Below are positions 1-64,000 of a stretch of 64,000 nucleotides of DNA, piece after piece (within the stretch, counting starts at the first letter, position 1; each line of letters begins with the position of its first letter). The notes beneath the pieces are model-generated. The model was given only the letters and a program-made list of their open reading frames with translations. It ran no database searches and was not told where the DNA came from. A program made the position numbers and the translations under genes. The stretch is from Akkermansia muciniphila (lineage in GTDB: Bacteria > Verrucomicrobiota > Verrucomicrobiia > Verrucomicrobiales > Akkermansiaceae), in the NCBI GenBank assembly GCA_945890645.1, contig CAMDCV010000012.1, forward strand, positions 1 to 64,000, read 5' to 3'.

Positions 1-89
1 GTCTCTTGAGCTAAAGCTTCCCAGTTGTTGGGAAAAAACGACTTCAAAATGACCCAGTCTTCTTCGAACCCATGATTGCTATTGTTCAT
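1..89 (-). CDS. Putative IS4-like transposase, N-terminal fragment running off the left edge
   Basis: Reverse-strand translation from ATG at 89 gives MNNSNHGFEEDWVILKSFFPNNWEALAQET..., resembling the DW..(L/I)..FFP..W..LA start of some IS4-family transposases. Truncated by the window edge. Confidence 0.45.
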   Translation of the reverse strand, partial: MNNSNHGFEEDWVILKSFFPNNWEALAQE

Positions 90-261
90 GCACTAGGAAG
101 ATAGCCGTAACGCGTCGAATGTCAAGAAACAAGTTAGCGCTTATGGGCCGCAGGCCTAGGAAACGAACCGATAAGAAATTCAAGGGCCATCGGCCCACCC
201 CATCCTGTCTTCATCCCTAGGATGATATTTTACCTGTTCCCATCTCAATTGTTTCACAGCC

Positions 262-2408
<2,147 letters not shown>

Positions 2409-2410
2409 AG

Positions 2411-2439
2411 AAGTATGGATGCGAGCCGCTGTGTGTCAA
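2411..2439 (-). promoter_or_regulatory. Candidate sigma70-type promoter for thiC/TPP leader
   Basis: Reverse strand TTGACA-N17-ATACTT just upstream of the riboswitch. Confidence 0.6.
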
Positions 2440-2487
2440 GTGCCAAGCTGTCCTTGCCAGCAGGATATGTCGTGCTAGACTGCGCGC

Positions 2488-3522
2488 GTGCTGCCGTGGT
2501 TTTCCAACACTCAATTTCCTTTATATCTTGCGCCGATGGCGGGAGTGACGGATGTGGTGTTTCGCCAACTCTGCAAAGAACTCGGTGCCGATGTGATGGT
2601 AACGGAGTTCGTTTCCGCCGAGGGCATCATGCAGCGCGATGACTACACGCGCAAGTACACCGAGTTCACCGATGAACAACGCCCTGTCGGCATTCAGTTG
2701 TTCGGAGCCGATGGCGATCGAATGGGGGAAGCGGCGAAAAAAATCATCGACTGGAAACAACCGGACTTCATCGATATCAATTTCGGTTGTCCCGTGAACA
2801 AAGTCGTTTCGAAAAATGGCGGCTCTTCGCTGCTGAAAGATTGCCCCATACTAGCCTCAGTGGCATCGGGTGTGGTGAACGCTCTCGCCGGAACTGGTGT
2901 GCCCGTCACGGCAAAAATCCGCGTCGGCTGGGATCAACAAACCATCAATGCGGTCGAAGTTTGTCATATCCTCGAAGACTGCGGCATCCAAGCCATCGCC
3001 GTGCATGGTCGCACTCGCGCGCAAGGATACTCAGGACTCGCCAATTGGGAAATCATCGATGCCTGCGCCCGCGCGGTGAGTGTCCCCGTCATCGGCAATG
3101 GCGACATTCACACGGCCGATGACGTCATCGCCCGTCGCCAACAAACGGCGATCTCCGGCGTCATGATCGGTCGAGCGGCGATGCAACACCCGTGGATTTT
3201 TCGCGAAACCAAAGCCCGTCTTGCAGGTGATGAAAACGCTCCCACCGTGAGCCCCGAAGAGCGCTGGGCTTTAATCGTGCGCCATTGCCGACTTGCGGTG
3301 CTAAGCCGCCGCTACGGCAACGAACGCCATGCGATGATGGCGATGCGGGGTCGATTGCTTGCCTACTGCAAAGGCTTTGCCGGTGCCAAAGAACTGCGCC
3401 AACTTCTCGCCAAAGTCGAATCCGTGACGAACGTGGAAGACATCGCCGTCACCGGCCTCGCCCGCGAACTGGCCGGCGATGAAATCCACGAATCCACTCC
3501 CCTCCCCGCCCTCCTCTCATGA
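2488..3522 (+). CDS. dus: tRNA-dihydrouridine synthase (Dus family)
   Basis: APMAGVTDVVFRQLC, DINFGCPVNKVV, NGDI, GRAAMQHPWIF motifs; GTG start. Confidence 0.95.
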   Translation: MLPWFSNTQFPLYLAPMAGVTDVVFRQLCKELGADVMVTEFVSAEGIMQRDDYTRKYTEFTDEQRPVGIQLFGADGDRMGEAAKKIIDWKQPDFIDINFGCPVNKVVSKNGGSSLLKDCPILASVASGVVNALAGTGVPVTAKIRVGWDQQTINAVEVCHILEDCGIQAIAVHGRTRAQGYSGLANWEIIDACARAVSVPVIGNGDIHTADDVIARRQQTAISGVMIGRAAMQHPWIFRETKARLAGDENAPTVSPEERWALIVRHCRLAVLSRRYGNERHAMMAMRGRLLAYCKGFAGAKELRQLLAKVESVTNVEDIAVTGLARELAGDEIHESTPLPALLS

Positions 3523-4265
3523 CTCGCTTGCTGCTCACACTTGTTAGCTTTTCCTCACTCGTGAGTTGCTTTGTCGCCCCGCCGCCGCGCGCAGACCAAC
3601 GCCCCCCTAGTCCTGAGTCACTTCGATTTGCCAATCAACGCATTAGTGGCATCATCGTCACCAGCCAGGCCGACATCAGCGATTGGGTGCGTCGCGGTTT
3701 TCCGAAAGCGCAAACCCCACCCGATACCAATGGCGGCACCGCTACGCCGATCAGTCCCGATGGCTACTTTCTCACGGCAGATCACGTGATCAAGAGTCCA
3801 TCGAATTACACGATACATCTACTTTATGGACGAGGTAGTGGTCTAAGACTCGCCCGAGCTCGTATCGTTTGGCGCGATGCACGCAACGACGTGGCGATCA
3901 TCCACGCACCGATTGAGACGCCGAACTTCTACAACTTCACGCCCCCGGGTCTCGCGATTGCCGAGGGCACCACGGTCTTTCATGGCGGCCTCACCACGGG
4001 CCTGAAACCATTATACGGAGCGCTCAACACCACCATCCCGCCGCAATCGGGATTCACTGGCCCGCAGCGTTTCCGCATTGATATCCCCTTGCAGCCCGGC
4101 GACAGCGGTGGGCCTATCCTCGATGCCCGCGCGCAAGTCGTTGGCATCAATTCCTCGGTAGAATTTTTAATTCCTCTCGAGACCCCCATTTTTACCGAAT
4201 CCTCCGGCGTTCGACCAAATGTATCCAAGGTGATGAAAATCATCGCCAACGACCGGCGTAGATAG
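3519..4265 (+). CDS. Secreted/lipoprotein trypsin-like serine protease
   Basis: Lipobox-like SSLVSC; TADHV and GDSGGPIL motifs; ATGA overlap with dus. Confidence 0.75.
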   Translation: MTRLLLTLVSFSSLVSCFVAPPPRADQRPPSPESLRFANQRISGIIVTSQADISDWVRRGFPKAQTPPDTNGGTATPISPDGYFLTADHVIKSPSNYTIHLLYGRGSGLRLARARIVWRDARNDVAIIHAPIETPNFYNFTPPGLAIAEGTTVFHGGLTTGLKPLYGALNTTIPPQSGFTGPQRFRIDIPLQPGDSGGPILDARAQVVGINSSVEFLIPLETPIFTESSGVRPNVSKVMKIIANDRRR

Positions 4266-4273
4266 CCCCAAAC

Positions 4274-4702
4274 ATGCGACTCCTTTTATTACCCACCCTT
4301 CTGATACTCAGCAGCACCCTGATGAGTTGTGCGCCCTATCGCGCCGCATGGAGTTCCGGTTGGACGGAAAAAGAAGCCAATGACAGCATCATGCTGGTCA
4401 TAGAAAACCCCGCCACACTTGGCTGGAAACGTCTTCAGTATCACTCGGCTCTGCACCCGGAGTTTCGCGATTTCATTGCAAAACTCGGCACACCCGATTG
4501 CATTGCCGAGACGACGCAAGGGCAACGTCACTACATGATTCTCTACTATCTCAAAGAGCGTAAAGCTTATTCGTTCCGCAACGATACGCGCCGTGTCAGT
4601 AAGCCGATCGAAGTGGCAGGGCCTTATCCGATCAGTGACAAGGAATACAGTCTGCTCAGTGATTTTCAGAACAAGGCCTATCAATCGTTAGAAAAACGTT
4701 AA
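4274..4702 (+). CDS. Hypothetical lipoprotein
   Basis: Signal peptide with lipobox LMSC; follows the protease gene. Confidence 0.6.
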   Translation: MRLLLLPTLLILSSTLMSCAPYRAAWSSGWTEKEANDSIMLVIENPATLGWKRLQYHSALHPEFRDFIAKLGTPDCIAETTQGQRHYMILYYLKERKAYSFRNDTRRVSKPIEVAGPYPISDKEYSLLSDFQNKAYQSLEKR

Positions 4703-5598
4703 GCCTTCCAGCACACAGCCAGAACAGTCAGAGCGACAGGCAAATAAAGCAGTGTGAACAAGAATAAGCGGCGAGCACTCGCGCGATCTCCTTGTTGACC
4801 GAAGGAACGGGACAACATCACCATCCGCAAACCTAACAATATTCCGCACACCAACCAAGGCCACGAAGCCGTGCCACTCAGATAAGGCCACAATGGCAAC
4901 AGAGCGAGACACAGCGAAAACGCCATGCACAGGCGTGAGCTCTTCGCACCCGAGACATCGCCATTCGACCACATCTTGTAGCCGGCGTTTTCATATTCCT
5001 CACGACACATCCAATTGATGGCAATGAAATGCGGCAACTGCCACAGAAACAATAACGCAAACAAAAACCATGCCGACTGATCCAAGCGGCCACCGGCAGC
5101 GGTCCAGCCAATCATGGGGGGAATGGCACCCGGGATCGCACCGATCAATGTATTGACCGAGTGCTTTCGTTTCATCGGGGTATAAATAAACACGTAAGTC
5201 ACCAGCGTGATCAATGCGAGCACAGCCGACATTTTGTTCACCATCACCGAAAGATGCACAAGCCCGAACACACTCAACAACACGCCGATGACAAAAGCCA
5301 CCAGCACATCCATGCGCTTCGCGGGCAGCGGTCGATCGGCCGTGCGTGCCATTCGCGCATCGAGGTCGATTTCCATCAATTGATTGAACGCCGCCGATCC
5401 AAAAGCCGCCGCTGCGGTGCCAAGCAGCATGTGCAATAAAGTCACGCCATCCCATCCATGCGAACGCGAACCGAGGAAATAGCCGAAAAATGCCGTGACA
5501 AGAACGAAGGTATTCAGCCGGACTTTCGTAAGAACCGCGAGGTCCTTGCGAAACATCCCTTTGGCTAACGGAAGAGCTTCATTCATGCGTGCCGCCAC
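4699..5598 (-). CDS. ctaB: Protoheme IX farnesyltransferase
   Basis: NQLMEIDLDARMARTADRPLP motif, polytopic UbiA-family protein. Confidence 0.95.
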   Translation of the reverse strand: MAARMNEALPLAKGMFRKDLAVLTKVRLNTFVLVTAFFGYFLGSRSHGWDGVTLLHMLLGTAAAAFGSAAFNQLMEIDLDARMARTADRPLPAKRMDVLVAFVIGVLLSVFGLVHLSVMVNKMSAVLALITLVTYVFIYTPMKRKHSVNTLIGAIPGAIPPMIGWTAAGGRLDQSAWFLFALLFLWQLPHFIAINWMCREEYENAGYKMWSNGDVSGAKSSRLCMAFSLCLALLPLWPYLSGTASWPWLVCGILLGLRMVMLSRSFGQQGDRASARRLFLFTLLYLPVALTVLAVCWKA

Positions 5599-5645
5599 TG
5601 TGCACAGATTTTCTCAATGCACAAACGCCAATTTCAAACAGCGCC

Positions 5646-5834
5646 TCAACGGGAATTTTTGATGGCATCCGAGATCGGACGCTTGATCACGTATTGCTGT
5701 TTGACCGTTCTTCCGCCTTCGGAAACGGTGCGCTGTGTGAGGCAGGAAGTGAGAAGTGATGAAACGATGGCTAACAGGATCAATGCGAGTGTTTTCACGA
5801 ACAAAGCTTTGCATGATCGACTTTCTACGGTCAA
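5646..5834 (-). CDS. Small putative lipoprotein
   Basis: Hydrophobic signal and LLTSC lipobox; 62 aa; start uncertain. Confidence 0.45.
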   Translation of the reverse strand: MTVESRSCKALFVKTLALILLAIVSSLLTSCLTQRTVSEGGRTVKQQYVIKRPISDAIKNSR

Positions 5835-5901
5835 GGAGTTTTAGCGATGGCACCCCTCCGTCTGCACTTGCCAATTTTCTCTGATGCCTTACCTTGCGCG
5901 C

Positions 5902-6324
5902 GTGAACGACGAATCGCACGCCTGCTTTGCCCCGCGCCTCGACAAAAAACAAATCGAAGACGGTCTCGAATTTGCCCCTAAGTTTGATGAACACGGGCTG
6001 CTCGCCGCTGTGGCGATCGATGTTCACACGCGCGAACCTTTGATGCTCGCGTGGATGAATCGTGAATCCCTGCGCCTCACGCTCGAAAAAGGCGAAGCGG
6101 TGTATTGGTCACGTTCAAGACAGGAAATTTGGCATAAGGGTGCCACATCTGGCCAAATCCAAAAGGTCATCGAAATGCGCACCGACTGCGATCAAGATGC
6201 GGTGATTCTCTACGTCGAGCAAGCGGGAGGCGGTGCTTGCCACACCGGGCGGAACTCCTGTTTTTACCGCAGCATCCATCCAGGCAGCCCGGCAGCGCTA
6301 CGATTTTTGCAGGAAAATGACTGA
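5902..6324 (+). CDS. hisI: Phosphoribosyl-AMP cyclohydrolase
   Basis: MLAWMNRESLRLTLEKGEAVYWSRSRQEIWHKGATSG; CDQDAVI, CHTGRNSCFYR. GTG at 5902 (in frame with ORF start 5884) preferred because a TTGCCA/TTACCT promoter overlaps the upstream ATG. Confidence 0.93.
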   Translation: MNDESHACFAPRLDKKQIEDGLEFAPKFDEHGLLAAVAIDVHTREPLMLAWMNRESLRLTLEKGEAVYWSRSRQEIWHKGATSGQIQKVIEMRTDCDQDAVILYVEQAGGGACHTGRNSCFYRSIHPGSPAALRFLQEND

Positions 6325-6359
6325 TTTTTCAAAAAAATCGTCCGAAGTGAAATTCACAG

Positions 6360-6388
6360 TTGCCATCGCGTAAAAAAACCTCTAGCTT
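6360..6388 (+). promoter_or_regulatory. Candidate promoter for rplS
   Basis: TTGCCA-N17-TAGCTT. Confidence 0.5.
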
Positions 6389-6458
6389 GCGCGCCCCTCA
6401 CACCGCTCGCTAGTCGATCGGTTAACCACAGATCATCTACCATCTCCTACTTATCCTT

Positions 6459-6806
6459 ATGAACCTTATCGCAAAAATCGAAAACGAGCAGTTGAAAACG
6501 GACATCGCCGACTTCAACGTAGGAGACACCGTCAAAGTACATTGCCGCGTTGTAGAAGGTGGCAAAGAGCGTGTCCAGATCTTCGCTGGTATCGTCATCG
6601 GTCGCAAAGGTCACGGCGTGAATTCCTCGTTCACCGTGCGCAAAATTTCCTACGGCGAAGGTGTCGAGCGTGTGTTCCCCGTTCACACACCGCGTATCGC
6701 GAAAATCGAAGTCACCAACCGTGGCAAAGTGCGTCGCGCCAAGCTGAACTACCTGCGCTCACGCGTTGGTAAGCGTGCGACCTTGGTGAAGTCCTTGGAC
6801 GCGTGA
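6459..6806 (+). CDS. rplS: 50S ribosomal protein L19
   Basis: [33 protein letters not shown]...[14 protein letters not shown]. Confidence 0.97.
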
Positions 6807-6829
6807 TTTTTTCACAACCATCTCTCTCG

Positions 6830-6860
6830 AAAGACACGGTTCATTCCGTGTCTTTTTTTT
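6830..6860 (+). terminator. Rho-independent terminator after rplS
   Basis: AAAGACACGG-TTCAT-TCCGTGTCTTTTTTTT. Confidence 0.92.
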
Positions 6861-6915
6861 GGGTCGATGGCCCATAGTGCTTGCGGGAAAAATTTCCAGC
6901 GCCTAGTCTGCCGCT

Positions 6916-7872
6916 GTGCGCATTCCGATTTTACTTGTCCTGCCCTTGGCGATCCTCACGATCGGACTGATCTGGTGGTGGGGCGTCCGAGAAAAGGATT
7001 TTGTCACTCCACCGAATGCCCAAAGTCTCGCCGCGGTGCGGGAAAGCGCTTTAAAGGAACTCAAAGCGACGGAATCCATCGCTGGCGAAAATTCCTCCGC
7101 TGCCATCAAAACCAAGCCCACCAAGTTAGTGTTGCCATCGGGCGAAGAGTCGAAGCCAGCCACAGAACCGGTCCTGCCGGTCATCGAAGTAGGAGAGGTA
7201 ACGATTGCTCCGGGTTTGGACTGTTATCTCCCCGCGGCCGCGAAAGGTCCAGAAGCCATGACCAATCTAGCGACACATTTGGAAACCATCGGTGAACTGC
7301 AACGTGCTCTGCTCGCCTGGGAACGCGTACTCGATGCCACAACCGCTGACCAGGCACAGCAAGAAATAGCCCGTAAGGCAGTCGAGCGACTGCGCCCCCA
7401 AGTGCCAGTTTGGAATGTAGATCCTCTTGCCGCGCAAAGCATGATTTTGCACGCCACTTGCGATGCCGAACGCGCAAAAACTCTTGAGCCTTTATTGCAA
7501 GAAATCGTGCACCAACTGAATACCGCCAGCTCTGGCATGCTCAATTGCTCCTTAGAATTAAAAGCCGGCGCGAAACCCAGTGCCAACGCTCCACGACAGC
7601 CAGTAGCATTATGGTTTCAGGGAGCTTCCGCAGACTCGCCATCCTCCAAAACCATGACCATTCCCGTGCTTTCCGAAAGTGCTCCCGAGCAAACCAAATT
7701 ACTCATGGGAAATGTCTATAAATTGGTGCGTGATGGCGTCAACACCCAACCCGAATTGCGTCCACTCGGAGAATGGCAACCGGGCAGCGACCCCTCTCCC
7801 TTGCTGCAAAATGCGATCACTCGGCGCACGTGGTCGTTGTGGAGCCGCACATTTACTCACAAAAACCCATAA
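6916..7872 (+). CDS. Hypothetical membrane-anchored protein
   Basis: GTG start 7 nt after TAGTCT; N-terminal TM segment; no recognised domain. Confidence 0.7.
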   Translation: MRIPILLVLPLAILTIGLIWWWGVREKDFVTPPNAQSLAAVRESALKELKATESIAGENSSAAIKTKPTKLVLPSGEESKPATEPVLPVIEVGEVTIAPGLDCYLPAAAKGPEAMTNLATHLETIGELQRALLAWERVLDATTADQAQQEIARKAVERLRPQVPVWNVDPLAAQSMILHATCDAERAKTLEPLLQEIVHQLNTASSGMLNCSLELKAGAKPSANAPRQPVALWFQGASADSPSSKTMTIPVLSESAPEQTKLLMGNVYKLVRDGVNTQPELRPLGEWQPGSDPSPLLQNAITRRTWSLWSRTFTHKNP

Positions 7873-7914
7873 TATATCTAATTTTTCGTCCTCCTGCGAC
7901 GTTATATACTTATC

Positions 7915-8664
7915 ATGAAGCATGTTTTTCTGATGCTCCTGCTTTCTTGCACCTTGCACGCGGATCCCTCCGCGGCGGCAAGTGCTGCTCAGGCACCAGA
8001 AAAAACTGACCCATCCGCCCCCCCTGCCGCAGATGCGAAACCGTCGATCACTCGTCTCGAAGACGGTCGCATGAAGATCGGCGAGGTGACCTTCGACCCC
8101 AAAACCCGACAAGTGCGCGTGCCGTGCACCATCAACATGTCGGAAGGCTTAATTGAGTTCGCCGTGGTCCATGAAAATGGCAAAATCCACGAGTCTTTGC
8201 TCGTCACCAAATGCTCACCCACCGACATCAATCTCGCATTTAAATTACTCCGCTACGTTTCCTCGGAGGAACTCTACGCCATTGAAAAAGAGCGTGGCGT
8301 CTCTAGCGACAAATACCCGGAAGTTCCCGAAGCTATTCGCAAAGCCGCCCGCGTCGATCTCAAAGTCGAGTGGGAAAAAGACGGCAAAACCCAGACTGTG
8401 CCACTCGCCGACTGGATCATGCATGCCGAAACGACGAAAGCCATGAGTCAAGACCCGTGGGTCTATGGGGGATCGATGATGTACGATGGAGCCTTCGTCG
8501 CCGAGCAAACGGGTGATGTCGCATCGATCATGGTCAGCCGTGGCTCACTCTTGCTTTATGCCGGGCAAAATAATTTCAATGACGATGTTTGGCTACCCCA
8601 CACCAAGCGTGTTCCTCCTGTGGGAACCGTCGTAAACTTTCTTATCCAACCTCACAAACCGTAA
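7915..8664 (+). CDS. Secreted protein, YdjY-like domain
   Basis: Signal peptide; MKIGEVTFDPKTRQVRVPCTINMSEGLIEFAVVHENGKIHESLLVTKCSPTDINLAFKLL. Confidence 0.65.
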   Translation: MKHVFLMLLLSCTLHADPSAAASAAQAPEKTDPSAPPAADAKPSITRLEDGRMKIGEVTFDPKTRQVRVPCTINMSEGLIEFAVVHENGKIHESLLVTKCSPTDINLAFKLLRYVSSEELYAIEKERGVSSDKYPEVPEAIRKAARVDLKVEWEKDGKTQTVPLADWIMHAETTKAMSQDPWVYGGSMMYDGAFVAEQTGDVASIMVSRGSLLLYAGQNNFNDDVWLPHTKRVPPVGTVVNFLIQPHKP

Positions 8665-8681
8665 TTCAACCTTATTCTACT

Positions 8682-9818
8682 ATGAAAGCCGTACTTTGTC
8701 TCCTCGCCACCACCGGTATCGCCTTCGCGGACGTATCTCCCTACGTGTCGCTACAGGAGGAAATGAAACAAGCCATCGCCCGTGGCAATGCCTGGCTCGC
8801 CAAGCAGCAGAAACCCGAAGGCCATTGGGATGACCCACAAATCCCTGCCTTCACAGCACTTGCCCTCACCGCAGCCGTGCGCGATCCGAATCTCCAGGGC
8901 AAAGAACGCCCTGCCAATATCAAAACGGGTTTCACTTGGTTGCTGACCAATCAAAAAGAAGACGGCGGCATCTACAATCGCGGCCTGAGCGTTTACAACA
9001 CCGCAACCTCCGTTACGGCACTCGTTTCCGCAGGTGATGAAGCCTACGAAGCCGCCATCGTGCGCGCTCGCAAACACCTCATCAACAACCAATGGGACAC
9101 GGGCGAAAAAGGCAAAGTCGATGGCGAAAACGATGGTGGAATCGGCTACGGCTCCAAAAACGACCGCTCCGATATGTCGAACACCTACCTTGCGATCGAG
9201 GCCTTGGCGTTGTCGAAAAAAGTCATTGAGGATGGCAAGCACGGTGAGCAGCCCGACCTTGATTGGGGCGCAGCAGTTTCTTTCCTTTCCCGTTGCCAAA
9301 ATTTGAAAGAAACCAACACAAGTGGCCGCGTTACCGATGATCCAAAGGACAAGGGTGGCTTTTTCTATGGCCCGAACGAAACCAAAGTCGCCGCTGAACC
9401 CGATGCCGATGGTCGCGTGCCGCTTCGCTCGTATGGCTCCATGTCGTATGCTGGTTTGCTCTCGCTCATTTACGCTCAAGTTACCGCCGATGACCCACGC
9501 GTGGTGGCGGTGAAAGAGTGGCTCGGTAGAAATTACACTCTCGAGGAAAATCCTGGGGTTGGCGCACAAGGGCTGTATTACTACTACACCACGATGTCCA
9601 AAGCATTGGCCGCGTCGGGCATTGACAAGCTTCCGCTTGAAAATGGCAAGACGGTCGATTGGCGCAAAGATCTCTGCGAGCGCCTGCTCAGCAAACAGCG
9701 GGAAGATGGCTCATGGATGAATGACAATGGTCGATGGATGGAATCAAACGCTGTCCTAACGACCGCCTACACGGTCATGGCATTGGAGCAAATTTACTAC
9801 TCCATCCCTCAACGCTAA
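8682..9818 (+). CDS. Secreted prenyltransferase/squalene-cyclase-like alpha/alpha-toroid protein
   Basis: Signal peptide; repeated W/G-rich motifs (AWLAKQQKPEGHWDD, TWLLTNQKEDGGIYN, LLSKQREDGSWMND). ATG at 8682 chosen over ORF start 8589. Confidence 0.75.
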   Translation: MKAVLCLLATTGIAFADVSPYVSLQEEMKQAIARGNAWLAKQQKPEGHWDDPQIPAFTALALTAAVRDPNLQGKERPANIKTGFTWLLTNQKEDGGIYNRGLSVYNTATSVTALVSAGDEAYEAAIVRARKHLINNQWDTGEKGKVDGENDGGIGYGSKNDRSDMSNTYLAIEALALSKKVIEDGKHGEQPDLDWGAAVSFLSRCQNLKETNTSGRVTDDPKDKGGFFYGPNETKVAAEPDADGRVPLRSYGSMSYAGLLSLIYAQVTADDPRVVAVKEWLGRNYTLEENPGVGAQGLYYYYTTMSKALAASGIDKLPLENGKTVDWRKDLCERLLSKQREDGSWMNDNGRWMESNAVLTTAYTVMALEQIYYSIPQR

Positions 9819-9906
9819 GCGAGCAAGGTGCTCTCAACCGATGTACAAAAATCATATTTGCGTAAAATGAGTCGCTAATGACTGGTCATTTCACGCACAC
9901 AATGCC

Positions 9907-9924
9907 ATTTTGCGCGCGCAAAAT
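9907..9924. promoter_or_regulatory. Perfect 18-bp palindrome immediately 5' of the dadA-like gene
   Basis: ATTTTGCGC|GCGCAAAAT; ends 3 bp before ATG 9928. Confidence 0.6.
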
Positions 9925-9927
9925 AGT

Positions 9928-11181
9928 ATGAGCGATACTCGACATGTTTTCATCATCGGCGGCGGTGTCATTGGTCTATGTTCGGCCTATTATGCGCTGC
10001 AACAGGGCATGCAAGTGACACTATGGGAGCGCGATGCAGAAAAGGGTGATAATTGCTCTCTGGGGAACGCTGGCATGGTGGTGCCCAGTCATTTCATCCC
10101 CCTCGCCGCACCAGGCATGATCACCAAAGGCTTGCGCTGGATGTTCAATCCACAAAGTCCTTTTTATGTAAAACCTCGCCTCAGCCCCGCACTCATGCGC
10201 TGGGGTTGGTTGTTTTATCGCCACGCCAATTCCCGCCACGTCGATGCCTGCAAGCAACTTTTGTTAGATTTGAATTTGCAAAGCCGCGCTCTGTTTGCGG
10301 AGTTAGCGCGCGAATCTTCATTCGACTTCCACCAACGCGGCTTGCTGATGCTGTGCAAAACCCAACACGGGCTGGACGAAGAGTCCGCCGTCGCTGCGAT
10401 GGCCCATGAATTGGGCGCTCGTGCCGAGGTGCTCGATGCCGCCGCCACCGCAAAAATGGACCCGTCGATCACCATGAATGTCGCCGGTTCGGTGTGGTTT
10501 CCCGATGACTGCCACCTCAATCCGAATACCTTTTCCACCATCATGCGCGAACGAGTGCGCGCGGCGGGCGGCGAAATCTGCTATGGCAAATCGTTAGAAA
10601 AAATCGAACACGCGCAAGGAAAAGTCACTGCCATCCACAGTGACGGCACGCGCCATGCGGTTGATCAATTGCTCATCGCGGGAGGTTCATGGTCGGCAGA
10701 AATCCTACGCGAACTCGGCATCCGACTGCCATTGCAAGCGGGCAAGGGCTACTCACTTACGCTGAAACAGCCAAAACAATTGCCGCAATTGTGCTCGATT
10801 TTCAGCGAGGCAAAAGTCGCGATCACACCCATGAATGGCACGCTGCGTTTTGCTGGCACAATGGAGGTAGGCGACCTCTCGCTGCGCATCAATCCGCAAC
10901 GCGTAAAGGGCATCGTCCGTGCGGTGCAGCCTTATTTTCCCGCTTTTTCGGAAGAGGACTTCGCCGATGTCACGCCGTGGGCGGGCCTGCGCCCGGTTTC
11001 TCCCGATGGCATGCCTTATCTCGGCCGCGCGCCGCGTCATCAGAACGTTCTGAACGCCACCGGACACGCGATGATGGGACTGAGCTTGGCTCCCATCACC
11101 GGAAAAATCATCGCCGATTTGCTGACCGATGTCCCCACGGGATTTGCGCTGGAACGCCTTTCCGTAGGGCGCTTTGATTGA
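9928..11181 (+). CDS. dadA: D-amino-acid dehydrogenase (DadA-like FAD oxidoreductase)
   Basis: FIIGGGVIGLCSAYYALQQG nucleotide-binding motif; WAGLRPVSPDGMPYLG; NATGHAMMGLSLAPITG. Confidence 0.85.
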   Translation: MSDTRHVFIIGGGVIGLCSAYYALQQGMQVTLWERDAEKGDNCSLGNAGMVVPSHFIPLAAPGMITKGLRWMFNPQSPFYVKPRLSPALMRWGWLFYRHANSRHVDACKQLLLDLNLQSRALFAELARESSFDFHQRGLLMLCKTQHGLDEESAVAAMAHELGARAEVLDAAATAKMDPSITMNVAGSVWFPDDCHLNPNTFSTIMRERVRAAGGEICYGKSLEKIEHAQGKVTAIHSDGTRHAVDQLLIAGGSWSAEILRELGIRLPLQAGKGYSLTLKQPKQLPQLCSIFSEAKVAITPMNGTLRFAGTMEVGDLSLRINPQRVKGIVRAVQPYFPAFSEEDFADVTPWAGLRPVSPDGMPYLGRAPRHQNVLNATGHAMMGLSLAPITGKIIADLLTDVPTGFALERLSVGRFD

Positions 11182-11218
11182 GTTCCCTGAGAAAAAACCC
11201 ATGAATTTCGTTCTTCCC

Positions 11219-11247
11219 TTGCATCGCAGTGATGGAACCTCTAGGTT
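11219..11247 (+). promoter_or_regulatory. Candidate promoter for carA
   Basis: TTGCAT-N17-TAGGTT. Confidence 0.55.
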
Positions 11248-11262
11248 TTTCGCGCCACGCAC

Positions 11263-12402
11263 ATGAGAGCCATTTTAGCACTTGAAGACGGTCGCACTTT
11301 CGAAGGAATTTCTTTTGGTGCCACTGGGACGACAACCGGAGAGATTTGTTTTAACACCTCGATGACGGGCTATCAAGAAGTCATCACCGATCCTTCTTAT
11401 CGTGGTCAAATTGTGGCGATGACCTATCCAGAAATCGGCAACTATGGCATTAACGAACTCGACGGTGAATCGGCATCACCACACGTCCGTGGTTTTGTCA
11501 TCGGACAGCTTTGCCCCGCACCTTCGAACTGGCGTGCCACTTTATCGCTGGCCGATTATTTCAATCAACACGGTGTGCTCGGTATCGAAGACATCGATAC
11601 CCGCTCGCTCACCAAGCACCTACGCTCACGCGGTGCCATGCGTTCCTGCCTCACCACGGAAATGACAAGCGAGGAAGCCATCGCCCATGCGCAGCAATCC
11701 CAGCCGATGGAAGGCAGTGACTTCGTCAAAGAAGTATCCACGCCAGAATCCTTCATGTGGACTGCGGAGTCGCGCGAATGGACAATTCCGAATGTGTGCT
11801 CGGGTCAAGATACCCACTACCTGCCACTCGCCCCCGTGCGTCATCGCATCGTCGCGTTTGATTTCGGTATCAAATACAACATCCTGCGTCGCTTGCGCCA
11901 AGCTGGTTTCGAGGTCGAACTGCTCAACGCTCGCACCAGCGCGGCAGATGTGCTCAAGCGCAATCCCGACGGCATTTTCCTCTCCAACGGCCCCGGCGAT
12001 CCGGCGGCACTGGGTTACATCCACGAAGAAATGCGCCAGCTCATCGGCAAAAAACCGATCTTCGGCATCTGCCTCGGCAACCAAATTCTCGGACACGCTT
12101 TTGGCGGAAAAACCTTCAAACTGAAGTTCGGCCATCGCGGCGGCAACCAACCCGTGAAAGATCTCCGCAGCGGCAGAATTTCGATCACCTCACAAAACCA
12201 CGGCTTCGCGGTTGATGCCGATTCGCTGCCGTCAAATGTGGAAGTCACGCACATCAATCTCAACGACGATACCGTCGAGGGCATCCGCCACAAGGAGCAT
12301 CCGGTCTTCAGTGTGCAATACCACCCCGAAGCAGCCCCCGGTCCGAACGATGCCTCGTATTTCTTCCAAGAATTCGCGGCGATGATTGATTCTGTAAAAT
12401 AA
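11263..12402 (+). CDS. carA: Carbamoyl-phosphate synthase small subunit
   Basis: FNTSMTGYQEVITDPSY; glutaminase motif PIFGICLGNQIL; QYHPEAAPGP. Confidence 0.97.
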   Translation: MRAILALEDGRTFEGISFGATGTTTGEICFNTSMTGYQEVITDPSYRGQIVAMTYPEIGNYGINELDGESASPHVRGFVIGQLCPAPSNWRATLSLADYFNQHGVLGIEDIDTRSLTKHLRSRGAMRSCLTTEMTSEEAIAHAQQSQPMEGSDFVKEVSTPESFMWTAESREWTIPNVCSGQDTHYLPLAPVRHRIVAFDFGIKYNILRRLRQAGFEVELLNARTSAADVLKRNPDGIFLSNGPGDPAALGYIHEEMRQLIGKKPIFGICLGNQILGHAFGGKTFKLKFGHRGGNQPVKDLRSGRISITSQNHGFAVDADSLPSNVEVTHINLNDDTVEGIRHKEHPVFSVQYHPEAAPGPNDASYFFQEFAAMIDSVK

Positions 12403-12428
12403 CCCGATCTGATTGTTAGAAAAATTTA

Positions 12429-13700
12429 ATGAACACCATTATTACTGGATTGCAGTGGGGCGATGAAGGCAAAGGAAAAATTGTCGATTACCTCACCGAA
12501 GACGCGGATGTGATCGTGCGCTCGCAAGGCGGCAACAACGCCGGCCACACAGTCATCGCTCATGGCAAAAAATACGTGCTCCACCTCTTGCCATCGGGCA
12601 TTTTGTGGGATGGCAAACTTAACGTCATCGGCAATGGCGTGGTTCTCGATCCCGTCGGTCTTCTCGCTGAAATCGAAAAAGTCGAAGCCCAGGGAGTGAA
12701 GGTAACGACCGATAAATTCTTCATCTCTGATCGCTGTCACATCGTGCTTCCTTTTCACAAGGAACTCGACGTCGCCCGCGAGGCGGCTCTCGGTGACCGC
12801 AAGATCGGCACCACCAAACGCGGCATCGGTCCGGCCTATGCCGACAAAATCAACCGCTGCGGTTTCCGTGCTGCTGATCTACTACGTCCTACGTACTTCC
12901 GCGAACAAGTGAAGCACCGCGTCGCCGATGCGAATCAAGTTCTCGCTCAATTCGGCTTGCCGCAGTTTGATGCCGAAGCAATGGCCGACGAAGTGCTCAC
13001 CGCTTTCGAACGATTGGCACCACACATCACCAACGTCATTCCCTTGCTGCACAAGGCCTGGAAAGAAGAAAAAACGATTTTGTTTGAAGGCGCCCAAGGC
13101 AGTTTGCTCGATGTGGATTTCGGCACCTATCCGTTTGTCACTTCATCGAACACCACTGCCGGTGGCTCCTGCACTGGTTCGGGTCTTCCTCCTACTTCCA
13201 TCGAGCGCGTGATTGGCGTCTGCAAAGCCTACACTACACGCGTCGGTTCTGGCCCCTTCCCCACCGTCGACGAGGGACTCTCCCAGTATCTGCACGATCT
13301 CGGTCGTGAATTCGGCGCCACCACCGGACGCCCGCGTGGATGCGGATGGCTCGATACCGTGCTGCTTCGTTTCGCCTGCATGATCAATGGCGTCACTGGT
13401 CTGGCGATCACCAATCTCGATGGCCTCGACGAATATGAGACGCTGAAAATTTGCACCGCCTACGATGTCGATGGAAAAGTCGTCGATCTCCCGCCCGCTG
13501 ATCGCGATGCCTGGGATCGCGCCGTGCCGATTTACGAAGAACTCCCCGGCTGGCAGCAAGACACCACCGCTTGCCGCGATTACAACGAACTCCCCGCCAA
13601 CGCGAAAGCCTACCTCACCCGCTTCGCCGAACTCTGCGATGCGCCGGTAGCATTCGTCGGTGTCGGTCCAGATCGTGCGCAGACGATTGTCGTCGGATAG
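12429..13700 (+). CDS. purA: Adenylosuccinate synthetase
   Basis: GLQWGDEGKGKIVDYL; NNAGHTV; GTTKRGIGPAY; FEGAQGSLLDVDFGTYPFVTSSNT. Confidence 0.98.
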   Translation: MNTIITGLQWGDEGKGKIVDYLTEDADVIVRSQGGNNAGHTVIAHGKKYVLHLLPSGILWDGKLNVIGNGVVLDPVGLLAEIEKVEAQGVKVTTDKFFISDRCHIVLPFHKELDVAREAALGDRKIGTTKRGIGPAYADKINRCGFRAADLLRPTYFREQVKHRVADANQVLAQFGLPQFDAEAMADEVLTAFERLAPHITNVIPLLHKAWKEEKTILFEGAQGSLLDVDFGTYPFVTSSNTTAGGSCTGSGLPPTSIERVIGVCKAYTTRVGSGPFPTVDEGLSQYLHDLGREFGATTGRPRGCGWLDTVLLRFACMINGVTGLAITNLDGLDEYETLKICTAYDVDGKVVDLPPADRDAWDRAVPIYEELPGWQQDTTACRDYNELPANAKAYLTRFAELCDAPVAFVGVGPDRAQTIVVG

Positions 13701-13810
13701 GAGTGAAGGCGTTACTGCATTTAGGCTAGCGGGCATTGTGCCTGTTATTCACTGCGGATCATAGGCACAATCATCGTACTGCTTGTAATGCGGTATTGGT
13801 CTAATTGTTC

Positions 13811-13881
13811 GTGGCGGAGGCGTCTCGCCTCCTTGCCCATCATTCAATCAAGCAGGCCGGGAGGCAGGATGCCTCCGCCAC
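13811..13881. repeat. Palindromic repeat (copy A) between convergent purA and trpG
   Basis: GTGGCGGAGGCGTCTCGCCTCC ... GGGAGGCAGGATGCCTCCGCCAC; arms complementary except for the central hexamer. Confidence 0.85.
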
Positions 13882-13883
13882 GG

Positions 13884-14447
13884 TCACAGCTCCAAGAAAT
13901 TCTGTAGCAATTGCTTCCCTTCCTGCGTCAGTATCGACTCGGGGTGGAACTGGACGCCGTGGACGGGGTATTCTTTGTGGCACAGGCCCATGATTTCGCC
14001 TTCTTCGGTCCAGGCGGTGATGTCGAGGCAATCGGGTAAGGTATCGCGTTTGACGATCAAGGAATGGTAGCGTGTCGCTTCAAAAGGATTCGACAAGCCA
14101 TGAAAAACGCTCGTGCCTTTGTGGTGGATCGGTGAGGTTTTGCCGTGCATGAGACGATCAGCGCGGACGACATCGCCGCCGTATACTTGGCCGATGCTTT
14201 GATGGCCGAGACAGACGCCTAGGATGGGAGTGGTGGCACCGAAGGCTTCAATCACGGCACAGGAAACGCCTGCTTCATTCGGGGTGCAAGGTCCCGGAGA
14301 AACGCAGATGCGCGATGGGTTCAAGGCTTTGATTTGCGCGAGGTCCATCGCATCGTTGCGGATGATTTTCATTTCCGCACCGAGCTCGCCGAAATACTGC
14401 ACGAGATTGTAGGTGAAGGAGTCGTAGTTATCGATAATCAGCAACAT
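13884..14447 (-). CDS. trpG: Anthranilate/aminodeoxychorismate synthase glutaminase component
   Basis: [47 protein letters not shown]. Confidence 0.95.
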
Positions 14448-14452
14448 GGCAA

Positions 14453-15970
14453 TCAGGCTTCGTTAGGGATGGGATTGGAAATGGTGTTAGCCAGCGCAAT
14501 CGCTTTGAGCATACCTTGCGCCTTGTTGCAAGTTTCCTGATATTCATAAGTGGGATCAGAATCGGCAACGACACCGGCACCAGCTTGCACGTAAGCTTTG
14601 CCGTTTTTCACCAAGCAGGTGCGCAGCGTGATGCAGGAATCGTGCGAGCCATCGAAACCGAAATAACCAACCGCTCCGGCGTAGGCGCAGCGTTTGGTCG
14701 GCTCCAGCTCGTTGATGATTTGCATCGCGCGGATTTTCGGCGCACCGCTGACGGTTCCCGCCGGAAATGTCGCACGCAACACATCATAGGCACTGTGCGA
14801 GGGATCGAGCGTGCCCGTGACGTTCGAGACGATGTGCATGACATGAGAGTAGCGCTCGATGATCATGAAGTCATCGAATTTCACCGAACCATGTTTGGCG
14901 ATGCGTCCCACATCATTGCGCGCCAGGTCGATCAGCATCAAATGCTCGGCGCGTTCTTTGGGATCGTTGAGCAGATCAGCAGCGAGAGCATCGTCTTCAG
15001 CGGGCGTTTTCCCCCTCCAACGCGTGCCAGCGATGGGTCGGATGTCGATGCGTCCGCCAATCGAACGCACATGCACTTCGGGCGAACTGCCGACGAGTGC
15101 GAAGTCGCCCAACTCTAACAAAAACATATACGGTGATGGATTGACGTGGCGCAGCGCGCGGTAGAGATCGACGGCAGCACCTGTGAAGGGCGTTTCGAAA
15201 CGCTGGCTCGGCACGAATTGAAACACATCACCGGCGGCGATGTATTCCTTGCCCTTGCGCACGTTTTCCTCGAATTGCTCTTGCGTGGTATTGCTCACTG
15301 CGACCGCGCCCTGCGGTGGTGTCAGTCCATTCAAGGCCGGTGTGTGCAAGGGACGGTTGAGAATTTCCACCATCGCTGCTACTCGTCCGCGTGCTTGAAT
15401 GTAGGCTTCCTCTGCCGAAGACGCTTCATCCGTGAAGGCATTCGCAATCACCAAAAGACGCCGTAGGCGGTGATCGAAGACCAACAAAGTATCGGCCAAC
15501 AGGAAAAACGCATCCGGGATCTGCAAGTCATCGTTCGGAGCCGCACCGATGCTGGGCTCGAACTGTCGCACTGCATCGTAGGACAAATAGCCGAGAATGC
15601 CGCCGTAAAACGGAGGCACCGCTCCGTGTGTGACGGGTCGGTAGCACGACATCTGCCGCTCCAGTTCGGCAAGCACATCGTCGGGCGCTTCGATGGTTTC
15701 AACCTTACTATCGCGACAAATCGTCAGCGTTTTTCCCACAGCGGAATACGTGGACTTCGGTTTGCTGCCAACGATCGACCAACGTCCGCCTTTTTCCGTG
15801 CTTTCAGCGCTTTCCAACAAAAAGGCGTGGGCGCCGTCGCGGATTTTAAGATAGGCGGACAGAGGAGTTTCGAAATCCGCTGCCAACTGCGTGTAGACAG
15901 GAATCACGTTCCCCGACTGCGCCAAGGACAGAAAAGATTCTAGAGAAGGTTCGACAGGAAGAGAATGCAC
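14453..15970 (-). CDS. trpE: Anthranilate synthase component I
   Basis: [70 protein letters not shown]. Confidence 0.95.
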
Positions 15971-16018
15971 GACGCCCGATTGATAGCCCCGCCGCCCGCA
16001 GCGGTAAAGGAGAATTGA

Positions 16019-18082
16019 TTATTTGCGACTTTTCTGAGCTTTGTATAACTCCGCTGCCGTCGCGTCACTCTCCAGCACTGCGGGTGTCAGTGCCGAACAG
16101 CCAGTCATCTTGATTACTTTTACCTCTTGAATCTCTAAATTCGGCGCGCCAGCAGGACTGATGGGGTGAACCGTTAACGCGACATTTTCTCCTGAGCGAG
16201 TGATCACAGGAACGAGGGCCTCGAGCCACTCGTCGCCCGGCTTTACCTCCAACGATTGCATTTTCCAGTTGTAGGGCGTGTCGCGGTCAATCATCACCCG
16301 ACACAATCGTCGCGATACCACTGGCACGGGGTCAGCGATGAGTCGATAACGAAAAGAGACTTCATACAATTGAGGAAGATCACTTTCTTGGTCCGCTTGG
16401 AAAGTGATGGAATGTAAGTTACCCTGCGCGGCCCATTGAGATGCCACGTCTTTGATCTGCCACGCATGATTTTCGCCCTCCCGCTTGCGCCAAATCAATT
16501 CCTGATTGAGTGCCATCACAGGTTCGTAATGGATCGCCACTACCTTGTACCATTCCCAATAAATTTTGTTCATCCATTGTTCCAATCCCCCGGAACTTTG
16601 GCGGGTGGTGAGAATCCAATCCGGATCAGCTTCCGCAAAATCGGCTAACCACTGCTGGCGAGCTTTATCGCCCAAAACATAGACAATGTAGTCATGCCTA
16701 CCCTTTGGCAAAACACCCAAAGCCTCCCGCTCTTGCCCTGCCAAAATCGACCACACTTTGCCCTCTGGGCCAACGATGTTTTTCACCACCTCCGCTTGTC
16801 GACTGGCGGTCAAACCTCGACCCTCAGGATCTTCTTGCGCGACAATCGCATCAAATTCATTCACATAAGACAAAGAAGGTATGGGCAGGTAGGACTTGCC
16901 TAATACTTTGCGCAATGAGTTCTTCGAAAACTCTAACCCACACAAGAGAGCAGCCATGGCCACACCTGCAGCGGGAATCAAGGCTGTTAATCGAATGCCG
17001 ATCCGCCCCTGAATCACATGCCAAAAAGAGGGAATGGATACCGCAACAATCACTAACGCCGCATACATGGCAGAAGCAAAATAGTGACCGGATAAATACC
17101 CCAAAAGCGGGTGGAGGCTAGCAATTGCATACCACGCCATCCATGGCAAAACCATCCCTCGACCAGCACGATCTGCGCCGCCTATACGACGCACAATGAG
17201 TGCGCCGAACCACATCATCACAGTGACCACTGTGGGAACGATCACATAGGTTTTATGGAGCAAATCTTTCCACGTACCAAAAAAAGCGGAAGACGCTCCA
17301 AACAACCAAAACTGATTTTCAGGTATCCGTTTCCAGGCAAATGCTAGGTATTCCTGCGGAGCACCAGCCGACATCACAGTCACCAGCAACAGATAAACAC
17401 TCGCACAGGTCAATAAGGCACCCACACCAGCCGCCAACGAAATTTTCCAATTACTGCGAATCGCTTGGGAAAAAAAGAACGCCATCGCGGATGCTGCCAG
17501 CAGCGAGATGCCCTGATCTTGACTGACCGACATGGCCACACCGATCGCTGTCCCTACGGCAACAGTCGATTGCCAGACAGGACGCTTAGCACGCATGAAT
17601 AAGAGAGCCCCCATGACTGGCAAGAGCGAAAGCGCGATCCTCGTGCCGAGCATATTTCCCCCCGGCATCACGGCATTGTAACTGGGTCCCGGCACTACCA
17701 GCATCACGTTGATCAGCAGCAAACCGACAATCATCGATGCTCTCCAACTAAATCCACCGAGCCGAGCCGCAAAAATCAAAGGAATAGGAATCACCAGAGC
17801 GCCTGCCGTGAAATACGCAGCCACCGTTCCCTGAATCGAACCACCTAACATTGCATAAAAAGGAACGTGATACCAGTTCAGTCCTAAACCGTGAAAGACC
17901 ACAAAGTCGCGTCCCGGCACCTGACCTGCCAATATCCTGCGACAAGCATTCGCCGTTTGATACGGTCCATCCACCGGCGGTAGCCAATTTCGTGCGACCT
18001 CTACCCACACCGAAAGCGATGAAGCGATCATCAAAAGTATCAGAGTCAGCCATGCTAATTGTGTCAGTCGATCCTGCTTCAT
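16019..18082 (-). CDS. Large polytopic membrane protein, possible GT-C-type glycosyltransferase
   Basis: 687 aa, many TM segments then a soluble C-terminal domain. Confidence 0.55.
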   Translation of the reverse strand: MKQDRLTQLAWLTLILLMIASSLSVWVEVARNWLPPVDGPYQTANACRRILAGQVPGRDFVVFHGLGLNWYHVPFYAMLGGSIQGTVAAYFTAGALVIPIPLIFAARLGGFSWRASMIVGLLLINVMLVVPGPSYNAVMPGGNMLGTRIALSLLPVMGALLFMRAKRPVWQSTVAVGTAIGVAMSVSQDQGISLLAASAMAFFFSQAIRSNWKISLAAGVGALLTCASVYLLLVTVMSAGAPQEYLAFAWKRIPENQFWLFGASSAFFGTWKDLLHKTYVIVPTVVTVMMWFGALIVRRIGGADRAGRGMVLPWMAWYAIASLHPLLGYLSGHYFASAMYAALVIVAVSIPSFWHVIQGRIGIRLTALIPAAGVAMAALLCGLEFSKNSLRKVLGKSYLPIPSLSYVNEFDAIVAQEDPEGRGLTASRQAEVVKNIVGPEGKVWSILAGQEREALGVLPKGRHDYIVYVLGDKARQQWLADFAEADPDWILTTRQSSGGLEQWMNKIYWEWYKVVAIHYEPVMALNQELIWRKREGENHAWQIKDVASQWAAQGNLHSITFQADQESDLPQLYEVSFRYRLIADPVPVVSRRLCRVMIDRDTPYNWKMQSLEVKPGDEWLEALVPVITRSGENVALTVHPISPAGAPNLEIQEVKVIKMTGCSALTPAVLESDATAAELYKAQKSRK

Positions 18083-18228
18083 AGGCGGTTCTTGGTCGCC
18101 GCCGAACCTAACGCCTGCACAAATCGCAACAAGGAAAAACTCAACTCAAATCTGACACGCTAAGGCATCATTGAAAACGCAGAAATACAATTCATCTGCG
18201 CACACTGGTAGCGGAGTGGAGCGGATTC

Positions 18229-19023
18229 TCAGGGTGTAACTGGTGTCGGTAGCAGTTTGATTTCAATATTGCGAAACCAGACATTGTGTCCTTCCGCCTG
18301 CAAGGCGATGTGACCGGCGCCAAGTTTGAGGTTGGCACCTGCGGCGATCATTTCCTTGGCGGGAGCAATGCGACATTCTGGATCGAGCACAGGATGTTGA
18401 TAGCGCAGCACTTCCTTGCCATTGACGCGGTGAATAATTTCCTCATGGCCCCGTACTTCAATTTCAATCTTCACCCATGTCTCAGGCGCGAAAGTCGGCG
18501 CACTTGAATCGATGATGTGCTGAGTGACCAGTTTACCATCCATTTCGATGTGCGTTCCGGGGGTGCAAGCATTTCCTGTAGCACGCGGTCCCTTGCCTTC
18601 ATCAGCGAGAAATTGAAACTCAAGGCTGGTGGGAAATCCGCGATCCAGAGGCATGCTCGCCGCAGATTGGGAATGCACCATGATGCCGCTGTTAAAATTC
18701 ACATAGCTTGGAGCGTCGGCCATTTTTTTGCCTTCGAATCGATACTCGAGTCGGAAGATGTAATGCGAATACGGCACGTTTGTGTAGAGGTGGCCGAATC
18801 GCATATCGAATGTTTTATACTCAGCGTATGAAGCTTTGATGATGCCATCTTCCACGCGGAAAGTATTGAGCGCATTCTCGCCTGCTGGAAATCCCCGAAT
18901 CTTCGGTATCCACCCTTGCAGGTCTTTGCCATTGAAGAGTGATACCCAGCCAGAATCTTCAGCGTTTGCGGAAGATAGCACTAGGCAACAAGCGAGGGCG
19001 CAGTTTTTGAGTAGTGGAATCAT
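18229..19023 (-). CDS. Secreted DUF1080 (3-keto-disaccharide hydrolase-like) protein
   Basis: WVSLFNGKDLQGWIPK..., KIEIEVRGHEEIIHRVNGKEV; signal peptide from ATG at 19023. Confidence 0.85.
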   Translation of the reverse strand: MIPLLKNCALACCLVLSSANAEDSGWVSLFNGKDLQGWIPKIRGFPAGENALNTFRVEDGIIKASYAEYKTFDMRFGHLYTNVPYSHYIFRLEYRFEGKKMADAPSYVNFNSGIMVHSQSAASMPLDRGFPTSLEFQFLADEGKGPRATGNACTPGTHIEMDGKLVTQHIIDSSAPTFAPETWVKIEIEVRGHEEIIHRVNGKEVLRYQHPVLDPECRIAPAKEMIAAGANLKLGAGHIALQAEGHNVWFRNIEIKLLPTPVTP

Positions 19024-19147
19024 AGCAGCATGATAGTTGGTGACGAGACGCGGTGCAATCGAAACATTGGGACGTGAAGGTGAGGCAAAATAAGACAAGA
19101 ATTATTGACTTTTTGCACGAAGGCGATGACCTTGCGCCCCCCCGCTC

Positions 19148-20479
19148 ATGTCACTTGTCTCAGAGTCCAAACAAACCCTACGCCTCGCGCTGCCGCTTAT
19201 GATTGGGCAGTTGAGCCAGATGTTGTTAGGGGTCGCGGATACTTTTATGGTCGGGCATTTGGGCGTCACAGAGTTAGCTACGCTGACCTTTGTGAATTCG
19301 ATTTTCTTTCTCCCGTTTGTTTTCAGCATCGGTTTGCTGACTAGTATTTCCGTGCACAGCTCTCATGCTCGTGGCGGTGGTGATCCCGTGGCAGCACGTA
19401 GTAGTTGTCGCAATGGTCTTTACATTTCCGTGGCGGTGTCGGTTCTTTTTATCGGGCTGGCCCTCGCGATGCTTCCTTTCCTCGATCGTTTCGGACAGCC
19501 AGCGGCCGTGGTGGAAATTTCTGGCACCTACTTTACGATCCTGATGATTTCGCTATTGCCAGCGCTGGCTTCAATCGCGTTGAAAAATCATGCCGATGCC
19601 CTTGATCGACCATGGCCACCGTTCTGGATTTTTCTCGGCGGAGTATTGCTCAATATTTTACTGAACTGGATCATGATTTACGGCAAATGGGGCTGCCCCG
19701 CCATGGGGATGAATGGCGCGGCATGGGCGACACTGATCTCGCGAGTGCTAATTTTCGTCGCGTTATTTGTGTGGCTGGAAACAAATGTCAGCCTCCGCGA
19801 TTGGGTGCCATTCACCTGGTTCCGCAAGCCGCTGAAAGCTGATATACTAGCGCATGCGAAAATCGGATTACCGGCAAGTTTTCAGATGCTATGTGAGGTC
19901 GGCGCATTTTCTGCAGCCGGTTTCATGATGGGACGGTTTGGTGAAATTTCCATGGCGGCCCATCAGATCGCGATCACTTGTGCGTCAGCGGCATTCATGA
20001 TTCCGTTAGGGTTGGCGATGGCGCTGACGGTTCGCACGGGTGCCGTTGCTGGTGCGGGGGAGACCGACCGATTGCGAGCCGTGGTGCATTCGGGCTGGGT
20101 CCTTGCGACAGCTTTCGGCTTGCTAAACGCAGCGGCATTTTTCTTCGGTGGCAGTTACTGGGCCGGTCAATTCACAAATGATTCGCAAGTCAGAGCGCTT
20201 GCTGTTTCCTTGCTCGTCATCGTGGGTGTATTTCAGTTATTTGATAGCGTGCAAGTAGCTTCCTCATCGATGCTGCGCGGGCTTCACGACACACGCATCC
20301 CCGCAGTGATGGGCTTCGTCGCCTACTGGGTGATCGGGCTGCCGGTTGCCATGTTGCTGAGCTGGCACTGGCACATGGAAGCGCGTGGCGTGTGGTGGGG
20401 ACTGGCGGCGGGCCTTTTCGTCGCCTGTGTGACATTGGGACCGCGACTGCGCCAACATCTACGCAGGCAAACACAATGA
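19148..20479 (+). CDS. MATE family efflux transporter
   Basis: 12-TM pattern; LALPLMIGQLSQMLLGVADTFMVGHLG. Confidence 0.9.
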   Translation: MSLVSESKQTLRLALPLMIGQLSQMLLGVADTFMVGHLGVTELATLTFVNSIFFLPFVFSIGLLTSISVHSSHARGGGDPVAARSSCRNGLYISVAVSVLFIGLALAMLPFLDRFGQPAAVVEISGTYFTILMISLLPALASIALKNHADALDRPWPPFWIFLGGVLLNILLNWIMIYGKWGCPAMGMNGAAWATLISRVLIFVALFVWLETNVSLRDWVPFTWFRKPLKADILAHAKIGLPASFQMLCEVGAFSAAGFMMGRFGEISMAAHQIAITCASAAFMIPLGLAMALTVRTGAVAGAGETDRLRAVVHSGWVLATAFGLLNAAAFFFGGSYWAGQFTNDSQVRALAVSLLVIVGVFQLFDSVQVASSSMLRGLHDTRIPAVMGFVAYWVIGLPVAMLLSWHWHMEARGVWWGLAAGLFVACVTLGPRLRQHLRRQTQ

Positions 20480-20565
20480 TGATTGATTCTATTTTGCGAC
20501 AAGTTTGCTACACAGACCCCAAGTCTTTTTCTTGCAACGGTTCTAACTCGCATTAGGATTCGCTC

Positions 20566-21960
20566 ATGGAACCTACGCCACCAGTTGATCGGCGCTCACT
20601 TCTGAAATCCCTTACACTGGGTGGTGTGGCCTCGCTTTTTCCCACTCACAGTGAGGCACAGCCCGCTACCGTGACTCAAGTGCGCGGGATCATTTTTATG
20701 GTATCGGACGGCATGAGCCCCGGTGTTCTGACACTAGCACAGGCATTTTCTCTGCAAACTCGTCAACGCGGCACTCGCTGGTGGGACCTGATCAACGACC
20801 CACGGTCCGCACGCGGGCTGATGGACACGGCCTCCGCTAACTCCATGGTCACCGACTCCGCCGCTGCCTCATCCGCCTGGGGCGGAGGACAGCGCGTGAA
20901 CAATGGCATGATCAACTACAGCCCCTCGGGAAAAGCAATCACTCCCATCGCTGCGATTCTTAAGAAAAAAAATGTTCGCATAGGCCTCGTCACTACGGCA
21001 ACTGTCACGCACGCTACACCGGCTGGCTTCGCTGCCGCAGTGACAGATCGCAACGAAGAAGATGCCATCGCTCCCCAATATCTTGATCGAGTCGATGTCA
21101 TTCTCGGAGGCGGCAGTGTGTTTTTTGATCCCGCAAAACGCTTGGATAAAAATGACCTATTCGCCACGTACCAAAAAGGCGGATATGATGTCGTTCGCAC
21201 GCGTGATGCTCTACTCGGCTCGCGCGAGAAAAAACTGTTAGGCACATTCACGGAAAGTCATCTTCCCTACTCCATTGATCATCGTGCCAGCAGCGTTCTG
21301 CAAAAATCCGTACCCACAATCGAAGAAATGGCGACCGCCGCTGTCTCGCGATTTCTTGAGTCTAAAGAACCATTCCTCCTCCAAATCGAAGGCGCGCGCA
21401 TCGACCACGCCGCCCACCTCAACGACATCGCAGCACTGCTGCACGAACAACTCGCTTTCGATGATGCACTTGCCAAAGTACTCTCTTTGACGGCATCGCA
21501 TCCCGACGTGTTAGTGATCGTCACCAGCGACCACGGCAATTCCAATCCCGGGCTCAACGGCATGGGTGCGTCCTACAAACGAAGCACCGAATGTTTCCAA
21601 CGCATTGCAACGATGAAGGAATCTCACGAGTCCATCTTCGCCCGCTGGGTGAAAAACCCCAAACAAGATCTCGCAGCAATGATTCAGGAGAGTCTCGGCT
21701 TTTCGCTGCGCAAAAATCAAAATGCGGCCTTGTTGGAAGTCATCGCGAGCAAAGAAGTAGTCGAATGGAACGATCAACTTGCCAAGCCCGAAGGACTGCT
21801 CGGTCAATTCGCGGGCAATCACACGGGCATCGGCTGGACAGGCACCACACACACTTCGGATCCGACTCTCGTATCGGCCATGGGCCCCCAATCAGAACGC
21901 TTTTCCGGCATGGTCATCAACACGAACGTTTTCCGCCATTTCACGGAATTACTGGGATAA
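20566..21960 (+). CDS. phoA: Alkaline phosphatase
   Basis: Tat-like RRSLLKSLTLGG signal; MVSDGMSPGV; VTDSAAASSAWGGG; EGARIDHAAHLND; TSDHGN; GWTGTTHTSDPTLV. Confidence 0.92.
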   Translation: MEPTPPVDRRSLLKSLTLGGVASLFPTHSEAQPATVTQVRGIIFMVSDGMSPGVLTLAQAFSLQTRQRGTRWWDLINDPRSARGLMDTASANSMVTDSAAASSAWGGGQRVNNGMINYSPSGKAITPIAAILKKKNVRIGLVTTATVTHATPAGFAAAVTDRNEEDAIAPQYLDRVDVILGGGSVFFDPAKRLDKNDLFATYQKGGYDVVRTRDALLGSREKKLLGTFTESHLPYSIDHRASSVLQKSVPTIEEMATAAVSRFLESKEPFLLQIEGARIDHAAHLNDIAALLHEQLAFDDALAKVLSLTASHPDVLVIVTSDHGNSNPGLNGMGASYKRSTECFQRIATMKESHESIFARWVKNPKQDLAAMIQESLGFSLRKNQNAALLEVIASKEVVEWNDQLAKPEGLLGQFAGNHTGIGWTGTTHTSDPTLVSAMGPQSERFSGMVINTNVFRHFTELLG

Positions 21961-22072
21961 GTGGGCTAAGATACGCCTATTTTCTCTGACAATTTTGCCA
22001 CGGTTACGAAAAAAATAGACTTGGCTCTGTTAGTGGCTTGTGCTAACTCTTTGAGCGAACCCAGTTTTTGGT

Positions 22073-22426
22073 ATGAAAATGTTGCTTCCTGCCCTTTTTG
22101 CGGCGATTTCACTGTGCCTGACTTCATGTGGTGTTTGGGGTTCGATATCCTCGATCAAACCCAAAATGCCCGACGTAAAACGGGGTGACATTGCCCGCTT
22201 TTCCATTAGTGACCTTATGCCCTCACGAGTGCCGGTTGTAGAAGTGCGTGAAAAAGATCTTAAAGAAATGAAACTCGGCAAGGATAAAGCCCTAGCCTAT
22301 CAGAAAAGTCGTAGCAGCTTCTTCGGCTCATGGTTCGGCAAGCCGGTTGATTTTAAAGAACCTGCATTACCCGCTGGCGAACTCGATAATCCAGAATTCG
22401 GATTGCTCCCCCCGAAGTCGGAGTGA
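22073..22426 (+). CDS. Hypothetical small lipoprotein
   Basis: Signal peptide with LTSCG lipobox. Confidence 0.6.
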   Translation: MKMLLPALFAAISLCLTSCGVWGSISSIKPKMPDVKRGDIARFSISDLMPSRVPVVEVREKDLKEMKLGKDKALAYQKSRSSFFGSWFGKPVDFKEPALPAGELDNPEFGLLPPKSE

Positions 22427-22431
22427 TTCTT

Positions 22432-23160
22432 TTATCGGTTTAAACGAGTGCTCAGCCAAGCGTCGATCTCCTCGACGAGTAGCGGATAGCTTTTCTCATC
22501 AAAGGTGTGACCTGCTCCCTCGATGCTCACGAGTTTTTTCGGTTCCGGCGCAGCAGCACAGGCGGCTACGCTATCTTGGGGGAAAACCACATCATCGGCA
22601 CTTCCATGCAGCAACAACCACGGCACTTGCATCGCCGCCGCAGCTTCTAGTGTGGAAACGTGTGCGTTGAGGTCATCCACAAATGCCTGCGAGAGCGGGC
22701 AATCTGCATCTTCCCACATACAGCCTTCCCCGGGAGTCACATCACCAAATTCACGCTGGCAAAATTCTTTGGTGAACACCATGCCCGCTAGAGTAATCAA
22801 CACGCGAACACGCTCATCGCGAACAGCCGTAAGCACGCCGACCGCACCACCCATGCTGTGCCCGCAATACGCTACGCGGGTTGTGGCAGGTATGGCATCG
22901 AGCACCGCTTGTAGATCAGCGACTTCCTTCGTAATCGTCGCATCCTCGAAACGACCTTGGGAGTCGCCATTACCGCTAAAGGAAATCCGCAAACACGGCC
23001 AACCACGCGCCGCAAGACCTTCCGCCACCGCAATCAGCAGAGGCCGATCTTTGTTCCCCGTCACGCCATGACCGAGCACGACGAGATAGTCGGATTTTTC
23101 CGCAGGATGATAGGCGGCATCAAGAACTTCGCCGTGGGCGTTCGATAAGGGCAATTTCAT
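22432..23160 (-). CDS. Alpha/beta hydrolase
   Basis: VLGHGVTGNKDRP; YCGHSMGGAVGVL; GSADDVV; GAGHTFDEK. Confidence 0.88.
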   Translation of the reverse strand: MKLPLSNAHGEVLDAAYHPAEKSDYLVVLGHGVTGNKDRPLLIAVAEGLAARGWPCLRISFSGNGDSQGRFEDATITKEVADLQAVLDAIPATTRVAYCGHSMGGAVGVLTAVRDERVRVLITLAGMVFTKEFCQREFGDVTPGEGCMWEDADCPLSQAFVDDLNAHVSTLEAAAAMQVPWLLLHGSADDVVFPQDSVAACAAAPEPKKLVSIEGAGHTFDEKSYPLLVEEIDAWLSTRLNR

Positions 23161-23170
23161 AAAATTGAAT

Positions 23171-24061
23171 TTAAGCTTGTCCGCGTCCGGGGAAGGTTAA
23201 CTCGGCAATCCCCGACTTATCGAGATCACCGAATCCACGTTCGACCAGCAAGTGATACTGCGCTTCGGTCGCCAGCGACAATGGCACGGCAACTCCCGCC
23301 TGCGAGGCTAGGGCATTCGCTATACCACTATCCTTCGCAGCGTGCGCCGCGCTGAAATAACAATCGTGTTCCCGCGCGATCATGTCATCGCCATCGGTCA
23401 CGAGCACACGAGAATTGGCACCGGTCTGCGAAAAAATTTCCTTCAACACTCCGAGATCGAGACCGAGCGCAGCACCCACTCCCAACCCTTCAGCAAGACC
23501 AGCCGTGTTGATGTTCATCACCATATTAACCAGCGCTTTCACCTGCGCCGCCTTGCCCACCGGGCCGACGTAGCGCAAGGCCGTCGAGAGATCTCGCAGC
23601 AGCGGTTCCGCCGCGAGATAATCGCTCTCCTTGCCACCAATCATCAAATACAAGGTCCCATCGCGCGCCTGCGTGATGCTTGATGCCATGCACGCCTCCA
23701 GAGCCGAGGCACCGACTGCTTCACAAGCTGCCGAGACCTCTTCGTGCACCTGCGGACTGACCGTGGCGCAGTTCAGGAACAAGCGACCCTCCGCGTTTAC
23801 TAACAACGAATCGCCGTCCGTCGCAAAAATCCCGCGCATCGCCGCATCGTCGGTCACCACCGTGAGAATCACATCCGCCGCCGCAGAAACCTGCGCCAAG
23901 GTCGTCGCCGCCGCACAGCCCAGCTCTGCGGCCAATGCCTCCGCCAGAGCCGGAAATTGATCATACACCACCGTCACGTCATACCCTACATCCTTCAGCC
24001 GACGCGCCATATTCGCCCCCATCCGCCCCACACCCACAACACCGATTTTTTTCTCTTTCAT
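23171..24061 (-). CDS. NAD(P)-dependent beta-hydroxyacid dehydrogenase (HIBADH/6PGDH-like)
   Basis: IGVVGVGRMGANMARRL; GPVGKAAQVKALVNMVMNIN; HAAKDSGIA. Confidence 0.88.
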   Translation of the reverse strand: MKEKKIGVVGVGRMGANMARRLKDVGYDVTVVYDQFPALAEALAAELGCAAATTLAQVSAAADVILTVVTDDAAMRGIFATDGDSLLVNAEGRLFLNCATVSPQVHEEVSAACEAVGASALEACMASSITQARDGTLYLMIGGKESDYLAAEPLLRDLSTALRYVGPVGKAAQVKALVNMVMNINTAGLAEGLGVGAALGLDLGVLKEIFSQTGANSRVLVTDGDDMIAREHDCYFSAAHAAKDSGIANALASQAGVAVPLSLATEAQYHLLVERGFGDLDKSGIAELTFPGRGQA

Positions 24062-24661
24062 CACGCCCGCAACCTGTTCCAAAGGGAATGGTTTGTCAAC
24101 CATCCAGCGATTGGCTTTGGTTTTGTTGCCGACTCGATAGGCTCATGGACTACTTGGCATATGCATATAAACAAGAGAACCTTCCCCGTGTTCCATATTT
24201 GGAAAAACGCCGAGTGAGCAGCGGTCAGAGAAGAAAACAAATTCAGTAGCAACCGTTCAGTGCCAGCAGTTGCTACCTTTTGCACTCGTAATCACAGTCG
24301 TGAGTGTAACATTATAGATATCATTATAAAGTATTTGAGCATCGGAAGTATGTTTCCATCAAATGAAAAGCAAAGCCATGACACCACAAGAATTGGGGTC
24401 AATGTGCGAATCTTTAGAAAATTCACTGTAAGGGTAGAGTGAAGGTGTTGTTTTTACTTCAAATAGCGTCATTTTTTCAATATTTTTGCTCTGGCATTCA
24501 ACCCCCATTTCCCTGCCATCCGGTCCACTACAACGGCTGTTTCAAGAAGTTCCATTCCCGCCTAATGTAAAATCCTCCCGCAAAAGATGACAAGTTCGGG
24601 ACTACGTTTTTCCGCCGCAGCCTTTCGATTGATTCTCATCAAGTGGGCAAGAAATGGCGGG

Positions 24662-25033
24662 CTATCTAGGGACCTGCTCGGGCAGCCCGAGAGACTCGGC
24701 ATCTAAGCGGTAAATCGTAAGTTGGAAAAAATCCACGTCTCCTTCGTAACTGGCGAGGAAACATGGAGTCCCGCTACGGACACTCACCACGTAGATGAAA
24801 TCGTGCGGTGGAATACTGTGCTCGAAAGCTTCCACGTAGCAGATTCCCTCAATCGGCAAGAATCCCAGCCATTCCTCGCCCGTCCAGGAAACCCGGTTGA
24901 CATCCCAATACGCGTTGTCCACTCCAACCAGCGAGGATTGTTTGGCGATCACCTTGATGTTGCGGTGAATCCAATTCTCCATTTCTCTCCGGAATGCGCT
25001 ATGTGCAGTTGAGTCACCTTCATTGAAATTCAT
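24662..25033 (-). CDS. Orphan hypothetical protein
   Basis: ORF up to 143 aa; start at 25033 preferred because of GGAGTGGAG upstream; no recognised motif. Confidence 0.5.
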   Translation of the reverse strand: MNFNEGDSTAHSAFRREMENWIHRNIKVIAKQSSLVGVDNAYWDVNRVSWTGEEWLGFLPIEGICYVEAFEHSIPPHDFIYVVSVRSGTPCFLASYEGDVDFFQLTIYRLDAESLGLPEQVPR

Positions 25034-25164
25034 TGCTCCACTCCCGCTCATGTTAATGAACTTGTAGGAGCAGGCCGCGTGCGTCAAGTGCAAGTGTCAC
25101 GACTGCCACATGCACCGGCCTCCTGAGTGAGGAGGCACGCGTTTGTTGGAGTTAAATGCGTTAT

Positions 25165-25491
25165 TCATTCCGGCAGATCGCCCAAGTGCAAATGCCAACT
25201 CGGTGCCGTATTTTTCACCCGTTCTTTCAGCAGGCGCAAGCCCAAGTCCAGGCAGGCGTCCAGGCCGCTCAAATCTGCCCACGATTCGTCCAGCACCATG
25301 TTTCCGCTCATCACGGAAAGCAGGTAGGTGGGTGGATCAGGCTGCACCTGAAGCACGCGCATCTCCCCTACTAAGAAGCCGCCCTCCAGCAGCCAAAGGC
25401 GGTTTTTTCCTACAGCCGAGTGATGCCCCGTGAGTGGTAGGTCTCGTGCGGCGGCCCATCTTCGAATGTGGTCAGGGAGAGCAGGATTCAT
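25165..25491 (-). CDS. Orphan hypothetical protein, 108 aa
   Basis: Same-strand ORF 25 bp after the previous gene. Confidence 0.5.
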   Translation of the reverse strand: MNPALPDHIRRWAAARDLPLTGHHSAVGKNRLWLLEGGFLVGEMRVLQVQPDPPTYLLSVMSGNMVLDESWADLSGLDACLDLGLRLLKERVKNTAPSWHLHLGDLPE

Positions 25492-25516
25492 GATTCATAT
25501 ATTTAATGGAAGGGGC

Positions 25517-25873
25517 TCACCAACGCAGCCATGAAAGCCACCCACGGCGCCGTCGACCGGGAAAGCGGTGATCCATGCGGATGATGGTGCGCTGCAGAGT
25601 TTGCAAGGATGCCTCCAGCCGGCTCAACCTCGGCAGTATGTCCGGCGTCATGGCCGTTACAGTTACGAGGATGCTCATGCCCTCGTGGTTCGTGCAATAC
25701 CAAGTTTCTTGTTCACACTCAACGACGCGAAAATGGCCGTAATGCTCATTGTACCAGTCAACAACTGTTTCACACGAAGCTTCTGATGCATAAAGATAAT
25801 TGTGACTGCTTCCCCCTTCTAGCAAGGAGGCAGACAGACAATCGATTTCCAAGGAATCTGGATAAGCTTTCAT
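25517..25873 (-). CDS. Orphan hypothetical protein with cationic/aromatic C-terminus, 118 aa
   Basis: Starts 17 bp after NUDIX stop; C-terminus HRFPGRRRRGWLSWLRW. Confidence 0.55.
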   Translation of the reverse strand: MKAYPDSLEIDCLSASLLEGGSSHNYLYASEASCETVVDWYNEHYGHFRVVECEQETWYCTNHEGMSILVTVTAMTPDILPRLSRLEASLQTLQRTIIRMDHRFPGRRRRGWLSWLRW

Positions 25874-25890
25874 GAGTTGCCAATAGTGTG

Positions 25891-26370
25891 CTAATCGGAT
25901 GAATTGCGCGGCACAGGGAATGGCATTCCCTCGGATTGCAGAAGTTCTGCCGGATACACTATCCCGCCAGCAGCGACATAGGCTAACAGGTCGAGAACCT
26001 CTTGACCACGGAGCGGGTAATTTGTCAACTCATCCAATCCTACCCAAGCAGCGCCCAATGACTCTTCGTCTGGAATACTTTTGGGAGGGGTGTGGTCGAT
26101 TGGTTCGGCGAGAAACACCACCCGCAGGCGGGATCCGGAAGCGAGGGGGGTGTGTTCAACCCTAAGAACTCCGACGATACGAACCGGCACACCGGTCTCT
26201 TCCAACGTCTCACGGCGCGCTGCCGCCTCGAATGTTTCCCCAGGTTCGACCCGACCGGCTGGTAAATACCAAAGCTGACCGTGCTTGCGCTCATGGACCA
26301 TCAGGAACTGATCGGCGCGTTGAACCACAGTGATGGCAAAACACCAGGTGGGGATTGTTTCTCGCGACAT
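25891..26370 (-). CDS. NUDIX hydrolase
   Basis: Nudix box GRVEPGETFEAAARRETLEETGV. Confidence 0.93.
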   Translation of the reverse strand: MSRETIPTWCFAITVVQRADQFLMVHERKHGQLWYLPAGRVEPGETFEAAARRETLEETGVPVRIVGVLRVEHTPLASGSRLRVVFLAEPIDHTPPKSIPDEESLGAAWVGLDELTNYPLRGQEVLDLLAYVAAGGIVYPAELLQSEGMPFPVPRNSSD

Positions 26371-26777
26371 ATTGCTTCAAAGTATCCGTTCCTACATGCA
26401 GTTACTATATGCAGTTACAAAAGGGTGCCATTTCACGCCAATCATACTTTGCCAGATTCTGGAAAATTTCAGTCTTTATACTTGTAGTGTATTTTTCAAT
26501 TTCCCGTCGATAGCACGGTAAATTGTATTACTTCGCCTGTGTCTGTTACAATGGTCGGCTCCTTTATTCAGACGTTTTTTTTGCTGCCGTTCTAGGGTCC
26601 AAGCCAACCTCATCGTCGTCTCCGCCTGCACCACCTCTCGCCATCACATGATACATTTCCCTCGGAAACTAGATGCGGACCTGCCTCGGTATCCGGCTTA
26701 ACTCAACGCGCCATAAAAAAAAGTTAATAAACCATTACCCACCCCCATTGCTTCCGTACGCCTGCCTAAAGCCGACC

Positions 26778-28592
26778 CTACTTTCGTTCCCTTTTCCAAT
26801 AATACAGCTTAGGTGCATTATCAAATTGAGAGGTATCCAGTTCCGTCTTACGCTCTAGCTCAGCAAGTTCTACAAGATCCAAATCGCGGAACAGATTGAC
26901 TATGCCGTCGCCCATTGCGTCTTTGGGGCATTTGAATACGATCGAAATGGCGGACGTAGATCTCAATTCACCATCAAAATGATCTGGATCAGCCCAGTTT
27001 CTAGTATGAAATGCACTCCAATCTACATCTAACCAATTGCCATCCTTAATGCTGCGGATATAGTGTGGCAAATTGCGAAACCTATCGCCCCAAAAATCTC
27101 TAATGCCTTCAAATAACGCAGTTCTAGACAGATGGTCATATTTCACACCACGATTATTAATACTCGGGACAATATAGTCCTCCGTGCCGTCAAATGCTCC
27201 GTCACGGGCAAAAATGCTTTGGGATCCCTTTTCATCAAAAAACGAAATAGGGTCGGAGATAAGTCTGCCGTTATCGATGTATCGGGCATCTGGATAATCG
27301 AGCGTGCGCCTTCCAACTTTGCTGCTCTTAAGCAAGTCTTGTCGTATCAGCATGAAGTCCGTGGTGGTTGCCACTGTCCATTTCGCTGGGTCAATAGTGA
27401 GCAATTTATGGTGTACGAGCAGGTTGGGAAGAGTTTTGGGCATTGCTGGCGAGGACGAAAGACTAGTAAAATACTCTTTTCTGCTACATTTACCATAATC
27501 GCCAGTAGGAATACTGACAATAAGATAGACATTCTTCAATTCCGGCGAGGAAATAAGCGTCCATAGAAAATCCTTCGATGTATTAATATCTGAATCTACG
27601 GTTACATGCACTTCAGAGTATCCCTTGGTTACAAGTTGTTTCGTATCCGAAGAAGGTGTGGTGACAGGAGCAGGCATTGAGACAGAGTCTCCTGCCTCCT
27701 GATTGTCAGATTCTGCGATTTCAGATTGTTTGTCTTCGGAGCTTCTTTCCGAATCGGTAATAATGTCGCTGAGCCTCTTCACCTCAGCATTGACGCGCTC
27801 CTGTTTTTGAGCAAGCCCCTTGATCAACTCATCAAGCTCTTTCTTTTTTTCCAACCGCACCTCGTCGGAGAGCTCGGGATTGTCTATTGCCCGAGCCAAT
27901 GCCTGGCGGCGGGGAGCACTATCGCGCACTTCATCGTGAAATAGCTTGGCCACCATGTGAACATCATCCCAAGTCGGGGGGGCGGAAGTGCCTTCACTTG
28001 ATGGCACTGACGATGTTTGAGGAAGAATTTCTCGCATCCAATTGTAAGCCTGTTTATTTTTGTAACGCTCGTAGCTCCAGTCCGAAAGCCAATACGTATG
28101 TCCGTCAATTTTTGCGTAAGCAGCCACACTCGCAGTCCCTTGAGGCATTTGTTTGATGGCTTGGGCCGTGTTACTTGGTTCCGATATGACATCATAGCCA
28201 TTCGGAAAGGATTTTTCTACGGGAACTAGCAGCGGAGTCAGTTGCCAGGACTCAAAAGTTGACGCTGTCTTGGTATCGGTCTTTGGCAAAGAAGCGCTGT
28301 TTGGGCTGATCCAGTTGTGGCTTTGACCAGTTTTATATCGTTCATAGCTCCAATCTGAGATAAAGTAGCGTTTGCCATTCACGTCAGCGTATCCGGCGAT
28401 AGTTGCTGAGCCACTCGCCATCGTCTTGATCAGAGACGCTGTTTCTGAGGGTGTCGAAATAATTTCATAACCTTCTGGAAATTCCTTGGTTTCGGGCTTG
28501 GCGTAAACTTTAAGAGTAATATCGGCAAAAGCCGATATGGTGCTTGCGAGAATTAAGCAAATGATGAAATGAAATATTTTATATTTTATCAT
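26778..28592 (-). CDS. Secreted hypothetical protein with two tandem copies of a ~58-aa motif
   Basis: Signal peptide MIKYKIFHFIICLILASTISAFA; copies EFPEGYEIISTPSETA..SDWSYERYKTGQSHNW and SFPNGYDVISEPSNTA..SDWSYERYKNKQAYNW, then a charged coiled-coil-like segment and an unknown C-terminal domain. ATG at 28592 preferred over ORF start 28652. Confidence 0.75.
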   Translation of the reverse strand: MIKYKIFHFIICLILASTISAFADITLKVYAKPETKEFPEGYEIISTPSETASLIKTMASGSATIAGYADVNGKRYFISDWSYERYKTGQSHNWISPNSASLPKTDTKTASTFESWQLTPLLVPVEKSFPNGYDVISEPSNTAQAIKQMPQGTASVAAYAKIDGHTYWLSDWSYERYKNKQAYNWMREILPQTSSVPSSEGTSAPPTWDDVHMVAKLFHDEVRDSAPRRQALARAIDNPELSDEVRLEKKKELDELIKGLAQKQERVNAEVKRLSDIITDSERSSEDKQSEIAESDNQEAGDSVSMPAPVTTPSSDTKQLVTKGYSEVHVTVDSDINTSKDFLWTLISSPELKNVYLIVSIPTGDYGKCSRKEYFTSLSSSPAMPKTLPNLLVHHKLLTIDPAKWTVATTTDFMLIRQDLLKSSKVGRRTLDYPDARYIDNGRLISDPISFFDEKGSQSIFARDGAFDGTEDYIVPSINNRGVKYDHLSRTALFEGIRDFWGDRFRNLPHYIRSIKDGNWLDVDWSAFHTRNWADPDHFDGELRSTSAISIVFKCPKDAMGDGIVNLFRDLDLVELAELERKTELDTSQFDNAPKLYYWKRERK

Positions 28593-28696
28593 ATATATGC
28601 ACATACCTAAACGACCGATTAGCGTCAACCAAAAAAAGCAGGTTTTTTCCAATCGAGCTCGTGCATTCCCTTAATTGAGCGTCCCCCTCAATTGAT

Positions 28697-28725
28697 TTGT
28701 CATCTTCCCTGGCATACGCTAGCAA
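28697..28725 (+). promoter_or_regulatory. Candidate promoter for thrE-like gene
   Basis: TTGTCA-N17-TAGCAA; ATG at 28737. Confidence 0.4.
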
Positions 28726-28736
28726 CGCTTCTGGCA

Positions 28737-29963
28737 ATGGAAAAATCCGAGTATCAAAAACGCATGCATTTTGTGATCGAGCTCGGTCGTGCTTTGCACC
28801 AATGCGGGGCGTCTAGTCATCGCATCGAAATGCACTTGGGCAATGTCTCGCGCATGCTCGACATGCAGGGGCAGTTTCTTTTTAGTCCGACAGGATTCAC
28901 TTGCGTGTTTTGGATTGATGACCGCTACGACCAGCACATCCATATAGAGCGCGTCACGCCCAGTGACATCAATCTCGGACGACTGTGGATGATCGACACG
29001 ATGGTGGAAAACATGGCCCGTGGCAAAGTCGAGCTCGATGAAGCGATCCCCGAACTGAACCGCTTGGCAAACTCCGCGCCACTCTATCCGCTCTGGGTGC
29101 AGGGACTTTGTTGGGCTATCACGGGTTCTGCTTTTGCGGCGTTAGTGGCGGGACTTTGGCACGATGTCATGGTAGCGGCACTCTTGAGCGTGACTACATT
29201 TTTGCTGTTTGTCTGGAGCCAACGCACGCAACGTCTCGGCTCGTTATTGACAGTGCTCGCGCCCTATTTATCCGGCATCATCGCGCAGTGCCTGTTCGCT
29301 TTCGGTTGGCCCATCAATGTGCCGTTTGTGATTCTGTCGTCGATCCTGGTCTTCGTGCCGGGGCTTTCTTTGACCGTGGCGATGAGTGAAATTTCCGTGC
29401 GCCATCTGATCTCCGGCAGCTCGCGGTTAGTAGAAGCCGTGATGAATTTACTACTGCTGTTGTTCGGTGCCATCATGGGGATTTCCACCGCTACCTTGCT
29501 CTGGCAGCCCGTTGCTGAACGAACCTCATCACTGGCGATGGCGGACGGAAAAACATGGCCTGCCGTTTTACTTTTAGCCCTATCGCTATCCATCGTTTTT
29601 AACATACCATGGCGCAAGGCGATTTGGGGCGTCATCGCTTGTGCGATTTCGTTTGCCGCCGCTCAGAGTGGCGGGAAAGCGTTTGGCATGACCGCGGGGA
29701 TGTTTCTCGGCGCTCTGGCTGTGGGTCTTTATAGCAATTGCTTCGCGCGATTCGCCAAGGCACCGTCATCGGTTTTGTCCACACAAGGTATCATTCTGTT
29801 AGTGCCCGGCAGCACCACCTACATGATTCTCAATCAATGGATCGTCGGCACGCAAATTCTACCAACTGCCAACATGGGGAGCCAGGCGCTAATGCTTTTC
29901 GTCGCTCTCGTCGCCGGACTGCTCTTCGCCAACGCCCTTTTGCCGCCCGGAAAGAGTTTGTAA
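28737..29963 (+). CDS. Threonine/serine exporter ThrE family
   Basis: FVIELGRALHQCGASSHRIEMHL...(DUF1212) followed by 10-TM region; LLVPGSTTYMILNQW. Confidence 0.85.
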   Translation: MEKSEYQKRMHFVIELGRALHQCGASSHRIEMHLGNVSRMLDMQGQFLFSPTGFTCVFWIDDRYDQHIHIERVTPSDINLGRLWMIDTMVENMARGKVELDEAIPELNRLANSAPLYPLWVQGLCWAITGSAFAALVAGLWHDVMVAALLSVTTFLLFVWSQRTQRLGSLLTVLAPYLSGIIAQCLFAFGWPINVPFVILSSILVFVPGLSLTVAMSEISVRHLISGSSRLVEAVMNLLLLLFGAIMGISTATLLWQPVAERTSSLAMADGKTWPAVLLLALSLSIVFNIPWRKAIWGVIACAISFAAAQSGGKAFGMTAGMFLGALAVGLYSNCFARFAKAPSSVLSTQGIILLVPGSTTYMILNQWIVGTQILPTANMGSQALMLFVALVAGLLFANALLPPGKSL

Positions 29964-30026
29964 AAACTGGCAGATACCAAAAAAATCGAGCTTGTTCGCT
30001 TGGGGATTGTCGGGCATGTTCGGGAC

Positions 30027-30482
30027 ATGAGCACATTTGTGGAAGACCTATCGGAAGATATTAAAAACGCGATGCGCGCTAAGGACAGCGTGGCACTGAA
30101 CACACTGCGCGCACTCAAGAGTGCCCTGACGAATGCCGCCATCGAAAAAGGTGGCCTCGGCACTTCATTGGACAATACCGAGTGCCTCGCGATCGTGCGC
30201 AAGCAAATCAAGCAACGCCAGGATTCGATCGAGCAATTTGAAAAAGCGGGTCGCGCCGAGTTGGCCGATAATGAAAAAAACGAGATGGCGATTTTAAACA
30301 AATTTCTCCCTGCGGCGCTGAGCGAGAGCGAAGTTGCTGAGATGTTAGAGAAAGCCATTTCTGAAACGGGTGCTTCGTCGAAAGCGGACATGGGCAAGGT
30401 GATGAAAGTTTTGCAAGAACTCGTCGATGGACGTGCCGATGGTCGCACTCTGTCGCAAGCCGTGATGAAACGTTTGAGCTAA
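30027..30482 (+). CDS. yqeY: GatB/YqeY domain protein
   Basis: [46 protein letters not shown]. Confidence 0.92.
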
Positions 30483-30486
30483 GGTC

Positions 30487-31251
30487 ATGTTGTTAATTTC
30501 CTGGAACGTGAATGGCATACGCGCGGCGCTCACCAAGGGCATGGCGGACTTTGTCAGCAGGGAAAATCCGGACGTGCTGTGCTTACAAGAAACGAAAGCG
30601 CGCGAGGAACAAGTCGAACTGCCGTTAGAATTTGCAGGCTACAAGCGCTACTGGAATTCCGCGCAAAAACCGGGCTATTCGGGCACGGCGATTTTTTCAA
30701 AAACCGCTCCGCTTTCCATCGAATACGGCATTCGTCATGAATACCACAACAAGGAAGGCCGCGTGATCACGGCGGAGTATGCTGATTTTTCGTTAGTCAC
30801 GGTCTACACGCCGAATTCGCAAGACGAGCTACGACGACTCGACTACCGCATGCAGTGGGATGCCGATTTTCTTGCCTATCTCAAACTACTGGAAGCGGAA
30901 AAAAACAAGCCGGTGATTTTTTGTGGCGACCTGAATGTTTCCCATCAAGAAATCGATCTGGCGCGCCCTCGTGAAAACCGTCGCAATGCCGGATTTTCGG
31001 ATGAGGAGCGTCAGGGATTTTCAAACATGATCGATGCCGGATTCACCGATACTTTCCGCCATCTCTATCCAGACAAGCGCGATGCGTATTCGTGGTGGTC
31101 GTATCGTGGCGGAGCTCGCGAGCGCAATGTTGGTTGGCGCCTAGATTATTTCCTCACCTCTCAATCGCTCACCGATCGCATCGCAGCAGCCGATATTCTT
31201 CCACACGTTCACGGCTCCGACCACTGCCCCGTGAGCCTAAGACTTTCTTAA
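30487..31251 (+). CDS. xthA: Exodeoxyribonuclease III
   Basis: [45 protein letters not shown]. Confidence 0.96.
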
Positions 31252-31257
31252 CACATC

Positions 31258-32163
31258 ATGTCCCTCGAAGCCCTCCGCTCCCGCCTGCATCAAACCGTTC
31301 TCGGTTCCGAGGACGCCGCTGAACTATTACTCATTGCTCTGCTCGCGCGTGGTCACGTTCTCATCGAAGGCGCACCGGGGATTGGCAAAACATCTCTGGC
31401 TTCGACACTCGCAAAATCGATTGGTGGCGACTTTAAGCGCATTCAGTTCACGCCCGATTTGCTGCCTGCTGACCTGCTTGGCTATTCGCTCTATCGCATC
31501 AATCAAGGCGACTTTCAGTTCATCCCCGGGCCGGTTTTTGCGCACTGCGTGCTGGCCGATGAAATCAATCGTACCTCTCCGCGCGTGCAATCTGCACTAC
31601 TCGAATGCATGAGCGAACAACAAGTCACGCTCGATGGCGTTACGCACACACTGCCTTCACCATTTTTAGTGATTGCGACACAGAATGATGTGCATGCCAC
31701 CGGCACCTTCCCGCTGCCCGAGCCTCAGCTCGATCGCTTTCTTTTATCAATCCGCATGGAGCTGCCGGGCAATGATATTCAAACATCCATTCTCCTCTCT
31801 CATGCCCAAGGCAAAATGAACGGGCATGATCTCGATGAACTTCTCTCCCGTGAACGCATCCTACTTCTGCAACAAGAAGTGGATGGTATCTTTCTGCACC
31901 CGTCTGTCGCCGCCTACATCACCGCGCTTGGCGACTCTCTTCGCAGGCTCGCGGGAGCAGAGCAAAGCGTTTCCGTAAGAGCGCTGCTCAATCTCATGCA
32001 GGCCGCGCGTGCGAAGGCATTTCTCGATGATCAAAAAGAAGTTCACCCCGATCACGTGCAAGCTCTATTTCCTGCAGTGATGCGTCACAGGCTCCAGCCT
32101 GAAGACGGCAGTGAGGTGCGCGTGCTGATCGATGCCGCACTGGAACAGACGGCAGTGCCCTAA
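31258..32163 (+). CDS. MoxR-family AAA ATPase
   Basis: LIEGAPGIGKTSLA; ADEINRTSPRVQSALLECMSEQQVTLDG; ATQND. Confidence 0.93.
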   Translation: MSLEALRSRLHQTVLGSEDAAELLLIALLARGHVLIEGAPGIGKTSLASTLAKSIGGDFKRIQFTPDLLPADLLGYSLYRINQGDFQFIPGPVFAHCVLADEINRTSPRVQSALLECMSEQQVTLDGVTHTLPSPFLVIATQNDVHATGTFPLPEPQLDRFLLSIRMELPGNDIQTSILLSHAQGKMNGHDLDELLSRERILLLQQEVDGIFLHPSVAAYITALGDSLRRLAGAEQSVSVRALLNLMQAARAKAFLDDQKEVHPDHVQALFPAVMRHRLQPEDGSEVRVLIDAALEQTAVP

Positions 32164-32164
32164 A

Positions 32165-32187
32165 GTGGCGGAGGCGTACACGCCTCC
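32165..32187. repeat. Palindromic repeat (copy B, half element)
   Basis: GTGGCGGAGGCGTACACGCCTCC, same left arm as copy A, directly after the moxR-like stop. Confidence 0.7.
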
Positions 32188-32281
32188 AAGCCCGCTTACA
32201 GAGGTCAAGAGTCAAAAATCATTGCCCTCAGTGGTCATCAGTGTTTCAGTGGTAAAAAATGCCGCTACTCACATGCGAGCC

Positions 32282-33622
32282 CTAAGCCGCCGAGACGGGC
32301 GGCTCTGCCCGAGGCACTCCCTGCCTATCCCTGCGTTTCTTCCTGACGCGTTGCACTAGTATTACGATTCCCAACGCCAGGGCCAAACCGCTGTAATTCG
32401 CCAGTAAATCCCACCAATCACCGCGATCCCAAGTGTCGAAAAGAGCGTTGGGGATGATTTCGCCTAACAGCGCAACTACGCAGGGCAATGGCCATATCCG
32501 CCAAGAACCTGCTAATCCAAAGACAAACAATCCAATGCCAAAAAATGCCGTGAAATGCGTGAGGTTGTATTTGTTGAAATTCCACTTCGTATCCCACTGA
32601 CGCATGATATGTCCGAAGTGCGTGCCTTGCCGCGGTTCAGGAGACGTTGTGACTTCGACAGGCACCGGCACTTTTTTCACCTCTGCGACACTCGGCAAAG
32701 GTGGCGATTTTTTCACCGCATTCGGATCAGGGGGCACGATGGTGCGTAAGCGCGGAGTGGGTTTGTTAGAGGGCGGTGGAGATTGAACTACAACCTCAGC
32801 AATTTCCTTCGGTGCTGAAGGTATTGGCTCTGGATCGCTCACTGGCACCACCGTTGCTCCCATCGAAAACTGACCGATTAAGGGATGAAACAATGTCCGC
32901 CCTTGCGGGAATACAAAATGCCACGTTCCGAAAATAATGCCGCAGCCAATCAAAACGGCACGCACCCACACACCTCGACCGCGAATGTGAGGACGCATGA
33001 TACGACCTAAGACTATGGCCCAAAAGCCTAACAATACCAGCGTAGCAGGAATAAACCAAGCACGCTGCTTCACTGCCTCAACACGCATATTGCGCAAACG
33101 CAGCACGCCCTCCTCCCCAAAACCGTCAATCGACAATCGTGCTTTAGCGAGATGGGGAGGTAGCTCGACGACGCGCTGCACACGATGCCAATCACGTGTG
33201 CCTCTTGCATCGATAATGCCATGATCGAGGGGTGCACAGAATCGATTATGCGAATCAAACCCACCAATGACCACACGCGGCTGCAGCCAGTTAATCACGG
33301 GATGGGGCTTCGCATTTTCCCATGCCGCATCGACTGTCACCGCGAGAAAGCGTACATCTTCGATACGCTCTAAATTTTTGTACAACGAAAAAGTCGACTG
33401 ATTTTTCATTTTAGTCAGCACCATCCCATCGGTATTTGCCTGGGCATATGCGGGATTGATGGTTTCGCCACCGGTCCAGTGAGTGAGAGATTCACAGGCA
33501 TTTTCTGCCAATAAGTTGGGACCACTACGCACGAAGCGCGACTGCCACAACAAAATTGTTAGCAAACTCAGCCCGACAAGGACATTTCCATGCAGACGCC
33601 ACCATGCGAGAAACTGTTTCAC
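32282..33622 (-). CDS. Membrane protein with VanZ-like C-terminal region
   Basis: C-terminal 3-4 TM region ending NALFDTWDRGDWWDLLANYSGLALALGIVILV; proline-rich linker. Confidence 0.55.
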   Translation of the reverse strand: MKQFLAWWRLHGNVLVGLSLLTILLWQSRFVRSGPNLLAENACESLTHWTGGETINPAYAQANTDGMVLTKMKNQSTFSLYKNLERIEDVRFLAVTVDAAWENAKPHPVINWLQPRVVIGGFDSHNRFCAPLDHGIIDARGTRDWHRVQRVVELPPHLAKARLSIDGFGEEGVLRLRNMRVEAVKQRAWFIPATLVLLGFWAIVLGRIMRPHIRGRGVWVRAVLIGCGIIFGTWHFVFPQGRTLFHPLIGQFSMGATVVPVSDPEPIPSAPKEIAEVVVQSPPPSNKPTPRLRTIVPPDPNAVKKSPPLPSVAEVKKVPVPVEVTTSPEPRQGTHFGHIMRQWDTKWNFNKYNLTHFTAFFGIGLFVFGLAGSWRIWPLPCVVALLGEIIPNALFDTWDRGDWWDLLANYSGLALALGIVILVQRVRKKRRDRQGVPRAEPPVSAA

Positions 33623-34533
33623 TCAATACCGCGTTTCTTTTTCTCTGCCACGATCCATTCTTGGTCAACTCGCGACAGTGATGATTCTTTGGTGCGAAAA
33701 CGATTGCCATCTGGCTCTACCATGACCATTTCGCCTTTATGATAGGAAATGAGGCGAGCTACCAGTGCCTGCCCTTTGTTGCTCTCCCATCGACGATAGC
33801 CCTGCTTCTCTAACTTTTTCATCCATACTTGGTATTCTTCCGTTCCCACATTCACCGAGTGCTTCAATTGGCCCCAGAAAAATTCGCCCTGCCCTTTTTT
33901 AAAGCCGCGGTATTTTGCCAATACCTCCCCTTTCGGCGATAGCATAATGACTGTGGGTGAACCGAGAGCTTTATACTTTTTCTTCATCTGCTCCACGTAT
34001 TCTTGGGCACTGACTTCCTTATCGTATTTTTCGCCGCGCGCCATTAATGCACTTTGATCGACAATCAATCGCACCGTATGATCGCGTGCCCAGTCGCCAA
34101 ATTCCGCCTGCCCAAACAATTCCTCACTGAGCGTTTTGCAAATCGGACTGCGCACGCTGTCGGTGAACCAAATCAAAACGCACTTTCCTTCGCGAATCGC
34201 CGTGCGTTTGGCTTCAATTTCGCTTTTCATCCAAACTTCACGTTTCGGCCCCGCCAACAATTTCTGCAACTCGGGTATGTTTTTGTCCATCGCATCCGGA
34301 TCCGTCCAGATGATGTTGTCGGCAGTTGGATGATTTGCGAGGGCGACGCTGACTTGCGCGGCATCGACGCCCACCTCGCCCGCAGGACCGTCAACTTCCG
34401 GATTGGCACGCAATTGTTGGGGAATGCCGGTAGGACCAAATGGCTTCTCTTCTGTCTTCGAAGACTTTTCCATCACACCGCAAGAGCAGCACAGGCAACC
34501 CATCGCGAGCCATGAAAGTTGGATCAATCGCAT
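33619..34533 (-). CDS. Lipoprotein, thioredoxin-like domain plus SHD1-like C-terminal domain
   Basis: CVLIWFTDSVRSPICKTL and GSPTVIMLSPKGEVLAKYRGF (Trx-like); RRWESNKGQALVARLISYHKGEMVMVEPDGNRFRTKESSLSRVDQEWI (SHD1-like). ATG at 34533. Confidence 0.65.
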   Translation of the reverse strand: MRLIQLSWLAMGCLCCSCGVMEKSSKTEEKPFGPTGIPQQLRANPEVDGPAGEVGVDAAQVSVALANHPTADNIIWTDPDAMDKNIPELQKLLAGPKREVWMKSEIEAKRTAIREGKCVLIWFTDSVRSPICKTLSEELFGQAEFGDWARDHTVRLIVDQSALMARGEKYDKEVSAQEYVEQMKKKYKALGSPTVIMLSPKGEVLAKYRGFKKGQGEFFWGQLKHSVNVGTEEYQVWMKKLEKQGYRRWESNKGQALVARLISYHKGEMVMVEPDGNRFRTKESSLSRVDQEWIVAEKKKRGIE

Positions 34534-34616
34534 GGCGCACGCTAACACGGCACCGTCGGCCTGCAAAACACAAATTTCTTGCATTCCCGCTGTGGTCGTT
34601 TTTACTTCCCGCGCCT

Positions 34617-36215
34617 ATGAACCGACTGATTCTTTTCCTATCCGCGTTCACCCTCCTTGCTGCTTCGCCGCTTCAAGCTGCGGGCGATTCTACTGCTCGC
34701 CCCGAGTTTATCGAGAGGGCCTACCAATTTGGTGCCGAAGAAAAAACGCAAAACATCACGACAATCGGAGATCGGATCGCTTATCGTGCCAAAAAAGAGC
34801 CAGTTCTCGCCGTTGCCACAATTATTTTCTTGCTCGCTATTTTCCACACCTTCGCTGCAATCCCGATCACAAAGTATGCCCACAAGGTTCAACATGATCA
34901 TGATGAAAAGATTAAAAAAATCGCTCGCGATCATCACACCATGCCGGAGGAACAGAAGATGGTCTCCTTCAAAGCGACGATTCTACACTTCTTTGGTGAA
35001 GTAGAAGCGATCTTCGGCATTTGGGTCCTCGCCTTGCTTGGCGCGCTTTTATACTTCGTCGGCTTCACGGAAATGAAGGCCTACATTATGAGCGTGAATT
35101 TTACCGAGCCAATGTTCGTTTTTGTCATTATGGCCATCGCGTCTACACGCCCGATACTGCGCTTTGCAGAAATCTGTCTGCGTGCAGTGGCAAAAATCGG
35201 CAAAGAAACACCCGCTGCTTGGTGGCTCTCCATCTTGATCATCGCTCCGCTTTTGGGATCCCTCATCACCGAACCCGCGGCTATGACCATCGCCGCCATG
35301 CTTCTTGCGCGGAAATTTTATCCACTTCGTCCTTCAGCGAAATTGGCCTATGGCACACTTGGTCTTTTGTTCGTGAACATTTCCATCGGTGGTGTTCTTA
35401 CGAATTTCGCCGCGCCTCCCGTCTTGATGGTCGCGAAAAAATGGGAACTAACGACACCTTATATGTTCCTCCATTACGGCGATAAAGCCATCGCTGCGAT
35501 TGTTGTATCCACCGTTCTTTACTACATCTTTTTCCGCAAGGAACTCCAAAACATGGGAGCGAAAATGTCTGACAAGAATCATGACGGCGTGCCCGATTGG
35601 TATCAACGCGATACGCCGATCCCCCTGCAAGTGACCATTACTCACATCTTGTTCATGGCATGGACAGTGCTGTTCTCACATTACCCTCCACTATTCATGG
35701 GCGGCTTCTTGTTTTTCATCGCCTATAGCAAAGCGACACGCCATCACCAAAACCCCATCGACCTTCGTGGACCGATCCTTGTCGGATTCTTCTTAGGTGC
35801 CTTGGTAATTCATGGTGGCCTGCAAGGATGGTGGCTCGGACCGATTATCACCTCACTGACCGAATGGCCGCTATTTATGGGAGCCACGATTCTCACGGCC
35901 TTCAATGACAATGCCGCAATCACTTTCCTCGCGAGCCAAGTGGATAATCTTTCGCCCGCTCTAAAATACAGCGTGCTTGCCGGTGCGGTCACCGGTGGCG
36001 GTCTGACCGTCATTGCCAACGCCCCGAACCCTGCGGGCCAATCGATCCTTGGCAAGTTTTTCGGTGATGGAGTTTCTCCGCTGAAACTTTTATTAGGCGC
36101 ATTGATCCCCACACTCGTGACCATTGTCATGATGAAATTCATCCCCGATGACGAAGCGCATCGCCAACTCGGTGAGGGTGAGAAAGCGAAAGTCGAAACT
36201 CCCGCCGCGCACTAA
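34617..36215 (+). CDS. Putative Na+/H+ antiporter
   Basis: Polytopic protein; ATRPILRFAEICLRAVAK, EPAAMTIAAMLLARKFYPLRPSAKLAYGTLGLLFVNISIGGVLTNFAAPPVLMVA; ATG at 34617. Confidence 0.8.
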   Translation: MNRLILFLSAFTLLAASPLQAAGDSTARPEFIERAYQFGAEEKTQNITTIGDRIAYRAKKEPVLAVATIIFLLAIFHTFAAIPITKYAHKVQHDHDEKIKKIARDHHTMPEEQKMVSFKATILHFFGEVEAIFGIWVLALLGALLYFVGFTEMKAYIMSVNFTEPMFVFVIMAIASTRPILRFAEICLRAVAKIGKETPAAWWLSILIIAPLLGSLITEPAAMTIAAMLLARKFYPLRPSAKLAYGTLGLLFVNISIGGVLTNFAAPPVLMVAKKWELTTPYMFLHYGDKAIAAIVVSTVLYYIFFRKELQNMGAKMSDKNHDGVPDWYQRDTPIPLQVTITHILFMAWTVLFSHYPPLFMGGFLFFIAYSKATRHHQNPIDLRGPILVGFFLGALVIHGGLQGWWLGPIITSLTEWPLFMGATILTAFNDNAAITFLASQVDNLSPALKYSVLAGAVTGGGLTVIANAPNPAGQSILGKFFGDGVSPLKLLLGALIPTLVTIVMMKFIPDDEAHRQLGEGEKAKVETPAAH

Positions 36216-36218
36216 CCC

Positions 36219-36812
36219 ATGTTCACCGGTTTAGTCGAAGCCACAGGTCGTGTCATCTCTCTGCAGGAACGCGGCGAGCAGGCGCAACTGGTGCTCGCTA
36301 TTCCTTTTGCCCCAGAACTTACCTTAGGAGAATCTGTCGCAGTCAACGGCTGCTGCCTAACGGTGGCGACGATCGAGGAACAAAACATCGTTTTTGATCT
36401 GTTAGCCCAGACCTTGGAACTCACTTCGTTAGGTGCGCTCCGAGAAAATTCTCTAGTCAATCTCGAACGCGCATTGCTCCCCACCACCCGCCTCGGTGGT
36501 CACTTCGTGCAAGGTCATGTCGATGATGTCGGCACCATCCTCGATCTCTCTCCACGAGGCCAAGACCATCGCTTAGAAATTGCTCTACCCGATAAAGTGC
36601 AACGCTTTTGCATCGATCAAGGCTCCATCGCCATTGATGGCATTTCTCTTACCATCGCAGAGCTCCACGAACACAGCGCCGTTTTCTGGATCATCCCGCA
36701 CACGATCAAACACACGCACCTGTTAGAAAAAAAGATCGGCGATTTAGTGAATCTCGAAGCCGACCTGCTCGCCAAATACGCGGCACGTTTTCACGCCCGC
36801 CCCTTGAACTGA
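36219..36812 (+). CDS. ribE: Riboflavin synthase alpha subunit
   Basis: [47 protein letters not shown]. Confidence 0.96.
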
Positions 36813-37231
36813 TCGAGCCGCCCTGCCGCATACGCCTCGAACACACGAGCGATCTCATCGCGCACACGACGAAAAACGAGCATCTGCTCTTCTTCAGTTC
36901 CAGTCGCATGGGCCGGGTCATCAAAGCCCCAGTGATGACGATTGAGTTGTCCAGGAAACATGGGGCACGCTTGATCGGCATTGCCGCAGACGGTGATCAC
37001 GGTCTCAACATTTTGCTCCAAAAAATCGTTCATGTGTTTTGAGCGATGCTCAGAAATGTCGATGCCGATTTCCGCCATCGCTTGGATCGCCAGCGAATGA
37101 ACATAACCGGCCGGATTCGAGCCCGCGCTAGCGACGATGAAGTCATCATTGAGAGCACGACGCAGCAGGCCTTCGGCCAAATGCGAACGACAGGAATTTC
37201 CAGTGCAGAGGATGAGGATGGTTGGCTTCAT
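36791..37231 (-). CDS. arsC: Arsenate reductase (LMW-PTPase type)
   Basis: [29 protein letters not shown]; last gene of ars operon. Confidence 0.94.
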
Positions 37232-38286
37232 ATTTCGGTGGTGTTGAAAAATTTGCGTCGAAGATAAAAAGAAACATGCACCAGACCGATCAAGGCAGGC
37301 ACTTCGATCAGTGGCCCCACCACCGCGGCAAAAGCCACGCCGGAGTCGAGGCCAAACACAGCAATCGCAACAGCGATGGCGAGCTCGAAATTATTTCCCG
37401 CCGAGGTAAACGCCACACTCGCGGTGCGTGGGTAATCGGAGCCTAGCTTCGCTGCCATGAGGAAACTCACTAGAAACATCACGGCAAAATAAATCACCAA
37501 CGGCACCGCGATGCGCAGCACATCGAGCGGCAGCCGAACGATCGCATCGCCTTTATAAGTGAACATCACGATAATTGTGAAGAGTAGCGCAATCAAGGTC
37601 AGCGGCGCAATGCGTGGCAGGAAAATTTTTTCATACCAGTCCTCGCCCTTCCATTTCACCAGCAGCACGCGACTCAATACCCCCGCCGCAAAAGGAATGC
37701 CCAGGTAGATGAGCACGCTATGAAAAATGGCTGACATCGAGATTGGCACGATCACCCCTTGTAATCCCACATACGGCGGCAATACGGTGATGAAAAACCA
37801 TGCATAAGCGCTGTAAAATAATATCTGCGCGATGCTATTCAATGCCACCAGTCCTGCCGCGTATTCACTGCTACCCTTTGCCAGATGGTTCCATACCAAC
37901 ACCATCGCAATGCAGCGAGCGATTCCGACCAATATCAAGCCGACCATGTAATCCGGTTGATCGCGCAGAAATACCACTGCCAGCACCCACATCAACACCG
38001 GACCAATGATCCAATTTTGAAACAACGACAGCGAAAGAATTCTCTTGTTCGCAAATACTTTCGGCATCTCAGCGTAGCGCACTTTCGCCAGCGGCGGAAC
38101 CATCATTACGATCAATCCAATTGCCAACGGTATGTTCGTGGTGCCCACCGTCATCGGCGCAAAAAATGCCGCCGGATCCGAGATGACAAAATTCCCTAAC
38201 AAAACGCCAAGTCCCATGGCAGCGAAGATCCAGACCGTGAGATAACGGTCCAGAAACGACATGTTTTTTGCAATCGATTCCGTCAT
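37228..38286 (-). CDS. acr3: Arsenite efflux transporter ACR3 family
   Basis: 10-[58 protein letters not shown]. Confidence 0.95.
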
Positions 38287-40142
38287 GATAGAGTGGATTG
38301 AGAAAGCTCTAAAAGTGCCGCAACTCCCACGGGCTCCGTCGCTTGCCACGGCAGCCATGCCACACGCTTGGCATGGATCTGTAAAACTTCCGTGAGATAA
38401 CGATGCTCAGCTTCCTCACGCCGACGCAGCAACGGATCACAGGTGCCGCTGCCTAACAAACTTTGATTCATCACCCAGCCAAAGGGCTCGATCTGTGCAC
38501 GACGCAAGTCTTCTTGCAACGCCGCCGCTTCATGCACAGGCGTTGCTTCTGGCAAGGCGACTAAGATCATCGAAGTGAAATGCGGATCGCGCAATCGCTC
38601 TAACAAGTGCAATACTTCTTCCGGCTGTGAGGTTCCTGTCTGACGTTCAAGTTCGCGTTGATAGGCTTCACTGGCATCGAGCAACAATAGCGTATGCCCC
38701 GTTGGCGCAGTATCGAGCACCACGAAGCCATGCTCGCCCTGAGCAATTTCACGAGCAAAAGCGCGGAACACCGCAATCTCTTCCGTGCAGGGAGAGCGTA
38801 AATCTTCCTCGAGTAAAGCTCGCGCGGAAGGATCAAGATGATCTGATTGCTCGGCCATCACCGTTGCCGTGTAAGCTGCCGTTTCGGCCACGGGGTCAAT
38901 TTTACTCAAGGTCAATCCATCGAGCTTACCATCCAGCGTCTGCGCGATATGTGCCGCGGGATCGGTCGTGCTGAGATGCACGCGGTGTCCGTGTTTTGCT
39001 AAAAGAACAGCGATCGCTGCTGCGACCGTGGTTTTTCCTACGCCGCCCTTGCCCATCGTCATGATCACACCGCGCCCACGTGATTCCAGTTCACTCACCA
39101 TTTCCTCCAAACGCAACATTGCAGGTGCCTGCCACGCTGCAGTTTCGACGTCAATGGGGGAAGCAACATCGTTGTCTAACAAAAGCCGTAAGCCTGCCAC
39201 GCCAAGGATGTTCACCGCCTTTAATGGCACAGTGAAGCTCGGCAAGCTGCTGATAAATTCTTCCGCCTGCTGCATGGCAGTAACGCCACGCTCTTGCATC
39301 GCCATCGCGACTTTATCATCGACACAATCAGTCGCGAAAGTTCCATTGATGATCAGTTGCTGCTTTGAGACGCCAAGCTCGCGCAATTCATTCGACGTGC
39401 GCTGTGCCTCGCGCAAGGAAGCGCGTTGCGGACGACTGACCAGCACCAACGTAGTAAGTTCAGGATTCGCCAAACTTTGCACTGCCGTCTCGTAAATCGC
39501 CCGTTGTTTGTCCAATCCTGCCAGCGGTCCGAGACACGACGTGCCACTGTTGTTGTTATCGAGAAATTGATCCCACGCTTTCGCTAGGCTCATCAGGCGC
39601 AGTGTGTGGCCCGTAGGCGCGGTATCGAACACAATATGATCGTATTGTTTCACCGATTCCGTGTCGCCAATAAGTCCCGCGAATTCATCAAAGGCAGCAA
39701 TTTCCACCGTACAAGAGCCGGACAACTGCTCTTCCATACTGCGGAGTGCCGATTCAGGCAAAATGCCACGCATCGGACCGATCAAGCGCTCGCGATAGGC
39801 TGCCGCCGCTTCCACGGGATTGATGTTGAGTGCGTCCAGACCGTTCACACCCGGTATCGCAGTCGGATGATTGGTCAGCTTGATTTCTAACACTTCATCG
39901 AGGTTCGATGCCGGATCGGTGCTCACCAGCAATACGCGATTTCCTGCTTCCGCAAGACGCAGCGCAGTGGCGCAAGACAAGGAAGTTTTCCCGACGCCCC
40001 CTTTGCCCGTGAAAAAAAGATAGCGTGTCGCCGTAGCAGGCTCCGGCTGATAGCGCGGCAGGGAAAGGGGCACAGGCGTCTCGCCTGTGTTTGCTTTTTG
40101 AGTCGCAGGCAAGATGCCTGTGCTCCTTTCCGTTAGATTCAT
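38283..40142 (-). CDS. arsA: Arsenical pump-driving ATPase ArsA (two-domain)
   Basis: Two P-loops ([26 protein letters not shown]) and two DTAPTGHTL motifs; ATG at 40142 overlaps arsD stop (ATGA). Confidence 0.96.
40064..40126. repeat. Palindromic repeat (copy C) inside the arsA coding region
   Basis: AAAGGGGCACAGGCGTCTCGCCTGTG...GCAGGCAAGATGCCTGTGCTCCTTTC; encodes [23 protein letters not shown] in ArsA. Confidence 0.85.
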
Positions 40143-40468
40143 TGTGAAACTTCCTTTCCCGTAAAATCGCGCACCCACTCGCGGCGCTCCTCTTGCGTGG
40201 GATAACGACCTTGCAAGCGCAACGAGCCATCGCAGAAGATCAAGGGCAAGCATTCTGTTCCCTCGGCGCGCAGCTTTTCCTGCACCGCCGCGTTTTGCGC
40301 AAATGCCATGGCCTGCTGACCGAGATTGAAGCGCTCAACCTTCACGCTCCGCTGCGTGAACTGTGCCAGCATCGCCGCAAAGTTGATGAGATCAGGGTCG
40401 ATGCTCGTGCCGCAAATGCCCGTAGAGCAGCACATGGGCGGATCGTAAACTTGGATGTGAGTGATCAT
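40139..40468 (-). CDS. arsD: Arsenical resistance trans-acting repressor/metallochaperone ArsD
   Basis: IQVYDPPMCCSTGICGTSIDPDL. Confidence 0.95.
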   Translation of the reverse strand: MITHIQVYDPPMCCSTGICGTSIDPDLINFAAMLAQFTQRSVKVERFNLGQQAMAFAQNAAVQEKLRAEGTECLPLIFCDGSLRLQGRYPTQEERREWVRDFTGKEVSQ

Positions 40469-40471
40469 AAA

Positions 40472-40789
40472 TTAGATTTTTTCGTTAGAGTGAAAGTCAT
40501 CAAGACAACAGAAAAGGTTCATCAGGCAGGGCTTGCGCAAGGTATAGAAAACCTGTGTGCCACGTCTCTCATCGCTGACGATGCCAACGCTTCGCAGGAC
40601 GGAGAGATGATTGGAAACCGTAGAGATATCGAGCTGAACCAGTGCCGTGAGATCTGCGACACAGTGCTCCCCATCGGCAAGGGCATTCACAATCATCACC
40701 CGTGAGGGATTGCTTAACGCCTTGAATACATCCGCCGCACGACGGAATTCAACTTTGGTTTTCAGTCGTTGAGGCGCGCAGGATTTCAT
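40472..40789 (-). CDS. arsR: ArsR-family transcriptional regulator
   Basis: KALSNPSRVMIVNALADGEHCVADLTALVQLDISTVSNHLSVLRSVGIVSDERRGTQVFY; ATG at 40789. Confidence 0.94.
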   Translation of the reverse strand: MKSCAPQRLKTKVEFRRAADVFKALSNPSRVMIVNALADGEHCVADLTALVQLDISTVSNHLSVLRSVGIVSDERRGTQVFYTLRKPCLMNLFCCLDDFHSNEKI

Positions 40790-40797
40790 AACAAGCA

Positions 40798-40836
40798 ATA
40801 CTTTGCCATTTTGCCAAATATGTCAAGTAATGACAT
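40798..40836 (-). promoter_or_regulatory. arsR promoter with overlapping inverted-repeat operator
   Basis: Reverse strand TTGACA-N17-AAGTAT; -35 overlaps ATGTCA-AGTAA-TGACAT (40820-40836). Confidence 0.75.
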
Positions 40837-40932
40837 TTTTCTATGACAGAGATTTCCCCAAGATGGCGTGAAAACCTCTTGTGATGACACGCGATCACGC
40901 ATAATCTAGTCGAACGTTACCCACTTCCTTTC

Positions 40933-42219
40933 ATGGCACGCTCCTCCAATCTATCCATGTGTTCTTTCTGCGGCAAAGGGCATTCTGAAGTCAAAAAGCT
41001 CATCGCTGGCCCAGGCGTGTATATCTGCAATGAATGTGTGGATTTGTGTGTCTCCATCCTCGAAAAGGAATTCCGCGCGGCCGATGCCGGAAAAGCCAGC
41101 ACCGCCAAGGGCAAAAGACAAGCCCTGCCGACACCCGCTGAAATCCGCGCCAATCTCGACCAGCATGTGATCGGTCAGGAGCACGCGAAAAAAGTTCTCT
41201 CGGTCGCCGTGTACAATCACTACCAGCGCCTCAATCAACCCACAGGCAGCGATGCCAAAGAATACGAAGGTGTGGAGATCGAAAAATCGAACGTCCTCTT
41301 GCTCGGCCCGACTGGTTCGGGAAAAACGTTACTCGCCCGCACGCTTGCGCGCACGCTCGACGTGCCGTTTTGCATTGTCGATGCCACCACTCTCACAGAA
41401 GCAGGCTACGTCGGTGAGGATGTGGAAAACATCATTTTGCGTTTGTTGCAGGCAGCGGATTTCGACATCGCCAAGGCTGAGCGCGGCATCATTTACGTCG
41501 ATGAGATCGACAAGATCGGACGCAAAACAGAGAATGTTTCCATCACCCGCGATGTCTCGGGTGAAGGCGTGCAGCAGGCCTTGCTGAAAATTCTCGAAGG
41601 CACCATCTGCAATGTGCCACCACAGGGCGGACGCAAGCATCCGCAACAGGAATACATCCAGGTAAACACCGAAAAAATTCTTTTCATCTGCGGTGGAGCC
41701 TTTGTGGGACTGGAAGATAAAATCCGTCGCCGCCTCGGCAAAAACACACTCGGTTTCCATGCAGGAGAAACCAGCAATGAGGCGCTTGACCCAAACAAAA
41801 ACGTGCTCGAACTCACTGTGCCGGAAGATCTCTTACACTTTGGTTTGATCCCCGAATTCATCGGAAGACTGCCCGTCATTTCCTCGCTGCGCCAATTGAC
41901 AGAAGAGGAACTCGTGGCGATTCTCACCGAACCGAAAAACGCTCTCAGCCGTCAGTATGCCAAACAACTTTCACTCAACAATGTGAAACTCAACGTCACC
42001 CGCGATGCCCTCAAAGCCTTCGCCGAGGAAGCCATCAAACGCGGCACCGGTGCTCGTGCGCTGCGCTCGATCTTCGAACGCATCATGCTCGATGTGATGT
42101 ATGAAATTCCTTCGCGCAACGACGTGGAAATGGTCACCATCACCCGCCAAGCAGTCACGGGAGAAAAACCACCCACCCTCAAAAAACGCCGCACTGACGG
42201 CAAGGAAGACGCTGCCTGA
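40933..42219 (+). CDS. clpX: ATP-dependent Clp protease ATP-binding subunit ClpX
   Basis: Zinc finger [41 protein letters not shown]. Confidence 0.98.
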
Positions 42220-42244
42220 GCATCCTTCATCGACTCTCTTCGCC

Positions 42245-43735
42245 ATGCCAAAGAAAGTATTTTTATCCATCGATCTCGGCGCCGGTTCCGGCCGCATCAT
42301 CGCCGCGAAAACAGATTTTCAACACCTCTATCTCGAGGAAGTCCATCGTTTCGGAAATCCTGGCACGGATCTTCCCGGCGGTTCGTACTGGAATGTCATC
42401 GGACTCTATCGCGAAATTTTGGAAGGACTGCGCAAAGCCGTTGCTACGTATGGCGATAGGATTTGCTCGATCGGCATCGATACTTGGGGTTGCGACTTTG
42501 GATTGCTCGATGGCAATGGTCGTTTGCTTGGCATGCCGCACCAGTATCGCGATTCGCGCTTCGAAGGCATGGCGGATCAAATGCACGCGCTCATCGATGA
42601 GCATCGCATTTTCGAGCAAACCGGTGTGCGCACGAATTTTTACAATAGTTCCCTGCATTTGTTAGCCGAGCAACTGCGGCAATCCCCTTCGCTACTCCAC
42701 GCCGAGCGACTGCTATTTGTGCCCGATCTACTGGCCTATTGGCTCACAGGCGTGATGGCGAACGAGCGCACGGTTGCCTCGACGTCGCAATTGTTTGACC
42801 CACACACGAACGACTGGGCATGGCCGGTCATCGATGCACTCGGTTTGCCGCGTCGCATTTTTGGCAATGTCGTCGCGCCCGGGACCATCCTCGGTCCTGT
42901 GCGTGAGGAAGTGGCCGAATACATTGGAAAAACGGGCATTCCCGTGATCGCCTCCGCGAGCCACGACACTGCCTCCGCTGTCGCAGGAATTCCAATGAAT
43001 CAGGGCGACAATCTTTGGCTGTCTTCCGGAACCTGGTCGATCATGGGCCTTGAAACCGCGCAAGCGATCACCAGTGACGCGGCATTTCAGGCAGGGTTTT
43101 GCAATGAACTCGGCCATAGCGACACGGTACGTTTTTTGAAAAACATCTCCGGACTTTGGTTGATTCAGGAATGCAAACGCCAATGGTCCATCGATGGCGA
43201 AGACCTCGACTACGCCGCACTTGCCGAGTTGGCGATTGAAGCCCCCGCTTTCACCGCTTTCATTGATCCCGATCATCCGAGCTTCTCTACTCCAGGCGAC
43301 ATGCCGGAAAAAATCCAAGAATACTGCCGCGCTACGGGACAAGATGTACCGCTCGTGAAAGGAAAAATTTTACGCGTCGCCACTGATTCGATCGCGCTGA
43401 AATACCGCGTCACCTATGACAAGATTCGCAACCTCACAGGTTCCTCATTCGCCCGACTCCACGTCGGCGGCGGTGGCATCCAGAATGCCCATCTCACCCA
43501 AGCCACCGCTGACGCGCTCGGCATCGAAGTGATCGCAGGTCCCGTAGAGGCCACCTCTTGTGGTAACATCGCGGTGCAAATGATCGCCACCGGACATTTG
43601 CGATCGATGGTCGAAGCTAGGGCCCTGATCAAAGACTCCTTCGAATTCAAAACCTTCCAACCAAGCGATTCCGCTGCGTGGGAGGCGGCGTATGAAAAGT
43701 TTCTCATCGCAACAAAATCGCGCACATCGATTTAG
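42245..43735 (+). CDS. rhaB: Rhamnulokinase-like FGGY carbohydrate kinase
   Basis: LSIDLGAGSGRIIA; SIGIDTWGCDFGLLD; ASHDTASAVAGIP; LHVGGGGIQN. Confidence 0.9.
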   Translation: MPKKVFLSIDLGAGSGRIIAAKTDFQHLYLEEVHRFGNPGTDLPGGSYWNVIGLYREILEGLRKAVATYGDRICSIGIDTWGCDFGLLDGNGRLLGMPHQYRDSRFEGMADQMHALIDEHRIFEQTGVRTNFYNSSLHLLAEQLRQSPSLLHAERLLFVPDLLAYWLTGVMANERTVASTSQLFDPHTNDWAWPVIDALGLPRRIFGNVVAPGTILGPVREEVAEYIGKTGIPVIASASHDTASAVAGIPMNQGDNLWLSSGTWSIMGLETAQAITSDAAFQAGFCNELGHSDTVRFLKNISGLWLIQECKRQWSIDGEDLDYAALAELAIEAPAFTAFIDPDHPSFSTPGDMPEKIQEYCRATGQDVPLVKGKILRVATDSIALKYRVTYDKIRNLTGSSFARLHVGGGGIQNAHLTQATADALGIEVIAGPVEATSCGNIAVQMIATGHLRSMVEARALIKDSFEFKTFQPSDSAAWEAAYEKFLIATKSRTSI

Positions 43736-43854
43736 CTTAAGGCCTTGGACTGCGTTGAGCATCACCGCTTTGCTTGGTTCTCCACCATTCGATGAAGGGG
43801 ATATCCCTAACCCGAACCGACTCTCCCATTTGCCAAACGCTCACCCGCTTACCA

Positions 43855-43935
43855 AAATGCTGCGATTCTCGCAGCAGTCCAAGGCGGCATGCGCCGCTCG
43901 CAGCAAGCGTACGCCAGTTCCGCAATTCGGTGATT
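43855..43935. repeat. REP-like palindromic element between rhaB-like and MFS genes
   Basis: TGCTGCGATTCTCGCAGCA hairpin followed by GGCGGCATGCGCC hairpin. Confidence 0.45.
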
Positions 43936-43969
43936 GCAGGAGCACGGGCTTTCCTCTAGGAATTCTGGC

Positions 43970-45298
43970 ATGAATCCGACCGACGTCCGTTCTCGTTACT
44001 TGCGCATCTCGCTGATGATGTTCCTGCAATTTTTCACCTGGGGCGCATGGTTTACGACCTTGTTCTTGGTATTAGGTAACTACAATCTTGCTGCGATCAT
44101 CGGAGATTCATATAGCACAGCACCGATTGCCGCCATTATCGCGCCGTTGTTTCTGGGATTAGTGGCCGACCGTTTTTTTGCGTCGGAACGGCTGATGGGT
44201 GTGATGTTTTTGATTGGTGGGGTGTTGATGCTCATGGTGCCGTCAGCAATCAAAGCGGGGAATGGGCAGCTAGCGTTGGCATTGTTTACAGGTCACATGC
44301 TTTGCTACATGCCGACCCTTGGTTTAGGAAACACCATCGCCTTTACCCACCTGCCGCGCGATGTGTTTCCCAAAACCCGCGTGTGGGGCACGATTGGATG
44401 GATTGCAGCGGGATTGGTTGCGGGCTTCCTCGGTTGGTCGGGTAGCCTTAATTTGTTCACGATGGCAGGCATTGCCGCACTGACACTGGGCGTGTTTTGC
44501 TTTGCCCTTCCTCACACACCTCCACCATCGCGAGGTAAGGCGATTAACCTGCGCGCGCTGTTCATGGTCGATGCCTTTCGCCTTTTGGCGCGTCCGTCAT
44601 TTTTTGTGTTCATTCTCTGCTCGATGTTGATCTGCATTCCGCTGGCCTACTATTTCTCTAGTACTTCTGGTTTTCTCGCGAACATGGGCTTCAAGCAACC
44701 TGCCTCGGCGATGGCGATTGGACAAATGTCGGAAATTTTCTTCATGTTACTGGTGCCGTTTTTCTTCCGCAAACTGGGCGTAAAGTGGATGATCATTGTG
44801 GCGATGCTGTGCTGGGTCTTGCGCTATGTTTTATTTGCTTACGGCGCGAGTGAGCAATCGGTGTGGCTGATTTTCGCAGCGATCGCGCTGCACGGAATTT
44901 GCTACGATTTCTTCTTCGTCACTGGCTTCATGTATGCCGACCGCACTGCACCGGAAGCGATCCGCGGTCAAACGCAGAGCATGTTGGTATTTTTTACTCA
45001 AGGTGTGGGCATGTTTTTCGGCTACAAATTGGCAGCGTCTAAATTCGCGCCGGTGAAAGAATCTTCCGACGCTCTTGGTGCCGCCATCACTGCCGCGCAA
45101 CCGGCTGAAAAATTCAGCTACGCGCAACAACTCGGTCAGATGTTTGCCGCAGAAATCCCTAAAGTGGATGCCACGATTTACAACACAGCGGCGCAACTAT
45201 GGAAAACCTACTGGCTATTCCCGGCCATGCTCGCTGGCGGCGTGGCCGTGCTGTTTTTCTTAGCGTTCTGGGATCGCTCGAAATCGCCTAGTGAATAA
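43970..45298 (+). CDS. MFS transporter, nucleoside:H+ symporter-like (NupG/XapB type)
   Basis: LMMFLQFFTWGAWFTTLFLVL; GHMLCYMPTLGLGNTIAFTHL; 12 TM. Confidence 0.85.
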   Translation: MNPTDVRSRYLRISLMMFLQFFTWGAWFTTLFLVLGNYNLAAIIGDSYSTAPIAAIIAPLFLGLVADRFFASERLMGVMFLIGGVLMLMVPSAIKAGNGQLALALFTGHMLCYMPTLGLGNTIAFTHLPRDVFPKTRVWGTIGWIAAGLVAGFLGWSGSLNLFTMAGIAALTLGVFCFALPHTPPPSRGKAINLRALFMVDAFRLLARPSFFVFILCSMLICIPLAYYFSSTSGFLANMGFKQPASAMAIGQMSEIFFMLLVPFFFRKLGVKWMIIVAMLCWVLRYVLFAYGASEQSVWLIFAAIALHGICYDFFFVTGFMYADRTAPEAIRGQTQSMLVFFTQGVGMFFGYKLAASKFAPVKESSDALGAAITAAQPAEKFSYAQQLGQMFAAEIPKVDATIYNTAAQLWKTYWLFPAMLAGGVAVLFFLAFWDRSKSPSE

Positions 45299-45307
45299 TG
45301 GAAATAC

Positions 45308-45341
45308 GCAGCCCCGCAATGAATGCGGGGCTGCTTTTTTT
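45308..45341 (+). terminator. Rho-independent terminator after the MFS gene
   Basis: GCAGCCCCGC-ATGAAT-GCGGGGCTGC-TTTTTTT. Confidence 0.92.
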
Positions 45342-46914
45342 ATTCATCATCCAAATCGCGTAAATGCTGGCGAACTTTGCGACGTTCAGAGCGGTGTTCG
45401 ATTTGGCGTTTTTGTTTGGGGGTGAGTTCTTCTTCTTTATCGCGCCATGATTTGCCGGAGGAGCCTGCCATGATGCATCCGAGGGGATGGATTTCTGTGA
45501 GAACTTCGGCTAATCGGAAATGCTCGATTTGCTCGCGAATGCGGGTGGCATTTTTGTAGGCCACGGGCGTTTCGCTGAGGTCGGGCTTGCCGCAGAACCA
45601 GCGGACATCGATGTCGCGGGTGCTGTGGCGGATGACATTGCGGCGGTCGTCTTCATCGGGATAAAGGCGTCGCAGAGCGGTGCGCGATAAGTTGCGTCCG
45701 GCACCATGCGGCGCGAAGCCGAGGAAGTCGGGGTTGTTTCCGCCAAGGACTAACAAGATTGGCTCGGCCATGTTCATGGGGATGAGGCCGAGAAGAGGGC
45801 GCTCTTGCTCGTCGCACCATGCGGGTGTGGCTCCTTTTCCGTGAAGATAGGTATCGCCGCGCTTCCAGACGAAGTTGTGTTCATTGCCAATCGCGTTGAT
45901 GCTGGTGGCACCAATGCGGGTGAGGAATCGGGCGTGAATGCATTCGTGATTGGCACGAGTCCAGCGAGCGACATATTGCAACGCGTCCCAGTAGGCTTGG
46001 CCTTCGGGACTCTCCGCATCGAGCCAGGCACCGCTCGGCGGGATGTGATCTCCGTGTTTGGCGGTGTGTTTCTCGGCGGCATTTTGACCGCGCTTGAAGA
46101 CGTGGGCACCGAGTCCGCGTGAGCCGTGGTGGGTCACGAGAACGCGCACTGTTTTACCGAGGTGAGGTTGCAGAGCGGCGACCATTTCGCTGTGGCCCGC
46201 GGACTCGGCTTTTGCGAGCCATGTCGGGGTGACTTCCGCTTGACCGAGGTACGCAAAGTGGTTGCCGTCTCCTTGATCGGCGAGATGGGCGTGGGCACGA
46301 TCGCGCAGGCCGCAGAGAAACGGATTTAACCAGACGTTTTCATCGAGCACTGGGTGATAAACCAAGTCATCGAGATGGCGATGCCCGGTGCCGAAACGTG
46401 TGGATGTCGTTAGGGCATCGAGCTCAGCCGATACAGTGCCGCGGGCTTCATAGAATGTGGCATACATGGAGCAACAAATGTCCGATGAGTGAGCCGAAGG
46501 GATGATGGCTTGGTGGGCGGCGATGACGCCACCGACCGGCATGGAGGCAGGCTCCTTGCCAACGGGACAAGCATCGGGCATGATGGCTCCACTGCGAATG
46601 ACGGGCACGCGCAGGAGCGAATCCATTTGCTTGCGGACAAGGGCAAGGTTCTCGCGCTCGGCTTTTTCCTGGGCGTGAATGGCCTCGGCATAGGGGGCCG
46701 GAGACTCACGCATGGAGAGCCTGACGCGCGGCGCGCCAAAGTCGCGGGCGAGTAATTTGAGTAGATATTTTTTCCCCTGGATGCCGCGTTCTTGATAGGC
46801 GGTGGCGGCCGCGATCATGTCGCGGAACCACGGGCCGGGATCATAGCCAGCATCGAGGAGATGTTTTTCGGTGAGGCGGAAAGTTGCCTCGGGATGGTTT
46901 GGGGAATCGTTCAT
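45340..46914 (-). CDS. rtcB: RtcB-family RNA ligase
   Basis: MPVGGVIAAHQAIIPSAHSSDICCSM; VTHHGSRGLGAHV; NEHNFVW; GKGATPAW; APHGAGRNLSR. ATG at 46914. Confidence 0.93.
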   Translation of the reverse strand: MNDSPNHPEATFRLTEKHLLDAGYDPGPWFRDMIAAATAYQERGIQGKKYLLKLLARDFGAPRVRLSMRESPAPYAEAIHAQEKAERENLALVRKQMDSLLRVPVIRSGAIMPDACPVGKEPASMPVGGVIAAHQAIIPSAHSSDICCSMYATFYEARGTVSAELDALTTSTRFGTGHRHLDDLVYHPVLDENVWLNPFLCGLRDRAHAHLADQGDGNHFAYLGQAEVTPTWLAKAESAGHSEMVAALQPHLGKTVRVLVTHHGSRGLGAHVFKRGQNAAEKHTAKHGDHIPPSGAWLDAESPEGQAYWDALQYVARWTRANHECIHARFLTRIGATSINAIGNEHNFVWKRGDTYLHGKGATPAWCDEQERPLLGLIPMNMAEPILLVLGGNNPDFLGFAPHGAGRNLSRTALRRLYPDEDDRRNVIRHSTRDIDVRWFCGKPDLSETPVAYKNATRIREQIEHFRLAEVLTEIHPLGCIMAGSSGKSWRDKEEELTPKQKRQIEHRSERRKVRQHLRDLDDE

Positions 46915-46922
46915 AAAAAATG

Positions 46923-47510
46923 TTAGGAAACAAGGAAGTGCTGCCACTCCGGGATGTTTTGCACGTTGCTGATGCGCAAAGTGCTGGGCACCGCGGTGGG
47001 CGGGCGAGGTAAGGTGAGGAGTTTGAGACCAGCTTCGTCCGGGGTACGGGCGGCTTTCTTGCGGTTGACACTTTTGCAGGAGAGCACGCAGTTTTCCCAT
47101 GAATTGGCACCACCGCGCGAACGCGGGATGACGTGGTCGATGTCGCCCTCACCGGGAGTCAAGCGGCGTCCGGTGTATTGGCATCGACCGCCATCGCGCT
47201 CCCAAATGCCGCGTATGCCGAAGCTGAGTGTCACCATCGGCACTTTATCATAACGGCGCAAGAGGATGACACGCGGGGCGCGGATGGGACCACGAACGGT
47301 GCCGATCACAGGATCGTCAGGCCGCACGGGCAAAGCGATCCATTGCGACCAGTCAAGGTCTTGAAAGTGGTCGTCATCGATCCACATGGCGCGAGCGGTG
47401 CCTGCGACGAGGCGATGCACCGCTTGCTCCACGGTAAGCGTGGCAATGGCTTGCCAGTTACGGTTGAGGACGAGGACGACACGATCTGTGAGTATGGCGT
47501 TGGTTTTCAT
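46923..47510 (-). CDS. HNH endonuclease
   Basis: RCQYTGRRLTPGEGDIDHVIPRSRGGANSWENCVLSCKSVNRKK; 8 bp upstream of rtcB. Confidence 0.92.
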   Translation of the reverse strand: MKTNAILTDRVVLVLNRNWQAIATLTVEQAVHRLVAGTARAMWIDDDHFQDLDWSQWIALPVRPDDPVIGTVRGPIRAPRVILLRRYDKVPMVTLSFGIRGIWERDGGRCQYTGRRLTPGEGDIDHVIPRSRGGANSWENCVLSCKSVNRKKAARTPDEAGLKLLTLPRPPTAVPSTLRISNVQNIPEWQHFLVS

Positions 47511-47555
47511 GAGGAAACATGGTGAGAAAAAGTAGATGGGTAAAATCCCGGAAAC

Positions 47556-47588
47556 AAAAAAGCCCTGCGGCGAGTGAAGCGGCAGGGC
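47556..47588 (-). terminator. Intrinsic terminator between small ORF and HNH gene
   Basis: Reverse strand GCCCTGC-CGCTTCACTCGCC-GCAGGGC-TTTTTT. Confidence 0.8.
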
Positions 47589-47613
47589 GGCGGAAGAGGA
47601 ATGGATGAGAAGT

Positions 47614-47781
47614 TTACTCGATCCGTGAATGGAAAGTTCCATCCTCTAAGGCCCTGCCGGGGCGGCTGTAGTCCATGACAAATCCGGAAATTTCCGGTGT
47701 GATGGGCAGCCATAGCGCCGCGACTGCACGTTCACCGCAATTGGTGAAGCTCGTGTCATTCTGGTGGCGCTTGAGGAACAT
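47614..47781 (-). CDS. Candidate small protein (~55 aa) upstream of HNH-rtcB
   Basis: MFLKRHQNDTSFTNCGERAVAALWLPITPEISGFVMDYSRPGRALEDGTFHSRIE, followed 26 bp later by a terminator; ORF track extends to 47832. Confidence 0.4.
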   Translation of the reverse strand: MFLKRHQNDTSFTNCGERAVAALWLPITPEISGFVMDYSRPGRALEDGTFHSRIE

Positions 47782-47908
47782 GGAAGTAAGAAGTTGCTGC
47801 GAGGTGTTTAGTAAATTGGCTAACGCAGTCAAGGGAGAAAATGAAAAATTAAATCTGAAGTGAGCCAGAGAATATTACGGCGGTGAAATGAAGGGAAATT
47901 TTTTTACG

Positions 47909-47940
47909 ACGGATTAAACGGATTACCCGGATTACCCGGA
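47909..47940. repeat. Short imperfect tandem repeat
   Basis: ACGGATTAAACGGATTACCCGGATTACCCGGA, three ~9-10 bp units. Confidence 0.75.
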
Positions 47941-47990
47941 CTTATGACTGCTATTTGGGAATGCAGTTTTTATTGAGATTGATTTGAAAT

Positions 47991-48386
47991 TCAACCTTTC
48001 GGCATGAGATCAATGCCGAACTTGCGCAACACAATGACCGTTAGCCAAAAGAGTGCGATGGTCATGACGCAGTTCGCGAACAGGGCGGGCCAGAAGCTCC
48101 AGCCTTGGCGCAGCAACCATGGGAACACGAGAAACATGGGCAAGGTGGGGAGCACGAACCAGAACGTGCCTTCCGCATGATTGGCGATGCGTGTGGTGCT
48201 TTGTTGATCGTAATGCATCCAAATCATCGCGATCAACGACGTGAATGGCAACGCGATGAGCAGTGCCGAAAGGCGATCGTTAAAGAGCTGAACCTTATTC
48301 ACCAAGACGATGATCACCGCGGCAACGATTACTTTGACGAGATCAAGTGGAGTGAAACTGAGCAATTGAGAAAGTGGCAATTTCAT
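47991..48386 (-). CDS. Integral membrane protein, DUF3147-like
   Basis: 131 aa, about four TM segments; VLVNKVQLFNDRLSALLIALPFTSLIAMIWMHYDQ. Confidence 0.6.
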   Translation of the reverse strand: MKLPLSQLLSFTPLDLVKVIVAAVIIVLVNKVQLFNDRLSALLIALPFTSLIAMIWMHYDQQSTTRIANHAEGTFWFVLPTLPMFLVFPWLLRQGWSFWPALFANCVMTIALFWLTVIVLRKFGIDLMPKG

Positions 48387-48445
48387 GAGTGCAAAAATGA
48401 GATTACGATTTACGGTGTAACACTATGTCATAAAATAATTGGCGT

Positions 48446-48486
48446 AAAAAAAACGCTCTTGCAAGGATAACCCTTGTCAAGAACGT
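48446..48486 (-). terminator. Rho-independent terminator after coiled-coil lipoprotein gene
   Basis: Reverse strand ACGTTCTTGACAAGG-GTTAT-CCTTGCAAGAGCGTTTTTTTT. Confidence 0.85.
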
Positions 48487-48526
48487 CTTATAAGACTCGC
48501 GCGTATCGCGCAGCCTTGATCAATCG

Positions 48527-48796
48527 TTATTGATTGTCTGCATCTACCTTGGCCTTAGCGGCTTCTGCTTCGGCATCGGCAGCTTTTTTCGCGGCGTCAA
48601 GCTGAGCTTGCATGGTGTCTTTGTTCGCCTCGATTCTGGCTTTATCGATGTCGGCATTGGCTTCCACTTGATCTTTGCGGTTGTCGATCGCATCCTTGGT
48701 CGCTTCTTTATTTTCTTCGATAGCGGCTTTCTGCTTGTTGCATGAAGCAATGAGGATTACGGCTGCTGTGATCGTGAGGTATGTTGCATATTTCAT
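48527..48796 (-). CDS. Small coiled-coil lipoprotein
   Basis: Lipobox IASCN; Ala/Lys/Glu-rich helical body. Confidence 0.7.
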   Translation of the reverse strand: MKYATYLTITAAVILIASCNKQKAAIEENKEATKDAIDNRKDQVEANADIDKARIEANKDTMQAQLDAAKKAADAEAEAAKAKVDADNQ

Positions 48797-49024
48797 GACA
48801 GTAATTTTCTTGGTTGTTGTTTCTCATTTTTCGCCAATGTGACTTTAAATGAATATCGCCGTTATCAGCGAACAATTGTTATATTGCACCATAGATAAAA
48901 TACATCCATAGGGTATTACCCTACCGATGTGGCAGTCTCTTTTAGGTGTGACTGAAACTTGCGAGCTGGGAAGTAAAACAGGCTGGAAGCCCGTTTGCCG
49001 AGACAGGCGGAACGCGCTATCTTC

Positions 49025-50014
49025 TTACACACGCAGCCACTGCGCGACTTCTTTGGCGTAGTAGGTGAGAATGATGTCTGCACCCGCGCGTTTGATCGCG
49101 GTGAGGGATTCGAGAATGACGGCTTTGCGATCGAGCCAACCCGCGGCGGCGGCGCTTTCGATCATCAGATATTCACCGCTGACTTGATAGGCGGCGACGG
49201 GAAGAGTGGTGTGCTGGCGGACGCTTGCAATGATATCGAGATAGGCACCAGCGGGCTTGACCATGACCATGTCGGCGCCTTCGGCTTCATCTAACATGAT
49301 TTCGCGCACGGCTTCGCGAGCGTTGGCGTAGTCCATTTGATAGGTTTTTTTATCGCCGGCTTTTGGTGCGGAATCGAGCGCGCCACGGAAGGGGCCGTAG
49401 TAGGCGGATGCATACTTCGCAGAGTAACTCAGAATGGAAACATCGGTGTAGCCAGCGGCATCGAGCGAAGCACGCAGGGCGGCGACACGGCCATCCATCA
49501 TGTCGCTGGGACTCACGATGTCCGCTCCGGCTTCGGCATGGCAGAGCGCTTGTTGGCAGAGAATTTCTACTGTTGCATCGTTGACGATTTCAAGGGAACC
49601 ATCGGCGCGTTTTTCGACCAGACCATCGTGGCCATCGGCGTTGTAGGGATCGAGCGCGATGTCGGTGATGACGCACATTTCCGGGCAAGCCGCTTTGATG
49701 GCGCGGATCACGCGTGGAATCAGGCCATCGGGGTTGTAGCACTCGGCGGCATCCGATGTTTTGAGTGAGTCGTCTGTTTTCGGGAATAGCACCACCGCAG
49801 GCACGCCGACAGCGTGGAGCGTGAGCACTTCCGCTACCACGTCTTTTTCGCACCATCGGGTGACGCCCGGCATGGAGGCGATGGCATCGTTCTGCGTGCC
49901 TTCTTGCACGAAGAGTGGCTGCACGAAGTCGCCGGGACTGAGCACGGTTTCGCGCACCAGTGCGCGGATAGCGGCGGTGCGACGGTTGCGGCGGGGACGG
50001 ATGGGTAGGTTCAT
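49025..50014 (-). CDS. hemB: Delta-aminolevulinic acid dehydratase (porphobilinogen synthase)
   Basis: RPRRNRRTAAIRALVRET; ADIVSPSDMMDGRV; SYSAKYASAYYGPFR; MVKPAGAYLDII. Confidence 0.97.
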   Translation of the reverse strand: MNLPIRPRRNRRTAAIRALVRETVLSPGDFVQPLFVQEGTQNDAIASMPGVTRWCEKDVVAEVLTLHAVGVPAVVLFPKTDDSLKTSDAAECYNPDGLIPRVIRAIKAACPEMCVITDIALDPYNADGHDGLVEKRADGSLEIVNDATVEILCQQALCHAEAGADIVSPSDMMDGRVAALRASLDAAGYTDVSILSYSAKYASAYYGPFRGALDSAPKAGDKKTYQMDYANAREAVREIMLDEAEGADMVMVKPAGAYLDIIASVRQHTTLPVAAYQVSGEYLMIESAAAAGWLDRKAVILESLTAIKRAGADIILTYYAKEVAQWLRV

Positions 50015-50020
50015 GATCGC

Positions 50021-51409
50021 TTATTTCTGGCTCAGTTCGTAGCTGTCTTTGCTGTCCTTGACGATCCATCCCAATGCGGCCAATTGATCGCGCAGGACAT
50101 CGGATTGTGCCCAGTCTCTGGCTTGTCGCACCGCAAGACGTTGGTCGGCGAGGGCGATGATGTCCTCGGGCACGGTGACAGATTTTTCCGCTTCGGGCAG
50201 GACCAGTCCAAGCGCACGCAGGAGTCGGTGGAATGCGGCCAATGCCTTCGCCGCAGCGAGGCCTTCGCATTTCACGGCTTCGCGGAGTCCTGTGAAAATC
50301 GCGCCGAGCGCACCAGCGGTATTGAGGTCGTCGTTGAGTGTGTCCCATGCGCCTTGGAATAGACCGAACTCGACCGATGTCAGCACGGCATCGGCAGGAG
50401 CTTTGGCGCTGAGTTGTTGGGCGGCCTTTGCCATTTTAAGCATCGCTTCACGCGCGGCATGCAGAGAATCAAAGGTGAAATTCAGCGGCTTGCGATAATG
50501 ACCGCTGAGCAACACATAGCGCACTTCCATCGCGCTCCAGCCTTTTTCTGCGAGATCCTCTAAGGTATAAAGATTGCCGAGCGACTTCGACATTTTTCCG
50601 CCATCGACCATCAAGTGCGCGATGTGAAACCACGACGCCGCGAAGTCCCCTCCGCAAGCGCAACGGCTCTGGGCGATTTCGTTTTCGTGGTGCGGGAATA
50701 CCAGATCGACTCCACCACTGTGGAGGTCGAACGATTCGCCAAGATACTCGCGAATCATCGCCGAGCATTCAAGATGCCAACCAGGCCGACCATCGCCCCA
50801 CGGAGAAGGCCAGAAATTTTTTCCATCCTCATCGCGGCGGGCTTTCCACAATACAAAGTCGCTCACGCTTTGTTTCTCGTACTCATCCGCATTCGCGCGC
50901 TGCGCCTGCGTGCGGCCGATCTCCAGTTCGCGTTCATCGAGATGCGATAGTCGCCCGTATTCCGGAAACGATGCGATGTTAAAATACACCGATCCATCCT
51001 CCGAACTGTAGGCATGCCCCTTGGCGATCAACTCCTCGATCATCATCACTTGTTGCGGGATGTGCTCGACAGCACCCGGCTCGATGTGCGGCGGCAAGCA
51101 CTGAAGCTTGTCGCAATCTTGGTGAAATTTCACCGTCCAGAAATTCGTGAATTCCGTCAGCGATTGGCCAGCGCGTTGCGATTCGCGGATGGTTTTGTCA
51201 TCGACGTCGGTCAAATTCCGCACATGCAGCGTGCGCATGCCGCTCGTTTCCAAAGTGCGACGAAAAACATCCTGCAACACGAAAGTGCGGAAATTACCGA
51301 TGTGAGCGGGGCCATAAACGGTCGGACCGCAGCAGTAAAAACGGAAAGTCTGGCCGTCAATCGGCAACAAATCCTTGGTTTTTCTTGCTAGGGTATCATA
51401 CAAACGCAT
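50021..51409 (-). CDS. cysS: Cysteinyl-tRNA synthetase
   Basis: FYCCGPTVYGPAHIGNFRTFV; WHLECSAMIREYLGESFDLHSGGVDLVFPHHENEIAQS; KMSKSLGN. Confidence 0.98.
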   Translation of the reverse strand: MRLYDTLARKTKDLLPIDGQTFRFYCCGPTVYGPAHIGNFRTFVLQDVFRRTLETSGMRTLHVRNLTDVDDKTIRESQRAGQSLTEFTNFWTVKFHQDCDKLQCLPPHIEPGAVEHIPQQVMMIEELIAKGHAYSSEDGSVYFNIASFPEYGRLSHLDERELEIGRTQAQRANADEYEKQSVSDFVLWKARRDEDGKNFWPSPWGDGRPGWHLECSAMIREYLGESFDLHSGGVDLVFPHHENEIAQSRCACGGDFAASWFHIAHLMVDGGKMSKSLGNLYTLEDLAEKGWSAMEVRYVLLSGHYRKPLNFTFDSLHAAREAMLKMAKAAQQLSAKAPADAVLTSVEFGLFQGAWDTLNDDLNTAGALGAIFTGLREAVKCEGLAAAKALAAFHRLLRALGLVLPEAEKSVTVPEDIIALADQRLAVRQARDWAQSDVLRDQLAALGWIVKDSKDSYELSQK

Positions 51410-51584
51410 GCGTTTCCCTAACGCCGGGGGTGGCTTCTGGCAAGCATGGCGTGGCGAGCGGGGTGAAATTTTTTGAAAAAACGAAGATTCTTCTTGCCAA
51501 ATGGTTCGAATTTGTCCAATTTCCGCCCCCGCCCGCTGTCAAAAGCGCTTTGGCACAACCTTCATTCAACTTACTCACTTTATT

Positions 51585-51836
51585 ATGGCCGTTGCATTAC
51601 GTCTTACTCGCCAGGGATCCGCAGACCGTCCCTATTACAAAATCATTGCCGTGGATAGCCGCGTGCGTCGTGATGGCCGTTTCATCGAACAACTCGGCAC
51701 CTACGACCCGATGAAAGAGGGCGTAAACTACGAGATCGATCTCGCAGTAGCAGACAAATGGCTGGGCACTGGCGCAAAACCTTCGGATACCGTTAAGTCG
51801 ATCATCCGCAAGGCACGCACTGCTGCTACTAAATAA
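51585..51836 (+). CDS. rpsP: 30S ribosomal protein S16
   Basis: [45 protein letters not shown] at 51585. Confidence 0.97.
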
Positions 51837-51857
51837 TTTTCCCGTAGATTTCTTTTA

Positions 51858-51888
51858 CGCCCGTCTGTTTGCAGACGGGCGTTTTTTA
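51858..51888 (+). terminator. Rho-independent terminator after rpsP
   Basis: CGCCCGTCTG-TTTG-CAGACGGGCG-TTTTTT. Confidence 0.93.
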
Positions 51889-51964
51889 TGTTTTTCCCGA
51901 AAATGCGGGTAATACCCCAAATGCCGACTTGACCGATGAAGCGATTGCCGTAGTCTCTGCATTC

Positions 51965-52840
51965 ATGAATCGTCTCCTCCAAATTCTCCTGCGTGCACTT
52001 GTTGTCGCAGCGACCTCTGCCACCGCGTATGCGCAGTTGGGTGTGGACATCCGGATGAATCAATCTCAATACCTAGCAGGTGAAGCTGTATTGATTGCGG
52101 TTACGATCACTAACCACACCGGAAGTGACGTGATTCTTGCTAGTAACGGTCGCACGCCATGGCTCGACATGGTGGTCAAGCGCAGTAGTGGTGAACCCGC
52201 CACTGCACTCGGTCGCACCAACTTCGGCGCTGTGAAAATCGCCTCCGGCCAAACAATGAGCAAGACCATCGACATTTCTGGTCTCTACAACTTACGCGAA
52301 GCGGGTTCCTACTCGGTATCCGCCCTCGTGCGCAATGGTCCGGATAGCAATGGCTTTGTCTCCAATCGTTTGTTGTTCAGTTCCGCCAACGTTCGCCCCG
52401 ACTGGAGTCAAAAAGTTGGAGTTCCCGGTCAACCAGGAAAAACTCACGAATTCCGGGTAATTAATTTCACCAGCGCTTCGAAATCGATGATTTACGCACA
52501 AGTCGTAGATAGCAAAACGGGGCTTTCCCTGCAAACCCTCAACCTCGGGCAGGCCTTACTTTTCCGCAAGCCGCAGGCCGCCGTGGACCGCGCTCAAACA
52601 CTCAACGTGCTCTACCTTGCGACTCCGGAATTCTACATTCACGCGCGCATCGATGTGCAGGGTCGTTTTCTCGGTCGTGAACTTCACAAACGCGGAGCTG
52701 ACGGAGATCCTCGTCTTGTGACTTTTGCGGATGGCTCAGTCAAAGTGGCTGGCTCGATCCCATATGATGTCAAAGCAGAAGCGGTGGCACGCGGGAAAAT
52801 CCGCAAAGCTTCCGAACGTCCTGCTTACACTTATAATTAA
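51965..52840 (+). CDS. Secreted hypothetical protein
   Basis: Signal peptide MNRLLQILLRALVVAATSATAYAQ; Ig-like first half (AGEAVLIAVTITNHTGSDVIL). Confidence 0.65.
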   Translation: MNRLLQILLRALVVAATSATAYAQLGVDIRMNQSQYLAGEAVLIAVTITNHTGSDVILASNGRTPWLDMVVKRSSGEPATALGRTNFGAVKIASGQTMSKTIDISGLYNLREAGSYSVSALVRNGPDSNGFVSNRLLFSSANVRPDWSQKVGVPGQPGKTHEFRVINFTSASKSMIYAQVVDSKTGLSLQTLNLGQALLFRKPQAAVDRAQTLNVLYLATPEFYIHARIDVQGRFLGRELHKRGADGDPRLVTFADGSVKVAGSIPYDVKAEAVARGKIRKASERPAYTYN

Positions 52841-52913
52841 GTTTTAACGAATTATCAATTTCAGTAAAATAAAATTGCAAGCTTGCCTGCAATTTGCTTA
52901 TCTGGCCCCAAGT

Positions 52914-53519
52914 ATGAAAACATTTTTCCGATTCTCCCTTCCCTGCGCGCTGTGGTTGCTCGTGTTGAGCCCCTTACAAGCCCGCTATTTTAGCACCGTC
53001 GTGATCGACCCGGGACACGGGGGACATGACAAAGGCTGCCAATGGGGCCGCGTGTACGAGAAGCACTTGTGCCTCGATACCTCGTTGCGCCTCGAAAACA
53101 CCCTAAAAAGTAAGGGCTATCGCACCGCCGTGTTGCGCCGAAGCGATTACTTTATTTCCTTACCGCAGCGAGTTTCCATGGCATCAAAATTCCGCAGTGC
53201 CATCTTCGTCAGCGTTCATTACAATTTTACATGGCGTCAAGAAGCCAGCGGCATTGAAACCTTCTATCACTCTGCCGAAAGTCGCTCTCTTGCCACCTAC
53301 GTGCAAAATGGCATGCTCAAACGCGTTCGCGGGGTCAATCGCGGTGCCAAATTCGCCCGCTATTATGTGATTCGCAACACAAAAATGCCCTCCATTCTCG
53401 TCGAGTGCGGCTTTGTGAGCAATCAAGGCGAACGCGATAAAATGCGCAAAGCGTGGTACCGTCAAGCCGTTGCTGATGGCATCGCCGATGGCATTTCCAC
53501 TTTCCGCAGTCGCGGTTGA
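52914..53519 (+). CDS. N-acetylmuramoyl-L-alanine amidase (Amidase_3)
   Basis: VVIDPGHGGHDKG; SVHYNF; PSILVECGFVSNQGE; signal peptide. Confidence 0.93.
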   Translation: MKTFFRFSLPCALWLLVLSPLQARYFSTVVIDPGHGGHDKGCQWGRVYEKHLCLDTSLRLENTLKSKGYRTAVLRRSDYFISLPQRVSMASKFRSAIFVSVHYNFTWRQEASGIETFYHSAESRSLATYVQNGMLKRVRGVNRGAKFARYYVIRNTKMPSILVECGFVSNQGERDKMRKAWYRQAVADGIADGISTFRSRG

Positions 53520-53797
53520 TGAAGTATCTTTGTCCCACTTGTGATAAAGAAGTTGCAGTCGGGACTCACTGTCCCCGCTGCACCAAAATAAGCTCGCCTA
53601 AACCACGCGAGCGCAAATCGTGGGAACAAGAAGAAACCGCTGATGGGCTCGATTTGCCAGATGAAGATTTTGATTACGATGACTTCATCGCTCGCGAATT
53701 TGGCAAAGCTCCCCATCGCAAAACCAGCATTGCTTGGTATTGGTATCTCGTGGCAGTTGCGCTACTCACCTTAATGATCATCGGAATTTTCCGTTAG
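53516..53797 (+). CDS. Small zinc-ribbon membrane protein
   Basis: CPTCDKEVAVGTHCPRC and a C-terminal TM helix. Confidence 0.65.
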   Translation: MMKYLCPTCDKEVAVGTHCPRCTKISSPKPRERKSWEQEETADGLDLPDEDFDYDDFIAREFGKAPHRKTSIAWYWYLVAVALLTLMIIGIFR

Positions 53798-53814
53798 ATA
53801 GCCTCCTCTTTTTT

Positions 53815-54273
53815 ATGCCATCGATTTTTCACACCAGCACTCCACTCGCCGCAAGTGCGGAAACCATGTTCGCGTTCCATAGCGATCCGCACAATCTCTC
53901 TCATGTCATGCCGCCGACGATGAAAGTCACGAAGCTCGAGACGGAACTTCCTGCAAAGGAAGGGGGTTACATCAAAATCCATTGCCGTGACTGGGGCTTT
54001 ATCCCGATGCATTGGATCTGCCGGTGGAAGACGGTGCAGCCTCCTCGCTTGCTGGTCGATGAAATGATCCAAGGTCCCTTTGCCATTTTTGTACACGAGC
54101 ATCGATTCGATGCGGATGGACCAAACCGCTGTATCATGCACGATACGATCACCTACCAATGGGGCAGCTCGTGGTGGGGTCGTATTGTATCAGAAATTGG
54201 TGTGCGACTTTATCTAACGATTCTTTTCTGCTACCGCCATCATCGAACGCGAAAATGGGTCGCGCAGCTGTGA
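53815..54273 (+). CDS. SRPBCC/START-like protein
   Basis: TPLAASAETMFAFHSDPHNLSHVMPP...FVHEHRFDADGPNRCIMHDTITYQ. Confidence 0.7.
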   Translation: MPSIFHTSTPLAASAETMFAFHSDPHNLSHVMPPTMKVTKLETELPAKEGGYIKIHCRDWGFIPMHWICRWKTVQPPRLLVDEMIQGPFAIFVHEHRFDADGPNRCIMHDTITYQWGSSWWGRIVSEIGVRLYLTILFCYRHHRTRKWVAQL

Positions 54274-54343
54274 GACGATTCGCCATCAAATTTACAGAGC
54301 ATTTACACACAGATCTTGGATTGGGGGGTATTATTCTAGCGTT

Positions 54344-54856
54344 ATGAAAATACAACACATCTTTAAATCCATGGCCTTCCTCATTGTTGGAGGAACAACA
54401 GCATTTGCCCAAATCCCGGAAAACCCCCACGTGGACATGCCGATCTTCTTGCGCGATGCACAGGCAGCGGCAGCCCACCGCGTGGATCGCGTGATCAGTC
54501 AGGAAAAATTTCTCGCAATGGCGGCGGAGAAAGGCACCATCGTGCTCGATGCTCGCAGTGCTGACAAGTTTGCCATGCTGCATGTCAAAGGCGCGACGAG
54601 CCTACCCTTTACAGACTTTTCTGAAGCATCACTGGCAAAAGTATTGCCCGATAAAAACGCGCGCATTCTGATCTATTGCAACAACAATTTTGATAACGCA
54701 CCGATTGCCATGGTGGGCAAAGCAGGTGGCGCTGCCTTGAATCTATCGACATTGGTTTCCCTCCGCACCTACGGCTACACGAACGTGTATGAGCTAGGCG
54801 GCTACATTGATGTGAAGCAATCGAAGCTCCCCTTCGCGGGAACTGATGTGAAATAG
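54344..54856 (+). CDS. Secreted rhodanese-like domain protein
   Basis: VLDARSADKFAMLHVKGATSLPFTDF; ILIYCNNNF; signal peptide. Confidence 0.75.
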   Translation: MKIQHIFKSMAFLIVGGTTAFAQIPENPHVDMPIFLRDAQAAAAHRVDRVISQEKFLAMAAEKGTIVLDARSADKFAMLHVKGATSLPFTDFSEASLAKVLPDKNARILIYCNNNFDNAPIAMVGKAGGAALNLSTLVSLRTYGYTNVYELGGYIDVKQSKLPFAGTDVK

Positions 54857-54906
54857 GTCACAAGAACAGGCTTGTCGGCCGTTGGGAGTTCATTCACGCT
54901 CACCAA

Positions 54907-56625
54907 GTGCCGATGTCTAACGTCGATGATGATCATCCTGCCGTCGAGAAAGCAAAACCTGCTTCGCGATGGATCTGTTATGCGCCAATTCTAGCGATCA
55001 TTCTGGCCAGTGCGGCGGCGCATCTATGGTGCGTGCATTCGCAATTTTATCTCGATGATCTATGGCAAATCCGCGATAACGATCTCATCCGCGAGTCACG
55101 TCCGTGGGAAAATCCTCTGGTGAGTTGGTTCTATCTCAGCCTGATCGCACAGACGAAAATATTCGGCATGTCGTCGATTGCGATCCACGCGGTCAATTGG
55201 ATCCTGCACACCGCTGTCGCCTGCGTCATTTATCTTTCCGCCCGTGATTACATGCAGGATCGCGCCTACAAACAGGCCGCGCTATTTGGGGCTTTGCTTT
55301 TCGCCGTCCATCCTCTCGGAAGTGAAATCCCCAACTATGCTCGTACACAGGATTTGGCTTGGGTCACTTTGTTTTCCTTACTCGCCGCGTGGCAATTTTA
55401 TCGATTTCAATCGATGCGAAAATGGCGCAATCTCATTATCTCCGTGCTTTGTATCGCCGGAGCCACTTGTTCCAAGGGACCAGGATTCTTTCACGCGATG
55501 ATGATGGTTGGCGTGGTTGGGATCGCGATGATGGCTACTCATTATCGGGATTTTTTCCACCTTCATCGGCGGCGTTTTTGGTTGTTGTTGGCCGGAATCG
55601 CTTTGTTAGTCATTGTCACGATTCCCATCAATCCATGGCTCAAACTGACAGGAAATTTGGGCTCTCCTCGCTCCATCGGCCATGCATTTACTGTAGCGCG
55701 AGTTTTTTGGGAATTCACGTGGCGTGGTTTTATTCCCAAGGATCTATCAGCCGATCACCACATCGCAGAAACTTTGGTTCGTCCAGGTGAGGGATGGTGG
55801 GGAGTTGCTGATGACGTGGCTTGGATGTCGATGATTGGCATGCTGCTCTTTGCAATCGTATCACTTGTTTTGTGTTGGCGAAAAGGCAGTCGGGTCTTTG
55901 GCATGTGCCTTTTATTGTATGTGGGCTCCATGTTGCTTCGGTTTTTGTATTTCGTTCCGGAATACATGCCCGAGTATCGCGTTTACCCAGGCTTACCATG
56001 GTTTTGCTTGGCATTAGCCATTGCACTGACGGTATTCTGGCGCTGGCTCGGTGCAAAGAAAGGATGGATACCGGCTGCCATTTTGTTAGGAGTTTTTGCA
56101 TTTCTTTCAGCCAAGCGTTCTTTCCAATGGCATGATCTCAATGTGCTGATGGCGCATGTGTTAGAAAAATATCCCGGACAAATGCGCGCGATATGGGTCT
56201 TGCAACGCAACGATATTGACCAAGGAAATTGGCAGGCGGTGATTGATCGACACGAAACATTGTATCCGCGAGTCAAGGAAAGATATTTTGCTGAAATGCG
56301 CGCCAACCTGCCGAATCGTGAGATGCTGACTGGACACTTTGCGTTGTCAGAAGTCGGCTGCACCGGAATTTATGCACGGGCAGTAGCTCATCAACGAGGC
56401 GCGGCAGCCGGCATGCGTGTGATCAATCAGTTGGAAATGTACATGCGTGCTCTGCGTCTTGACCCAGTGGATCATCGACTCCATTGGGTCACGTTTGAGC
56501 ATATGAAAGGATTAGTACTTGAGGCGTCGGGCGATTATGCAGGGGCCGTAGAGTGGATCGGGCGCAGCGACGTGGGGCACGATCGCAAACTTGATTTGCA
56601 ACGCGTGCAGGAAAAAATGCGCTAG
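54907..56625 (+). CDS. Polytopic membrane protein, GT-C/PMT-like
   Basis: FYLDDLWQIRDN; HAVNWILHTAVACVIYLSAR; FAVHPLGSE; C-terminal helical soluble region. Confidence 0.6.
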   Translation: MPMSNVDDDHPAVEKAKPASRWICYAPILAIILASAAAHLWCVHSQFYLDDLWQIRDNDLIRESRPWENPLVSWFYLSLIAQTKIFGMSSIAIHAVNWILHTAVACVIYLSARDYMQDRAYKQAALFGALLFAVHPLGSEIPNYARTQDLAWVTLFSLLAAWQFYRFQSMRKWRNLIISVLCIAGATCSKGPGFFHAMMMVGVVGIAMMATHYRDFFHLHRRRFWLLLAGIALLVIVTIPINPWLKLTGNLGSPRSIGHAFTVARVFWEFTWRGFIPKDLSADHHIAETLVRPGEGWWGVADDVAWMSMIGMLLFAIVSLVLCWRKGSRVFGMCLLLYVGSMLLRFLYFVPEYMPEYRVYPGLPWFCLALAIALTVFWRWLGAKKGWIPAAILLGVFAFLSAKRSFQWHDLNVLMAHVLEKYPGQMRAIWVLQRNDIDQGNWQAVIDRHETLYPRVKERYFAEMRANLPNREMLTGHFALSEVGCTGIYARAVAHQRGAAAGMRVINQLEMYMRALRLDPVDHRLHWVTFEHMKGLVLEASGDYAGAVEWIGRSDVGHDRKLDLQRVQEKMR

Positions 56626-56687
56626 ACCATTGGCTAGCTGCCGTGATTTGCATTGAATTTCATCCCTCGCAATGCTTACATTTCGGC

Positions 56688-57119
56688 ATGAGTGATTCTT
56701 TGACACTTTTGGGCAATTCGCAAACGCAATGGCCACAGTCTCCTGATGACGCGAAGCTCGAAACCTTTCCCAATCGCAGCCCGCAACATCACTACTGGGT
56801 GCATCTTGATTTTCCTGAATTTTCTTCGTTGTGTCCCGTTACCGGACAGCCCGACACCGCACGTATTCAAATCCGTTACGTGCCGAACCAAATTTGTGTG
56901 GAAACGAAATCACTGAAATTTTATCTCACTTCCTTTCGCAATTCCAAAGCCTTCAACGAAGAAATCATCAATCGTATCCTCGCCGATCTAGTGGCGGTCT
57001 TAGATCCGAAGGAAGTCGTGGTGCGTGGCGATTTCTCCCCTCGTGGCGGCATTTCCCTCACAGCACAGGCCGCTCACCCAGTAGCACAATGGCAAGGACT
57101 TTCGATTGATCATCGCTAA
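56688..57119 (+). CDS. queF: NADPH-dependent 7-cyano-7-deazaguanine reductase
   Basis: FPEFSSLCPVTGQPDTARIQIRYVPNQICVETKSLKFYLTSFRN; ATG at 56688. Confidence 0.96.
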   Translation: MSDSLTLLGNSQTQWPQSPDDAKLETFPNRSPQHHYWVHLDFPEFSSLCPVTGQPDTARIQIRYVPNQICVETKSLKFYLTSFRNSKAFNEEIINRILADLVAVLDPKEVVVRGDFSPRGGISLTAQAAHPVAQWQGLSIDHR

Positions 57120-57200
57120 GATGATTTCATCAAATCGATCAAGCTGGCGCTCCCTGATTCATGCTTGCGGCATTGTAAGCCCGCTTGTAAAGTCCGCGGC

Positions 57201-58514
57201 GTGAGTTCTACCTCTTATGGAATCGGTTTAGCAGGCTGCGGCACCGTCGGCACAGGCGTGATCCGCGCTCTGCATCGCAATGGCGCCTTGATCCAACAAC
57301 GCAGCGGCAGCGAAATGCAATTGGAAGTGAAACGCATTCTCGTGCGTGACCTCGATAAATCCCGCCATGAAACCGTCGCCCCTGCCCTGCTCACCACCGA
57401 CTGGCAATCGCTTGTCGATGACCCTGAGATTGCCATCGTAGTGGAACTCATAGGCGGCACCGGGCTGGCCTATGATATTGTGGCTCGTGCTCTCACTCTC
57501 GGTAAACCGGTCGTCACCGGCAACAAAGCGCTACTCGCCGAACGCGGCACGGAGCTTTTTGCACTATCGAAAATACACAACACGCCCATCCATTTTGAAG
57601 CTGCTGTGGCCGGCGGTATACCTATCATCAAAACCGTGCAAGAAGCCTTCATCGGCAATCGCATCAAAGCGATGTGCGGCATCATCAATGGCACTAGCAA
57701 TTACATTTTGCAACGGATGTCGGAAGCCCGACTCGACTTCGCCACCGCTCTGCAAGAAGCGCAATCGCTTGGCTACGCGGAAGCGGATCCTACACTCGAT
57801 GTCAATGGATGGGATGCCGCCCATAAAGCGATTCTGTTAGCCACGCTGGCGTATGGCTTTCCGATTTCCCCGACTGAGATTCATGTCGTTGGCATCGAAC
57901 AAGTGAAACCCATCGACATCGATTTCGCGAAACAACTCGGCTATGTGGTGAAATTGTTAGCCGTCATCCGCGAGCACGATGATGACGCGATTGAGCTACG
58001 CTTGCAGCCATCGTTTGTCAGCAAGAGCCACATTCTCGCTTCAGTGAATGGAGTTTTCAATGCCGTGGCAGTGAACGGTGATGGCGTCGGTGAATCACTG
58101 TTCTACGGGCGCGGTGCTGGGGAAGATCCCACTGCTTCCGCCGTTGTCGCCGACCTAGTCGAAGCGGCTCGCTCACTCGCGCATGAACTTCCCCACCGCG
58201 GATTCCTGCCATGGGGCAAACAAGGACGACTCCTACCCATCGAAGAAACCAGCACCGCGTACTACGTTCGCTTCGACGTCACGGACAGACCCGGCGTAGT
58301 TGCAGAAATTGCCACCGTACTCGCGGAACATCGCATCGGCATCAGCGGCACGCACTCTCCCGTGAACCCTGAAAACCCCGACGCAGCCTTCGTCGATATG
58401 GTTTTCCTCCTACACAGTTGTCCCTTCGGCCTACTCCAAAAAGCCCTACAAAAAATCGCCCACCTCGATTGCGTCAACTCCGCGCCAGTCGTGTTTCGTA
58501 TTGAGCAACTCTAA
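57201..58514 (+). CDS. hom: Homoserine dehydrogenase
   Basis: GIGLAGCGTVGTGVI; NKALLAERG; GGIPIIKTVQEAFIGNRI; GIINGTSNYIL; ACT domain; GTG at 57201. Confidence 0.96.
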   Translation: MSSTSYGIGLAGCGTVGTGVIRALHRNGALIQQRSGSEMQLEVKRILVRDLDKSRHETVAPALLTTDWQSLVDDPEIAIVVELIGGTGLAYDIVARALTLGKPVVTGNKALLAERGTELFALSKIHNTPIHFEAAVAGGIPIIKTVQEAFIGNRIKAMCGIINGTSNYILQRMSEARLDFATALQEAQSLGYAEADPTLDVNGWDAAHKAILLATLAYGFPISPTEIHVVGIEQVKPIDIDFAKQLGYVVKLLAVIREHDDDAIELRLQPSFVSKSHILASVNGVFNAVAVNGDGVGESLFYGRGAGEDPTASAVVADLVEAARSLAHELPHRGFLPWGKQGRLLPIEETSTAYYVRFDVTDRPGVVAEIATVLAEHRIGISGTHSPVNPENPDAAFVDMVFLLHSCPFGLLQKALQKIAHLDCVNSAPVVFRIEQL

Positions 58515-58529
58515 CAATAATCACCATTC

Positions 58530-60170
58530 ATGCAACGCAACTTACGGATCGGGATCGCGCAACTGAATGGCACCGTCGGCGATTTTCCGGGAAACGTAAA
58601 ACGCATCTTGGCAGCCTATCGCGAGTGCCTGGATCAGGGCGCGGATCTGGTGATCACGCCGGAGCTCTCCTTGGTCGGCTATCCGCCGCGCGACCTGGTG
58701 CAGAAGTCGCAGTTTGTACCGAAGTGCTTGCAAGCGCTCGACTATCTGAGCGAGGAAATCAAAGCCGTGCCGCTGCTGGTCGGTTATGTCGATCACAATC
58801 ACGATGCAGGTCCGGGGCGTCCGTTTCGCAATGCGGCGGCTTGGTTGGAGAATGGTCGCATCGTGCATAAGATTTGGAAAACATTACTGCCGACTTATGA
58901 TGTCTTCGATGAACTGCGATACTTCGAGCCAGGCGAACGCTGCGAAGCTATCGTTTGGAATGGGCATCGCATCGGCGTGACGATTTGCGAAGATATCTGG
59001 AACGAAGAATTTTTACCGCGTCCGCTCTATGACCGCGATCCGGTGGCGGAATTGCAGGCGCAAGATATCGACCTGCTACTCAATCTCAGTGCCTCACCGT
59101 TTCATTCTGGCAAGCCTGCGATGAGGCGCAAACTTCTCGCAGGCGTCGCCGAGGAAATCCAAGTGCCGGTGGTGTATTGCAACTCCGTCGGCGGCAATGA
59201 TGAACTGGTGTTTGATGGCCATTCGACAGTCGCCGTGCTGGGTCGCGAGGTGTGGCAGATGAGTGGTTTTGCTGAGGAAGTGATGACGGTTTCCCTCGAT
59301 GCGATTCCTACATCTTACACCGAACAAGGTGAAGCCGAACAACTCTATCGCGCCATGGTGCTCGGCACGCGCGACTACGCGCACAAGTGCGGCTTTCACA
59401 GTGCCTGTCTCGGGCTCAGTGGCGGCATCGATAGCGCGCTCACGGCAGTGATTGCCTCTGAGGCATTGGGCTCGGAAAATGTTTTTGGTCTCACGATGCC
59501 GAGTCCGTATTCCTCGCGCGGCAGTGTGGATGACTCCTTTCACCTCGCGAAGCAGCTCGGCATTTCCTGCACGGAAGTATCGATTGCCGCGACTTTTGCG
59601 GCGGTGAAAGACAGCCTGTCAGAATTGTTTGAGGGTAAAAAAGAAGATGTTACCGAGGAAAACATGCAGGCGCGCATTCGTGGGCTGTATCTGATGTCGT
59701 TCTCTAACAAATGCGGGCACCTCTTGCTCACCACCGGCAACAAGAGCGAACTCGCCGTCGGCTACTGCACGATCTATGGCGACATGTGCGGTGGACTCGC
59801 AGTCATATCCGACTTACCCAAAACGAAGGTGTATGAAGTCGCACGCTGGATCAATCGCGAGCGCGAAATTATTCCATGGAGCACGATCGACAAAGCACCG
59901 AGTGCGGAGCTACGACCCAATCAAAAAGACCAAGACACGCTGCCGCCCTATGATGTGCTCGATGCGATTTTGCATCGACTCATCGAACTCCAAGAAGACC
60001 CCGAGCAAGTGATTGCTGCGGGCTATGAAGAATCCATCATCCGCTGGGTGCAACGCCGCATTGATCTGAACGAATGGAAACGCCAACAAGCGGCACCCGG
60101 ATTGCGCGTCACGAGCAAGGCGTTCGGCATTGGCCGCCGCATGCCGATTGTGCAGAGGTTTCAGGGGTGA
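58530..60170 (+). CDS. nadE: Glutamine-dependent NAD+ synthetase
   Basis: N-terminal nitrilase-type amidase; C-terminal LGLSGGIDSALTAVIASEALG. Confidence 0.96.
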   Translation: MQRNLRIGIAQLNGTVGDFPGNVKRILAAYRECLDQGADLVITPELSLVGYPPRDLVQKSQFVPKCLQALDYLSEEIKAVPLLVGYVDHNHDAGPGRPFRNAAAWLENGRIVHKIWKTLLPTYDVFDELRYFEPGERCEAIVWNGHRIGVTICEDIWNEEFLPRPLYDRDPVAELQAQDIDLLLNLSASPFHSGKPAMRRKLLAGVAEEIQVPVVYCNSVGGNDELVFDGHSTVAVLGREVWQMSGFAEEVMTVSLDAIPTSYTEQGEAEQLYRAMVLGTRDYAHKCGFHSACLGLSGGIDSALTAVIASEALGSENVFGLTMPSPYSSRGSVDDSFHLAKQLGISCTEVSIAATFAAVKDSLSELFEGKKEDVTEENMQARIRGLYLMSFSNKCGHLLLTTGNKSELAVGYCTIYGDMCGGLAVISDLPKTKVYEVARWINREREIIPWSTIDKAPSAELRPNQKDQDTLPPYDVLDAILHRLIELQEDPEQVIAAGYEESIIRWVQRRIDLNEWKRQQAAPGLRVTSKAFGIGRRMPIVQRFQG

Positions 60171-60194
60171 GTAGACTTTATCTAACGCTTCCCG

Positions 60195-60575
60195 TTATTT
60201 ACCCCGGTAAAAGAACATGCCCTTATTGCGGCCATCGTGATTATACATGACACCACGCCAGACGATTTTTCCGTTCTCGACACTTTTCGTGAGTACGCAG
60301 GTGGCGCTGGATTTGCCATTGGTGAATTCCGTCAGAAGGAGTTCCCCTTTGCGATGATTTGTGCCACGCAAGGCATACACGCGCCCCGATCCACCGGGAC
60401 AAAAATAACTGCCGCTCACCGAGCCATCGTCATGCCACGTCAAGGAAAACACTGCTGCCTGATTACCCACTCCCCCGACATAGCCATTGGTTTCTGCCGC
60501 TTGCGACAATGATCCAAAGCCTAAAAATACAAATGCGGAAAAAAACAAATGAATGAGATAGATGCGTGTATTCAT
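60195..60575 (-). CDS. Small secreted hypothetical protein
   Basis: Signal peptide and VFSLTWHDDGSVSGSYFCPGGSGRVYALRG; ATG at 60575. Confidence 0.6.
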   Translation of the reverse strand: MNTRIYLIHLFFSAFVFLGFGSLSQAAETNGYVGGVGNQAAVFSLTWHDDGSVSGSYFCPGGSGRVYALRGTNHRKGELLLTEFTNGKSSATCVLTKSVENGKIVWRGVMYNHDGRNKGMFFYRGK

Positions 60576-60642
60576 AAAAATGGCAATTTCAATTTTACAA
60601 AATTCAGACAAATGGCGGAATCTGCGTCAAGCAGAAATTAGC

Positions 60643-61092
60643 TCAACGCCACATGTAAGACTGCTTGGAAGCAACAATCGTTCCACCACTTCGAACAGTG
60701 GTGCGCCATGCTAGTACACGACCATTTTTACTGTAATCATGGCCTGCAATGGTGAAATACGCATCAAAGCGTTTCGTAGCTGAACCACTTTTGACCAATC
60801 GCTTGATCTTGCTTCCTGAACCAGCCTGCAAGTATTCGAAAACTATCTCGATGGGTTGCTCCTTAGACGTTGGTTGCTTCCAGATGGCATGGTAGTATTG
60901 CCCCACTTTTTGCTGCCGCTCTTCGATCGTGACCGCGCCATGCAACAAGCGCTGAACTTCTCCCCGCGCCATAAGATCGTCATTTTGATCGAACATCTTT
61001 TCACGCAAATGGTATTGCTTGACCGTGAGCCCCATGGGATCAGAGACGCACGACACCACCAAAAGACTGAGAAGAACGAGCCACTGTTTCAT
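60643..61092 (-). CDS. Hypothetical lipoprotein
   Basis: Lipobox LVVSC; ATG at 61092. Confidence 0.6.
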   Translation of the reverse strand: MKQWLVLLSLLVVSCVSDPMGLTVKQYHLREKMFDQNDDLMARGEVQRLLHGAVTIEERQQKVGQYYHAIWKQPTSKEQPIEIVFEYLQAGSGSKIKRLVKSGSATKRFDAYFTIAGHDYSKNGRVLAWRTTVRSGGTIVASKQSYMWR

Positions 61093-61147
61093 TGCCGAGC
61101 CAGTGTCCCCGATTCGCACGCAAAGCACAAATCAGAAATCAAAAATC

Positions 61148-62386
61148 TTATAGAGGCAATTTGGTATGGCGTCGGACGAGATCCAGCACGGATTGACTAA
61201 CAGCTTTTTTGAAACCATTGCGATCGCGCAGATGAAAGACTTTTTCCGTGATTGTCGGCAGGTTTCTTCTCGCAAACGCCAACCACGCCGTGCCCACGGG
61301 TTTTTCTGGGGTTCCACCGCTAGGCCCAGCGATGCCCGTGACCGCCACCGCCACATCGGCAAGGGATACGCGCAACGCTCCTTCTGCCATTTGCCGCGCG
61401 ACCTCTTCACTGACGGCACCGCATTGCTGCAAAACGTTTTCTTCAACTCCCAGAATTTCAACCTTCGATCGATTCGCATATGTCACAAATCCATGCGTAA
61501 AAACATCGCTACATCCTGGCACATCGGTCAAACGCGATGCCACTAGACCGCCCGTGCAACTTTCCGCCGTGGCTAGTTTCATTCCCTGTTTACGCAATTG
61601 CCGCAACACCACCGCCTCTAACGAAGTCCCATCATCACTGACTAGATTGGCCGCAAAGGCAGCCTCTGCGATCCCCCGACTCCGCAATACAGCCTCTTCA
61701 CTTCCAATCAAACGTAGATCTACCTCACCGATGCGCGCGCAATAGCCATATTCCAAGCCATTAACTCCCGCCAATTGATCATCGATCGCTTGATGAAAAT
61801 CACTTTCGCCAATGCCGGTGAATTTCATTTCCAACATCTTACGATCTGACGAGACACCCGCCAAGGCCCGCAAACGTGGTTCCACTTCAGCAAAAAACAT
61901 CGGATACAATTCACGCGGGGGTCCGGGCAATAAGAAAATCGCGCAGGGTCGGATCGGATTCAAACGCGGCGGCACATAAATCCCGGGTGCCGTGCCATTC
62001 CCATTGGGTAACACATCGGCACCCACGGGAGACTGCGCTTGCTTGCGGTTGGAAGGAGCCATCACTTTTTTTCGCGTGGCAAAAAAGGCTTCGAGCGAAC
62101 GCAGAGCCGCTTCATCTTCGATCAATTCACAGCCTAACACCGCCGCCGTCGCTTCGCGCGTAATGTCATCGCTTGTCGGGCCCAATCCGCCAGTAATGAT
62201 GACTACATCACTGCGTCGCACCGATTCTGAGAGCGTTTCCTCGATGGTTGCGCCATCAGGAATCGTGATTTGTCGAGCCACGCGAAGCCCTAGTCGAAAC
62301 AACTCGCGTCCCAGCCAAGTGCCGTGAGTGTTCTGCGTATTTCCTAACAGCAATTCCGTTCCCGTATTGATGATTTCGATGTGCAC
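61148..62386 (-). CDS. cinA: CinA-family protein (competence/damage-inducible)
   Basis: IEIINTGTELLLGNTQNTHG; GGLGPTSDDITREA; LATAESCTGGLVASRLTDVPGCSDVF; GTG at 62386. Confidence 0.95.
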   Translation of the reverse strand: MHIEIINTGTELLLGNTQNTHGTWLGRELFRLGLRVARQITIPDGATIEETLSESVRRSDVVIITGGLGPTSDDITREATAAVLGCELIEDEAALRSLEAFFATRKKVMAPSNRKQAQSPVGADVLPNGNGTAPGIYVPPRLNPIRPCAIFLLPGPPRELYPMFFAEVEPRLRALAGVSSDRKMLEMKFTGIGESDFHQAIDDQLAGVNGLEYGYCARIGEVDLRLIGSEEAVLRSRGIAEAAFAANLVSDDGTSLEAVVLRQLRKQGMKLATAESCTGGLVASRLTDVPGCSDVFTHGFVTYANRSKVEILGVEENVLQQCGAVSEEVARQMAEGALRVSLADVAVAVTGIAGPSGGTPEKPVGTAWLAFARRNLPTITEKVFHLRDRNGFKKAVSQSVLDLVRRHTKLPL

Positions 62387-62436
62387 GCCCCCACCATGCA
62401 CGGGAAATAATCCGACGCAACCACGGAGTGGCAAAG

Positions 62437-63906
62437 TTACGGAGCCGCTTCCTCGATGATTTGCTCGCGGGTTTTGATATCGAGAATTAAGCGGTTTGTG
62501 CCAAGCTCATTGGCTACCTTACCACTTACGCGAACGCGTTTGCCTTCTAGCCCACCTAGTTCACTCACCGACATACCTTCCACGCCCAGATTGGTGAGAT
62601 ATCGGCCAATGATTTTTTCGGGGGCTGGCCCATCTAACATGATATAGAGGGTCTTACTCGTACTACTGAGTTTCACCTCTTTGACAGGTGCAACGATGAC
62701 AACTTCCTCACCCATCTGCTGGCGAAGAAGCTCGACTTCTCCGGGCGCATATTCTGATTTTTTCGGCTGCGCCGGAACGGTGGGCGTGGGTTTTTTGGGA
62801 GGGATGGGCGAAGCCGCAGCCGCTTGTTGCTGTAGGGCTAGGGCTTTGCGCTCGATTTCCGCACGCATTTGATCTTCTTCCGAGAGGGAACGAGTTTTTT
62901 CCTCTTCTCTAACGACTGGCGCTGCTGGGGTATTGGTCGTTACCGCAGGAGTCACTTTCTCGGTCGGATTGCTGGCAGGGGCGACTTTCGTCACGACAGG
63001 ACTGGGAGGCGTCCCCTGTTGATTATTCAAGAACATTACGATTCCGATGGCGAGACCGGCCACGACGACGATACCACCAAAGACAAACCAAACTGTGCTG
63101 CCACCGCTTTTAGCGGAAGCGAGGGAAACGGGAGTAGAGGGCGCGGACGGTGTGGCGAGTGCGGTCGAGAGAGCTACCGAAGGTGCGATCGTTTTTTGCG
63201 GAACGGCACCCCCATTCAAAACATCCATTGCCTGAGCAGGACTCAGCTCACGACTTTTTGCCGCGCGCATCCAACCACTCAATAGTCCCGCCGTGCTACC
63301 CGTCATGACTCGACCAGACCAACCCATGGTCGCTTCCACTAGCGCCGCCAGTTCTTTTACGCCACCGACGCCGGGGCGAAGTCCCAACCATTTCATGGGA
63401 TCCACACCAAAGCGAAACTGCTCCACATCTCCGATGACTTCGACATCCTCCGGTTGTAAAACCAACCATTCAGCCACCTGACCAAAGATTTTTTCCAAGT
63501 CTAACATCAGCGCTAAAGCCGACTCAGCCAACAAACGCCCCTGCGCCACATTTAACGTTGCGGAGGCACAGGCCTCCCGCAAGCTCGGAGAGCTGCGGAT
63601 TTCGGTGACCAGGAATGGCATGCCATCCACGGGGTCACAACCACCTTCGATGACGCGCCGGAGACTAGGATGGTTCAACTCCTTCATGCGTTCCACCGCC
63701 TGACCATAGGCAATTAATTCATCGCCCTCTAATCCGCCTTCTTCCGCACCGAAAGGAAAAAACCGCTGCAACAAAACTTCGCTTCCCGACTGCGTGTCCA
63801 TGGCTAGGAACACCGCGCCGGTGCTATCCTGTGAAACCATTTCCTCAATTTGAAAGCGCCTGCTTGACACATTGAAATTCCTATCATCGTGAAGACGTGA
63901 CGACAA
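62437..63906 (-). CDS. Kinase-like (probable pseudokinase) membrane protein with C-terminal OB-like domain
   Basis: N-terminal FQIEEMVSQDSTGAVFLAMDTQSGSEVLLQRFFPFG; TM VWFVFGGIVVVAGLAIGIVMFL; C-terminal LEGKRVRVSGKVANELGTNRLILDIKTREQI. TTG start uncertain. Confidence 0.6.
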   Translation of the reverse strand: MSSRLHDDRNFNVSSRRFQIEEMVSQDSTGAVFLAMDTQSGSEVLLQRFFPFGAEEGGLEGDELIAYGQAVERMKELNHPSLRRVIEGGCDPVDGMPFLVTEIRSSPSLREACASATLNVAQGRLLAESALALMLDLEKIFGQVAEWLVLQPEDVEVIGDVEQFRFGVDPMKWLGLRPGVGGVKELAALVEATMGWSGRVMTGSTAGLLSGWMRAAKSRELSPAQAMDVLNGGAVPQKTIAPSVALSTALATPSAPSTPVSLASAKSGGSTVWFVFGGIVVVAGLAIGIVMFLNNQQGTPPSPVVTKVAPASNPTEKVTPAVTTNTPAAPVVREEEKTRSLSEEDQMRAEIERKALALQQQAAAASPIPPKKPTPTVPAQPKKSEYAPGEVELLRQQMGEEVVIVAPVKEVKLSSTSKTLYIMLDGPAPEKIIGRYLTNLGVEGMSVSELGGLEGKRVRVSGKVANELGTNRLILDIKTREQIIEEAAP

Positions 63907-63915
63907 CTCTCATTA

Positions 63916-64000
63916 TCAAAAATTTGCATCCAAATGACGAAGCACATCTAACAAACGCACCACGGGCATTCCGACCACATTCGAGAAATCACCACGTATT
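63916..64000 (-). CDS. maf: Maf-like nucleotide pyrophosphatase, C-terminal end (partial)
   Basis: Reverse-strand IRGDFSNVVGMPVVRLLDVLRHLDANF*. Confidence 0.7.
   Translation of the reverse strand, partial: IRGDFSNVVGMPVVRLLDVLRHLDANF

Follow-up and report, generated by a model that had tools for sequence, protein, structure and literature searches.

The 604-residue protein encoded in the window (the whole 64,000-nucleotide stretch of DNA analysed here) contains two copies of a recurring modular domain that is absent from Pfam and NCBIfam. Judging by its predicted structure, the domain is most likely of a divergent SH3b type: a subfamily, so far unlisted, within a known kind of domain, and not a new fold. 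On balance, the probable explanation is that an exported protein is held at the cell wall by the two repeats, with a linker presenting its C-terminal body. Wall binding and anchoring are suggested by the fold of the domain and the company it keeps in other proteins. The features are listed in Table 1.

Table 1. Features of the predicted exported protein and its genomic insert (positions in the window)
Feature	Coordinates	Strand	Basis
ORF, predicted secreted 604-residue protein with two SH3-like repeats	26778..28592	-	ORF listing and translation
Predicted signal peptide, approximately residues 1-24 (MIKYKIFHFIICLILASTISAFAD)	28521..28592	-	Hydropathy and sequence; cleavage after AFA judged by eye
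SH3-like repeat 1, residues 25-102	28287..28520	-	Domain profile
SH3-like repeat 2, residues 116-194	28011..28247	-	Domain profile; AlphaFold2 pLDDT 96.0, pTM 0.85
Charged helical (coiled-coil-like) and low-complexity linker, approximately residues 205-315	27648..27980	-	Sequence
Orphan C-terminal region, approximately residues 316-604 (about 290 residues)	26781..27647	-	Without convincing relative
Genus-variable insert: three small ORFs, NUDIX gene, and 604-residue protein gene	24104..28730	.	Edges set by flanking dehydrogenase gene and thrE only
NUDIX hydrolase gene on insert	25891..26370	-	Domain match
Three small ORFs without Pfam match on insert	25517-25873, 25165-25491, 24662-25093 (span 24662..25873)	-	ORF list and searches

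The ORF begins with an ATG at position 28592 and its stop codon ends at position 26778, while an upstream TTG start would extend the product to 624 residues. A preliminary description of this DNA gave 605 to 624 residues; the ORF is real, and the lower figure includes the stop codon. Hydropathy peaks at 2.15 at residue 9, and the scan finds no second membrane stretch beyond the N-terminal leader. From reading and hydropathy, the N-terminus is a predicted Sec-type signal peptide.

Repeats 1 and 2 are 45% identical at an offset of 91 residues. The duplicated motif, placed about 91 residues apart by the preliminary description, lies at 28484-28311 (residues 37-94) and 28211-28038 (residues 128-185). 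The Smith-Waterman score between the repeats is 203, far above those of 5,000 shuffles (mean 25, maximum 54). A profile built only from the copies of other genomes recovers both window copies with i-E values of 2e-25 and 1.5e-24, computed for an assumed database of 4,000 proteins, and a second profile, built with the closest relatives excluded as well, recovers both at 3.1e-22 or better. The nearest relatives of the repeats are two tandem genes of another genome, G045 (L053, 268 and 303 residues), which are 39-49% identical to repeat 2 and have a signal-like leader. Each of these proteins has one copy of the domain, is shorter than the window protein, and has an unrelated C-terminus. Recent duplication was considered as the origin of the window pair; the tree does not separate the two from the G045 copies, and the 49% identity of repeat 2 to one G045 copy slightly exceeds its 45% identity to repeat 1.

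Searches of the whole protein against Pfam, NCBIfam, PADLOC, and PDB sequences returned nothing credible. An Enkurin match (E 0.017) is under its cut-off and falls in the helical linker, and a match to a designed helical repeat protein was judged to be chance. The preliminary description named a match to a known Pfam domain as the result that would refute its proposal of a new module, and Pfam matched neither the single repeats nor their consensus. A literature search for a description of the domain found none.

With a threshold of E ≤ 0.01, matches to the domain occur in 21 of 387 genomes of the order Verrucomicrobiales, and a few of these matches are marginal. The count comes to 37 copies in 24 proteins (window protein included), with one to three copies in a row, and the carriers with solid matches span three families of the order. 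Marginal matches in G008 and G194 were left out of the count, and a match in G689 was rejected because its ORF resembles a GreA-like protein by eye. The consensus is roughly FPnGYeVv.ePs..akviKtvpgpatAnVkAy.dvnGvrYYlSDWSy.R...Gk.pNWirp, and all 37 copies share one invariant glycine. When 84,980 species were scanned with a single strict motif, which rarer versions elsewhere could escape, three loci were found, all labelled Verrucomicrobiales. Among 388 genomes sampled across the phylum, the solid carriers are the window's genome and G045 only. The domain is absent at E ≤ 0.001 from 259 other genomes of the window's family, and searches of phages, plasmids, and viral contigs found no relatives of the window protein.

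In most family proteins, the domain lies near the N-terminus, directly behind a hydrophobic leader (read by eye in the relatives). Thirteen of the 23 relatives are caspase-like: seven carry a CHAT domain at the C-terminal end, and six carry a C14 domain, five assigned through Pfam and one through PADLOC and motif. One relative, in L037, has an FGE-sulfatase domain and a bona fide SH3_3 domain, the latter adjoining the new domain. Two further CHAT-type fragments were recognised by reading, one running off its contig (L040) and one short (L049). The latter, at L049:4767-5543 on the minus strand, contains only two domain copies and the fragment and is probably a decayed gene. The expected His and Cys are kept in all seven CHAT proteins and in three of the six C14 proteins (two in L047 and one in L048). 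The remaining three C14 proteins have Ser at the Cys position, reading DASR in place of the expected DACR. These three (L035:2877-5693, L036:4668-7502, and L038:2786-5635) are apparently secreted, keep the His motif, and are possible pseudo-caspases conserved across three genomes. In two neighbouring secreted proteins of L042 (3191-4387 and 4602-5774, plus strand), the domain is C-terminal and follows about 300 residues of unknown sequence, which excludes a strictly N-terminal role. The preliminary description missed both the occurrence of this domain in front of CHAT and caspase-like peptidases elsewhere and the position of the window gene on an insert.

AlphaFold2 modelled repeat 2 from an input of nine copies at high confidence (pLDDT 96.0, pTM 0.85). 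The modelled fold comprises six strands and a single helix. A Foldseek search of the PDB places wall-binding SH3b or related domains in all of its top eight positions (7aqh, 7bng, 5leo, 1r77 twice, 8alu, 9kz1, and 5d76), and the top ranks include the SH3b domains of phage 2638A endolysin, lysostaphin, and ALE-1. These eight have probabilities of 0.91-1.00, TMq values of 0.49-0.61, and identities of 5-14%, with a weak best E-value of 0.11. The lysostaphin SH3b reference sequence was confirmed to be identical to PDB 5leo. Among the viral structures of BFVD, phage amidases, a lysozyme, and a PGRP protein lead the named matches; the best four have probabilities of 0.98-1.00, and the best E-value is again weak (0.010). 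Sequence identity over the structural matches is 5-15% overall. By fold, the predicted model thus belongs with the SH3b superfamily, which ranks top in both libraries at weak E-values. These values are put down here to small size and divergence. The exported, modular, extracytoplasmic character of SH3b-like domains is also seen: the window protein starts with a hydrophobic leader, most relatives do so as judged by reading, and the partner domains vary.

Profile comparison with hhalign gives a score of 15.8 between the domain and SH3_3 (PF08239), higher than any of 100 column shuffles (maximum 13.2), and a score with SH3_5 (PF08460) above 99 of 100 shuffles. As a yardstick, SH3_3 and SH3_5 score 24.9 against each other at a probability of 50%, compared with about 16 and 3-5% for the domain against the SH3 families. 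By curated cut-offs, single copies and the consensus fall outside SH3_3 (hhalign probability 4.7%), and Pfam searches place the domain outside SH3_5 (3%). A search of the whole window genome for SH3_5 found none, but the positive controls also gave no match.

AlphaFold models of the repeats and the C-terminal region had been suggested in the preliminary description; that of repeat 2 is the confident model described above, but the single-sequence model of the C-terminus has a pLDDT of 34 and is unusable. Neither the 387 order genomes nor the other family proteins yielded a convincing relative of the C-terminal 290 or so residues. Matches from the order genomes were rejected as short and weak, several of them with internal stops. 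The C-terminal body is proposed to be lineage-specific.

The gene lies on an insert of about 4.6 kb between a dehydrogenase gene and thrE, together with a NUDIX gene and three small ORFs, all five genes being on the minus strand. The flanking core genes claimed by the preliminary description are correct for the insert as a whole; the immediate neighbours on one side are the NUDIX gene and the small ORFs. In G006 and G002, of the same genus, the dehydrogenase gene and thrE are 74 bp apart, which represents an empty site. In G009, also of the same genus, the gap contains a nitric oxide synthase oxygenase gene (PF02898, E 1.7e-137; L109:6452-7456, minus strand), so the site takes different cargo within the genus. 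In G003, thrE is present and the other neighbours were not found within the stretch fetched. The window gene has a GC content of 0.455 and a GC3 of 0.455, compared with 0.508-0.588 and 0.53-0.65 in 16 other window genes and a GC content of 0.533 for the window, and the AT-richer segment noted earlier is borne out. No long terminal or target-site repeats were found around the insert. The ORF at 25517-25873 has no relative in the 57 related genomes searched (window's own included). The variable site, the low gene GC, and the absence of the domain from the 259 family genomes fit horizontal gain; loss in relatives is also possible.

In the proposed mechanism, the protein would be exported by the Sec route, and the repeat pair would anchor it, either in the periplasm or on the surface, to peptidoglycan or a polymer linked to the wall. 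The helical linker would then present the C-terminal body, proposed to be lineage-specific. CHAT and caspase-like (C14) peptidases and one formylglycine-generating-enzyme-like protein may be anchored by this module in relatives. The confident model, the top-ranking SH3b wall binders, the modular, leader-adjacent copies, the SH3_3 neighbour in L037, and the weak SH3_3 profile signal support wall anchoring, and the weak E-values, the 5-15% identity, and the lack of a Pfam SH3 match count against it. Of the new extracellular binding module suggested in the preliminary description, the extracellular part agrees with the signal peptide, the leader-adjacent recurrence, and the varied partners, and the module is new in that Pfam and NCBIfam do not reach it. 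The fold is not new, as it matches SH3b, and binding is suggested by fold and context.

The main rival to wall anchoring is that the domain binds protein and regulates or assembles secreted CHAT and caspase-like enzymes as a prodomain, an oligomerisation module, or a substrate-docking site, with the window protein as a partner or free-standing scaffold. This is a possible but distinctly less probable reading. A general wall anchor would not need company as narrow as CHAT or C14 in 13 of 23 relatives, although copies from related genomes are non-independent and the count overstates the link. The catalytic pair retained in seven CHAT and three C14 proteins, with Ser for Cys in three C14 proteins as in a regulatory pseudo-enzyme, points the same way. 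However, an enzyme part of this kind is lacking in the window protein and in about eight relatives, and the nearest structures are wall binders and not protein-binding SH3 domains. A stronger version, rated as a long shot, makes the domain the dedicated docking module of a secreted envelope network of caspase-like (CHAT/C14) proteases in Verrucomicrobiales, in which the window protein would be a mobile, protease-free substrate, adaptor, or inhibitor.

Two other readings are improbable. Conserved repeats joined to an orphan C-terminus, on a low-GC insert at a variable site and with three small same-strand downstream ORFs lacking a Pfam match, would suit an effector or polymorphic-toxin-like protein, with a conserved front, a lineage-specific tip, and perhaps a protective partner among the small genes. 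However, searches turned up neither toxin nor immunity families (with no known relatives for the C-terminus and small ORFs), no pre-toxin or trafficking domain is seen, and the NUDIX gene separates the small ORFs from the 604-residue gene. The SH3b likeness could instead be convergence in an independent small beta-barrel family with a different function, for example adhesion to glycans or surfaces. The weak E-values, the insignificant SH3_3 and SH3_5 profile matches, and the lack of the SDWSYxR...NW signature in aligned SH3_3 and SH3_5 sequences would agree with this; against it stand the consistent top rank of SH3b in both structure libraries and the profile echo, which is weak but exceeds shuffles.

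Discussion of CHAT and caspase-like proteases mostly concerns their part in defence and cell death in the cytoplasm. An unlisted SH3-like domain, in one to three N-terminal copies, marks apparently exported members and raises the question of their role in the Gram-negative envelope. More interesting than the repeat itself is this company of apparently exported caspase-like proteases. With a domain profile, annotation pipelines could give a name to the N-terminal part of such "hypothetical" proteins. In a 2016 metacaspase survey of an aquatic ecosystem, none were found in Verrucomicrobia (PMC4933709), and the C14 members from Verrucomicrobiales add to that picture.

The window protein has its N-terminal domain in common with secreted proteins of CHAT and C14/metacaspase-like type in the same order, but its C-terminal body matches none of them; CHAT, C14, and TPR domains are absent, as is a peptidase domain with catalytic His and Cys. 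SH3-like barrels also bind proteins and nucleic acids, so the fold alone gives no ligand. Compared with SH3_3, the general bacterial SH3 family, the domain has about 80 positions and not 54, and a weak 27-column alignment, under any significance threshold, sets its vvxePsxxakvik against NVRSGPS. SH3_5 (lysostaphin, ALE-1, and staphylococcal phage endolysins) resembles the domain in predicted fold (probability up to 1.00, TMq about 0.6), in the extracytoplasmic and modular character of its proteins, and in a short profile match at the G-x-R-x-Y-L strand. The domain differs in its own signature, FPxGY...SDWSYxR...NW, and in its mainly N-terminal position. The ligand of the lysostaphin SH3b domain is the pentaglycine bridge, a staphylococcal feature (PMC6461655), so the ligand here should differ from that of lysostaphin.
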